Source of the DNA: Candidatus Aenigmatarchaeota archaeon
GTDB lineage: Archaea; Aenigmatarchaeota; Aenigmatarchaeia; GW2011-AR5
Assembly: GCA_016198685.1 (NCBI GenBank)
Contig: JACQID010000001.1
Span: 1 to 37,981, forward strand
Direction of reading: 5' to 3'
DNA: 37,981 bases
Both the position numbers and the translations under genes were made by a program. Numbering within the stretch: position 1 is the first letter of the stretch; every line of letters starts with the position of its first letter. Of this stretch, positions 1-37,981 are shown one piece after another. The notes under the pieces are model-generated. The model made no database searches. It saw nothing but the letters and a program-made list of their open reading frames with translations, and was not told the origin of the DNA.

Positions 1-1
1 A

Positions 2-1477
2 GCGGAACAGGCCGCGATAGGCCAGACTAATAAGGTTCTGCAAACGGCGGAAATTGTTGCCGTTGAAGACGGAAGAATAACCATAAAGAATACAGGCACG
101 CATCCCATAAAGGCAAGCGATGTTGCGGTATTCATTGACGGCAATCTTTTGCCTATCGATAACACTATCGGAAACGTAGAGCCTGGCAGAACAAGAACTT
201 TTACTATAGACCTGTCTGATACGGAAAAAGAGAATTATGACGATGTGAGGACTGTTGAAGTTACTGTGCCAGGCAACAAGGCGACAAAAACCACAAAGGT
301 ATATGTTTTCGACCCGAATATCAGGCTCACGCCAAATCCCGGTTCACTTAGCGGCATTGCAGAAGGCAATGATGCTGTTTATCAGATAAGAGTTGAGTCG
401 AGAAACGGATTCCAAGGGAATGCGGATCTGACAGTCCAAAATTGCCCTGTCGTTGCTTCAAATTGCGAGCTTTCGGTGTCTTCTGTCGATCTGGGACTCG
501 GCGAATCCGAAGACATAATGCTTACAGTGCATACAGAAGGTTTACCTCCAGCAAATGCAATCACGATTCAAGGCACGTATGGAACTCCTACTCAAACAGC
601 GCAGGCCGTGCTGGATTTGGGAGTTGCAACGCATGATTTTGGTATAGATATAACGCCTGCCGTGCAGACAACAGAACAGACAGTTACTGCCGTCTATGAA
701 GTAAAAATAACGCCGCAGAATAATCTTGGGCATAGTTCCCATATCGTTGCGCTTTCGATTGCCGGCTGCCCGCCTTCAGCGACCTGTGTTTTTGATTCAA
801 ACAACTTACCGGCCTCGGGCGCAGGGCCATATATCACATACCTGAGGGTTACGCCTTCAATACCGACAGCTGCAGAAGATTATGCGATGAGCGTGACAGG
901 CACATACGCGGCCGTGACACACGAGAAATCCGCTTCCCTCATGGTGAATGAAGCGCCAAGGCTTGTCTTCATAACGTCAGGTCTTTTTGGCGGGGATATG
1001 GATGGACTGACCGGGGATCAATTATGCCAGAATGCGGCGGATGCTCCTTTGGCCCTGCCTGTATTCCATGGCAAAAACTGGGTAGCTTGGCTTTCCACTA
1101 GTTCAGAAGATGCAATAAACAGGATAGACTGGGAATCTTCCACGGTTTATAAGAAAGTGGTTAAAAATCCCGACAGCTCCTTGACCCAAGTGCTTGCGGT
1201 TAACGGCAAAAACGACATAGAGAACGACGGAACTATCACATCAATGATAGATAGGGACGAGACAGGCAATTATAATGCTGTGGAGTCATTCACAGGGACC
1301 CATAATAATGGTTTGAGGACCGCATACAACTGCAATGGCTGGGCATCAGACGATAATGCGGATTTAGCTACTCTTAGCGGCATCGCCGGAGGCACTGCAA
1401 GCTGGTCCGATTTCGGCACGGCTTTCACATGCGATAATATTGCATCTCTATATTGCTTTGAAGTAAGGACGCCGTGA
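2..1477 (+). CDS. Exported, possibly pilin-like protein with C-terminal DUF1554-type domain (5' end cut)
   Basis: The frame is open from base 2, so the true start lies left of the window; 491 residues are visible. The first 50 visible residues (a TNKVLQTAEIVAV stretch, then IKNTG and an FIDGN strand) resemble the region after the hydrophobic helix in archaeal class III-signal type IV pilin-like proteins. Beta-rich repeats follow, each opening with an NPGSLSGIAEG-like strand, a layout also seen in the protein at 28969. The last 170 residues contain the VFITSGLFGGDMDGL opening, a QLCQ, an NGW and the terminal LYCFE of DUF1554-like domains, with Cys probably disulfide-paired. Expected location is the cell surface. 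The ligand is unknown, and the pilin reading is inference because the N-terminus is missing. Confidence 0.8.
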   Translation, partial: AEQAAIGQTNKVLQTAEIVAVEDGRITIKNTGTHPIKASDVAVFIDGNLLPIDNTIGNVEPGRTRTFTIDLSDTEKENYDDVRTVEVTVPGNKATKTTKVYVFDPNIRLTPNPGSLSGIAEGNDAVYQIRVESRNGFQGNADLTVQNCPVVASNCELSVSSVDLGLGESEDIMLTVHTEGLPPANAITIQGTYGTPTQTAQAVLDLGVATHDFGIDITPAVQTTEQTVTAVYEVKITPQNNLGHSSHIVALSIAGCPPSATCVFDSNNLPASGAGPYITYLRVTPSIPTAAEDYAMSVTGTYAAVTHEKSASLMVNEAPRLVFITSGLFGGDMDGLTGDQLCQNAADAPLALPVFHGKNWVAWLSTSSEDAINRIDWESSTVYKKVVKNPDSSLTQVLAVNGKNDIENDGTITSMIDRDETGNYNAVESFTGTHNNGLRTAYNCNGWASDDNADLATLSGIAGGTASWSDFGTAFTCDNIASLYCFEVRTP

Positions 1478-1594
1478 ATTTGCATATGGGCTAAAATTTT
1501 TTTGATCATGATAAAAACTCCGTGAATTTGCATATGGGCTAAAATTTTTTTGATCATGATAAAAACTCCGTGAATTTGTATGTCGAACTAAAAT
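1472..1594. repeat. 48-bp direct tandem repeat, two full copies plus a decayed third
   Basis: Copies start at 1472, 1520 and 1568, an exact 48-base period. Copies 1 and 2 look identical; the third diverges after about 11 bases. Copy 1 begins with the last sense codon and stop (CCG TGA) of the gene ending at 1477, so the gene end has been copied downstream. Each full copy carries a T7 run (1497-1503 and 1545-1551) followed by the palindromic core ATCATGAT and an A5 run. That makes each copy a plausible terminator on both strands between convergent genes. Confidence 0.9.
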
Positions 1595-1607
1595 AAAGCG
1601 ATGATAT

Positions 1608-2624
1608 TCACGGTATGCAATGGGCCGGAGGATTCTTGAGAAGTCTTTCAAGCAGTTTTATTGCGGCTTTTATATCCTTCTTGTGCGCGATGCCTACAGT
1701 ACTATGGACGTTCCGAACCGGTATCCCAACAACGCTTGTCGGAACGCCGCTTCTGGAAAGGGATATTGATGCGGCATCCGTGGCGCCGTAGTCGGCGACA
1801 TTGAACTGCATGAGCATATTGTTTTTCCGTGCCGTGGTACTAAGCCATTTGTTTATGCATTTATTGCCGAGTATCTGCTCGTCCTTAATTGTTATGCATG
1901 GGCCGTTTCCCAGTATTATCGACGCTTCGCCGTCAGCATCTCTTGCATCCATGGCGTCAACCGCAATCGCCCAATCCGGCTCCACTTCGTACGCCGACGT
2001 TTTGGCGCCATAAAGGCCTATTTCTTCCTGCACGGTGAAAACAAAATAAATCTCACTAACCGATTTTTTTAGTAGTCTTGCAAGTTCTATCAATATATAG
2101 CAGCCTATCCTGTCGTCAAGCGCCTTGCCATATATCAAGTCATCATTCCCCAATATGCCGCTTTCCTGGACAAGGTTGAGATAATCGCCTATCTCGACGC
2201 CCTTTTGCTCCAATGTCTTCTTGTCCAATCCTGTGTCTATGTACATTTCCTTTAGCAAGGGAAGTTTGGTCACAGGCTCGCCGTTACTCATTTCTATTGT
2301 TGTAATAACGCCGTATAAACTTCCTTTCTCAGTATGTATCTTGACTCTTTGTCCGGGAAGGCTTATGGCAGTTACGCCGCCGATGGCGGTGAATGCTATT
2401 TTTCCGTCAGAATTTATCCTCTTGATCATGAGACCTATTTCATCCATGTGCGCAGCAAGCATGACCTTCGGCGATTTGCCCTTCTTTCTGGCTATTAGAT
2501 TGCCTGCTTTGTCAACGAAAATCTCGTCCACATAAGGCGATATTTCTTTTCGTATCAATTCTCTTATATGTTCCTCATTGCCTGACACGCCGTAGGCCTC
2601 GATAAGTTTCTGGAGGAGTTTCAT
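1608..2624 (-). CDS. M42-family glutamyl/aspartyl-type aminopeptidase (TET or endoglucanase M family)
   Basis: A cytoplasmic dinuclear-metal aminopeptidase that trims peptides; family members form dodecameric tetrahedral particles. With the start at 2624 it has 338 residues, normal for M42. Metal ligands and catalytic residues are visible in order: AAHMDEIG (His59, Asp61), LDDRIG (bridging Asp171), QEEIGLYGA (catalytic Glu200, Glu201), AVDAMD (Asp223) and NVHSTVG (His307). The start at 2624 (MKLLQKLIEAYG) is preferred over the ATG at 2630. The TATA box centred near 2651 is 27 bases from it, the spacing of leaderless genes elsewhere in the window. Convergent with the gene ending at 1477, across the 48-bp repeats. 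Substrate preference cannot be read from the sequence. Confidence 0.93.
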   Translation of the reverse strand: MKLLQKLIEAYGVSGNEEHIRELIRKEISPYVDEIFVDKAGNLIARKKGKSPKVMLAAHMDEIGLMIKRINSDGKIAFTAIGGVTAISLPGQRVKIHTEKGSLYGVITTIEMSNGEPVTKLPLLKEMYIDTGLDKKTLEQKGVEIGDYLNLVQESGILGNDDLIYGKALDDRIGCYILIELARLLKKSVSEIYFVFTVQEEIGLYGAKTSAYEVEPDWAIAVDAMDARDADGEASIILGNGPCITIKDEQILGNKCINKWLSTTARKNNMLMQFNVADYGATDAASISLSRSGVPTSVVGIPVRNVHSTVGIAHKKDIKAAIKLLERLLKNPPAHCIP

Positions 2625-2645
2625 TTGCATAAATGCTGTAGGTGG

Positions 2646-2656
2646 GATTTATAGTT
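2646..2656 (-). promoter_or_regulatory. TATA box for the M42 peptidase gene
   Basis: On the minus strand this reads CTATAAATCC, centred 27 bases before the ATG at 2624, which predicts a leaderless transcript. Confidence 0.55.
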
Positions 2657-2737
2657 AACGAAATAGGGGTAGGGCAGTAATCGGATTTAGCTGATCGAAA
2701 AGATGAGAATCTGAATAATGTTGAGTTTCCTAATATA

Positions 2738-2748
2738 TTTATATAAGG
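2738..2748 (+). promoter_or_regulatory. TATA box for the membrane protein-Ca2+ ATPase operon
   Basis: TTTATATAAGG, centred 24-25 bases before the ATG at 2766. Its position argues for a leaderless transcript starting at that ATG rather than at the upstream in-frame ATG at 2718. Confidence 0.7.
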
Positions 2749-2765
2749 CGAAGCAAAATCTAATC

Positions 2766-3458
2766 ATGCTTCCAAGCTATTACCCTCTTGTTTTCGGGAT
2801 TATATTCTTTTTGTCGCATTACATCGGCGATAAAATACACAGCAATCACCGGCCGAAGATATTGTTGCTTTCGGTAGGCATCTCGCTTGCATACATATTC
2901 CTCTATCTTATGCCGGAAGCTATAACTTTCAACCTGAATTCCGCCAAATTGCTGCCGGGATTCATGCTTCTGGGAATAATGCTTTCAAGAGTTTCGGAAA
3001 TGCACATCAGAAGGCATAGAAGCCTTCTTACCATAAAGAAAGAGCTGAAAAATATACATTCGATAGCATTGTTTGCATATAACCTAATAGTAGGAATGCT
3101 CATAATAGAATTCTCGAAAATAGGCATTGCGGCAGCTCTGCTATTCTTCCTGCCTGCATTGTTCCATTCAGCAGCTGGAAGCATATCAATAAGCGGAATA
3201 CACAAATCAGTGACCGAAAGCGCCCCCATGAAAATCCTGCTTTCATCTTCAACCCTGTTTGGCATATTCATCGCCGGCTCATTATCGTTGTCAGCGCCTC
3301 TATTCGGGGCAATGCTCGGGCTCACGATAGGTGTCATGCTATATTCAGTCATGCGCGATGCGGTTCCATGGGAAAACATGAAAAATGCGCAGTACTTCAT
3401 TCTGGGCATACTTCTGTATGCGTTGGCGATAGAGGCCAGTATGCTATTTCTGGTCTAG
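2766..3458 (+). CDS. Polytopic membrane protein, ZIP-like in appearance
   Basis: 230 residues with about seven or eight hydrophobic helices and a His/Arg-rich loop (MHIRRHR) in the middle. The first helices carry charged/His residues (FFLSHYIGDKIH) and an AYIFLYLMPE stretch. The latter resembles the AYVFLxLLPE helix of small prokaryotic proteins loosely related to ZIP metal permeases; this is a pattern impression, not a firm family call. The upstream ATG at 2718 falls before the TATA box, so 2766 is chosen. It ends six bases before the Ca2+ ATPase gene and almost certainly shares its transcript, so a role in divalent-cation handling is a reasonable guess only. Confidence 0.7.
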   Translation: MLPSYYPLVFGIIFFLSHYIGDKIHSNHRPKILLLSVGISLAYIFLYLMPEAITFNLNSAKLLPGFMLLGIMLSRVSEMHIRRHRSLLTIKKELKNIHSIALFAYNLIVGMLIIEFSKIGIAAALLFFLPALFHSAAGSISISGIHKSVTESAPMKILLSSSTLFGIFIAGSLSLSAPLFGAMLGLTIGVMLYSVMRDAVPWENMKNAQYFILGILLYALAIEASMLFLV

Positions 3459-3464
3459 GATGAT

Positions 3465-6065
3465 ATGATGGAACATCATCTCTCCAGCGCCGAAGACGTT
3501 ATGAAGAGTCTTTCAACAGGAGAGCAAGGACTTAGCGACGAAGAAGCTCTTGCACGGCGCAGGAAGTACGGGGAGAACTCCATAAAAATCAAAAAGAGCT
3601 TTTCCGCATGGAAACTTTTGTTATCCGAATTTACAGACACGCTGGTAGTGATATTGATAATAGCCGCTGTAGGGTCCTATGTTGTCGGCTTTTTGCCCGG
3701 ACAGACCCCTGATGCGACAGACTCAATCCTTATTTTAGCAATAGTTGCGCTCAACGGCGCGTTTGGCTTTTTTCAGAACTACAAAGCTGAAAGAAGCGTT
3801 GAAGCGCTCAGGAAACTGGAAAGCCCTTCTGCTGTTGTCATAAGAAACGGGCTGAAAAAGAAGGTAGACGCAAAAGAAGCCGTTCCTGGCGATCTTTTGT
3901 TGCTTTCCGAAGGCTCTTTAATCCCTGCAGACTGCCGAATAATAAGGTGTGCAAATCTCACGATAGACGAATCCATGCTTACAGGGGAAAGCAATCCTGC
4001 TGAAAAGAATGCCGATGTATTGAACGGCGATCTTGGCATAGCGGAAAGAAAGAACATGGCATTTTCGGGCACAATGGTCGCGCGTGGCAATGCGACGTGC
4101 ATCGTGGTCAAGACAGGGATGGACACAGAACTGGGAAAGATAGCGGATATTCTTCAGAAGACCGCTGACAGGATGACGCCTTTTCAGGCAGAGCTGGAAC
4201 AGACAGGCCGAAAGATAGGATACGGTCTTCTGATGATCATAGGTTTTATAGCAGCATTCCAGTATTTTGCAGCCCATGCTGATCTTAAGGATACATTACT
4301 TATTTCCGTCAGTCTTGCAGTAGCAGCGATACCTGAAGGACTGCCTGCCGTAGTCACGGTTTCCCTGGCGCTTGGCATGCGTCGAATGCTTGCGCGCAAT
4401 ACCTTGGTGAGAAAGATGCCTTCAGTTGAAACTCTGGGTTCTGTCAACGTCATATGCACAGACAAAACTGGCACTATAACGGAGAACATGATGACAGTAA
4501 CTGACATCCTTTTTTCCGGAAAATCGTATTCGATAAAGGAAGGAAAGATATTTCTTGCATCGGCTGAAGTGGGCGCTGAAAATCTAGCGCCTATTCTAAA
4601 GTGCGGCGTGATATGCAATGATGCCTTCTTGGATGGCACGAAATATGAGGGCGACCCCACAGAAGCGGCATTGCTGCCTCATGCCATGCCCCTTCGCGTT
4701 AACGTGCCCAAAAGAGTCTGGGAGATTCCATTTTCCGCGAGCAGAAAGATGATGACGGTCGCGGTAAGGGAAGGAAGTTCGCTTATTTCTTACACAAAGG
4801 GCGCGCCTGAGATTGTCATAGAGAAATGTTCTCATATTCTTTTTCGCGGCAGAAAAATGAAGCTCACATCTGCAATGAAGAAAAAGCTGATGAAGATAAA
4901 TGAATCTATGGCATCGCGTGCTCTGCGTGTTCTTGCATTCGCTGTCAAGGAAGGAAGTAAAGAAAGCGCGGAAAAAAACATGACGTTTCTTGGAATGCAG
5001 GGAATGATAGATCCGCCGAGGAAAGGGGTCAAAGAAGCCGTGGCGCAATGCAGGAATGCCGGCATACGCATAGTGATAATTACCGGCGATAACAAGCTGA
5101 CGGCAAAAGCGGTGGCTAGCGAGGTAGGCATTGGCGGTGATATGCTTGACGGAAAAGAGATTGACGCAATGGGGCAAGGCGAGCTTTCCGAAACAGTAAG
5201 GAAAATTTCAATATTCGCGCGGGTGTCGCCTGAGCATAAAGTAAGAATCCTCAAGGCCCTGCAGGCCAACGGCAATATAGTTGCAATGACAGGTGATGGC
5301 GTCAATGATGCGCCTGCCCTGAAAAGCTCGGATGTGGGCATAGCCATGGGCTTGCGAGGTACGGATGTGGCCAAGCAGGCATCGCAGCTTGTGCTTCTTG
5401 ACGATAATTTTTCTACTATAGTAGCTGCTGTCAAAGAAGGGCGGACAGTCTTCAGTAATATACGAAAATTCGTGAATTACTTGCTTTCGAGCAATGTTGC
5501 TGAAGTAAGCGCAGTTTTCTTTGCCTCGCTTGCAGGCTATGTTCCGATAACCGCCGTGCAGCTTTTGTGGATAAACCTGCTCACAGATGGTCTGCCTGCG
5601 CTTGCACTGGCCGCAGATCCGCCTGCCAAGAACGTTATGTCAGTGCGGCCTCGGGACAAGAGCGACGGCGTAATTAACGGAACCGTTACCAAGATGATAT
5701 TGGCAACAGGGGCGGTGATGACATGCATCATTCTTTCGGCATTCTTCATGCTCCTTGACAAAGGTCTTGCTGTTGCGCAGACCGCAGTATTTACGGGTTT
5801 TGTCATGTACGAATTCATGAGGATTGTTGCCATAAGGCGTGAGGAAGGGCAGGGCATGTTCAGCAACCGATGGTTGATTTTAGCATTGTGCGCTTCATTC
5901 ATGCTGCAACTGGCGGTTATTTACACGCCGTTAAGCGGATTTTTCGGTACTGTATCTTTAGGAATCGATGAATGGGTTATACTTGCAGGCTTGGGGATTG
6001 CGGGATATGGCGCTACGGCACTTTTGACGAGTCGAATAGTAAAAAATGCCCGAAAAGCGGAATAG
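3465..6065 (+). CDS. P-type Ca2+-transporting ATPase (type IIA, SERCA-like)
   Basis: 866 residues of a complete P-type ATPase that exports Ca2+ (or Mn2+) across the plasma membrane using ATP. Visible in order: actuator TGES (173-176), M4 PEGLP (290-294), phosphorylation site DKTGT (Asp333), nucleotide-domain KGAPE (445-449), hinge TGDGVND (609-615), then the M5-M10 bundle. Residues matching both SERCA Ca2+ sites are present: Glu291 in M4, Asn677 and Glu680 in M5 (SSNVAE), Asn704, Thr707 and Asp708 in M6 (NLLTDG), and probably Glu783 in M8. The DPPA loop after M6 is also typical. Two in-frame ATGs (3465, 3468) follow a GGATGAT sequence. Second gene of the operon starting at 2766. Confidence 0.95.
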   Translation: MMEHHLSSAEDVMKSLSTGEQGLSDEEALARRRKYGENSIKIKKSFSAWKLLLSEFTDTLVVILIIAAVGSYVVGFLPGQTPDATDSILILAIVALNGAFGFFQNYKAERSVEALRKLESPSAVVIRNGLKKKVDAKEAVPGDLLLLSEGSLIPADCRIIRCANLTIDESMLTGESNPAEKNADVLNGDLGIAERKNMAFSGTMVARGNATCIVVKTGMDTELGKIADILQKTADRMTPFQAELEQTGRKIGYGLLMIIGFIAAFQYFAAHADLKDTLLISVSLAVAAIPEGLPAVVTVSLALGMRRMLARNTLVRKMPSVETLGSVNVICTDKTGTITENMMTVTDILFSGKSYSIKEGKIFLASAEVGAENLAPILKCGVICNDAFLDGTKYEGDPTEAALLPHAMPLRVNVPKRVWEIPFSASRKMMTVAVREGSSLISYTKGAPEIVIEKCSHILFRGRKMKLTSAMKKKLMKINESMASRALRVLAFAVKEGSKESAEKNMTFLGMQGMIDPPRKGVKEAVAQCRNAGIRIVIITGDNKLTAKAVASEVGIGGDMLDGKEIDAMGQGELSETVRKISIFARVSPEHKVRILKALQANGNIVAMTGDGVNDAPALKSSDVGIAMGLRGTDVAKQASQLVLLDDNFSTIVAAVKEGRTVFSNIRKFVNYLLSSNVAEVSAVFFASLAGYVPITAVQLLWINLLTDGLPALALAADPPAKNVMSVRPRDKSDGVINGTVTKMILATGAVMTCIILSAFFMLLDKGLAVAQTAVFTGFVMYEFMRIVAIRREEGQGMFSNRWLILALCASFMLQLAVIYTPLSGFFGTVSLGIDEWVILAGLGIAGYGATALLTSRIVKNARKAE

Positions 6066-6074
6066 ATATTTAAG
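6066..6074 (+). promoter_or_regulatory. TATA box for the DsbA-like gene
   Basis: ATATTTAAG just after the ATPase stop codon; predicts initiation near 6096 and a very short leader containing GGTTGAT before the ATG at 6103. Confidence 0.55.
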
Positions 6075-6102
6075 CTTCCGCTCACATTAACAAAAAAGGT
6101 TG

Positions 6103-6933
6103 ATGGTTATTCCTAAGGAAAATACGCATGCTGGCAAATCCGAAGTACACGTTTCAAGCGAGACCCGCCCTGTCCATCATGACGATCATATTAAGATTTC
6201 CAAGTCCAGCGTCAAGTGGCTCGGTCTTGTAATTGTCGCATTTCTCATAGGAACAGCGTATGGTACAATAACAACAATAACGGGCATGACGATGCTTGGC
6301 GGAATTCAGGTTCCTCAGCAGCCTGCAGAAGAAGCAAGAGCTACATTGAGCTTAGGTGATGCTCCGTCTTTGGGCGACGACAATGCGCCTGTCACAATAG
6401 TTGAATTCAGCGACTTCCAGTGCCCATTCTGCCAGAAGTTCCATCAGGAAACGCTTGGAATGATAAAAACAAATTATGTTGATACAGGCAAAGTGAAATT
6501 TGCCTATAAGGATTATCCGCTTACGGTCATAGGCCATGTGTCTGCCGACAAGGCGGCTGAAGCTTCAAGATGTGCGGGAGAACAGGGCAAATATTGGGAA
6601 TACCACGACAAGCTCTTTGAAAAGCAGCAGAGCGACTGGGGCTATTACGTGCAGGCAGAAGGCAAGTATCTTGACCTCGAAAAGGCAATGGTGTTCTTTA
6701 AGCAGTATGCACAAGACCTCGGTCTTGACACAGCAAAATTCAACCAGTGTCTTGACTCCGGGAAGTACACAAGTGCTGTGCAATCAGATATGTCAGAAGG
6801 CAATAGTGCTGCACAGCAGGTGGGCCAGCCGGGTCTTGGAACACCAAGCTTCTTTATAAACGGAAGGCTCGTATCAGGAGCGCAGCCTTATCAGGTCTTC
6901 CAGCAGCTGATAGACGAAGAGCTTGCAGCCTAA
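6103..6933 (+). CDS. Membrane-anchored DsbA-like thioredoxin-fold disulfide oxidoreductase
   Basis: 276 residues: a short His-rich cytoplasmic N-terminus, one transmembrane helix (about 39-57), a linker, then a DsbA-type thioredoxin domain outside the membrane. The active site is DFQCPFCQKFH (Cys107, Cys110) with a helical insertion after it. The cis-Pro strand reads GTPSFFING near residue 252. This family forms or isomerises disulfides in exported proteins. The ATG at 6103 is preferred over the TTG at 6100. The next gene, in the same direction with its own promoter, is a small membrane protein with a CPAC motif and is a candidate redox partner. Many exported proteins in this window contain several Cys and could be substrates. 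Confidence 0.92.
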   Translation: MVIPKENTHAGKSEVHVSSETRPVHHDDHIKISKSSVKWLGLVIVAFLIGTAYGTITTITGMTMLGGIQVPQQPAEEARATLSLGDAPSLGDDNAPVTIVEFSDFQCPFCQKFHQETLGMIKTNYVDTGKVKFAYKDYPLTVIGHVSADKAAEASRCAGEQGKYWEYHDKLFEKQQSDWGYYVQAEGKYLDLEKAMVFFKQYAQDLGLDTAKFNQCLDSGKYTSAVQSDMSEGNSAAQQVGQPGLGTPSFFINGRLVSGAQPYQVFQQLIDEELAA

Positions 6934-6941
6934 ACGCAACG

Positions 6942-6950
6942 CTTATAAAT
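6942..6950 (+). promoter_or_regulatory. TATA box for the CPAC membrane protein
   Basis: CTTATAAAT, centred 25 bases before the ATG at 6971, so the transcript is predicted leaderless. Confidence 0.65.
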
Positions 6951-6970
6951 TACCGTGCTGATTTATTGAT

Positions 6971-7411
6971 ATGAGGCTTTTGAAAGCTCTTGTTATTCCA
7001 AAATACTTTGGCATATTTGTTCTTTCTTTTATTTCATTTGTCGCCATCTACGTTTATTTTCAGGTCATTGGCATACTTGAGAATTTTCTCTTCTGGTTCA
7101 TGGTCACGCCTCCACTCAATCTTGCAATTTTTCTTGCATTCGCGCTTCTTCTGGGCGCGGCAATCTCTTATCAGGCATACCTGCGAAGCTTGCCTAAGAC
7201 ATGTCCCTTGAAAGAAAGCGCGGCGGCAACATCGTCTCTTGGAATCGTAGGCCTATTCATCTCAGCGTGCCCCGCATGCGCCTCATTGGGGATTTTCATT
7301 CTTCCTGCCAGTGCATTGGCGTTCATAGCAAATTACGGGATATTTCTCAATCTTATAGGGATAATTTCACTTATCTATCTTCTAAATTATCTTGGCGGTT
7401 TAAAAAAGTAA
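6971..7411 (+). CDS. Small four-helix membrane protein with CPAC dithiol motif, possible DsbA partner
   Basis: 146 residues with four predicted helices (about 12-33, 40-68, 90-120, 122-140). Two Cys sit in SACPACAS (Cys100, Cys103) at a helix boundary, and a third at Cys78 in KTCPL. A CxxC at a membrane interface beside a DsbA-like gene suggests electron transfer from the thioredoxin-fold protein, the job done elsewhere by DsbB or VKOR. It is neither of those by sequence: it lacks the VKOR Ser/Thr-CxxC arrangement and the four-Cys layout of DsbB. Metal binding is an alternative. No family name is assigned. Confidence 0.8.
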   Translation: MRLLKALVIPKYFGIFVLSFISFVAIYVYFQVIGILENFLFWFMVTPPLNLAIFLAFALLLGAAISYQAYLRSLPKTCPLKESAAATSSLGIVGLFISACPACASLGIFILPASALAFIANYGIFLNLIGIISLIYLLNYLGGLKK

Positions 7412-7455
7412 TATCAAATAACACTCATTTTGGAACATTTTATAATGTTATTTAC

Positions 7456-7504
7456 ATATAGTAAATTGCAACTAAAAATTTATCATTATCACAATTTACT
7501 ATAT
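7456..7504. terminator. AT-rich inverted repeat between convergent genes
   Basis: A perfect 13-base inverted repeat: ATATAGTAAATTG at 7456-7468 and its complement at 7492-7504, with a 23-base spacer. It sits between the stop at 7411 and the minus-strand stop at 7489-7491, overlapping the last codons of the latter. The position suits a bidirectional terminator or mRNA 3' end structure; a protein-binding site is an alternative. Confidence 0.5.
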
Positions 7505-8028
7505 AGGTATTTTATGTATTTTTGGGAGTCTGAATCATAAGAGAATCCAGCCCTTTCGGCATTCTTATTGTATCTGTTGTAAAGCCTCAGCAAATGTTCG
7601 TCCATGTCATCCTCTTGGGCATGCTCGGGATCTTCCATGCTATCTACCATTATACGGGAAAACCCATTCAACGCTGCGAGATTCGTCATCGTATCAAGAA
7701 GCATCCTGTCCCAGTAGATAGGGTTCAATCCTCTATTCACACGCCTTTTTTCATCTGTATCGCAAAGATACGTTCCCCTTCCCTGTATTTGGTTCACATG
7801 AACGGTGTTCCCGTCAACTTCAAAGCCTAAGCACGCTATAACCGTTTCTTTTCTTTTGAGCAACAGACTGTATCTTGTATCACGATGTATCGGCACCGCG
7901 CCTAAATTTGTGGAATTATCATCAAGTTCCAGTGTATATCCGCTAGGCTTGCCTGCGCCCGGCTTTAAATATCTCGCTACACGCCTGTCTATATACCGTC
8001 CAGTATCTTCGATTATTTCAAAATGCAT
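7489..8028 (-). CDS. Orphan protein, weakly GNAT-like
   Basis: 179 residues, soluble, function not recognised. The middle has a strand-turn VNQIQGRG, followed by a helix containing a Trp (YWDRMLLDTMTNLAALNG) and the strand SRIMVDS. This order is reminiscent of acyltransferase-like (GNAT) folds and of a group of bacterial hypothetical proteins with an IQQIQG motif. The C-terminus is rich in Tyr, Asn and Asp (LYNRYNKNAERAGF). The ATG at 8028 is 24 bases from a TATA-like CTTAAGC, so it is probably leaderless. The gene lies directly after aIF2-gamma on the same strand but appears to have its own promoter. Confidence 0.75.
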   Translation of the reverse strand: MHFEIIEDTGRYIDRRVARYLKPGAGKPSGYTLELDDNSTNLGAVPIHRDTRYSLLLKRKETVIACLGFEVDGNTVHVNQIQGRGTYLCDTDEKRRVNRGLNPIYWDRMLLDTMTNLAALNGFSRIMVDSMEDPEHAQEDDMDEHLLRLYNRYNKNAERAGFSYDSDSQKYIKYLYSKL

Positions 8029-8044
8029 AATTTATGCGAAGCGA

Positions 8045-8056
8045 GAAAAGCTTAAG
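8045..8056 (-). promoter_or_regulatory. TATA-like box for the gene at 7489-8028
   Basis: On the minus strand TTCTTAAGCTTT, centred 24 bases before the ATG at 8028. It overlaps the 3' end of the aIF2-gamma gene. Confidence 0.4.
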
Positions 8057-9263
8057 AAACAATTCCGTAGCCGATAAGATGCCATCTGCCGCCTATGTGC
8101 TTTGAAAGGGAAATTCTGTCGCCCTTCCTTGCGATTACCGGAATTTTCACCTTGACCTGCGCATCCTTGCCGGCAGATGCTATAGATCCTACGGTCTTGG
8201 ATATTGCCGCGGTTATCATCACGACATCACCAGTTTTCAAGTTGCCGACCTTTTCTTGGCCTCCTGTGCCTATTACGTGGTCAAAGAGATACGGCACAAA
8301 CTTGAAATCGCTAGTTGCGCTCATTTTGCCTATTTGGCATACTGTGTTGCCTGATAGGCTGTCACTCTTTCCGAGAGCAGGATCGAGCGATGTTTCTAAT
8401 GCAACAAGGCCTCCGGGGCCTGCGTTCTCGATCTTTTGCCCAAATTTGACTATGCCAGTGATTTTTGTTTTCAGTGATTTCCATAAAGCGTCTGCAGAAG
8501 CGCCAGGATGTATTTCTATTTCATCTCCTACTGCAAATTCGCCTGAAACTACAGAGCCGCCAAGAACAGCGCCTTTTAATTCCTTATAGGGGGTTCCGGG
8601 CTTGTTTACATCAAAGCTTCGTGCTGCATAGAATACCGGCTCGCCCTTGTTCCTTTCAGGTGTAGGCATGTATTTTTCTATTGCCTCTATGAGCAAATCG
8701 ATATTGATGCCGTGAGCAGCGCTTACAGGGATTATAGGGGCGTTTTCAGCAACGGTTCCCTTGACAAAATCCTTTATTTCGTTGTAGCTTTCCAGAGCCC
8801 GCTCCTCGGAAACAAGATCGACCTTGTTCTGCACTATTATGACATTCTTTATTCCTGAGATGTCAAGTGCCTTGAGATGCTCGGCAGTCTGCGGCCTTGG
8901 GCACTTCTCGTTGGCGGCTACAAGAAACAGTGCGCCATCCATAAGAACAGTGCCCGATAAGACCGTTGCCATAAGCGTTTCGTGGCCAGGAGCATCTATG
9001 AAAGAGACAGCTCTCTTGGCTGTGCAATCCGAAAAGCAGGAAGAGCATTTGCCTGTGGGAGAATAGCGCTTTTCCTTCTCGCAATAATAAAAAATAGCAT
9101 CGGCATAGCCGAGGCGTATTGTGATGCCCCGCTTCATTTCTTCGCTGTGCCTGTCAGTCCACGCACCGGTTAAGGCATTAACAAGAGTTGTTTTGCCGTG
9201 GTCTACGTGGCCAAGAGTACCTATGTTAATTTCCGGAATCAATTTTTGCGAGAAGACAATCAC
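8052..9263 (-). CDS. eif2g: Translation initiation factor aIF2, gamma subunit
   Basis: 403 residues, close to the family norm. It is the GTPase core of aIF2, which carries initiator Met-tRNA to the small ribosomal subunit. Seen: G1 GHVDHGKT (18-25), switch region with RGITIRLG, a four-Cys zinc knuckle (Cys61, 73, 76, 80), DAPGHE (90-95), NKVD (146-149) and SAAHG, followed by the two beta-barrel domains ending at the C-terminus. The start is a GTG at 9261-9263 that overlaps the eS6 stop codon (GTGA), so translation is coupled to the ribosomal protein gene. The eS6-aIF2-gamma pairing is common in archaea. Confidence 0.97.
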   Translation of the reverse strand: MIVFSQKLIPEINIGTLGHVDHGKTTLVNALTGAWTDRHSEEMKRGITIRLGYADAIFYYCEKEKRYSPTGKCSSCFSDCTAKRAVSFIDAPGHETLMATVLSGTVLMDGALFLVAANEKCPRPQTAEHLKALDISGIKNVIIVQNKVDLVSEERALESYNEIKDFVKGTVAENAPIIPVSAAHGINIDLLIEAIEKYMPTPERNKGEPVFYAARSFDVNKPGTPYKELKGAVLGGSVVSGEFAVGDEIEIHPGASADALWKSLKTKITGIVKFGQKIENAGPGGLVALETSLDPALGKSDSLSGNTVCQIGKMSATSDFKFVPYLFDHVIGTGGQEKVGNLKTGDVVMITAAISKTVGSIASAGKDAQVKVKIPVIARKGDRISLSKHIGGRWHLIGYGIVS

Positions 9264-9676
9264 CCTTGCTTCTTGGGCGCTTCCTCGCCCTCTTTTTTGA
9301 AGTATTCATCCAGCGTCTTGTCGCCAGCTTCCACGACCTTGCAATTTATCTGAGCCACTTCAGCGCTTACTGTGTTGCCCCTAAGGCTTCTTCTTTTTCT
9401 CATGCCTTCGGGCCTGAATTTCTTCTTTTTCTCGCGCTTCGTGCCTTTGAAGCCGGCGCCGGCGGCGATAAGTAGTTTCTTTCTCGCTTGTCCTTCTATA
9501 TCCTTTCTCATGGGAAAACCGGACTTATCAGAGCCGCCTGTTATGGCAAGCTTGTATCCGGGCAGTCCTATCAAGGATCCTTCAAATGTATCTCCTATTT
9601 TCTTTCCTGCCAGTGGAGCGTCCTTTTCTGTCTGATAGGACTTGCCACCCTGGCTTATCACGAACTTAAACGCCAT
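9260..9676 (-). CDS. rps6e: Small ribosomal subunit protein eS6
   Basis: 138 residues, the normal archaeal length. Recognised by the opening FKFVISQGGKSYQ, the DTFEGSLIGLPGYKL segment, ITGGSDKSGFPMR and the basic RKRRSLRGNTVS stretch. It lacks the long eukaryotic C-terminal helix; instead the tail is short and charged. A GGGGGTGC sequence on the minus strand, about eight bases before the ATG, can serve as a ribosome-binding site, so this mRNA is probably leadered, unlike most genes here. First gene of the eS6-aIF2-gamma operon. Confidence 0.97.
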   Translation of the reverse strand: MAFKFVISQGGKSYQTEKDAPLAGKKIGDTFEGSLIGLPGYKLAITGGSDKSGFPMRKDIEGQARKKLLIAAGAGFKGTKREKKKKFRPEGMRKRRSLRGNTVSAEVAQINCKVVEAGDKTLDEYFKKEGEEAPKKQG

Positions 9677-9741
9677 TTTTACGCACCCCCAGTTTTCAGA
9701 GCCGGGTTATGACCTTGCTCACATTTCTCTTAAACGGGAAG

Positions 9742-9750
9742 ATATTTAAG
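9742..9750 (+). promoter_or_regulatory. TATA box for the orphan gene at 9772
   Basis: ATATTTAAG, centred 26 bases before the ATG at 9772. The reverse reading TTAAATAT may serve the divergent eS6 operon. Confidence 0.55.
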
Positions 9751-9771
9751 GATAGAACGTGTCGTAGAATT

Positions 9772-10266
9772 ATGCCAACGCCAGCAGAAAATGCGCGAGC
9801 CTTTGTGACTATATGGAACACGAGATTTCCCCTGTTGAATATGGGGGGTGCTGTTATATACGGAGGCAGCCAGCATGATATTGAAAGGAGGGGTAATAAT
9901 GAATATGTTGCCGGCCTTCTCGGCAGGCTCGAAGAAACGCTCAAAGGTGCCTATGTAACGGCGTCATGCAGTGAATATCTTAGCGAAACGGCCAGAAGAT
10001 CTTTTAGAATAGGAATGCCTCCGTCCATGAGGGTGCCATTGTATGCACTCGACATAGACGAGGCTAATGCGCGATACGGCATTTTTTCCAACGACACGGA
10101 AAATCTCGCTGCTATAGAGACCGAGCTTCTAGAAGTCCAAGAAGAAGCGACCCGGGAACTTGAAATGATGGCACTATTGGGATTCACGACGCCGAACGAT
10201 ATGAAGTATTTGAACCAAAGATGGCGGGCGGAATTTGGGGAAAAATACGGATTGAAAAATAAATAA
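9772..10266 (+). CDS. Orphan soluble protein of unknown function
   Basis: 164 residues from the ATG at 9772, supported by the TATA spacing. The frame extends upstream to 9709, but that part lies before the promoter. No transmembrane segment and no recognised domain. The first half contains a Gly-rich segment (GGAVIYGGS) and several Arg. The last third is a long helical region rich in Glu (about residues 115-150) ending GEKYGLKNK. It lies alone between the divergent eS6 operon and the convergent Cys-rich gene. Lineage-specific by appearance. Confidence 0.75.
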   Translation: MPTPAENARAFVTIWNTRFPLLNMGGAVIYGGSQHDIERRGNNEYVAGLLGRLEETLKGAYVTASCSEYLSETARRSFRIGMPPSMRVPLYALDIDEANARYGIFSNDTENLAAIETELLEVQEEATRELEMMALLGFTTPNDMKYLNQRWRAEFGEKYGLKNK

Positions 10267-10289
10267 GCAGAAAACGATAAGACTATGAG

Positions 10290-10493
10290 TCACTCCATAG
10301 TGCAGCTTTCGCAGAACTTTGGTTGCCCGTCTTTTTCCGTCTGTGCGGCGCAGGATTTACATTGTTCCGTCCTTCGCAACGGACGGCCTTTCTCTTCGCA
10401 TCCGCCGGTTGCGCACGTGTTCAGTCCTGAGGAGTACTGCTTCTCCGTTACTACACCTTTGCATGATCCGCCGCATGCATACATAGTCGCCAT
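10290..10493 (-). CDS. Small eight-Cys putative zinc-binding protein
   Basis: 67 residues with eight Cys (7, 11, 27, 32, 45, 48, 61, 64): enough for two zinc sites. The last four form CxxC pairs (CKSC, CESC), and a GGC sits near the middle. The opening MATMYACGG resembles short archaeal Cys-rich proteins of unknown function. A GGTGAT ribosome-binding site lies three bases before the ATG. Transcribed divergently from the thymidylate synthase fusion across a 58-base gap with a shared AT-rich promoter. No function can be assigned; a metal-binding or nucleic-acid-binding role is the usual guess for such proteins. Confidence 0.75.
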   Translation of the reverse strand: MATMYACGGSCKGVVTEKQYSSGLNTCATGGCEEKGRPLRRTEQCKSCAAQTEKDGQPKFCESCTME

Positions 10494-10520
10494 TCAATCA
10501 CCAATAATAGTTCCATTGAA

Positions 10521-10532
10521 CCAATAAATAAT
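10521..10532. promoter_or_regulatory. Shared TATA region, Cys-rich gene (-) and thyA fusion (+)
   Basis: The core ATAAATA is centred 25 bases before the ATG at 10552, so thyA is predicted leaderless. Read on the other strand, TTATTTATTGG lies about 33 bases before the ATG at 10493 and leaves room for a short leader with the GGTGAT site at 10497-10502. Confidence 0.5.
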
Positions 10533-10551
10533 TTCCGAGGCTCTTTACACC

Positions 10552-11925
10552 ATGGAATGGCCAATTTTTTATAAAAGTGAACTAAAGCTTGGCAAGGGCT
10601 CGGCTGCTATATGCACTCTTTGGACAAAAAAGGAGATAATCTGGAAGGCGCTTGACGAAGGCGGCTACAGCGTCTGCGCAAATCTTTATACAATTCAAGG
10701 AATAAACCCGCTCATCAAGAACGTTCTGGCGCGGCCGGAAATAAGGACCATAATACTGTGCGGAGCCGATCTCATGAAGAGCGGGGATGCGATTCTTAAC
10801 CTCATGAAAAATGGAATTGATGCAGAAAGAAAAATAATAGGCTCTGCAGGTATCATAGATTCCAATATTCCATTGGATGCTCTGGAAAAATTCCGGCAAA
10901 ACGTGCATATCATAGATATGCGAGGAAAGGAAAGTGAAATCGCAAGCGAAATTGCAAAATATACGAACCAAGAATCATTTATGGAGCCTCTTTTTATAAC
11001 AGAACTTGACAAGGTTTCATTCCCTCTTTATACTAAAGAGCCGGTATTCAAAATATTTGGAAGATCGCCTGACGAGGCATGGCTCAAGGCATTGGACGTC
11101 GTAACGAAATTTGGGGACGAAAAGCCTACAGAATATAATGCAAAAATGAAGGAAGTGATAGGCATAGTTGCGGTCATCGAGGAAGATATAGAAAGCGTAT
11201 TTCTCTCAAAGGAGGATGCTGAAAACTATTACAAGACGGTCTTCTCGGCGCAGAAGCCAGATGGGGTCGAATATACCTATGGAGAAAGATTATTTTCTTT
11301 CAATGGGCGCAATCAGATAAAACAGGTAATTGAGCGCATTAAAGCAACTCCTTATACAAGAAGGGCTACTGCCGTAACATGGGATATTTCCAAAGACAGC
11401 GAAAGCAACAATCCGCCTTGTCTGACTCAAATAATGTGGAACGTCAAGGACAAGAAGCTCTATCAGACCTGTATCTTTCGTTCCCATGACATATTTGGCG
11501 CATGGCCTCTCAATGCATATGCTATGAGAAGATTGCAAAAATATATGGCACAAGAGCTTGCTATGGAAACAGGACATCTAGTAATACTTTCCAATTCTGC
11601 ACATGTCTATGAGCATGATTGGAGACGTGCAGAAGACATGGTGCACAACAATTATTCAGGCAAAATAACAACGTTTGAGGAAGATGAAAACGGATATTTT
11701 GTACTGAATGTCGATAATGGAGAAATAAGTGTACAGCATTATCTGAAGGATGGGAGGAAGAGCGATTATCTCTTTCGGGGAACCAAGGCTCAGGTTCTCT
11801 ACAGACAGATAACACATGAAAATTTATTTTCAAGATACGACCATGCCGCATACATCGGTCATGAGCTTGCGCGCGCCGAGACGTGCCTTAAAAATGGAAA
11901 ACGTTATGTTCAGGATGAAGCTTGA
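10552..11925 (+). CDS. thyA: Thymidylate synthase (ThyA fold) fused to an N-terminal MtrA/DUF4346-like domain
   Basis: 457 residues. Residues about 1-130 match the MtrA/DUF4346 pattern (NPLIKNVLARPEIRTIILCG, then LMKNGID, KIIGSAG, IPLDALEKF, VHIIDM). The corrinoid-ligand His of methanogen MtrA is not visible: the loop reads GADLMKSGD. Residues about 165-457 are a thymidylate synthase domain. Seen there are paired Arg (YTRRATA, 270-271) for dUMP phosphate, the nucleophile Cys290 in NPPCLTQ, FRSHD (310-313), Asn321 in PLNAYA, and His351/Tyr353 in AHVYEHDW. It should make dTMP from dUMP and a methylene-pterin. The RSHD form and low similarity leave some room for a related pyrimidine methylase. 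GlyA lies 3 kb downstream. Confidence 0.88.
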   Translation: MEWPIFYKSELKLGKGSAAICTLWTKKEIIWKALDEGGYSVCANLYTIQGINPLIKNVLARPEIRTIILCGADLMKSGDAILNLMKNGIDAERKIIGSAGIIDSNIPLDALEKFRQNVHIIDMRGKESEIASEIAKYTNQESFMEPLFITELDKVSFPLYTKEPVFKIFGRSPDEAWLKALDVVTKFGDEKPTEYNAKMKEVIGIVAVIEEDIESVFLSKEDAENYYKTVFSAQKPDGVEYTYGERLFSFNGRNQIKQVIERIKATPYTRRATAVTWDISKDSESNNPPCLTQIMWNVKDKKLYQTCIFRSHDIFGAWPLNAYAMRRLQKYMAQELAMETGHLVILSNSAHVYEHDWRRAEDMVHNNYSGKITTFEEDENGYFVLNVDNGEISVQHYLKDGRKSDYLFRGTKAQVLYRQITHENLFSRYDHAAYIGHELARAETCLKNGKRYVQDEA

Positions 11926-12057
11926 TTATTCATAAGTCTCTTGATTTTCTCATCGAGGTTTTGAATGTGTTAGTATATGATATCTTCCATATCTTCTTCG
12001 GGAAACGCGCATATTTCTATAGTCGGATTTATCGAAAACAACCTATTAAAATCATAG
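11926..12057 (-). pseudogene. Possible remnant coding stretch with an internal stop
   Basis: In one minus-strand frame this gap reads as 30 protein-like codons (including SINPTIEICAFPEEDMEDII), a TAA, then 19 more codons (HIQNLDEKIKRLMNNQASS) and a TGA just inside the end of the thyA gene. Both halves are in the same frame, separated only by the stop, and no good start codon precedes them. It could be the decayed tail of a small gene, or chance. It lies between convergent thyA and the membrane protein at 12058. Confidence 0.3.
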
Positions 12058-12507
12058 TTAACCCAGGAAATTGCCTGCGATAGCGAACAAAATAAATGTC
12101 GTTACAAAGCTCACGAGCATGAAAGTTATGTATCTGAATCCCATGGTCTTATAGACTGTTGTAACCATCAACGCCGAAACAATATGATAGAAGCCGAACA
12201 TTATGGCTGCTATCTGCAGATAAGGTTGATCATTGAACATGCCTGTCAGGGCGCCGGTCATGCCTGCGAGGGGTATCACGAACATCGCATGGCCCCACTG
12301 CTTGCTTCTCCATATATAATATGCAATCGCAATGAGGATGCCATAAATAGCGCCGTCATTTATGCCTCCGATATAACCTGTTGTTATTGCACAGAAAACA
12401 ACAGTGTCAAAGCCTCTCCTGTAAGCGCCGAGATAAGGGCTGATTCGCCTGAAGAAAAAGTTCAGCGCCAGAGATATAAGGAATATTACCGGCACAGATA
12501 CAGCCAT
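12058..12507 (-). CDS. Small polytopic membrane protein of unknown function
   Basis: 149 residues with four or five hydrophobic helices and short loops. A conserved-looking loop TTGYIGGINDGAIYG lies between the first two helices, and YYIWRSKQWGH forms a charged cytoplasmic loop. The arrangement recalls small integral-membrane substrate binders, but no family is recognised. The ATG at 12507 is 26 bases from a TATA box on the minus strand, so the mRNA is predicted leaderless. Divergent from the ThyX-like gene. Confidence 0.75.
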   Translation of the reverse strand: MAVSVPVIFLISLALNFFFRRISPYLGAYRRGFDTVVFCAITTGYIGGINDGAIYGILIAIAYYIWRSKQWGHAMFVIPLAGMTGALTGMFNDQPYLQIAAIMFGFYHIVSALMVTTVYKTMGFRYITFMLVSFVTTFILFAIAGNFLG

Positions 12508-12528
12508 GCTGCATAATTTGCCGCTAGG

Positions 12529-12537
12529 GATAAAAAC
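12529..12537 (-). promoter_or_regulatory. TATA box for the membrane protein at 12058-12507
   Basis: Minus-strand GTTTTTATC, centred 26 bases before the ATG at 12507. Confidence 0.55.
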
Positions 12538-12555
12538 ATAGTGTTGATTTTCTCT

Positions 12556-12566
12556 AATTTAAGTTT
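12556..12566 (+). promoter_or_regulatory. TATA box for the ThyX-like gene
   Basis: AATTTAAGTTT, centred 25 bases before the ATG at 12585; leaderless transcript predicted. Confidence 0.55.
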
Positions 12567-12584
12567 TTCTTACAATTAGATACG

Positions 12585-14168
12585 ATGTTTACAGAGGAAC
12601 AGATTCGCACACTTTCCAAGTTCATGACCAATACTGACAAGCCGATATTTGCACTCAAAAACCTTCCTGAAGTCGTCAAGGGCGCGATGTTTTCGAGATA
12701 CAGCAGGACATCCAAGAGCCTGCGCGAGCTTCTTTTGAGTGAATTTTTGCAGAATCAGGATATTTCTACCATGGATCTTGAAGGCATACCTACCAAGAAA
12801 GCCGAGGAATTCTATGATAGGGTTCTTGTCGAATATGGTGACGACTCTGTAGCCGAACTTGGCGGCGCCCATATTGCATGCGAGGGCGTTTCCATGATAG
12901 CAACGAAAATCCTGGAAGATGCGCGCATAGGGCTTTCGCCGCTTGAGAAAAGCACAAGGTACGTATTCTTCAATGAAAAACAAGACGGAAGGTACAAATT
13001 CTGCCGCGAGACCTCGATAATGAGTTCGGAATTCGCCGGTCTTTACGAGGAAACGTGCAATATGCTTTTCGACATGTATTCAGAACTCATAGAGCCGATG
13101 AAGGCTTATATTATTAGCATATTTCCAAAGCCAGCTGATATGACGGATAGGGCTTATGATTTCACGGTGCGCGCAAAAGCCTGCGACGTCCTGCGTGTAT
13201 TTCTTCCTGCATCGACCCTGACGAATATGGGAATATACGGAAACGGGCGGGCATTTGAGTATCTTATAACCAAGATGTACGCATCGCCGATGCAGGAGAT
13301 ACAGCATATAGCAAAAAGCATGCAGGAAGAACTGGGAAAGATAATACCCTCTTTTGTGAAAAGAGCTGATGACGCTTACGGCAGGACAATGCAGGAATAC
13401 ATGAAACAGACAGAAACATCTACGCGTTCGCTTGTTTCTTCACTCGCCAAGAGCAATGGGACAGAAAGCGAAGAAGTCATACTGGCCAGTTTTGATAAGA
13501 ACGCCGAGGAGAAGATAATTGCCGCAATCCTTTATTCGCATTCGCAGATTTCCATGACTGAGTCTCTCCAGCTTTCGCATTCAATGAGCTTGGATAATAA
13601 GGCAAAGGTAATTGAAGAATATACGAGACAAAGAAGCAACCGCCGCCACAGGCCGGGCAGGGCATTTGAGAACGCGTATTACACATTTGATATCTTGGGC
13701 AATTATGGAATATACCGCGATTTGCATCGTCACCGTGCCTTGACCCAGCAAAGACAAATTCTGACAACAGAGCTGGGATACGATATCCCTAAAGAGCTTG
13801 TAGCTGTAGGAGCTGCTGAAAAATATCATGATGCGATGAGAAAAGCGGGCGAAGCATGGAAAAAAATAAGCGCCAAGATGCCATGGCAGGCGCAGTATGT
13901 CGTGCCGTTCGGCTATCGCATCCGATGGTATTTCACGCTGAATGCGCGAGAGCTTTATCATCTTCTGGAGCTACGAACCGTGAAGCAGGGCCATCCTGAT
14001 TACAGACGAATATGCCAGAAGATGTATGTTCTTGCCAAAGCCGCCCATCCTGCAGTTTTCAAGAACATGAGATTTGTTGACATGAATAATTATGAAATGC
14101 AGCGCGATGAGGCGGAAAAACGCATTGATAGGAAGATGGAAGACGTAAGGAAGAAATACGGAAGCTAA
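12585..14168 (+). CDS. Internally duplicated ThyX-like protein (FAD-dependent thymidylate synthase superfamily)
   Basis: 527 residues, about twice a normal ThyX. Copy 1 (about 30-260) has EYGDDSVAE (83-91), a CEGVS strand, an SxRY motif at STRY (123-126) and a later VFLPASTLTN...GRAFEYL segment. In place of RHR it has DAR (112-114). Copy 2 (about 340-520) has FENAYYTFDI, the RHR of HRHRALTQQ (382-384) and the VVPFGYRIRWYFTLNARELYHLLELR segment. The Ser expected seven residues after RHR is Ile392. The two copies therefore seem to share the ThyX signature between them. Proteins of this size and type are widespread, but whether they make dTMP is uncertain. A ThyA-type enzyme lies immediately upstream. 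Confidence 0.88.
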   Translation: MFTEEQIRTLSKFMTNTDKPIFALKNLPEVVKGAMFSRYSRTSKSLRELLLSEFLQNQDISTMDLEGIPTKKAEEFYDRVLVEYGDDSVAELGGAHIACEGVSMIATKILEDARIGLSPLEKSTRYVFFNEKQDGRYKFCRETSIMSSEFAGLYEETCNMLFDMYSELIEPMKAYIISIFPKPADMTDRAYDFTVRAKACDVLRVFLPASTLTNMGIYGNGRAFEYLITKMYASPMQEIQHIAKSMQEELGKIIPSFVKRADDAYGRTMQEYMKQTETSTRSLVSSLAKSNGTESEEVILASFDKNAEEKIIAAILYSHSQISMTESLQLSHSMSLDNKAKVIEEYTRQRSNRRHRPGRAFENAYYTFDILGNYGIYRDLHRHRALTQQRQILTTELGYDIPKELVAVGAAEKYHDAMRKAGEAWKKISAKMPWQAQYVVPFGYRIRWYFTLNARELYHLLELRTVKQGHPDYRRICQKMYVLAKAAHPAVFKNMRFVDMNNYEMQRDEAEKRIDRKMEDVRKKYGS

Positions 14169-14491
14169 ATACGTTCGTTCAATACCATGTAGAATGCCTC
14201 TAAAATTTGTCTTTCCCTGCGATTTTTGTTGTATCCTAGGTGTGAAGGTTCTAATGTAATTAGTTGGCCTTGAATTTTAGTCTTAAACGCGAATTCATTC
14301 ATAGGCGGATAGTAACTGAAATATTTCTTTATTTCCTGAGGCTGTCCATCATAGAATACACTGAGGCTTCCCAATGAAAACTGAGGATTTTTTACTTGGC
14401 CGCGAATCGGGGGTAGCTTTCTTATAGCATCGACAAATTCTGCTATTTCTCTTTCATTCCTTATTGCAGTAGCATTGTTGTATTTTACCAT
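14165..14491 (-). CDS. Orphan soluble protein, second gene of a two-gene operon
   Basis: 108 residues, no recognised domain and no membrane segment. It begins with a charged helix (NEREIAEFVDAIRKL) and continues with beta-like segments rich in aromatic residues (SLSVFYDGQ, KYFSYYPPMNEFAF) and a C-terminal helix. Its start lies six bases after the stop of the membrane protein gene at 14498, so the two are probably cotranscribed. Its stop overlaps the end of the convergent ThyX-like gene by four bases. Confidence 0.65.
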   Translation of the reverse strand: MVKYNNATAIRNEREIAEFVDAIRKLPPIRGQVKNPQFSLGSLSVFYDGQPQEIKKYFSYYPPMNEFAFKTKIQGQLITLEPSHLGYNKNRRERQILEAFYMVLNERI

Positions 14492-14497
14492 AGGCAG

Positions 14498-14797
14498 TCA
14501 CGCAAGCTTTCTCATGATGGATATTATCGAGAACAATCCTTTTTGAAGAAGCCAGACCGACGCTACAAGCGTCAGTTTTGGGTGTGAAAATACGCCTAAA
14601 GCTATCAGGAACATGTAAATGCCTACTGCAAGGTCTATCTTGCTTGCAAAGTCGGTCGGGGAAAAAAGCGCACCCTTGCCTGTGACGTAAGCCGCGTGAT
14701 AGAATATTACCGAGTTGTCGAACCAGCCCCATAACGCATACGTCCCAAGAACGAAGGATGTTGCGATATCAAGGAATCCGAGTATGTAGGCAAGCAT
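14498..14797 (-). CDS. Small three- or four-helix membrane protein
   Basis: 99 residues from the ATG at 14797 (MLAYILGFLDIAT). An in-frame ATG at 14836 lies upstream of the TATA box and is judged not to be used. Hydrophobic helices at about 1-22, 52-70 and 72-94 are separated by a short loop with SPTDFASKIDL. The length and helix pattern are loosely DoxX-like, but no motif confirms that. First gene of an operon with the orphan at 14165. Confidence 0.65.
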   Translation of the reverse strand: MLAYILGFLDIATSFVLGTYALWGWFDNSVIFYHAAYVTGKGALFSPTDFASKIDLAVGIYMFLIALGVFSHPKLTLVASVWLLQKGLFSIISIMRKLA

Positions 14798-14815
14798 GTT
14801 TTTATTCCTTGAATG

Positions 14816-14828
14816 AAAATACTTAAGG
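14816..14828 (-). promoter_or_regulatory. TATA box for the operon at 14797-14165
   Basis: Minus-strand CCTTAAGTATTTT, centred 25 bases before the ATG at 14797. This spacing decides the start. Confidence 0.55.
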
Positions 14829-14891
14829 TATGACATCTCGTGCAGGCGGCAAATTGTTTATTTTGCCAAAAATACACCTAATTTTCAAAAT

Positions 14892-16103
14892 TTATACTTC
14901 CGGATATATCGGGAATCCGGAACACAGGTCTTGCACGTCCTTGCGGACATTCTCGCCTTTCATGGCGCGGTTCATGAGGGAGCCGACTTCCTGCATGTCT
15001 TTTTCCTTCATGCCGCGCGAAGTAAGCGTAGGCGTTCCGAAGCGTATGCCTGAAGGATCCCACGGCTTTCGCTGGTCATAGGGAACGGTATTCTTGTTGA
15101 CGTAGATGCCGTTCTTTTCAAGCAGCAATTCGGCATCTTTCCCCGTTATTTTCTGTTCAAGGTCTGCGAGTAGCAGATGCGAGTCAGTGCCGCCGGAAAC
15201 GAGCCGCATCTCGACTGCCTTGGCAAGGGCTTTCGCGTTGGTTATTATCTGCCGGGCGTAATCCTTGAACCCCGGCTTCATTGCTTCGGCAAAGCACACG
15301 GCTTTGGCGGCTATGGCGTTTTCATGGGGGCCGCCCTGCAGCCCGGGAAATATCGCTTTGTCTATTTTCTCGGAAAATTCCTGCCTGCAGAGTATCATGG
15401 CGCCGCGCGGGCCTCGAAGAGTTTTGTGCGTTGTCGTCATTACAATGTCGGCATACGGAACCGGTGACGGATAAGCCCCACCGGCAACAAGTCCTGCAAA
15501 ATGTGACATGTCTACAAACAGCTTAGCACCGACAGAATCGGCAATCTCGCGGAACCTTCTGAAATCAATCACGCGGGTATATGCGGTATAGCCGCAGAGA
15601 ATCATTTTAGGATTGTGCTGCTTTGCAAGTGATTCTATTTCATCATAATCGAGAAGCTCATTGTCCTTGCGCACGCGGTATGGCACGGCGTTATAGTCTG
15701 TTCCTGAAAAGTTGATTTTTAGGCCGTGAGTTATATGCCCGCCGTGTGACAGTTCGAGTCCCATGAATGCATCGCCCTTGTTAAGAAGTGCCCGGAATAC
15801 AGCTTGGTTTGCAGGCGAGCCTGAATAAGGCTGGACGTTCACGTGTTCTGCTCCAAAGAGCTTCTTTGCCCTTTCAATAGCAAGGTTTTCTATCTCGTCA
15901 ATAACTTCATTTCCGCCGTAATATCTCTTTCCAGGATAGCCTTCTGAATACTTGTTATGCGGAAAAGAAGAGAGTGCTTCGAGGACTGCAAGCGACGGTA
16001 TATTCTCTGAAGGTATCAGTTCAAGACCGTTTCTCTGGCGTTCCAGCTCCTTCATGACAAGGGCAAAAACGTCAAAATCCCCTTCTTTGAGCTTTGCAAG
16101 CAT
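14892..16103 (-). CDS. glyA: Serine hydroxymethyltransferase
   Basis: 403 residues, a complete fold-type I PLP enzyme that interconverts serine and glycine while loading a one-carbon unit onto tetrahydrofolate or a related pterin. Seen: LIPSENIPS and NKYSEGYPGKRYYGG near the start, SGSPAN (94-99) for PLP phosphate, VDMSH (Asp198, His201), TTTHKTLRGPRG with the PLP Lys227, and GTDSHLLL near residue 310. Slightly shorter than bacterial forms. It is the likely source of the methylene group used by the thymidylate synthase 3 kb away. Leaderless start predicted from a TATA box shared with the divergent gene at 16155. Confidence 0.97.
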   Translation of the reverse strand: MLAKLKEGDFDVFALVMKELERQRNGLELIPSENIPSLAVLEALSSFPHNKYSEGYPGKRYYGGNEVIDEIENLAIERAKKLFGAEHVNVQPYSGSPANQAVFRALLNKGDAFMGLELSHGGHITHGLKINFSGTDYNAVPYRVRKDNELLDYDEIESLAKQHNPKMILCGYTAYTRVIDFRRFREIADSVGAKLFVDMSHFAGLVAGGAYPSPVPYADIVMTTTHKTLRGPRGAMILCRQEFSEKIDKAIFPGLQGGPHENAIAAKAVCFAEAMKPGFKDYARQIITNAKALAKAVEMRLVSGGTDSHLLLADLEQKITGKDAELLLEKNGIYVNKNTVPYDQRKPWDPSGIRFGTPTLTSRGMKEKDMQEVGSLMNRAMKGENVRKDVQDLCSGFPIYPEV

Positions 16104-16120
16104 TAGCCATTATTGGAAAA

Positions 16121-16132
16121 GAAAATATTAAT
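16121..16132. promoter_or_regulatory. Bidirectional TATA element between glyA and the six-Cys protein
   Basis: One AT-rich element (AAAATATTAAT) in a 51-base gap is centred 24 bases before the glyA start at 16103 and 28 bases before the plus-strand start at 16155. Both transcripts would be leaderless. Confidence 0.5.
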
Positions 16133-16154
16133 CTGCCGTCATACATGTTAAGCT

Positions 16155-16802
16155 ATGAAACTGCCTGACATCGACAAGCGTATGGTGCATCCAATTTTAG
16201 CTCTTGCCGCAATTACAATTATTCTGCTGATTCCCCTGCCCCAGAAAGAACTGGTGGCATACACGGAAAATGCCCCTTACGAAGCTATCATAATCAGCGA
16301 GAATCCGCCAGGCAGCAGCACGAACAAAGTTTGCTTGACCGTTCTTCAGCCTTCAAGCCAAAAAGCTTGCACCAGGGATAATATATCTTTTAGCATTTCA
16401 ACCGTAGAATGCAGCAACATTTCCGCATCAGTGGCCACGTACAATATCCACAATCTTGCTACAAAAAGAGGAGAGTTTAACATTGTTGTAGGTTTTGATC
16501 TGAATGATGGCAAAAAATCCGAAAGATCTTATGACCGTACTATAGATGGAAAAACTACAGAGACAATCGCATTTTCGATAAGCAATCCAGAAACCAAGGG
16601 ATGCTACATAAGGGTGAATAATGCCGTTTCCGAGCTTGAATGCAAGGATGCCGTGAAATATACGGCGGATACGAACTGTTACGGCGGCGACAATCTTCCT
16701 AAATTAGAGGAAGAAAGAGCGACGTTATACAAGGAAATTGAAAGACAGAAGTTCGTGACTGTGTATAAGCCTCTTATTCAGACCCTTTTAGGATATCGCT
16801 AA
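16155..16802 (+). CDS. Membrane-anchored exported protein with six Cys, unknown function
   Basis: 215 residues. One N-terminal hydrophobic segment (about 12-28, PILALAAITIILLIPL) acts as an anchor or uncleaved signal. An extracytoplasmic, mainly beta domain follows with six Cys (60, 72, 86, 150, 163, 175), an even number that suggests three disulfides. The C-terminal 30 residues form a charged helix (EEERATLYKEIERQ). No family recognised. It ends four bases inside the convergent aIF5B gene. It is a plausible substrate of the DsbA-like enzyme at 6103, by inference only. Confidence 0.75.
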   Translation: MKLPDIDKRMVHPILALAAITIILLIPLPQKELVAYTENAPYEAIIISENPPGSSTNKVCLTVLQPSSQKACTRDNISFSISTVECSNISASVATYNIHNLATKRGEFNIVVGFDLNDGKKSERSYDRTIDGKTTETIAFSISNPETKGCYIRVNNAVSELECKDAVKYTADTNCYGGDNLPKLEEERATLYKEIERQKFVTVYKPLIQTLLGYR

Positions 16803-18541
16803 AGGCCCCAGACAGGTTTCTCCTTTCTCTTGATTTCTTCTATCTCTTTGAGCACAGTCTTCTCGCTTTCGGACATGAATGACATGTGCTTGATCAGTTT
16901 CCTGTAATCGGCCTCAGAGATTTCCGTGTATAATATATCATTCTCCTTGATGCCGCGGCCAATCTGTATCCCGTCTATGGAAACGGCGACTTTCTCGGCT
17001 ATCTTGGCTTCCTGCACTGATTCACCCTGATTTTCTATTTGTTTTATCCTGCCTGCAGGCTTGCCTTCTTTTTGCAGATGGAAGCCCGGCTTAATAATGC
17101 CTCCCAAAATCTCGCAGCCAACAACCGCGGGGTTGGAAGCACGGAAAACAAAACCTGGTATGAGCCTGAGCTTGCCGGCTCTCGATACGCCTTCAAGCTC
17201 GGCCTTCTTGAGTTCTTCTTCCTTGGCTTTCTGCCATTTTCCATATTCCTCTTCCAGTCTGTATATGACATCAGAAACCAGGATGGTTATTCCCTGGTCT
17301 TTGGCAAAGGTTGTTATTTCTTCAGAAGGTTTGACATTGAAAGATGCTATTACCCGGAATTTTGGGTCAGCGTTGCCGCCTGCTTTTATGATGCTTTCTC
17401 TCGTGACGTTGCCTGCAAGAGCCTCTTTGATCGGGTATTTACTGAAAACGTTTATCATGGCTTCCAGGCTTCCTATTGTGTCAGCCCTTAGTATTATTCC
17501 CTCAACTTCGCCGCGTATTTCCACATCCTCGGCCTTGTCCATGCTTTCAAGCAGCGTCTTGGCTTCTTCTTGCGTCTTGGCAGAGGCGATGGGGGAACCG
17601 GCTTTAACATTGTCAAGATTTGGCGCGGCAATTTTAACGCCAGAGGCGGCATGGACTTCGTCAACATAGCGGAATTTTTTCTCAGTGCGTATATCGCGCA
17701 TGGGCTGCGGTAGCATAAGCGTCCTTATCTTAGTGACTGTGCGAGATGTCCCGCCTATTGCAAGATATTCGCCTTTTGATATGCTGCCGTCGTATATTAT
17801 CGTGTCAATAGTAGTGCCCATGCCAGTTACATCTTTGACTTCCATGACCGTTCCTCGTGCGCGTCCGGTGACTGCCAGCCTGTCTTTGAGGAACTGCTGA
17901 GAAAGTCCTGATAATATAGCAAGAAGCTCAGGCAGGCCTTCGCCCGTCTTGGCAGATACAGGAATGCCCGCCACGGTCTTTGTGAAGTCTTGCACGCGGT
18001 CGAACCGATCAACAGTTATCCCGTGCGCCAAGAACTGTTCCGCTACCCTGTAAAAAGATTCTTCAAATTTTCCTATGACATCTTCCTTTTGGCTGCTCAC
18101 GTTTTCAAGAAAGCTCTGCGCAGGCTTCCATCCTTCTATCCTGTCTATTTTTGTCATGACAACTACGAAAGGGACTCGGGAATTTTTGAGTATGTTGAGG
18201 CTTTCTTCGGTTTGAGGCATCATCCCATCGTTGATGTCAACAACGAGCATGGCCAGGTCTGATATAGAGCCGCCGCGCTTCCTTAAAGTCGAAAAAGCTT
18301 CATGTCCTGGCGTATCAATGAACAAGAGGCCAGGTATGTTGAGGGAAAAATGAAACTTCTCCATGACAGGACCTGCAACTTTTCTTATGGTTTCTGCCGG
18401 TATTTCTGTTGTTCCGATTGCCTGCGTTATGCCGCCGGCTTCGCCTTGGGCGATAGCGGTGCCCCTTATGCCGTCTAGCAATGAAGTCTTTCCGTGGTCT
18501 ACATGACCCAATGTAGCTATTATCGGTTGCCTGAGTGCCAT
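16799..18541 (-). CDS. infB: Translation initiation factor aIF5B (IF2 family)
   Basis: 580 residues, a normal archaeal length without the long eukaryotic N-terminal extension. It is a GTPase that promotes subunit joining during initiation. Seen: GHVDHGKT (12-19), DTPGHE (76-81), TKID (130-133), SAKTGEG, then beta-barrel domain II, the alpha/beta domain III, a long linking helix (EEEYGKWQKAKEEELKKAE) and the C-terminal barrel. It starts ATGGCACTC at 18541 with a GGTG eight bases upstream and a TATA box at 18574-18586. Confidence 0.97.
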   Translation of the reverse strand: MALRQPIIATLGHVDHGKTSLLDGIRGTAIAQGEAGGITQAIGTTEIPAETIRKVAGPVMEKFHFSLNIPGLLFIDTPGHEAFSTLRKRGGSISDLAMLVVDINDGMMPQTEESLNILKNSRVPFVVVMTKIDRIEGWKPAQSFLENVSSQKEDVIGKFEESFYRVAEQFLAHGITVDRFDRVQDFTKTVAGIPVSAKTGEGLPELLAILSGLSQQFLKDRLAVTGRARGTVMEVKDVTGMGTTIDTIIYDGSISKGEYLAIGGTSRTVTKIRTLMLPQPMRDIRTEKKFRYVDEVHAASGVKIAAPNLDNVKAGSPIASAKTQEEAKTLLESMDKAEDVEIRGEVEGIILRADTIGSLEAMINVFSKYPIKEALAGNVTRESIIKAGGNADPKFRVIASFNVKPSEEITTFAKDQGITILVSDVIYRLEEEYGKWQKAKEEELKKAELEGVSRAGKLRLIPGFVFRASNPAVVGCEILGGIIKPGFHLQKEGKPAGRIKQIENQGESVQEAKIAEKVAVSIDGIQIGRGIKENDILYTEISEADYRKLIKHMSFMSESEKTVLKEIEEIKRKEKPVWGL

Positions 18542-18573
18542 CTGATTACACCAGATTAACTTATCCTGGCAAA

Positions 18574-18586
18574 GAATTTATATCGT
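18574..18586 (-). promoter_or_regulatory. TATA box for aIF5B
   Basis: Minus-strand GATATAAATTCTT, centred about 40 bases before the ATG at 18541; predicts a leader of about 14 bases with a GGTG site. It overlaps the stop codon of the gene at 18578. Confidence 0.5.
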
Positions 18587-18973
18587 ATATGGAAGTCTCT
18601 CGGATCTCTTTTTGATTCCGCGCCTATTTCTCAGAAAGTCTGCAACTATGTCAACACTTCTTGAATATGGTCTTTCTCCTAGATAATTTAGTAACTCTAT
18701 TCCTCTATGCTTTGTAAGCTTACCTGACATGCCTCTCATTGTCAGGATATTTTCTATTGTGATCATGGAATTGGCAGCATCGTCTAGTATATTCAATTCC
18801 GGATAATATGCCACACTTAGGCCATTTCCTACCGGTACGCATGAAACGTAGAATGGGCCAACAGATATCATAGGCGCATTTTCGCTATCGAGGTACTCTT
18901 TCAATTTTTCATATCCCGAATCTATGCATGCTACCATATAATGGGATCCTGCACTACGAAAAAACTTCGGCAT
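18578..18973 (-). CDS. Orphan soluble protein of unknown function
   Basis: 131 residues, no recognised domain and no membrane segment. The first half alternates strands and turns (SHYMVACIDSGYEKL, VGPFYVSCVPVG, LSVAYYPEL). The second half is helical and ends in a strongly basic stretch (RNRRGIKKRSERLP), which would suit nucleic-acid contact. Leaderless start predicted from the TATA box at 18993-19004. Upstream of aIF5B on the same strand, but aIF5B has its own TATA box. Confidence 0.7.
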   Translation of the reverse strand: MPKFFRSAGSHYMVACIDSGYEKLKEYLDSENAPMISVGPFYVSCVPVGNGLSVAYYPELNILDDAANSMITIENILTMRGMSGKLTKHRGIELLNYLGERPYSRSVDIVADFLRNRRGIKKRSERLPYTI

Positions 18974-18992
18974 GTTATTGCCCTGTCGGCAA

Positions 18993-19004
18993 TTTTCAAA
19001 TATC
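18993..19004 (-). promoter_or_regulatory. TATA box for the orphan gene at 18578-18973
   Basis: Minus-strand GATATTTGAAAA, centred 27 bases before the ATG at 18973. Confidence 0.5.
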
Positions 19005-19020
19005 TATCGGGAGACGTATT

Positions 19021-19066
19021 ATAGTTCTCCAAGGAAACAAGCAAGTATTACTTCCTTGGGAACTAT
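19021..19066. repeat. Imperfect inverted repeat in the divergent region upstream of thiI
   Basis: Left arm ATAGTTCTCCAAGGAA (19021-19036) pairs with right arm TTCCTTGGGAACTAT (19052-19066) with a single bulged base and a 15-base loop. It lies between two divergent promoters and outside any gene. It could be an operator, a remnant or part of a small RNA. Confidence 0.6.
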
Positions 19067-19071
19067 ATGTG

Positions 19072-19107
19072 AACCCAGCAAATCATATCCGAAATCTTTA
19101 CTGGGTT
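19072..19107. promoter_or_regulatory. Operator-like inverted repeat next to the thiI TATA box
   Basis: AACCCAGCAA (19072-19081) and TTACTGGGTT (19098-19107) match as an inverted repeat at 9 of 10 positions, 26 bases apart arm to arm. The right arm ends three bases before the TATA element at 19110, a position where a bound dimer could affect transcription factor access. Confidence 0.4.
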
Positions 19108-19109
19108 AA

Positions 19110-19118
19110 CTATAAAAC
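19110..19118 (+). promoter_or_regulatory. TATA box for thiI
   Basis: CTATAAAAC, centred 26 bases before the ATG at 19139. It makes the in-frame ATG at 19121 an unlikely start. Confidence 0.6.
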
Positions 19119-19138
19119 CTATGCCGCATAGACCGTTA

Positions 19139-20278
19139 ATGCACGACATGATAGGCGTTCATTATTCTGAGATAGCTCTCAAAGGCCAGAATAGAGGATA
19201 CTTTGAGAAGAGCCTCAGGCAGAACGTAAGGCGCATGCTGAAAGGCGAGGAGTGCAGTATTGAGAGCGTTCATGACAGGATACTTATACGGCTCTTGCCG
19301 GGCGCAAACGAAAAAAGCATCGGGGAGAAACTGCAGTGCGTTTTCGGAATATCGCATTTTTACCCCGCTTTTTCATGCGGAAAAAGCATCGAAGAGATAG
19401 GCCTAAAGGCGCGGGAAATCTTTCAGCAGGTGCCCAAAGACAAGACATTCAAAGTCAAATCTTCGCGTGCGGACAAGAAATTCCCGATTGATTCGCAGGA
19501 GCTAAACAGGCGCTTAGGCGAAATATTCTACAATGACGGCTACACTGTCGACGTGAAAAAGCCTGACGTGACGCTGCATGTCGATATAATCAAGGATTTC
19601 GCTTTGGTGTATACGGAAAAGACGGCATGTTACGGCGGCATGCCCGTAGGCACGTCCGGCAAAGTTGTCGTGCTTTTTTCGGGCGGTATAGATTCGCCTG
19701 TCGCATCATGGTACGCCATGAAAAGGGGCTGCAGGCCCGTATATGTGCATTTCCATGCAATGCGCAGCAATGCAGATGCCGCGAAGAGCAAGATAGGGAG
19801 GCTTGTGCAAAGCCTTTGCAGATATTCTGGCAGAGCAAAGCTCTATCTTGTGCCTTATGATACCTTCCAGGTCAGTTGCGCTTCGGATTATGAGCTTGTA
19901 GTATTCAGGCGGTTCATTAACAGAGTGGCTGAAAAAATAGCTGCACTCGAAGGCGCAAAAGTCCTGGTCACCGGCGAAAGCATAGCACAAGTTGCATCGC
20001 AGACGCTCGATAATATGGCTGCAATCGAAGAGGCTGTAAAGATTCCCATAATAAGGCCCTTGGCGGGAATGAACAAGGATGAAATAATAGCAAAAGCCGA
20101 GGAAATAGGAACATACGAACTTTCGCTTGGAGATTACAAGGACTGCTGCTCCATTGTATCAAGGCATCCAAGAACCAAGGCAAACTTGGAAAAGATAAAG
20201 GCCGACGAGGAGAAGATGAATATCGAAAAACTTGCGGAAGAGACCTTGGCGCAGGCGGAGATGTATATTTTTGATTAG
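19139..20278 (+). CDS. thiI: tRNA 4-thiouridine synthase ThiI (no rhodanese domain)
   Basis: 379 residues. ThiI adenylates uridine 8 of tRNA and exchanges its oxygen for sulfur. Seen: an N-terminal ferredoxin-like segment (HYSEIALKGQNRGYFE), a THUMP domain to about residue 160, then a PP-loop ATPase domain with FSGGIDSP (SGGIDS at 181-186). A DCC motif (335-337) near the end sits where archaeal ThiI proteins keep catalytic Cys. The C-terminal rhodanese domain of bacterial ThiI is absent, as usual in archaea, so sulfur must come from another donor. A role in thiamine thiazole synthesis is less likely. It overlaps the convergent ndk gene by four bases. Confidence 0.93.
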   Translation: MHDMIGVHYSEIALKGQNRGYFEKSLRQNVRRMLKGEECSIESVHDRILIRLLPGANEKSIGEKLQCVFGISHFYPAFSCGKSIEEIGLKAREIFQQVPKDKTFKVKSSRADKKFPIDSQELNRRLGEIFYNDGYTVDVKKPDVTLHVDIIKDFALVYTEKTACYGGMPVGTSGKVVVLFSGGIDSPVASWYAMKRGCRPVYVHFHAMRSNADAAKSKIGRLVQSLCRYSGRAKLYLVPYDTFQVSCASDYELVVFRRFINRVAEKIAALEGAKVLVTGESIAQVASQTLDNMAAIEEAVKIPIIRPLAGMNKDEIIAKAEEIGTYELSLGDYKDCCSIVSRHPRTKANLEKIKADEEKMNIEKLAEETLAQAEMYIFD

Positions 20279-20694
20279 CCAAACCAGAGCTTGATTTCCT
20301 TTTCCGCTTCTTCTTTTGTCGCAGAGGCGTGAACAAGATTTTTCATGATCCTGTCGTCGTCCGCTAGCTTCATGTCGCCGAACTCGTTGCGGATCGTACC
20401 CTTCTCGGCTTTCATAGGGTCTGTTGAGCCCGTCACTTTTCTTGCAGTTGCCACGGCGTTATTGCCTTCAAATATGATGGCTACTATTTTGCCTGAAGAC
20501 ATGAATTTCTCCAATGAAGGATAGAAACCTTTCTGAACATGCGCAGAATAATGCTGTTTCAATGTTGCAGCGGTTGCGACTAGCTCTTCTCTTCTTATCA
20601 TTCTGAGGCCAGCTTTCTCGTATTTCTGGACAATATCATTTTCAAGCCCCTTTGCCACCGCATCAGGCTTTAATATAATCAGCGTTTTTTCCAT
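20275..20694 (-). CDS. ndk: Nucleoside diphosphate kinase
   Basis: 139 residues, normal length. It transfers the gamma phosphate of ATP to NDPs and dNDPs through a phospho-His. Seen: TLIILKPDAVAKGL at the start, NAVATARKVTGSTDP and GTIRNEFGD in the nucleotide site, and the catalytic His122 in NLVHAS. Most family members have Asn-Ile-x-His-Gly-Ser here; this one has Ala for Gly. The last gene of the EF-1alpha-uS10-ndk run, though a GGTGAT site eight bases before its ATG and a TATA-like TTTTTAAT suggest it can also be expressed on its own. Confidence 0.96.
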   Translation of the reverse strand: MEKTLIILKPDAVAKGLENDIVQKYEKAGLRMIRREELVATAATLKQHYSAHVQKGFYPSLEKFMSSGKIVAIIFEGNNAVATARKVTGSTDPMKAEKGTIRNEFGDMKLADDDRIMKNLVHASATKEEAEKEIKLWFG

Positions 20695-20771
20695 TTTATA
20701 ATCACCTTTATTTTATTCAGCGGAACGGATTAAAAAGATGTCTTTGAACTCCTTGCAAGAGCATTGCAGAA

Positions 20772-21098
20772 TTAATCAGTAAGCTCGATCTCAATGTTGA
20801 CGTCACGGGGGATTCTTATTCTTGTTATCTGGCGCAATACGCGATCGTTGGCGCCTACGTCAAGGATTCTTTTATGAACGCGTAGTTCCCATGTTTCCCA
20901 GTTGCCGCCCCCGCCGCCCCGGTGCATGCCGTCGCCGCATGGCGTTCTCATGACAGGGACGCGAAGCTTCTTTGTTGGAAGAGGAATAGGACCAGAAACA
21001 GGCACGCCGATCTTCTCGGAGATGTCCTTGATCTCGCTGCAGATGCTATCTAAGGTCGTTGGGTTTTTCCCCGTCAGTTTTACGCGTGCCGTCTGCAT
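20772..21098 (-). CDS. rps10: Small ribosomal subunit protein uS10 with a Gly-rich loop insertion
   Basis: 108 residues. Recognised by the VKLTGKNP opening, GPIPLPTKKLRVPV, TPCGDG, and WELRVHKRILDV. Between TPCGDG and the WELRVHKR strand there is an extra MHRGGGGGN segment (58-66); the family usually passes directly to a short Lys/Thr/Trp run there. That loop is the extended one that reaches toward other proteins of the small-subunit head. The gene follows EF-1alpha, the usual archaeal order. A TATA box at 21121-21133 suggests a leaderless transcript of its own. Confidence 0.95.
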   Translation of the reverse strand: MQTARVKLTGKNPTTLDSICSEIKDISEKIGVPVSGPIPLPTKKLRVPVMRTPCGDGMHRGGGGGNWETWELRVHKRILDVGANDRVLRQITRIRIPRDVNIEIELTD

Positions 21099-21120
21099 AG
21101 TGTTAATTACATTAACGGAT

Positions 21121-21133
21121 AAGTATAAAAATC
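21121..21133 (-). promoter_or_regulatory. TATA box for uS10
   Basis: Minus-strand GATTTTTATACTT, centred 28 bases before the ATG at 21098. Confidence 0.5.
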
Positions 21134-21187
21134 TACTATCGTTTCCCGGAAAAAGGATATTATAGGAAAGGAAAACGATGAGAATTG

Positions 21188-21210
21188 AAAAATAAAAAAA
21201 GAAGGAAAAA
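21188..21210 (-). terminator. T-tract terminator after EF-1alpha
   Basis: On the minus strand three T runs (5, 7 and 5 bases) follow the EF-1alpha stop codon within 33 bases, the usual form of an archaeal intrinsic terminator. An imperfect hairpin (21138-21146 with 21170-21179) lies just beyond. Confidence 0.55.
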
Positions 21211-21217
21211 CAGCCGA

Positions 21218-22486
21218 TTATTCTACAACCGTGTCGATGCAGATACCTGCTGCAACGGTCTGGCCCATGTCTCTTATGGCGAACTTCGCCATATCGGGCA
21301 TTTCGGACTGCTTTTCTACGATCATGGGTTTCATAGGCTTGACCTTTATTACCGCAACATCACCAGTCTTGATGAAGTCAGGCTTTTCCTGCGCAACAGC
21401 GCCGGTCTTCGGGTCAATCTTCTTGACTATTTCGATTATCGTGCAGGCTACCTGCGAGGTGTTGATGTGGAATACCGGAGTGTAGCCCTTGCTCATTACG
21501 CTTGGGTGGTTGAGCACGACTATCTGGGCAGTGAATTCTTTCACAGGCTTGGCTGGCGTGTCCGGATGGCATGCGACATCGCCGCGCTTTATGGCCTTCT
21601 TGTCAACGCCTCTGACGCTAAAGCCGATGTTGTCGCCAGGTCTTGCTTCTGTGACCTGTTCGTGGTGCATTTCTATCGACTTTATTTCTCCCTGCACTCC
21701 GGAAGGCATGAACACAACTTTGTCGTTAATCTTCAGTATGCCGGTTTCAACTCTACCTACAGGTACAACGCCGATTCCGCTTATGGAATATACGTCCTGT
21801 ATAGGCAGTCTCAATGGCTTGTCAACAGGCTGCTCAGGCACCGTAAATGTGTCCAAGGCTTCAACGAGGAACGGACCCGTGTACCAAGGCATGTTTGCAG
21901 ATTTCTTGGCAATGTTGTCTCCCTTATAACCGGACGTAGGAACGAATTTGATGTTCTCAACCTTGTATCCTATGCCCTTGAGGAGCTTCACTACGGTTTC
22001 CTTTGTCGCGTTAAACTTGGCTTCTTCATAATTCATGGCATCCATTTTGTTGATTGCCACGACCATTTGAGGAACGCCGAGCACTTTAGCAAGATAAGCG
22101 TGTTCCTTTGTCTGATCCTGTATGCCTTCCTTTGCAGAAACGACGAGTATTGCGCCGTCTGCCTGGGAAGTACCGGTTATCATGTTCTTGACAAAGTCCC
22201 TGTGACCAGGGGCATCTATTATAGTAAAGTAGTGCTTAGGTGTATCGAATCTCTGGTGCATGATGTCAATCGTCAGGCCTCTTTCTCTTTCTTCTTTCAG
22301 CCTGTCCATTACGAATGCGAATTCGAATGTTTCCTTTTTCAGCTCCTTGGCTGTTTCCTGCAGCTTTCTCATAACGTCTTCACGGACATTGCCCGTGTCG
22401 TAGAGCAGTCTGCCTACGAGCGTTGACTTACCATGGTCAACGTGCCCTATTGTAACAAGATTCATATGTGGTTTCTTATCTGCCAT
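21218..22486 (-). CDS. tuf: Translation elongation factor EF-1alpha
   Basis: 422 residues, normal for archaea. The GTPase delivers aminoacyl-tRNA to the ribosome. Seen: GHVDHGKS (14-21), the RERGLTIDI switch I region, DAPGH (91-95), NKMD (146-149), then two beta-barrel domains with [11 protein letters not shown] and the C-terminal [13 protein letters not shown]. The mRNA has a long leader and a strong GGAGGT ribosome-binding site seven bases before the ATG, unlike the leaderless pattern around it. This fits a highly expressed gene. Confidence 0.98.
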
Positions 22487-22676
22487 TCAAATTACCTCCT
22501 TTGTACAAATGCGCGCAAGCGCCAGCATAATAATGCCTATCTTAACCTGCCCGGAAATCTTTTTAACTTTAATGCAACGGGCTCCCAACGAGCCAATCAT
22601 ACAGTTCTTCTGCCGGTATAAAAGCTCCTTTTTCCTCTTATTTCAAGACGAATATCATATCCGTCCGCAGAAGTCA
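22487..22676 (-). promoter_or_regulatory. EF-1alpha leader and promoter region
   Basis: This 190-base region before EF-1alpha holds the GGAGGT site (complement at 22494-22499) and two TATA-like elements on the minus strand. One (22556-22568, GTTAAAAAG) would give a leader of about 50 bases; the other (22616-22624, CTTTTATAC) would give about 108. The farther one would start transcription at a 5-bp hairpin with GGCTC and GAGCC arms (22580-22594). A second small hairpin (GCGC arms, 22511-22522) lies in the leader. Confidence 0.5.
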
Positions 22677-22850
22677 TCAAGATTTCTGTTTGTTCAGCGA
22701 GCCTGTAAAATTCAGGTATCCCGTTAATGCCTCATTTTTTAGCAACCGCCCGCTCAACCTTTCCAGCGTACAGACGACAGCATGCACTGCAAGAGGAGGA
22801 TAAGCCTCAAGATTAGAAATTGTCAGCTTCTCATATATTTCTTTTCCCAT
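22677..22850 (-). CDS. Possible small protein overlapping the rhomboid 3' end
   Basis: 57 residues starting MGKEIYEKLTISNLEAYPPL, with two amphipathic helices (VHAVVCTLERLSGRLL and a later one). The ATG lies inside the last ten codons of the rhomboid gene in another frame, an overlap seen in coupled operons. No ribosome-binding site or family match supports it. The alternative is chance open reading in the 3' region. Confidence 0.35.
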   Translation of the reverse strand: MGKEIYEKLTISNLEAYPPLAVHAVVCTLERLSGRLLKNEALTGYLNFTGSLNKQKS

Positions 22851-23437
22851 TTCTCTAACCTGCTTTCTGACACAGGATAATGCTGTTCTTGTTCTTTTTC
22901 CTCGGGAAAATTCGGGCTCAAGAAGATAATGGAAATCGCAGCTCCGAAAAGCAGCCCGGCTATGTGAGCGGCGTTCGCAATGCCAGAAGGCGCGAACATG
23001 CCGAGCAAATCGATGAGAAGCCAGACACCAGCTGCAGCCAGCATGGGCATCGGGATTCCCATGACCCACACAGTCATACGAGGCCTTAGTGCGGCAAGGG
23101 CGCCCAGAACGCCGAAAATCGCCCCGGATGCCCCGAGTGACGCTTCGTAGAAAAATAGCGTTGCTATGCTTGCAATGATGCCGGCGGAAAAGTATAACAA
23201 GAGAAAGCGGCTTCTGCCTATTATGCTTTCAAGTATAGTTCCGAATAAGAGAAGCGCGAAAAGATTGGACAAGAGATGCGTCAGACTGCCATGAAGAAAC
23301 ATCGAAGTTATGAGTGTCCATGGCCGCTCCGTCACTTCAGATGAAACAAGCACGAAACTATCCGTAAAGCCTTCGACAGTCGTCTGGAGCAAGAATATGA
23401 CCACCATTATTGCCGAGAGTTTGATGGAATCATACAT
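22823..23437 (-). CDS. Rhomboid-family intramembrane serine protease
   Basis: 204 residues with six predicted helices. It cleaves transmembrane proteins within the bilayer. Seen: HLLSN (His54, Asn58) in helix 2, the catalytic Ser104 in GASGAIFG, and the catalytic His158 in NAAHIAGLLFG, so the Ser-His dyad and oxyanion residues are complete. Short charged C-terminus (KWEKKYMRS). It starts six bases after the Cas4/RecB-like nuclease gene and is probably cotranscribed with it. Substrates cannot be predicted; nearby single-pass surface proteins are candidates. Confidence 0.94.
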   Translation of the reverse strand: MYDSIKLSAIMVVIFLLQTTVEGFTDSFVLVSSEVTERPWTLITSMFLHGSLTHLLSNLFALLLFGTILESIIGRSRFLLLYFSAGIIASIATLFFYEASLGASGAIFGVLGALAALRPRMTVWVMGIPMPMLAAAGVWLLIDLLGMFAPSGIANAAHIAGLLFGAAISIIFLSPNFPEEKEQEQHYPVSESRLEKWEKKYMRS

Positions 23438-23443
23438 AAATAT

Positions 23444-24127
23444 CTAAGGCCATTCCTTTGATTTCGGCGTAGCCGAATAACATTTGTCGTTGTATTCGCA
23501 GAACCTGCACATCCATATGCTTTTGGGGCTGCCGCGCGCTTCGGGTATCGGCAGAACATCATTGACAAGGCACTTGTGCAGGGCCTTGAACCTGTTTATG
23601 ACGGCTTTCACCTTGGCTTCGTCGTATTTGGCCGGAAACCACTTCGTCTGCAAGTTTGTTTTATCGACATACAAAACGACTCCGTCATGGACCCCAAGGA
23701 TGTGCATGTAAAGCTGGAGCTGCGATTCATGCGCAGAGGATGCTTCGTTGATGTATGCTATGCTTTTCGAGGATTTGACTTCGACCAGCAACTGCGTGCC
23801 GTCTGCTTTAAGGAGAATCAGGTCGTCTATCCTGCCGGAAATGACAAAATCCTCTACCTGCTCCTTGAAAGGAAATTCTTCCTTGAGCAGCTCTATGTGC
23901 GGATTCTTGTCGCTTTTGAGCACCTTTGCGATGAAATCATGCATGATGTTTCCGAGCTCGAATATCTTTATCTGGGCGGGGGCAAATTCAATCGGCTCCT
24001 TATAAGAATACCAGACTTTTCGGAGGCAATATCCTATCTCGCTGGGGTAATATCTGCCTATTTCCTTCTTCTTCTTTTCGTGATCAAAGAAAGCGTCTAT
24101 CATGGCATTGAAGTCGGGAGGTTGCAT
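23444..24127 (-). CDS. Cas4/RecB-like PD-(D/E)XK nuclease with Fe-S cluster Cys
   Basis: 227 residues. The nuclease core shows GNIMHDF (His63), GRIDDLIL (Asp101), LLVEVKSSK (Glu116, Lys118) and SQLQLY (Gln136). Four Cys typical of the Cas4/AddB iron-sulfur cluster are present: Cys34 in GYCLRKVWY and Cys207, Cys210, Cys216 in CRFCEYNDKC. Expected activity is on single-stranded or 5' DNA ends. No CRISPR array or cas gene is in the window, so a repair or DNA-end processing role is more likely than spacer acquisition. Leaderless start predicted from the divergent promoter region. Upstream of the rhomboid gene in the same operon. Confidence 0.9.
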   Translation of the reverse strand: MQPPDFNAMIDAFFDHEKKKKEIGRYYPSEIGYCLRKVWYSYKEPIEFAPAQIKIFELGNIMHDFIAKVLKSDKNPHIELLKEEFPFKEQVEDFVISGRIDDLILLKADGTQLLVEVKSSKSIAYINEASSAHESQLQLYMHILGVHDGVVLYVDKTNLQTKWFPAKYDEAKVKAVINRFKALHKCLVNDVLPIPEARGSPKSIWMCRFCEYNDKCYSATPKSKEWP

Positions 24128-24160
24128 GATTTAAACTGCTCTGAAGAGATAAATAATGTC
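24128..24160. promoter_or_regulatory. Interleaved divergent promoters in a 33-base gap
   Basis: GATTTAAAC (24128-24136) lies about 29 bases before the plus-strand ATG at 24161. The minus-strand element ATTATTTATCTC (24146-24157) lies about 25 bases before the minus-strand ATG at 24127. Each TATA box therefore sits next to the other gene's start, and the two leaderless transcripts must begin in overlapping DNA. Confidence 0.55.
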
Positions 24161-25699
24161 ATGATCGATGTTCCAGCCTTCTGGCGGTCTTTAAGCAAAA
24201 GTCAGAGATATCTTGGAATTGTGATTCTGGCAGCTATTTTTTACGCCTCAACTCTGTCATTGATATCGATTTACAAGATGAACCATTTTTCTTATCCGGA
24301 TTTTGATCTTGGATTTGCAGATCAGTCAATTTGGCTCTTGGCTAACGGAAACGAGCCATTTTCAACTGTAAGAGGAGTTCATGTTTTCGGGGATCACATG
24401 CATTTTATCTATCTAATCATAGCCCCGCTTTATTGGATCTGGAGCGATGTAAGAATACTGTTGATTTTTCAGAGCTTTATCCTGGCATCGGGCTTAATGC
24501 CCCTTTATCTGATAGCAAAAGATAAGCTAGGCAACGGAAAAATACCTGTTATTTTATCATTCACGTATCTTCTCTACCCGGCACTTCATTATCTCAATTT
24601 AGACAATTTTCATTCTGTGAGTTTGGGAGTTCCATTGTTTCTTTGGGCATTCTATTTTTTGGGAAAGAGGGAATACAAAATGCTATCCGTAGTTATCTTT
24701 CTTCTATTGCTTATCAGAGAAGAGTATGTCTTTACAATATTCTTGATGGGACTTTATACAGCCGTAAAATATGATAGGAAAAAAGGTGCTATAATTTCGG
24801 CTGTAGCGATCGCATGGCTGCTTCTTATGACAAATGTTATTTTTCCTTATTTCAGCGGCGTAGAATATCTTCAGTCGGGCAGAGTCGGATTGAAAGAATA
24901 TGGCTCCTCAATGCCCGAAATAATTCTAAATATGGCAAGCAATCCGGTTAGCGTGGCAAATAAAATATTCACTGAACATAATTATCAATATTTTACAGAT
25001 TTATTCGCGCCTCTGGGATTTATACCACTTCTTTATGCGCCTGTTATTTTACTCTCGTTTCCGGCGATGGGATTGAATATGGTCATTGACTGGCCTTATG
25101 CAAGTACTATTCACTATCATCACACAACGGCAATAATACCTTTTGTTTTTATTTCACTTATATATGCGCTTGATCATGCAAGCAAGATCGCGATCCGTTA
25201 TTTAAAGGTCAAAAGGTGTGTTGCCCTGAAATGCTTGGTAGCTCTCGTAATTGTGTCAAGTCTATATGCAAATATTTCCATGTCGCCTGAGTATACCAGA
25301 ATTTCCAATCCCGAAAGAATAGCTTACATGATTTTCAACATCAACACATTTAGTTCCGAGGAAAATGCCAGGTATGAAGCCATGAGTAGAATACCTTCAA
25401 ATGCGACTGTGTCATCCGGTTATTTATTTCTAGCTCACTTGAGCCAGCGGGAAATAGTTTACCTTTTTCCTAATCCATTCAAGGAAGCTTACTGGGGACT
25501 GGAGAACGGCAAATACATGCCTTCCCCGCCGACTTGGGATACGGATTATATAATTATAGATCGATATATGAGCAATGATGAAAGATCTATGGTAGAAAAC
25601 TTTATTACTTCAGGAGTTTATCGTTTGGTATATGAAAGTCATAATATAAGATTACTGGAAAGAAATCCTTCGATACCATTAGACGCGTTGCCTCCATAA
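24161..25699 (+). CDS. DUF2079-family membrane protein (GT-C-like)
   Basis: 512 residues from the ATG at 24161; the reading frame stays open farther upstream only as antisense of the nuclease gene. About ten to twelve hydrophobic helices. The DUF2079 signature is visible in the first loop: DFDLGFADQSIW (48-59), then STVRG and FGDHMHFI (76-83). Acidic residues in the first extracytoplasmic loop recall GT-C glycosyltransferases that use lipid-linked sugars, but enzyme activity is not established for the family. A C-terminal soluble segment of about 130 residues follows. It overlaps the convergent GT2 gene by 21 bases; function in surface glycan assembly is inferred from that neighbourhood. Confidence 0.87.
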   Translation: MIDVPAFWRSLSKSQRYLGIVILAAIFYASTLSLISIYKMNHFSYPDFDLGFADQSIWLLANGNEPFSTVRGVHVFGDHMHFIYLIIAPLYWIWSDVRILLIFQSFILASGLMPLYLIAKDKLGNGKIPVILSFTYLLYPALHYLNLDNFHSVSLGVPLFLWAFYFLGKREYKMLSVVIFLLLLIREEYVFTIFLMGLYTAVKYDRKKGAIISAVAIAWLLLMTNVIFPYFSGVEYLQSGRVGLKEYGSSMPEIILNMASNPVSVANKIFTEHNYQYFTDLFAPLGFIPLLYAPVILLSFPAMGLNMVIDWPYASTIHYHHTTAIIPFVFISLIYALDHASKIAIRYLKVKRCVALKCLVALVIVSSLYANISMSPEYTRISNPERIAYMIFNINTFSSEENARYEAMSRIPSNATVSSGYLFLAHLSQREIVYLFPNPFKEAYWGLENGKYMPSPPTWDTDYIIIDRYMSNDERSMVENFITSGVYRLVYESHNIRLLERNPSIPLDALPP

Positions 25700-26350
25700 A
25701 GCGATTTTGAGGATCCCAATTAGCATCCTAAGGATATCGGTCTTCTTTACTGTGCTGCTTCTCGTTTCTTTAATGTCAACTTTATGTTCGTATATTTTGC
25801 CGCCTTTTTTCTTTACCTGAGCAAGAAGCTCGACATCAAACTCAAAACCTCTTGTTACAAAATTTGCCGGAAGAAACGACTTCTTGAAGACTTTCATCCC
25901 GGCTTGCGTGTCAGAGATATTTAGATCAAAAAAGCTGTTCACGAGAAAATTCCAGCATCTCCCATATATTTTTCTCATGCCACTTTCTTTTACCTGTCCA
26001 AAACTGGCACCATTCCATTTCGAGGCGATAACGCAGTCATATGCAGGAATCTTTGATAGCATGAATTTCAAATCTTTGGCAGAAAATGACATATCAGCAT
26101 CTATGAATCCTATCACATCATTTGAAGAATGCTTAAGTCCTTCTATAATGGCGCCTCCTTTCCCCAATTTATCCGGATAATTTGCTACTTTTATGCCGCC
26201 GAATTTTCCGGCAATGATGGAGGTATTATCGATGCAACCGTTGCAGATTATTATAATTTCAATATGTTTGAGTTCTTGTTGGATGCTTGTAATTCTCTCC
26301 GCAATAGTTTTTTCTGCATTATATGCAGGTATTATTATAGAAACGTTCAT
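25679..26350 (-). CDS. Family 2 glycosyltransferase (polyprenyl-phosphate sugar type)
   Basis: 223 residues, a single GT-A catalytic domain with no membrane helix. Seen: VSIIIPAYNAEKTI at the start, LGKGGAI (62-68) for nucleotide-sugar binding, the metal-binding DAD (84-86) in GFIDADMSF, DTQAGMKVF and GFEFDVELL. This is the pattern of dolichyl-phosphate mannose or glucose synthases, so it probably loads a sugar onto a lipid carrier in the cytoplasm. Last gene of a tight operon: it starts two bases after the stop of the PTPS-related membrane protein. Confidence 0.92.
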   Translation of the reverse strand: MNVSIIIPAYNAEKTIAERITSIQQELKHIEIIIICNGCIDNTSIIAGKFGGIKVANYPDKLGKGGAIIEGLKHSSNDVIGFIDADMSFSAKDLKFMLSKIPAYDCVIASKWNGASFGQVKESGMRKIYGRCWNFLVNSFFDLNISDTQAGMKVFKKSFLPANFVTRGFEFDVELLAQVKKKGGKIYEHKVDIKETRSSTVKKTDILRMLIGILKIALWRQRV

Positions 26351-26352
26351 GA

Positions 26353-28440
26353 TTACTTAGCGACTCTGAACGTTTTATTCCTTATGAATTGTTGATATGT
26401 CTTTAATCGGGAGAAACCTCGTCCGGCAAACACAATATATGACATTGCCACAATCGAAAGAATTTTTCCTATAACGTCAATTATTGTATCGGAATAATAC
26501 AATTTAACGTTCTGTTTTTCAGGAATTATCATCATGAATGAAGGCGATGCGAGATATATTTTTTTGGCGCCTTCTACATGCCAGTTAGGGAAATAAGAGA
26601 CCTTGACGAGCAGAGGCTCGCCTATGCAGTCGGTAGTAATGTATATTTCATCTTCCCGCATATCTTCGGTGATATTGCACTTCTCTGCCGGGACTTCTCT
26701 TGCATCATCCAAGCTGTTTATTTTCTGGAATGGCAAATCTTCATTTGTATATATGACCGGCATTTCGGAGTTTCTTCCCATCCATTCCATGGACATTGCC
26801 TTCCAATCGCTGCCCGCATAAATAACAGGCTCGTATTTAGGCCTTTCGACATATCTGCTTTCTCCAAGAACTTCATATACGGTTAAAGGCCCTGCATCGT
26901 CAATTAATAAAAACCTTTCATCGGAAGCAAGCGCATCCTTTAATTTCTGGCTGCTGGCAACTATGTAACGTATGTTAAACAGCTTGATATGAGTCATGGC
27001 ATTGGCAGGATTGAAAAAAGTGCAGCGGATCGTGGATATCGGGCATGTGGGAGTTTCTGAAAGTTCGGATTGGAGATAAAAATGATAGGGCGACGATAGT
27101 GCCGATTCTATCAACAAGCCTTCCATCCCGGCTTTATTCGTGAAATATGGGATATTCTCCAGTGCGCGCGGTGAACCGAACATATAATTATGCCGTTCGG
27201 CATATTCGTGAAATACCCGTCCGTCGGGAAGTGACGATAATAATGCGCTTAATTCTTGCATGGATTCCCATTCCGGCTTGTCTTCAAAGCCGCTATAATT
27301 CCATGATATCCAGTGATGTATGAACGTGACGTTAAAAGCTATATACAATAGCGTAACTATAGCTATTATCACAGGCACTGCGACAAGAAATCTTTGCCTG
27401 ACAAATCGTGTAGCAAGGCAATACATGCCGTATGCCGCTATTGCCATTGAAAATATGTAATAAAACGGCAGGAATCTTGTATTCCATATGTATCCGGGCG
27501 GCGATATGAAGTAAAGCAAGACGGATAAAAGCGCTATATAGGCAAAATAGAAAATTCTTTTCTCATGATTCTTATATGCAAAGTAAATTCCGGCCAGTGC
27601 CATGGCAAAGAACGGATAAAGAACCGGCGGGGCGATGAATTCAATGCCGCTGCTGGGCGTGAAACCCATGGAAACAGAATAACCGACGTTGGCGAGCAAG
27701 GGAAGCGCCCAGAATGCGGCTAGCCCAAACGAAAGAGCGTATACTTTGAAGAGATATTTGAGATTTTCGGTTATTCTGCCCGAAAGAAGGAAATATGAAG
27801 ATGAAAGGACCGCCATTATGACAGGAATCAAATGGAACAGGCTCATTATAGCGAGCAAAAGAGAATTAGACGGGATAGAACCCGATTTTTGGATTCCTTG
27901 GTATAGCGAACAAAGGAAAAAAAGCGAAAGAGCCATGCTGATGGCAAATGAAAATTGACCGGCAAGAGAAGAAGGTATGTTTCCTCCGTACATGGAGAAG
28001 TTCTCAAGGAATAGGAAAGGAAGTATAAAGAGGGCAGTTATTGCAGGAAGCGGGAATGGAAACTCTAATTTCTTCATTCCGAAGAAGGCGCATAACGGCA
28101 TAAGAAATGCCGGTAACACAGTCACTAACTTGAATGCTATATTAAATGGAATGATGTAGCTGATTAGGGCAATCAGCAAGTATGCCATTGGAAAATAAAA
28201 TACGAACATCGGAAAGCCTGCATACCATCCAGGGCTCCATCCTGTAATCTTGTATTCCGGCAAAAGATGCGTTTTCATGTAATGCGCAAGATAGTTGTGC
28301 GACGTCGTGTCTCCTCCCGAAGTAGTAGTATCCGAAAAAATCAGTTCCGGCCGGAAATAACTAAAAAGAAAGAGAAAGACAGCTAATATTGCCAGTGAAT
28401 TCGCAATTTTCTCCTTATTTACGGATAAAGATAATGACAT
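26353..28440 (-). CDS. Large PTPS-related/YfhO-like membrane protein, probable GT-C glycosyltransferase
   Basis: 695 residues from the ATG at 28440 (MSLSLSVNKEK); an in-frame start at 28461 would overlap the PAP2 gene. About twelve helices in the first 440 residues, then a soluble extracytoplasmic domain and one last helix near the C-terminus. The first loop has GGDTTSHNYL followed by ITGWSPGWYAGFPMF, the pattern of Pfam PTPS_related membrane proteins, which despite the name are not pterin enzymes. A YFPNWHVEG near the end is typical of YfhO-like proteins. These resemble transferases that move a sugar from a lipid carrier to a target. Middle gene of the PAP2-GT2 operon with two-base gaps on both sides. 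Confidence 0.85.
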   Translation of the reverse strand: MSLSLSVNKEKIANSLAILAVFLFLFSYFRPELIFSDTTTSGGDTTSHNYLAHYMKTHLLPEYKITGWSPGWYAGFPMFVFYFPMAYLLIALISYIIPFNIAFKLVTVLPAFLMPLCAFFGMKKLEFPFPLPAITALFILPFLFLENFSMYGGNIPSSLAGQFSFAISMALSLFFLCSLYQGIQKSGSIPSNSLLLAIMSLFHLIPVIMAVLSSSYFLLSGRITENLKYLFKVYALSFGLAAFWALPLLANVGYSVSMGFTPSSGIEFIAPPVLYPFFAMALAGIYFAYKNHEKRIFYFAYIALLSVLLYFISPPGYIWNTRFLPFYYIFSMAIAAYGMYCLATRFVRQRFLVAVPVIIAIVTLLYIAFNVTFIHHWISWNYSGFEDKPEWESMQELSALLSSLPDGRVFHEYAERHNYMFGSPRALENIPYFTNKAGMEGLLIESALSSPYHFYLQSELSETPTCPISTIRCTFFNPANAMTHIKLFNIRYIVASSQKLKDALASDERFLLIDDAGPLTVYEVLGESRYVERPKYEPVIYAGSDWKAMSMEWMGRNSEMPVIYTNEDLPFQKINSLDDAREVPAEKCNITEDMREDEIYITTDCIGEPLLVKVSYFPNWHVEGAKKIYLASPSFMMIIPEKQNVKLYYSDTIIDVIGKILSIVAMSYIVFAGRGFSRLKTYQQFIRNKTFRVAK

Positions 28441-28442
28441 AG

Positions 28443-28910
28443 TTATCCTATGAATGCCCAATAACCTATCGCAACTCCAATTAATATTCCTGCGCCGACA
28501 TCCGACAGATAATGCCTTTTTAGGGCAACGCGGCTGGCGGCGACGGACGCGAGAAGTAGCAAGCCGACAGCCGACATTATATAGTCTTTGCCGAAAAAGA
28601 ATGCCATATAAAGCAACGTGGCCCTTGCGGCGTGAACGCTGGGAAAAGAAGAGTTCTCAAGGCGCTCAAGAAGGGTCGGGAAATGATTCTTATGCACATC
28701 CGGTCTCCTCTTGAAGTACAGGAACTTGACAGAATAGACAATCGAGAACAAAATGCCAAGAGCCATGAGCATCCTGAAGGCAAGGGCGGAATCTGCAATA
28801 CCCAAATATGCCATGAGCACCGCATAAAACGGTAGGCCTCCCAGGACGCTGGCATCACTCACGAAATTTTTATATAATGTGACTGCCGCGAACCTCATTC
28901 CAAGCTTCAT
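28443..28910 (-). CDS. PAP2-family membrane phosphatase
   Basis: 155 residues from the ATG at 28910 (MKLGMRF); a TTG at 28919 and an ATG at 28898 are alternatives, the latter 27 bases from a TATA-like GATATATCC. All three PAP2 motifs are complete: K-x6-RP in KFLYFKRRP, PSVH in the SFPSVHAAR loop, and SR-x5-H-x3-D in SRVALKRHYLSD. Four or five helices. Family members remove phosphate from phosphatidate or polyprenyl diphosphate. Beside two glycan-transfer genes in the same operon, recycling of a polyprenyl carrier is the likeliest job. Confidence 0.9.
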   Translation of the reverse strand: MKLGMRFAAVTLYKNFVSDASVLGGLPFYAVLMAYLGIADSALAFRMLMALGILFSIVYSVKFLYFKRRPDVHKNHFPTLLERLENSSFPSVHAARATLLYMAFFFGKDYIMSAVGLLLLASVAASRVALKRHYLSDVGAGILIGVAIGYWAFIG

Positions 28911-28937
28911 GTCGCTCAAGGATATATCACATGAAAC

Positions 28938-28947
28938 CTTTTTATTG
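28938..28947 (+). promoter_or_regulatory. TATA box for the large secreted protein
   Basis: CTTTTTATTG, centred 27 bases before the ATG at 28969; this favours 28969 over the ATG at 28960. Confidence 0.5.
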
Positions 28948-28968
28948 TAAGTCTGTAATATGTCTGCT

Positions 28969-31900
28969 ATGCATAAGGGCTGGCTTCTCGCAGCATTTGT
29001 CGTGGTTTCACTTTTTCAGGCATCCCATGCCGGCGAATGGAAAGAATGTTCTTCAGCGAATCTTGGGGAAGAAATCGGGGTTGATTCTAAAACATATACA
29101 TGCTGCTATGTCAGCAGCAGTGCACAATGGAAGGACGATGTCATGGCATGTGACAGGCCTGTTGTCACGGTGACACACAGTCCTGCATCCGTAGGAATCG
29201 GGGCAGCCGTGGGCTTTACCGCTACTGCGACAAGCTCCCTGCCTCTCAGTTCAATCATCATATTTATTGATGAGAATGATAACAAAATCGATGCCGATGG
29301 CAAAAATTCATATGAATTGCAGTTAACAAGCCCTGCATGCACCGGACAGGCAGCTCTTGGGCCAAAGACTTGTACATATTCCTCTCCGTCAAGAACTTAC
29401 AATACAGATGGACAAATAGTAAATTACAAAGCGTTTGCGCAGGGCAGCAAAGGACGGATATCGGATGTTACATCTCCAAAATCATTCACTGTCTCATCAA
29501 ACCCGATTCCCGTGTCTGCGATAACAGTCACGCCTGACAGGGAATGGTACGGGCCTGCCCATGCATCGGCAACCTTGCGATTTGATTATTCCGATGCCAG
29601 TAGCGTCGGGAATGAAAAACTTCAGCAATGCGAATACACTATAACAAGGGCAGGCACGCCTACGACTACAAGCGTTTCCTGCTCCAGCGTTGGTTCAGCC
29701 ACGCAATCTACTAGCCTGATATTAAGCGATTGTGGCCAGGGGGCGAGTGGGTGCGTTGCGAGCGCAAGAGCCAAAGACAACAGGGATTTCATATCACCAG
29801 TCACGCGCAACATTGGCGTTGACAGGACAAGTCCTTCAGCGACATCTCCTGTGCCTGGTGCGTCTTGCACCGCAGCTGCAGGGAAGGTTGCGAAAGGAGA
29901 AACCGTAGTTTACAGCTCAACAGCATCAGACGCTCTGAGCGGGGTAGCTGGAGGAACGTGCAAATTGCAGATAAAGAAAGCTTCTGATTCCTGGGCATCG
30001 GCAACAGAGTATCCGTTTACCGGCGGCTGCTCGGGAGCATGCAGCACGCCGGTTTCAGGGCCTGCTTCCCTCACAGAGCCGGGCATCTATAATACCAGAG
30101 TATTATGCATTGACAACGCCGGCAATGCAATGACTGATAATACTAATATCGACAATGTTGAGGTCACGAATGAAGAATGCTCATCGATTTTTGAGGTGAC
30201 GGTAACGGATTCCAAAGATCCTGTCGAAAGGATTGAAGCTTTTGCGTACACTGTAAATGTCAAGAATACAAGAGCTGCAACAGCAAACGCTGTATCGTTC
30301 AGCCTTGTTCTTCCGGCGGCGTTTGCTGACTTTCTTGGAACTCCGGAATCATGCTCGCAATCCGAAAGCACCATGACGTGCCAGATAGGAAACCTTGCAG
30401 GCGAAGGCGAATCGTCAACGACCATAAGTGTCAGTTCCAAGGAGTCCGTAGGCACATTCCGGGTCGATGCAACCGCGATAGATGCGGCAGGCTCGACAGG
30501 CTACGGAAATCAGCTAACAACAGTGATTGCGGGTTCTTCTTCGACGACAACTTTGCCGGCAGGACCAGTGGCTCCGCCAAGCGGCGCGTGCAGCACAGAA
30601 GGCGCAGAGCAGTGCGTTGGCGGACGGCATTATGTCTGCCAGAACGTGGGCAGCAGCTTGTGCGCTTCAGGAACTGACAGGCAAAGGTACAATGACGGGA
30701 TGTCAGGATGCGAGAAATCCGGATCCGGAGGCATTACCCAGGATCAGGCGGCAAGTCTGTGCGCATCCGGAACTCATCTATGCACGCTTGACGAATACTT
30801 GAGCAATGGAGGAAGAACAACGCCGCCTGACCTAAGATTTTACAGGCTTGGGGACTCTACAACGCGATATCTTGACACATCATGCTCAGGAACTCCATAC
30901 TTCCTTCCGGGTTCCGGGGGGTGTCTTGTAGCAAGGCAAGTTACAAATGGTTATAGTCCTAATGCAGCATCATGCGCAACTGCCACCCAAGGCTATTTCG
31001 GTTATTCATATCCCGAGTCGGGATATGGCAGTTATTGGGATCCGGTTATTTCAAACAGACGTTTTGATTATGCCGGAACGTGTTATGATACTACAGGTTA
31101 TGGTAGCGATGATGTTAAAGGTGCCGTGTGTTGTGGCATCCGCGCGCCTTCGCTCCAATGGCAGGATGTCGGAGCGTGCGTTCCGGACTTTTCAATAAGC
31201 CATGATCCCAATCCTCTGACGCTCGCGCCGGGCGAGATGGGTATTGCAAATGTGAACATAGATCCTATTAACGAGTTTACAGGCAATGTTCGGCTCTCAG
31301 GCTCTTGGAGTGGAACTCCTCTTCCTGGAGACGCTATTACTGAAGAAGGCAGGAATTTCCTATATATACCGGATTCAATTAGCCCTGCAGCGCCCGGACA
31401 GCTTTTCATATACGCAGACAGGGCAACGCCCTTTAGGGATTATACAATGAGGACTACAGGAACTTCTGGAAGCCTTATCCGGACTGGAGACCTCACGGTT
31501 CGCGTAGGGACTCCTGAAGGCTTTGCGGTTGTTTATCCGTCGCCGATTCTGATCATAAAGAAGCATCAGAAAGGCAATGCCGTTGGAATAGCGAATGTCG
31601 AGATAATACCATCCGCTTTCGCGCAGCCTGTAACGCTTTCAGGCAGATGGCTCGATGATGCGCCTGCAGGAGTAACGTTCCTGTTTAACCCTGCGGTAAG
31701 CATTGCATCAGAGGGAACGAGAGAATCGGATCTCATAATGACAGTCCCTGCTCTTGCTCCCGAGGGAGTATACATACTTGAAACTATAGGCACGGCAGCG
31801 ACAGGCGAGAGGAACACGTATCTTATTGTAATAATAGAGTCTCCAGGAACCGAGCCTTTCATAATAGGGCCTGACATGATAACGGTCAACGACATAAAAT

Positions 31901-32838
31901 ATGATTACGTTGAAAGAAAATTTGTGGAGATAATACCGCAATTCCAAAAACTATGCACGGCTCCGGAAGGATGCCCTGACTTTACAAGAGGAATGGTATC
32001 GGATTTCTTTGTCGCTGCTACTGTTAATTCGATACCTGAAACCGAATGCAGCCCTGATGCTGGATGCAGCGGAACCTACACTTTTGGAGGAAAAACTCTG
32101 CCTTTGGTCTGGAACCCGTTCAGGAAAGCATGGAAGGGGACTATGGACACGCTTGATGCTGATTTCGGGGGCGTTTGCACGGACAGGGAATTCGATCTTG
32201 ACGTGAGTTTTGTCACGGAAACGCTAAGCAAGGACAGCAAATTCAAAGTTCATATTAATTGCGACCCCAAAGTCGTTGTCAGCCCGTTCCAGGCGAGAGT
32301 GCCTATCGGGCAGAAGAACTTGAAGATATTTGACATCATGACGTACGATCCTGCAACTATAGACACGCCTGCCGAAAAATATGATATAGAAGTCGCTACA
32401 GACAAGCTGGCTGCAAAGAGCGAATTCCTCAGGCACTGGATTGCAATGCAATGCGATGAGGAATGCAATATTCTTGAGGAGGATTTGGACGAAATAAAAG
32501 CCTTGAGAGAAAGAGAACCCTCTGATCTTGCAATTCTTCTTGCAGGAAATGCGGGCGAAAAAGGCGTATTATCGTCAGACTTGTTGTTCCGCGGAGAAAT
32601 ACCGGCATCTGATCCTTCAAGGGGGCTGTATGTGGCTTCTGTGAGACTCAATGATAAGGGAGCCCAGATAGCAGGCACGTATGAATATGTATTCAGGGCG
32701 TCCCGCAATCCCGTGACAGAAGGCAAAGGCGTTTTGGCAGTCTATGCCGAAGGTCTCGACCAGTTCTCATTCATTCAGGCGATTGTCACAATGCTGATAG
32801 GTTCCTTGATTGCCATTGTAGGCGCAAGAAAACCTTAG
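28969..32838 (+). CDS. Large secreted, C-terminally anchored surface protein
   Basis: 1289 residues. A signal peptide (MHKGWLLAAFVVVSLF, cleavage likely after SHA) is followed by a four-Cys module (about 25-62), Ig-like beta domains (65-400) with Cys pairs, and a DUF11-like domain (405-520). A Thr/Pro linker leads to a Cys-rich module (540-740) whose outer halves (CVGGRHYVCQN and LQWQDVGAC) appear split by a 165-residue insert. Two tandem beta repeats of the NPLTLAPGE type (745-945) resemble those in the protein at 2-1477. A further Cys-containing domain and a C-terminal helix (IQAIVTMLIGSLIAIV) with a short basic tail complete it. A surface structural or adhesion role is likely; the ligand is unknown. 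Confidence 0.9.
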   Translation: MHKGWLLAAFVVVSLFQASHAGEWKECSSANLGEEIGVDSKTYTCCYVSSSAQWKDDVMACDRPVVTVTHSPASVGIGAAVGFTATATSSLPLSSIIIFIDENDNKIDADGKNSYELQLTSPACTGQAALGPKTCTYSSPSRTYNTDGQIVNYKAFAQGSKGRISDVTSPKSFTVSSNPIPVSAITVTPDREWYGPAHASATLRFDYSDASSVGNEKLQQCEYTITRAGTPTTTSVSCSSVGSATQSTSLILSDCGQGASGCVASARAKDNRDFISPVTRNIGVDRTSPSATSPVPGASCTAAAGKVAKGETVVYSSTASDALSGVAGGTCKLQIKKASDSWASATEYPFTGGCSGACSTPVSGPASLTEPGIYNTRVLCIDNAGNAMTDNTNIDNVEVTNEECSSIFEVTVTDSKDPVERIEAFAYTVNVKNTRAATANAVSFSLVLPAAFADFLGTPESCSQSESTMTCQIGNLAGEGESSTTISVSSKESVGTFRVDATAIDAAGSTGYGNQLTTVIAGSSSTTTLPAGPVAPPSGACSTEGAEQCVGGRHYVCQNVGSSLCASGTDRQRYNDGMSGCEKSGSGGITQDQAASLCASGTHLCTLDEYLSNGGRTTPPDLRFYRLGDSTTRYLDTSCSGTPYFLPGSGGCLVARQVTNGYSPNAASCATATQGYFGYSYPESGYGSYWDPVISNRRFDYAGTCYDTTGYGSDDVKGAVCCGIRAPSLQWQDVGACVPDFSISHDPNPLTLAPGEMGIANVNIDPINEFTGNVRLSGSWSGTPLPGDAITEEGRNFLYIPDSISPAAPGQLFIYADRATPFRDYTMRTTGTSGSLIRTGDLTVRVGTPEGFAVVYPSPILIIKKHQKGNAVGIANVEIIPSAFAQPVTLSGRWLDDAPAGVTFLFNPAVSIASEGTRESDLIMTVPALAPEGVYILETIGTAATGERNTYLIVIIESPGTEPFIIGPDMITVNDIKYDYVERKFVEIIPQFQKLCTAPEGCPDFTRGMVSDFFVAATVNSIPETECSPDAGCSGTYTFGGKTLPLVWNPFRKAWKGTMDTLDADFGGVCTDREFDLDVSFVTETLSKDSKFKVHINCDPKVVVSPFQARVPIGQKNLKIFDIMTYDPATIDTPAEKYDIEVATDKLAAKSEFLRHWIAMQCDEECNILEEDLDEIKALREREPSDLAILLAGNAGEKGVLSSDLLFRGEIPASDPSRGLYVASVRLNDKGAQIAGTYEYVFRASRNPVTEGKGVLAVYAEGLDQFSFIQAIVTMLIGSLIAIVGARKP

Positions 32839-32897
32839 CCTTCGCATAATAAGAAGAGTTGCTGGATTGAAATGACGCACTTTCCGGCATAGATGTA

Positions 32898-32907
32898 TTT
32901 TATATAG
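32898..32907 (+). promoter_or_regulatory. TATA box for the eS26-pilus operon
   Basis: TTTTATATAG, centred 28 bases before the GTG at 32931. Confidence 0.6.
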
Positions 32908-32930
32908 CTTCGGAAACACTTAATTTGCAG

Positions 32931-33209
32931 GTGATTGACATTTCAGCCCCGTACAAGAGAGGTTACACGCATACCAAATCCAAAGGTCATGAATCGAATG
33001 TAGAGTGCGGTTTCTGCGGACGGCAGGTTCCTAGATGGAAAACCTTCACGACATTCAAAGGATTCAGGATAACGGATCCGGTACTGAGACAGCAAATTGA
33101 CAGAAGGGCGATGAGCATGTTCCAGAGGAAGATGTATGCATGCCCCTCCTGCGCCAGGCATAGGGGAATTGTGAAAGTAGGGAGAAGCAGGACGTCCAGA
33201 AGCAGCTAG
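32931..33209 (+). CDS. rps26e: Small ribosomal subunit protein eS26
   Basis: 92 residues. The zinc-binding core is clear: ECGFCGRQVPR and, 50 residues later, YACPSCARHRGIVKVGR. Four Cys in two CxxC pairs and the IVKVR-like tail identify eS26, which lies at the mRNA exit region of the small subunit. The start is uncertain. A GTG at 32931 fits a leaderless transcript from the TATA box; a TTG at 32925 is the alternative. It stands alone among pilus genes, 13 bases before the FlaI-like ATPase gene and probably cotranscribed with it. Confidence 0.9.
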   Translation: MIDISAPYKRGYTHTKSKGHESNVECGFCGRQVPRWKTFTTFKGFRITDPVLRQQIDRRAMSMFQRKMYACPSCARHRGIVKVGRSRTSRSS

Positions 33210-33222
33210 AGGTTCATAGGCG

Positions 33223-35004
33223 ATGGAAGTGAAGTCCCGCGCCAAGTTAATGGCGGAGATATTGAAAAAGCAGACTGGCCACGCCGATAGCTATATTCAG
33301 GAACAGAAAGAGAAACCCAAAGAAAAATTCATGCTCAGGGGCTATCTCTACAGAAAACTCATCAAGCCTGTTGAGCAACTGACGGCCTTAGGCCGTGCAG
33401 GGCAGATGCTGAACCTTCAGAAGAAGGAAGCTGCAGTTTTTCCAAAATTTGTTATTTATCCTTCAAAAAGCTTGTCGCATCTTTCTCCGAAAGATTCTGT
33501 GAAAAGCAAGAGCATGATGTATCCTCTAATCAAGCCGTATTCTTACGCCAACATCAAGATCAATATAGCGGATGATAGTATGCTTTACACGGTCCTTGAG
33601 CCTCAGCTCACGGAAAGGGAGAAAAAGATATTTGAAAAGCTGAAGGAAGGGCTGATGCAAATAATAGACATAAGCCTTGATGACATCAACGAGCAGGAAA
33701 AGATGATGGATTATCTGGAAAAAAATGTCAGGAACCTCATAGAAGAATACGGATTTGCTGTCAATGATAAAGAATATCTCAAGATAATGTATTTCATTTC
33801 CCGCGATTTTGTCGGATTGAATGAAATCGAGCCTCTGCTTAACGACCCATACATTGAAGACATTGGGTGTGATGGCACTGCGGTCCCGATATACGTCGTT
33901 CATCAGCGTTACGGCTCGATAAGAACTAACATAATGTTCAAGGACGAGATTTATCTCAAGGACTTTGTGACAAAGCTGGCCGAGCGCTGTGACAGATACA
34001 TAAGCTATGCCGAGCCATTGCTTGACGGCACTCTGCCGAGTGGCTCAAGAGTCCAGGCATCGCTTGCGGCGGATGTAACTACCAAAGGCCCGACTTTCTC
34101 AATAAGAAAGTTCCGTGAATCGCCTTTCACTCCGGCAGACATGATAAATTTCAACACCGCGTCAGTGGACATGCTCGCCTACTTGTGGTTTGCCGTGGAA
34201 CATGGCGCTAACATCCTTATTGCAGGAGGCGTTGCGACAGGAAAAACATCATTCCTCAATACGCTCTCCATGTTCATTGACGATGAAGCCAAGATAGTAA
34301 GCATAGAAGATACAAGAGAACTATCGCTCCCCCATGAGAACTGGATACCTGGCGTTGCCAGAGTAGGCTTCTCAGGCTCCAACGTAGGGGAGATATCGAT
34401 GTTCGATTTGCTCAAGGAAAGCTTCAGGCAGAATCCTGATTACCTGATAGTAGGCGAGATAAGAGGCAAGGAAGCATACGTCATGTTCCAGGCAATGGCA
34501 TCAGGACATCCGTCCATAGCCACGATCCATGCCGGGAGCATGGATGACGTCATGAAAAGGCTCAGTACCGAACCCATAAACATATCGCCAGGGCTGCTCG
34601 ATGTACTGGATATTGTCGTTGTAATGATACATGCAAGAGACAAGGGCAAATCCGCAAGGCGGGTGAAGGAGATAGCTGAACTTGAGAGCGTGGATGCCGT
34701 GACAGGAAGGCCGCGTGTTTCCAAATCCTTTGTCTGGCTTCCGTCAGAAGACAGCTTTGAATACCGGGGTAATTCATGGATATTGCACAAGATATCGTCG
34801 GAAAGAGGCATTCCAATAAATTCCATACTTGGGGATATTTCCAGGAGGAAAGTGCTGATAAAATGGATGGCAGACAGGAATATCAACGACATGAAGGAAG
34901 CATCCCGGTATCTTTTGCTCTATAAGCAGGATCCGCAGAAGCTTGCACAGATAATAGGTGAACGTCTTGATAAAGAGGACAAGAGTGGGAATCCCGGGTT
35001 TTGA
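33223..35004 (+). CDS. FlaI/GspE-type secretion ATPase for archaellum or type IV pilus
   Basis: 593 residues, the motor that powers assembly of type IV filaments at the inner side of the membrane. Seen: an N-terminal domain to about residue 195, DPYIEDIGCDG and VHQRYGS leading into the core, SIRKF (293-297), Walker A GGVATGKT (335-342), an acidic EDTREL segment, Walker B DYLIVGEIRG (406-415) and the His box with IATIHAG (His436). FlaI proteins normally have ASGKT at the Walker A loop; ATGKT here is a mild variant. It is followed by a KaiC-like ATPase overlapping by 38 bases and then two FlaJ-like genes, so it serves this filament system. Which filament type is not decided. Confidence 0.95.
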   Translation: MEVKSRAKLMAEILKKQTGHADSYIQEQKEKPKEKFMLRGYLYRKLIKPVEQLTALGRAGQMLNLQKKEAAVFPKFVIYPSKSLSHLSPKDSVKSKSMMYPLIKPYSYANIKINIADDSMLYTVLEPQLTEREKKIFEKLKEGLMQIIDISLDDINEQEKMMDYLEKNVRNLIEEYGFAVNDKEYLKIMYFISRDFVGLNEIEPLLNDPYIEDIGCDGTAVPIYVVHQRYGSIRTNIMFKDEIYLKDFVTKLAERCDRYISYAEPLLDGTLPSGSRVQASLAADVTTKGPTFSIRKFRESPFTPADMINFNTASVDMLAYLWFAVEHGANILIAGGVATGKTSFLNTLSMFIDDEAKIVSIEDTRELSLPHENWIPGVARVGFSGSNVGEISMFDLLKESFRQNPDYLIVGEIRGKEAYVMFQAMASGHPSIATIHAGSMDDVMKRLSTEPINISPGLLDVLDIVVVMIHARDKGKSARRVKEIAELESVDAVTGRPRVSKSFVWLPSEDSFEYRGNSWILHKISSERGIPINSILGDISRRKVLIKWMADRNINDMKEASRYLLLYKQDPQKLAQIIGERLDKEDKSGNPGF

Positions 35005-35659
35005 CAGTCTCATTGACAACGGCATCCCGGAAAAGGATCTGGTTCTGCTTAGCGGTACGTGCGGCGCCGGCAAGACGGTCTTTGGCCTCGGTTTTTTGTG
35101 TTCTCTTGCGGACAAAGAACACGGCATTTATGTCAGCTTCGAGGAGGAAATCGAGCAGATAAAGGGAACGGCAATGGCCTTAGGGTGGGATGCGGAAGGC
35201 ATGGAAAGGAGCGGCAAGATAAAATTCCTCAAATACAATCCCTACCAGCTTGAGGACATCATAGAAATTGTCGAAAATAACATAAGGGAAATCGGAGCAA
35301 CGAGAGTAGTCATAGATTCCATTTCGGCTATAGGCGTCTATGTTAAGGATGTCACAGAACTCAGAAGGATGATACTTCAGATAAGCGAGATGCTGCGCAA
35401 GAACAACTGCACATCGATACTGATATCAGAGACCGTTACAGGGAAGAACGCGCTTTCCAGGTTTGGGGTTGAGGAGTTCGTCGCTGACGGTGTCATACTG
35501 CTTCACAACATGCTCATAGGGGGCGAATACAGGCGGGGGTTGAGCGTATGGAAGATGCGCTCAACCGACCACTCAAGGAAGATACATCCCTATAAGATAA
35601 CGAATAAAGGCTTCACGGTATATCCGGAAGACACTATATCCTTCAATCCGAAGGCCTGA
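34967..35659 (+). CDS. KaiC/RAD55-like ATPase of the pilus operon (FlaH-like position)
   Basis: 230 residues, one RecA-fold domain. Seen: VGIPGFDSLI at the start, Walker A GTCGAGKT (30-37), YVSFEEE with the catalytic Glu pair (59-61) and Walker B RVVIDS (about 112-117). Genuine archaellum FlaH lacks normal catalytic Glu, whereas this keeps them like KaiC. The TTG at 34967 is chosen because AGGTGA lies five bases before it; a GTG at 34958 is possible. It overlaps the FlaI-like gene by 38 bases. In the place FlaH holds in archaellum operons, it probably regulates or partners the FlaI-like motor. Confidence 0.88.
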   Translation: MIKRTRVGIPGFDSLIDNGIPEKDLVLLSGTCGAGKTVFGLGFLCSLADKEHGIYVSFEEEIEQIKGTAMALGWDAEGMERSGKIKFLKYNPYQLEDIIEIVENNIREIGATRVVIDSISAIGVYVKDVTELRRMILQISEMLRKNNCTSILISETVTGKNALSRFGVEEFVADGVILLHNMLIGGEYRRGLSVWKMRSTDHSRKIHPYKITNKGFTVYPEDTISFNPKA

Positions 35660-35669
35660 GCAGCGCCAA

Positions 35670-35682
35670 AAGTTTTTTTAAG
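35670..35682 (+). terminator. T7 tract after the KaiC-like gene
   Basis: AAAAGTTTTTTTA, eleven bases after the stop at 35659. It can end the eS26-FlaI-KaiC transcript; it could also act as a TATA-like element for the next operon. Confidence 0.4.
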
Positions 35683-35690
35683 CGGCGGAA

Positions 35691-35699
35691 AGATATAAT
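35691..35699 (+). promoter_or_regulatory. TATA box for the FlaJ-like gene pair
   Basis: AGATATAAT, centred about 28 bases before the ATG at 35724, which also has a GGTGA site four bases upstream (35715-35719). Confidence 0.5.
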
Positions 35700-35723
35700 C
35701 ATACCGTCGTGAATGGTGACTGC

Positions 35724-36590
35724 ATGTATAAGCCTATCGTAAGAATTCTGGGACAGATAGTCATAACCAATGCCCCCAAGTTCTCTGATAACTTACGCAT
35801 GTGCCTGCAGAAGGCCGATGTCAAAGCACTCTACGAAATCTACATAGGCAAGATGGTATTTTTTTCTATCGTGACGTTCTTTGCGGTTTTCTTCTCGACC
35901 TTCATAAATGGAATCATAATCGGCGCCGATATTTTCATCCTGTTACTGAACAGCATAAGCACGTCTTCCATATTGGCGTTCCTCGTTGCGGCAGCTTACA
36001 ATTATTATCCGCGGCAGATAATAGCGACAAAGAAAAACAACATAGAAGGGAACATGCCTTTTGCAGTCAACCACATGGCAGCCATCGCTTCTTCGGGCGT
36101 TCCGCCTTTTATCATATTCAAGCTGATATCGAACGTTCCCGAATACGGGCAGATAACGAATGAGATGAAGAGGATAGTAAGAAACATAGAAGTATTCGGC
36201 ATGGACATGGTCTCAGGGATAAAGAACGTGGCAGACAGGACGCCGTCGATTGAATTCAGCCAGTTCCTTTACAGTGTCATATCCAACATAGAAACAGGAG
36301 GAGACATAAGGAGGTTCTTTGACAATTATGCCAGGGAAACGATGCTCAATTACAGGATCAAGAGGGACAAGTATATCAAGACTCTTTCGACCTATGCCGA
36401 CTTCTATACTGCAGTTCTTATAGCCGCCCCGTTGTTCTTCATATCCATACTCTCGATAATGGCGATAATAGGGGGCAGCGTGTTCGGGCTTGACATAGCG
36501 ACTGCCATGAGCATGGGGGTCTATATTCTCATACCTCTGCTCAACGTGCTGTTCCTGCTGTTCATTAACTACACTCAGCCGGTGATATGA
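35724..36590 (+). CDS. FlaJ/GspF-like pilus platform protein, first half
   Basis: 288 residues with a single T2SSF-type domain: two helices near residues 45-95, a cytoplasmic four-helix segment (about 105-210, containing PFAVNHMAAIASSGVPPF and SNIETGGDIRRFF), then two helices. The MAAIASSGVP and ETGGDIRRF patterns are the two conserved helices of the T2SSF core. Such proteins sit in the membrane and link the ATPase to pilin subunits. Archaeal FlaJ normally carries two such domains in one chain of about 550 residues; here the second is encoded by the next gene, which begins at its stop codon. The in-frame GTG at 35709 precedes a better ribosome-binding site and is not used. Confidence 0.9.
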   Translation: MYKPIVRILGQIVITNAPKFSDNLRMCLQKADVKALYEIYIGKMVFFSIVTFFAVFFSTFINGIIIGADIFILLLNSISTSSILAFLVAAAYNYYPRQIIATKKNNIEGNMPFAVNHMAAIASSGVPPFIIFKLISNVPEYGQITNEMKRIVRNIEVFGMDMVSGIKNVADRTPSIEFSQFLYSVISNIETGGDIRRFFDNYARETMLNYRIKRDKYIKTLSTYADFYTAVLIAAPLFFISILSIMAIIGGSVFGLDIATAMSMGVYILIPLLNVLFLLFINYTQPVI

Positions 36591-37447
36591 TGAAAAAAAA
36601 CAAAGGTATCATTGAGGCACTGCGCTCGCAGATCAAAGAGAAACACAGCGACAGGGTAGACATCATAGCAGTAGGCCTTATTTCCGCCTTCGTCGGCCTG
36701 ATAATAGAATACATAAACATCCAGCTCTTTGTCAATCATGGTGAAATGTTTGCTCTTGTCAGCCTGTTTGGAATACTCGTCATACTCGTCCCGCCTCTCT
36801 CGATAAAGTACTACAGGTTCTCGATAACAAAGAAGCTTGAAGAGTCGTTCCCGAAATTCCTGAGCGACGTGACCTCTAACATAAAATCCGGCATGACTCT
36901 GCCGCAGGCGCTTCGCGCCCTGCAATACGACAGCTACGGAAAGCTTGGTCCTTACGTCAAGGAGATAAATGCCAAGATTTCGTGGGGGGTTCCGTTCAAC
37001 AAGGTTCTTCTCAACTTTGCAAAGAAGACGGAAAGCCCGAACCTAACCAGGACTGCCCGTTCCATAATCGAGGCGCATAGGTCAGGAGGCACCATGGATA
37101 CGGTGCTTCAGGCGGTTTCTGAATCACTCTACGAGCTTGAGAGGATAAAGAAGGAACGGTCATCCTCGGTATACTCGCAAATGCTCAACGGCTATATGAT
37201 ATTCTTCATATTCCTGTCTGTAATGATAGGGATGTCGCGTTTCCTTTTGCCTACGTTTAATTTCGGCGATGGAAATTCAGGATTCGCAGATACATTGCCC
37301 GCCATATTCAGGAATATAGTCCTTATACAGGGCGTTTTTGCCGGCCTGACGATCGGAAAAATGTCCGAAGGCAGGATAATCGCAGGAGTCAAGCACGCGA
37401 TAGTCCTCGCAGTCGTGGGATTCACCGTGGTCGTGCTTGCAGGCTGA
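36590..37447 (+). CDS. FlaJ/GspF-like pilus platform protein, second half
   Basis: 285 residues from the ATG at 36590, one base overlapping the previous stop codon; an ATG at 36587 is an alternative, and GGTGAT (36581-36586) lies before both. Two N-terminal helices (about 25-70), a cytoplasmic T2SSF segment with SDVTSNIKSGMTLPQALRAL and RSIIEAHRSGGTMDTVL (typical conserved helices), then three C-terminal helices with GGxxxG-like packing. Together with the preceding gene it gives the two-domain platform of archaellum or type IV pilus machines, reminiscent of TadB and TadC. Translation of the two halves looks coupled. Confidence 0.9.
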   Translation: MKKNKGIIEALRSQIKEKHSDRVDIIAVGLISAFVGLIIEYINIQLFVNHGEMFALVSLFGILVILVPPLSIKYYRFSITKKLEESFPKFLSDVTSNIKSGMTLPQALRALQYDSYGKLGPYVKEINAKISWGVPFNKVLLNFAKKTESPNLTRTARSIIEAHRSGGTMDTVLQAVSESLYELERIKKERSSSVYSQMLNGYMIFFIFLSVMIGMSRFLLPTFNFGDGNSGFADTLPAIFRNIVLIQGVFAGLTIGKMSEGRIIAGVKHAIVLAVVGFTVVVLAG

Positions 37448-37497
37448 GGCAACATCTTTTTAGGAAGCGGCACACATAATTCGTCAGGGTTTATCAC

Positions 37498-37981
37498 ATG
37501 GAAAAATCGTGCCGTTATCACATAGTCGTTTTCGCGGTTATTTTTGCATTTTTGCCCGTGCTTTCATACGCAACAGAGCAGTCCTCCTGTGCGACATTAA
37601 GCTCGACTGACACTTACACGCTGACGCAGGATGTGGCAGCAACAGGCACTTGTTTCACCATAACGGCGTCGGACGTGACGCTTGACTGCGCAGGCTATCT
37701 TATCAACTATTCGCAATCTTCTTCATCAACGTACGGAGTTACAGTGAGCGGCTCGGCGCACGGTTTCACTATCAAGAACTGTCGCATAATGAAAGGTTCT
37801 CCTACAACATCATCTGGATACGGCATTTATATCTCTGGCCCTGACAAGGGCCTCGTGCAGAATAATACTGTTATCACTGATGGCGACACTGTAGTGGACA
37901 GTAATTATGGTATTTTTCTTTCAGGAACTACGGACACGGTCATTTATAACAATACTGTCGTGACGAAGGGTGATGACACTA
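37498..37981 (+). CDS. Secreted NosD-like right-handed beta-helix protein (3' end cut)
   Basis: 161 codons are visible, open to the window edge. A signal peptide (about 10-24, VVFAVIFAFLPVLSYA) is followed by a CATLSSTDTYTLTQDV segment, CFTITASDVTLDCAGYLI, and repeated NN or GI turns (GVTVSGSAHGFTIKNC, GIYISG, NNTV, GIFLSG), the repeating coils of NosD/pectate lyase-type parallel beta helices. Three or four Cys are visible. It is a large surface protein, by family usually involved in carbohydrate or surface binding; the specific role is unknown. It follows the pilus operon by 50 bases, with a T5 run (37457-37461) between. Confidence 0.88.
   Translation, partial: MEKSCRYHIVVFAVIFAFLPVLSYATEQSSCATLSSTDTYTLTQDVAATGTCFTITASDVTLDCAGYLINYSQSSSSTYGVTVSGSAHGFTIKNCRIMKGSPTTSSGYGIYISGPDKGLVQNNTVITDGDTVVDSNYGIFLSGTTDTVIYNNTVVTKGDDT

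Follow-up and report, generated by a model that had tools for sequence, protein, structure and literature searches.

Cells cannot do without thymidylate synthesis, and the absence of ThyX from humans makes this enzyme a drug target. In its canonical form ThyX is a homotetramer, the four active sites of which are identical and are each built by three subunits. The locus considered here raises the question of how a chain that carries two ThyX-like segments, neither of which holds the full set of motifs, might act as a thymidylate synthase. The analysed stretch of DNA, hereafter the window, comprises positions 1 to 37,981 of the forward strand of contig JACQID010000001.1 (assembly GCA_016198685.1), from a Candidatus Aenigmatarchaeota archaeon. 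The gene in question and its two parts are:

12585 to 14168, forward strand: double-Thy1 (double ThyX) gene, an intact open reading frame of 527 residues plus stop, recognised by Pfam and present in relatives.
12585 to 13454, forward strand: copy 1 with linker, residues 1–290, Pfam Thy1 at 60–256 (68.7 bits), matched to M. tuberculosis ThyX by hmmsearch.
13455 to 14165, forward strand: copy 2, residues 291–527, Pfam Thy1 at 304–489 (85.4 bits), supported by fold prediction.

That two ThyX-like segments lie within one 527-residue chain, as the initial annotation had claimed, is borne out by Pfam, in which the Thy1 family (PF02511, cut-off 24.8 bits) recognises the whole protein at 149.2 bits and each half separately at the scores just given. 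In hmmsearch, copy 1 matches the solved M. tuberculosis ThyX with an E-value of 1.9e-20 and copy 2 matches T. maritima ThyX with an E-value of 4.6e-8. Moreover, the comparison of the halves with each other that had been proposed alongside that claim gives, profile against profile, a probability of 90.8% and an E-value of 1.2e-6, with a column-shuffled control at 0.1%. The AlphaFold model of the whole chain has a pLDDT of 92.9 and a pTM of 0.90, and its two halves show the same succession of helices and strands; copy 2 folded alone has a pLDDT of 92.6 and a target TM-score of up to 0.76 to solved ThyX. Solved ThyX structures are matched, with E-values down to 7.7e-10, by the whole model as well as by copy 2 on its own. 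In other words, a second ThyX fold, the absence of which would have told against the initial reading, is predicted with high confidence. Pfam finds no ThyA domain (PF00303) in the double-Thy1 protein, the strand opposite 12585–14168 holds just short broken frames, and Rfam at gathering thresholds gives no match across the whole window. The curated score for canonical thyX (NCBIfam TIGR02170) is missed by the double protein, at 69.8 bits against a cut-off of 87.9, as would be anticipated were both halves incomplete ThyX proteins.

In the M. tuberculosis enzyme (FDTS), a single site takes the RHR motif at 95–97 and Arg199 from subunit A, Ser71 and Arg190 from subunit B, and Ser105, Arg107 and the lid residue Tyr108 (with Arg87) from subunit C (PMC6514825); this assignment, from which the roles A, B and C below take their letters, agrees with the earlier statement that the ThyX active site sits between subunits. 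Residues of the window protein were mapped to M. tuberculosis and T. maritima numbering through alignments to solved ThyX chains, and the following are the positions that matter, with counts among 91 non-redundant homologues:

12840 to 12842, forward strand: D86 of copy 1, at the position of T. maritima H53, the folate/flavin-stacking histidine; Asp in 56/91, His in 35/91.
12846 to 12848, forward strand: S88 of copy 1 (M. tuberculosis Ser71, an FAD contact), kept; 91/91.
12918 to 12926, forward strand: D112-A113-R114 at the copy-1 RHR position (lost), aligned to M. tuberculosis R95-H96-R97; the R95 and R199 pair is intact in copy 1 of 0/91.
12951 to 12962, forward strand: S123-T124-R125-Y126, the copy-1 dUMP loop (kept; M. 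tuberculosis S105-x-R107-Y108); S, R and Y each 91/91, and 30/30 in a motif-free set.
13194 to 13196, forward strand: R204 of copy 1 (M. tuberculosis R172, T. maritima R147), kept; 91/91, with Arg at the copy-2 position in 1/91.
13728 to 13736, forward strand: R382-H383-R384, the copy-2 flavin-binding motif (kept); R 91/91, H 90/91, R 83/91.
13758 to 13769, forward strand: I392-L-T394-T395 at the copy-2 SxRY position (lost); S in 3/91, R in 1/91, the full set in 0/91.
13974 to 13976, forward strand: R464 of copy 2 (M. tuberculosis R199, T. maritima R174), kept, with M231 in copy 1; 91/91 versus 0/91.

The canonical arrangement, in which RHR is followed by SxRY within one chain segment, is not found in this protein, since RHR occurs in copy 2 only and SxRY in copy 1 only. 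The description of copy 1 in the initial annotation, with SxRY kept and DAR in place of RHR, is seen directly at S123-T-R125-Y126 and D112-A113-R114; a second dUMP arginine, that of M. tuberculosis Arg199, is also gone from copy 1, which goes beyond what had been claimed. For copy 2, the retention of R382-H-R384 and the replacement of Ser by I392 stand as described, but the loss was understated, the Arg and Tyr of SxRY being absent as well and the equivalent of M. tuberculosis Arg172 being Q437 in the alignments to solved chains. Equivalents of M. tuberculosis Arg190 are present in both copies (R222 in copy 1, R455 in copy 2), an equivalent of Ser71 in copy 1 only, and that of Arg87 is M104. 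Summed over the two halves, the flavin and dUMP residues make up the set of one site, except for H53, replaced by D86, and M. tuberculosis Arg87, replaced by M104. The role of H53 of T. maritima ThyX in folate/flavin stacking has been described (PMC11940539), and structures of its H53D mutant are available (4kar, 4kas). At the level of sequence, then, only copy 2 has the whole of role A and only copy 1 the whole of role C; the halves are complementary, since in solved ThyX the residues that each has kept belong to different subunits of a single site. Copy 1 probably also plays role B, as suggested by the Ser71 equivalent found there alone.

The homologues share less than 70% mutual identity and come from DPANN archaea, Cyanobacteria, Chloroflexi, plasmids and large phages. 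The same split is seen in all 91, with the R95 and R199 pair in copy 2 only and the S105, R107 and R172 triple in copy 1 only. The scan of genome contigs for homologues was baited with the copy-1 motif E-[KQY]-STRY, such that the copy-1 counts are biased; on recounting in 30 sequences obtained free of that motif, S123, R125, Y126, R204, R382, H383 and R464 are each present in 30/30. The identity of the split in 91/91 homologues and in 30/30 motif-free ones means that it is not due to chance. It extends to 20 more distant double-Thy1 proteins, every one of which has S105, R107 and R172 in copy 1 and R95 and R199 in copy 2, and in two of them an Arg of copy 1 also aligns with R95. Single-domain ThyX proteins of the same phylum have both motifs in one chain in all seven cases parsed. 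In a genome of the same genus, the homologue is 70% identical to the window protein.

Some frames within this wider collection depart from the pattern. The same phylum contains a wider set of much more divergent double-Thy1 proteins of about 400–570 residues (loci L169–L188), several of which have RQR, RND or RNR in place of RHR; these are possibly separate fusions. An apparently split version in one genome (G031, locus L189), with overlapping frames of 314 and 178 residues that meet inside the RHR region, was rejected as two genes because it looks frameshifted, and an apparent copy-1-only version in another (G106) was rejected on finding its sequence masked at the copy-2 region. Double-ThyX frames at L030 (G097:C117) and L189 (G031:C56) are interrupted by an in-frame TGA or by what looks like a frameshift, probably through errors of assembly.

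The reaction of ThyA oxidises folate, and the enzyme as a rule depends on dihydrofolate reductase (FolA; DHFR); ThyX is free of this requirement, and the company a ThyX-like gene keeps in its genome bears on its function. Among 156 genomes of the phylum, full-length ThyA is found in 12, all of which have a strong DHFR match and none of which has Thy1; conversely, strong DHFR occurs in no Thy1 genome. Double-type Thy1, as sorted by frame length, is found in about 60 of the 156, eight of which have any ThyA (Fisher p 1.6e-8, with kinship and MAG incompleteness ignored). For the core members, six of 32 phylum genomes have a ThyA-type gene and 26 are without a ThyA match (p 0.0045, kinship and MAG incompleteness again ignored). 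Many of these genomes are incomplete, mutually related MAGs, and the co-occurrence tests are consequently not phylogenetically independent. ThyA-type frames of similar length are also found in many genomes of the phylum that lack a DHFR match. More widely, 16 genomes were reached through homologues, among them the complete archaeon GW2011_AR10, several Fischerella, Calothrix, Herpetosiphon geysericola and Roseiflexus. ThyA is absent from all 16, no convincing FolA is found in them (two weak matches of about 25 bits), and no Thy1 gene besides the double one is found in 15 of them. Free-living phototrophs have to make dTMP. Given this need, and since no other synthase was found in them, the double protein most likely makes their dTMP.

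The window itself is less simple in this regard, as can be seen from the two genes of folate and thymidylate metabolism that lie on either side of the double ThyX:

10552 to 11925, forward strand: protein with an MtrA-like domain, an archaeal-type ThyA and a PterinBD-DUF4346 region, from domain profile matches.
14892 to 16103, reverse strand: serine hydroxymethyltransferase (SHMT), which makes methylene-tetrahydrofolate (NCBIfam 563 bits, cut-off 335).

The ThyA-type gene, 660 bp upstream, looks complete and has PPC, RSxD and HxY motifs in its translation. Its core, which lies between the MtrA-like N-terminus and the PterinBD-DUF4346 C-terminus, scores 171.3 bits, where the cut-off for methanogen-type thymidylate synthase is 174.55. 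M. tuberculosis has two thymidylate synthases, and the window genome may likewise have two, or the ThyA-type protein may do something else; in the presence of that gene nearby, the double ThyX may not be essential here. No ThyA match is found in the double-ThyX genomes of the same genus or family (G069, G062 and G063), of which G069 is only about 70% complete. The neighbourhood is partly conserved, in that SHMT recurs in relatives and the ThyA-type gene does not: SHMT is found at seven loci, usually adjacent, a FolC-like Mur-type ligase at seven and FolD at ten. In phages and plasmids the neighbours include dCMP deaminase with dUTPase (L038), dCTP deaminase (L034), DHFR (L033) and thymidylate kinase (L039). 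Among the viral loci L120–L153, 13 double-ThyX phage loci have an adenylosuccinate synthetase-like gene within about 8 kb and 13 have a deoxynucleotide kinase-like gene within the same distance. Elsewhere in the window, a 1292-residue open reading frame at 28960–32838 on the forward strand resembles, as judged by sequence only, a large surface protein that carries Ig-like domains in repeats.

The presence of the ThyA-type gene with its PPC, RSxD and HxY motifs just upstream gives some substance to a reading in which that enzyme makes the dTMP and the double ThyX is a non-catalytic paralogue that binds nucleotides or regulates, as might also be suggested by the lack of a full motif set in either copy and by the missed NCBIfam thyX cut-off. 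The initial annotation had offered such binding without catalysis as its alternative, and it is now disfavoured relative to a working site: the catalytic residues are invariant yet divided between the copies, which is unlike loss of function, and 26 of the 32 core phylum genomes have no ThyA match, just as 15 of the 16 wider genomes lack both ThyA and any second Thy1 gene. A purely binding or regulatory protein is hence improbable. Slightly more improbable still is a ThyX-type methyltransferase with a different pyrimidine nucleotide as its substrate (PolB, for comparison, methylates UMP) or with a different one-carbon donor. The structural matches do include PolB, which is a UMP/dUMP methylase of ThyX fold (PMC5003785), and the folate-stacking His is Asp in 56 of the 91 homologues; on the other hand, many genomes have no recognisable thymidylate synthase besides the double ThyX, the neighbours of which are genes of folate one-carbon metabolism and of the dUMP/dTTP pathway. 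As for a frame error, a misassembly, a pseudogene or a chance likeness of the second half, the gene is open over its full length in dozens of independent contigs, and both halves match ThyX by Pfam and by the sequences of solved structures, copy 2 also by fold. Independent homologues with open full-length frames refute such an artefact, which is barely conceivable.

Very likely, therefore, the chain works as a flavin-dependent thymidylate synthase, the active site of which is divided between two fused ThyX copies. The earlier suggestion that a duplicated chain with complementary halves would build one working site per pair is strongly favoured by the invariant split, by the genomes without ThyA and FolA, and by the folate and nucleotide neighbours. 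In the proposed arrangement, copy 2 would play role A only, through R382, H383, R384 and R464, and copy 1 would play role C, through S123, R125, Y126 and R204, and most likely role B, through S88 and R222. Two chains would presumably pair to give four ThyX folds in a pseudo-tetramer, in which two of the sites would be complete and the other two dead. The complete sites would bind FAD, dUMP and folate and, by means of FAD and a reductant, convert dUMP to dTMP with methylene-tetrahydrofolate. A more speculative proposal, which we regard as unlikely, is that the dead pseudo-sites have been reused, for instance as allosteric nucleotide sensors, and that together with the change of H53 to Asp they would make a regulated, asymmetric synthase with an altered hold on folate.

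With respect to origin, in a maximum-likelihood tree of the separated domains (from which the single-ThyX rows L159 and L166 and the long L164 branch were removed or replaced) all copies 1 form one clade (support 100/99) and all copies 2 another (100/100), and there was therefore one duplication or fusion before the spread of the gene. The stems of both clades are long, at about 2.5 changes per column, and their ties to single ThyX are not placed by the tree. At E ≤ 0.001, 41 of the 156 phylum genomes have homologues, which in 32 cases are strong, and at least 570 relatives are confirmed in records named Micrarchaeota, Diapherotrites, Aenigmatarchaeota, Cyanobacteria and Chloroflexi, with Roseiflexus and Herpetosiphon members among them. 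Plasmid records of Parabacteroides, Euzebya, Miltoncostaea, Bacillus and Paenibacillus also have homologues, as do large phages.

The window protein has the two features by which the double-Thy1 family can be defined, namely two Thy1 domains and a division in which the A set is in copy 2 only and the C set in copy 1 only. As judged from sequence, the double ThyX is a known enzyme in a variant architecture, one that is widespread and uncharacterised. If the proposal is true, ThyX has a second architecture, in which there are half as many active sites and each copy is specialised for one role, and this form is apparently the sole source of dTMP of many cyanobacteria, Chloroflexi and DPANN archaea. 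With the flavin- and dUMP-binding roles on separate halves, each could be mutated alone, which is impossible in a homotetramer. It would also be a clean case of complementary degeneration after fusion, with the same division in every one of the 91 homologues.

Duplication of ThyX has some precedent. Valas and Bourne (2009, PMC3224940) state that most Chloroflexi have ThyX only, and that this ThyX 'contains a domain duplication' and 'has not been characterized'; it is probably the same protein family as the window gene. The divided site and the spread to DPANN archaea, Cyanobacteria, plasmids and phages are not described in that passage, and a literature search, which covered mostly papers outside subscription, found no later study of a duplicated ThyX and no description of a divided site. 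Among proteins of similar form, the model of the thymidylate synthase of Microcystis phage LMM01 (491 residues) matches the whole double model over 516 columns, but with only about 17% identity over the structural alignment, and it is annotated plainly as thymidylate synthase; the PHROG family phrog_36506 (491 positions) matches residues 73–479 of the double protein. PolB shares the ThyX fold (4p5b) but differs in its single ThyX domain of about 240 residues and in its role in nucleoside antibiotic synthesis. The nearest known systems are the canonical ThyX enzymes, T. maritima TM0449 and M. tuberculosis ThyX, which the double protein resembles in the fold of each half, in its occurrence in genomes without ThyA and FolA and, when both halves are summed, in nearly the whole flavin and dUMP residue set. 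In contrast to them, it falls below the TIGR02170 cut-off, often has Asp at the His53 position and carries two copies per chain, with two predicted sites per four folds where the canonical enzyme has four.
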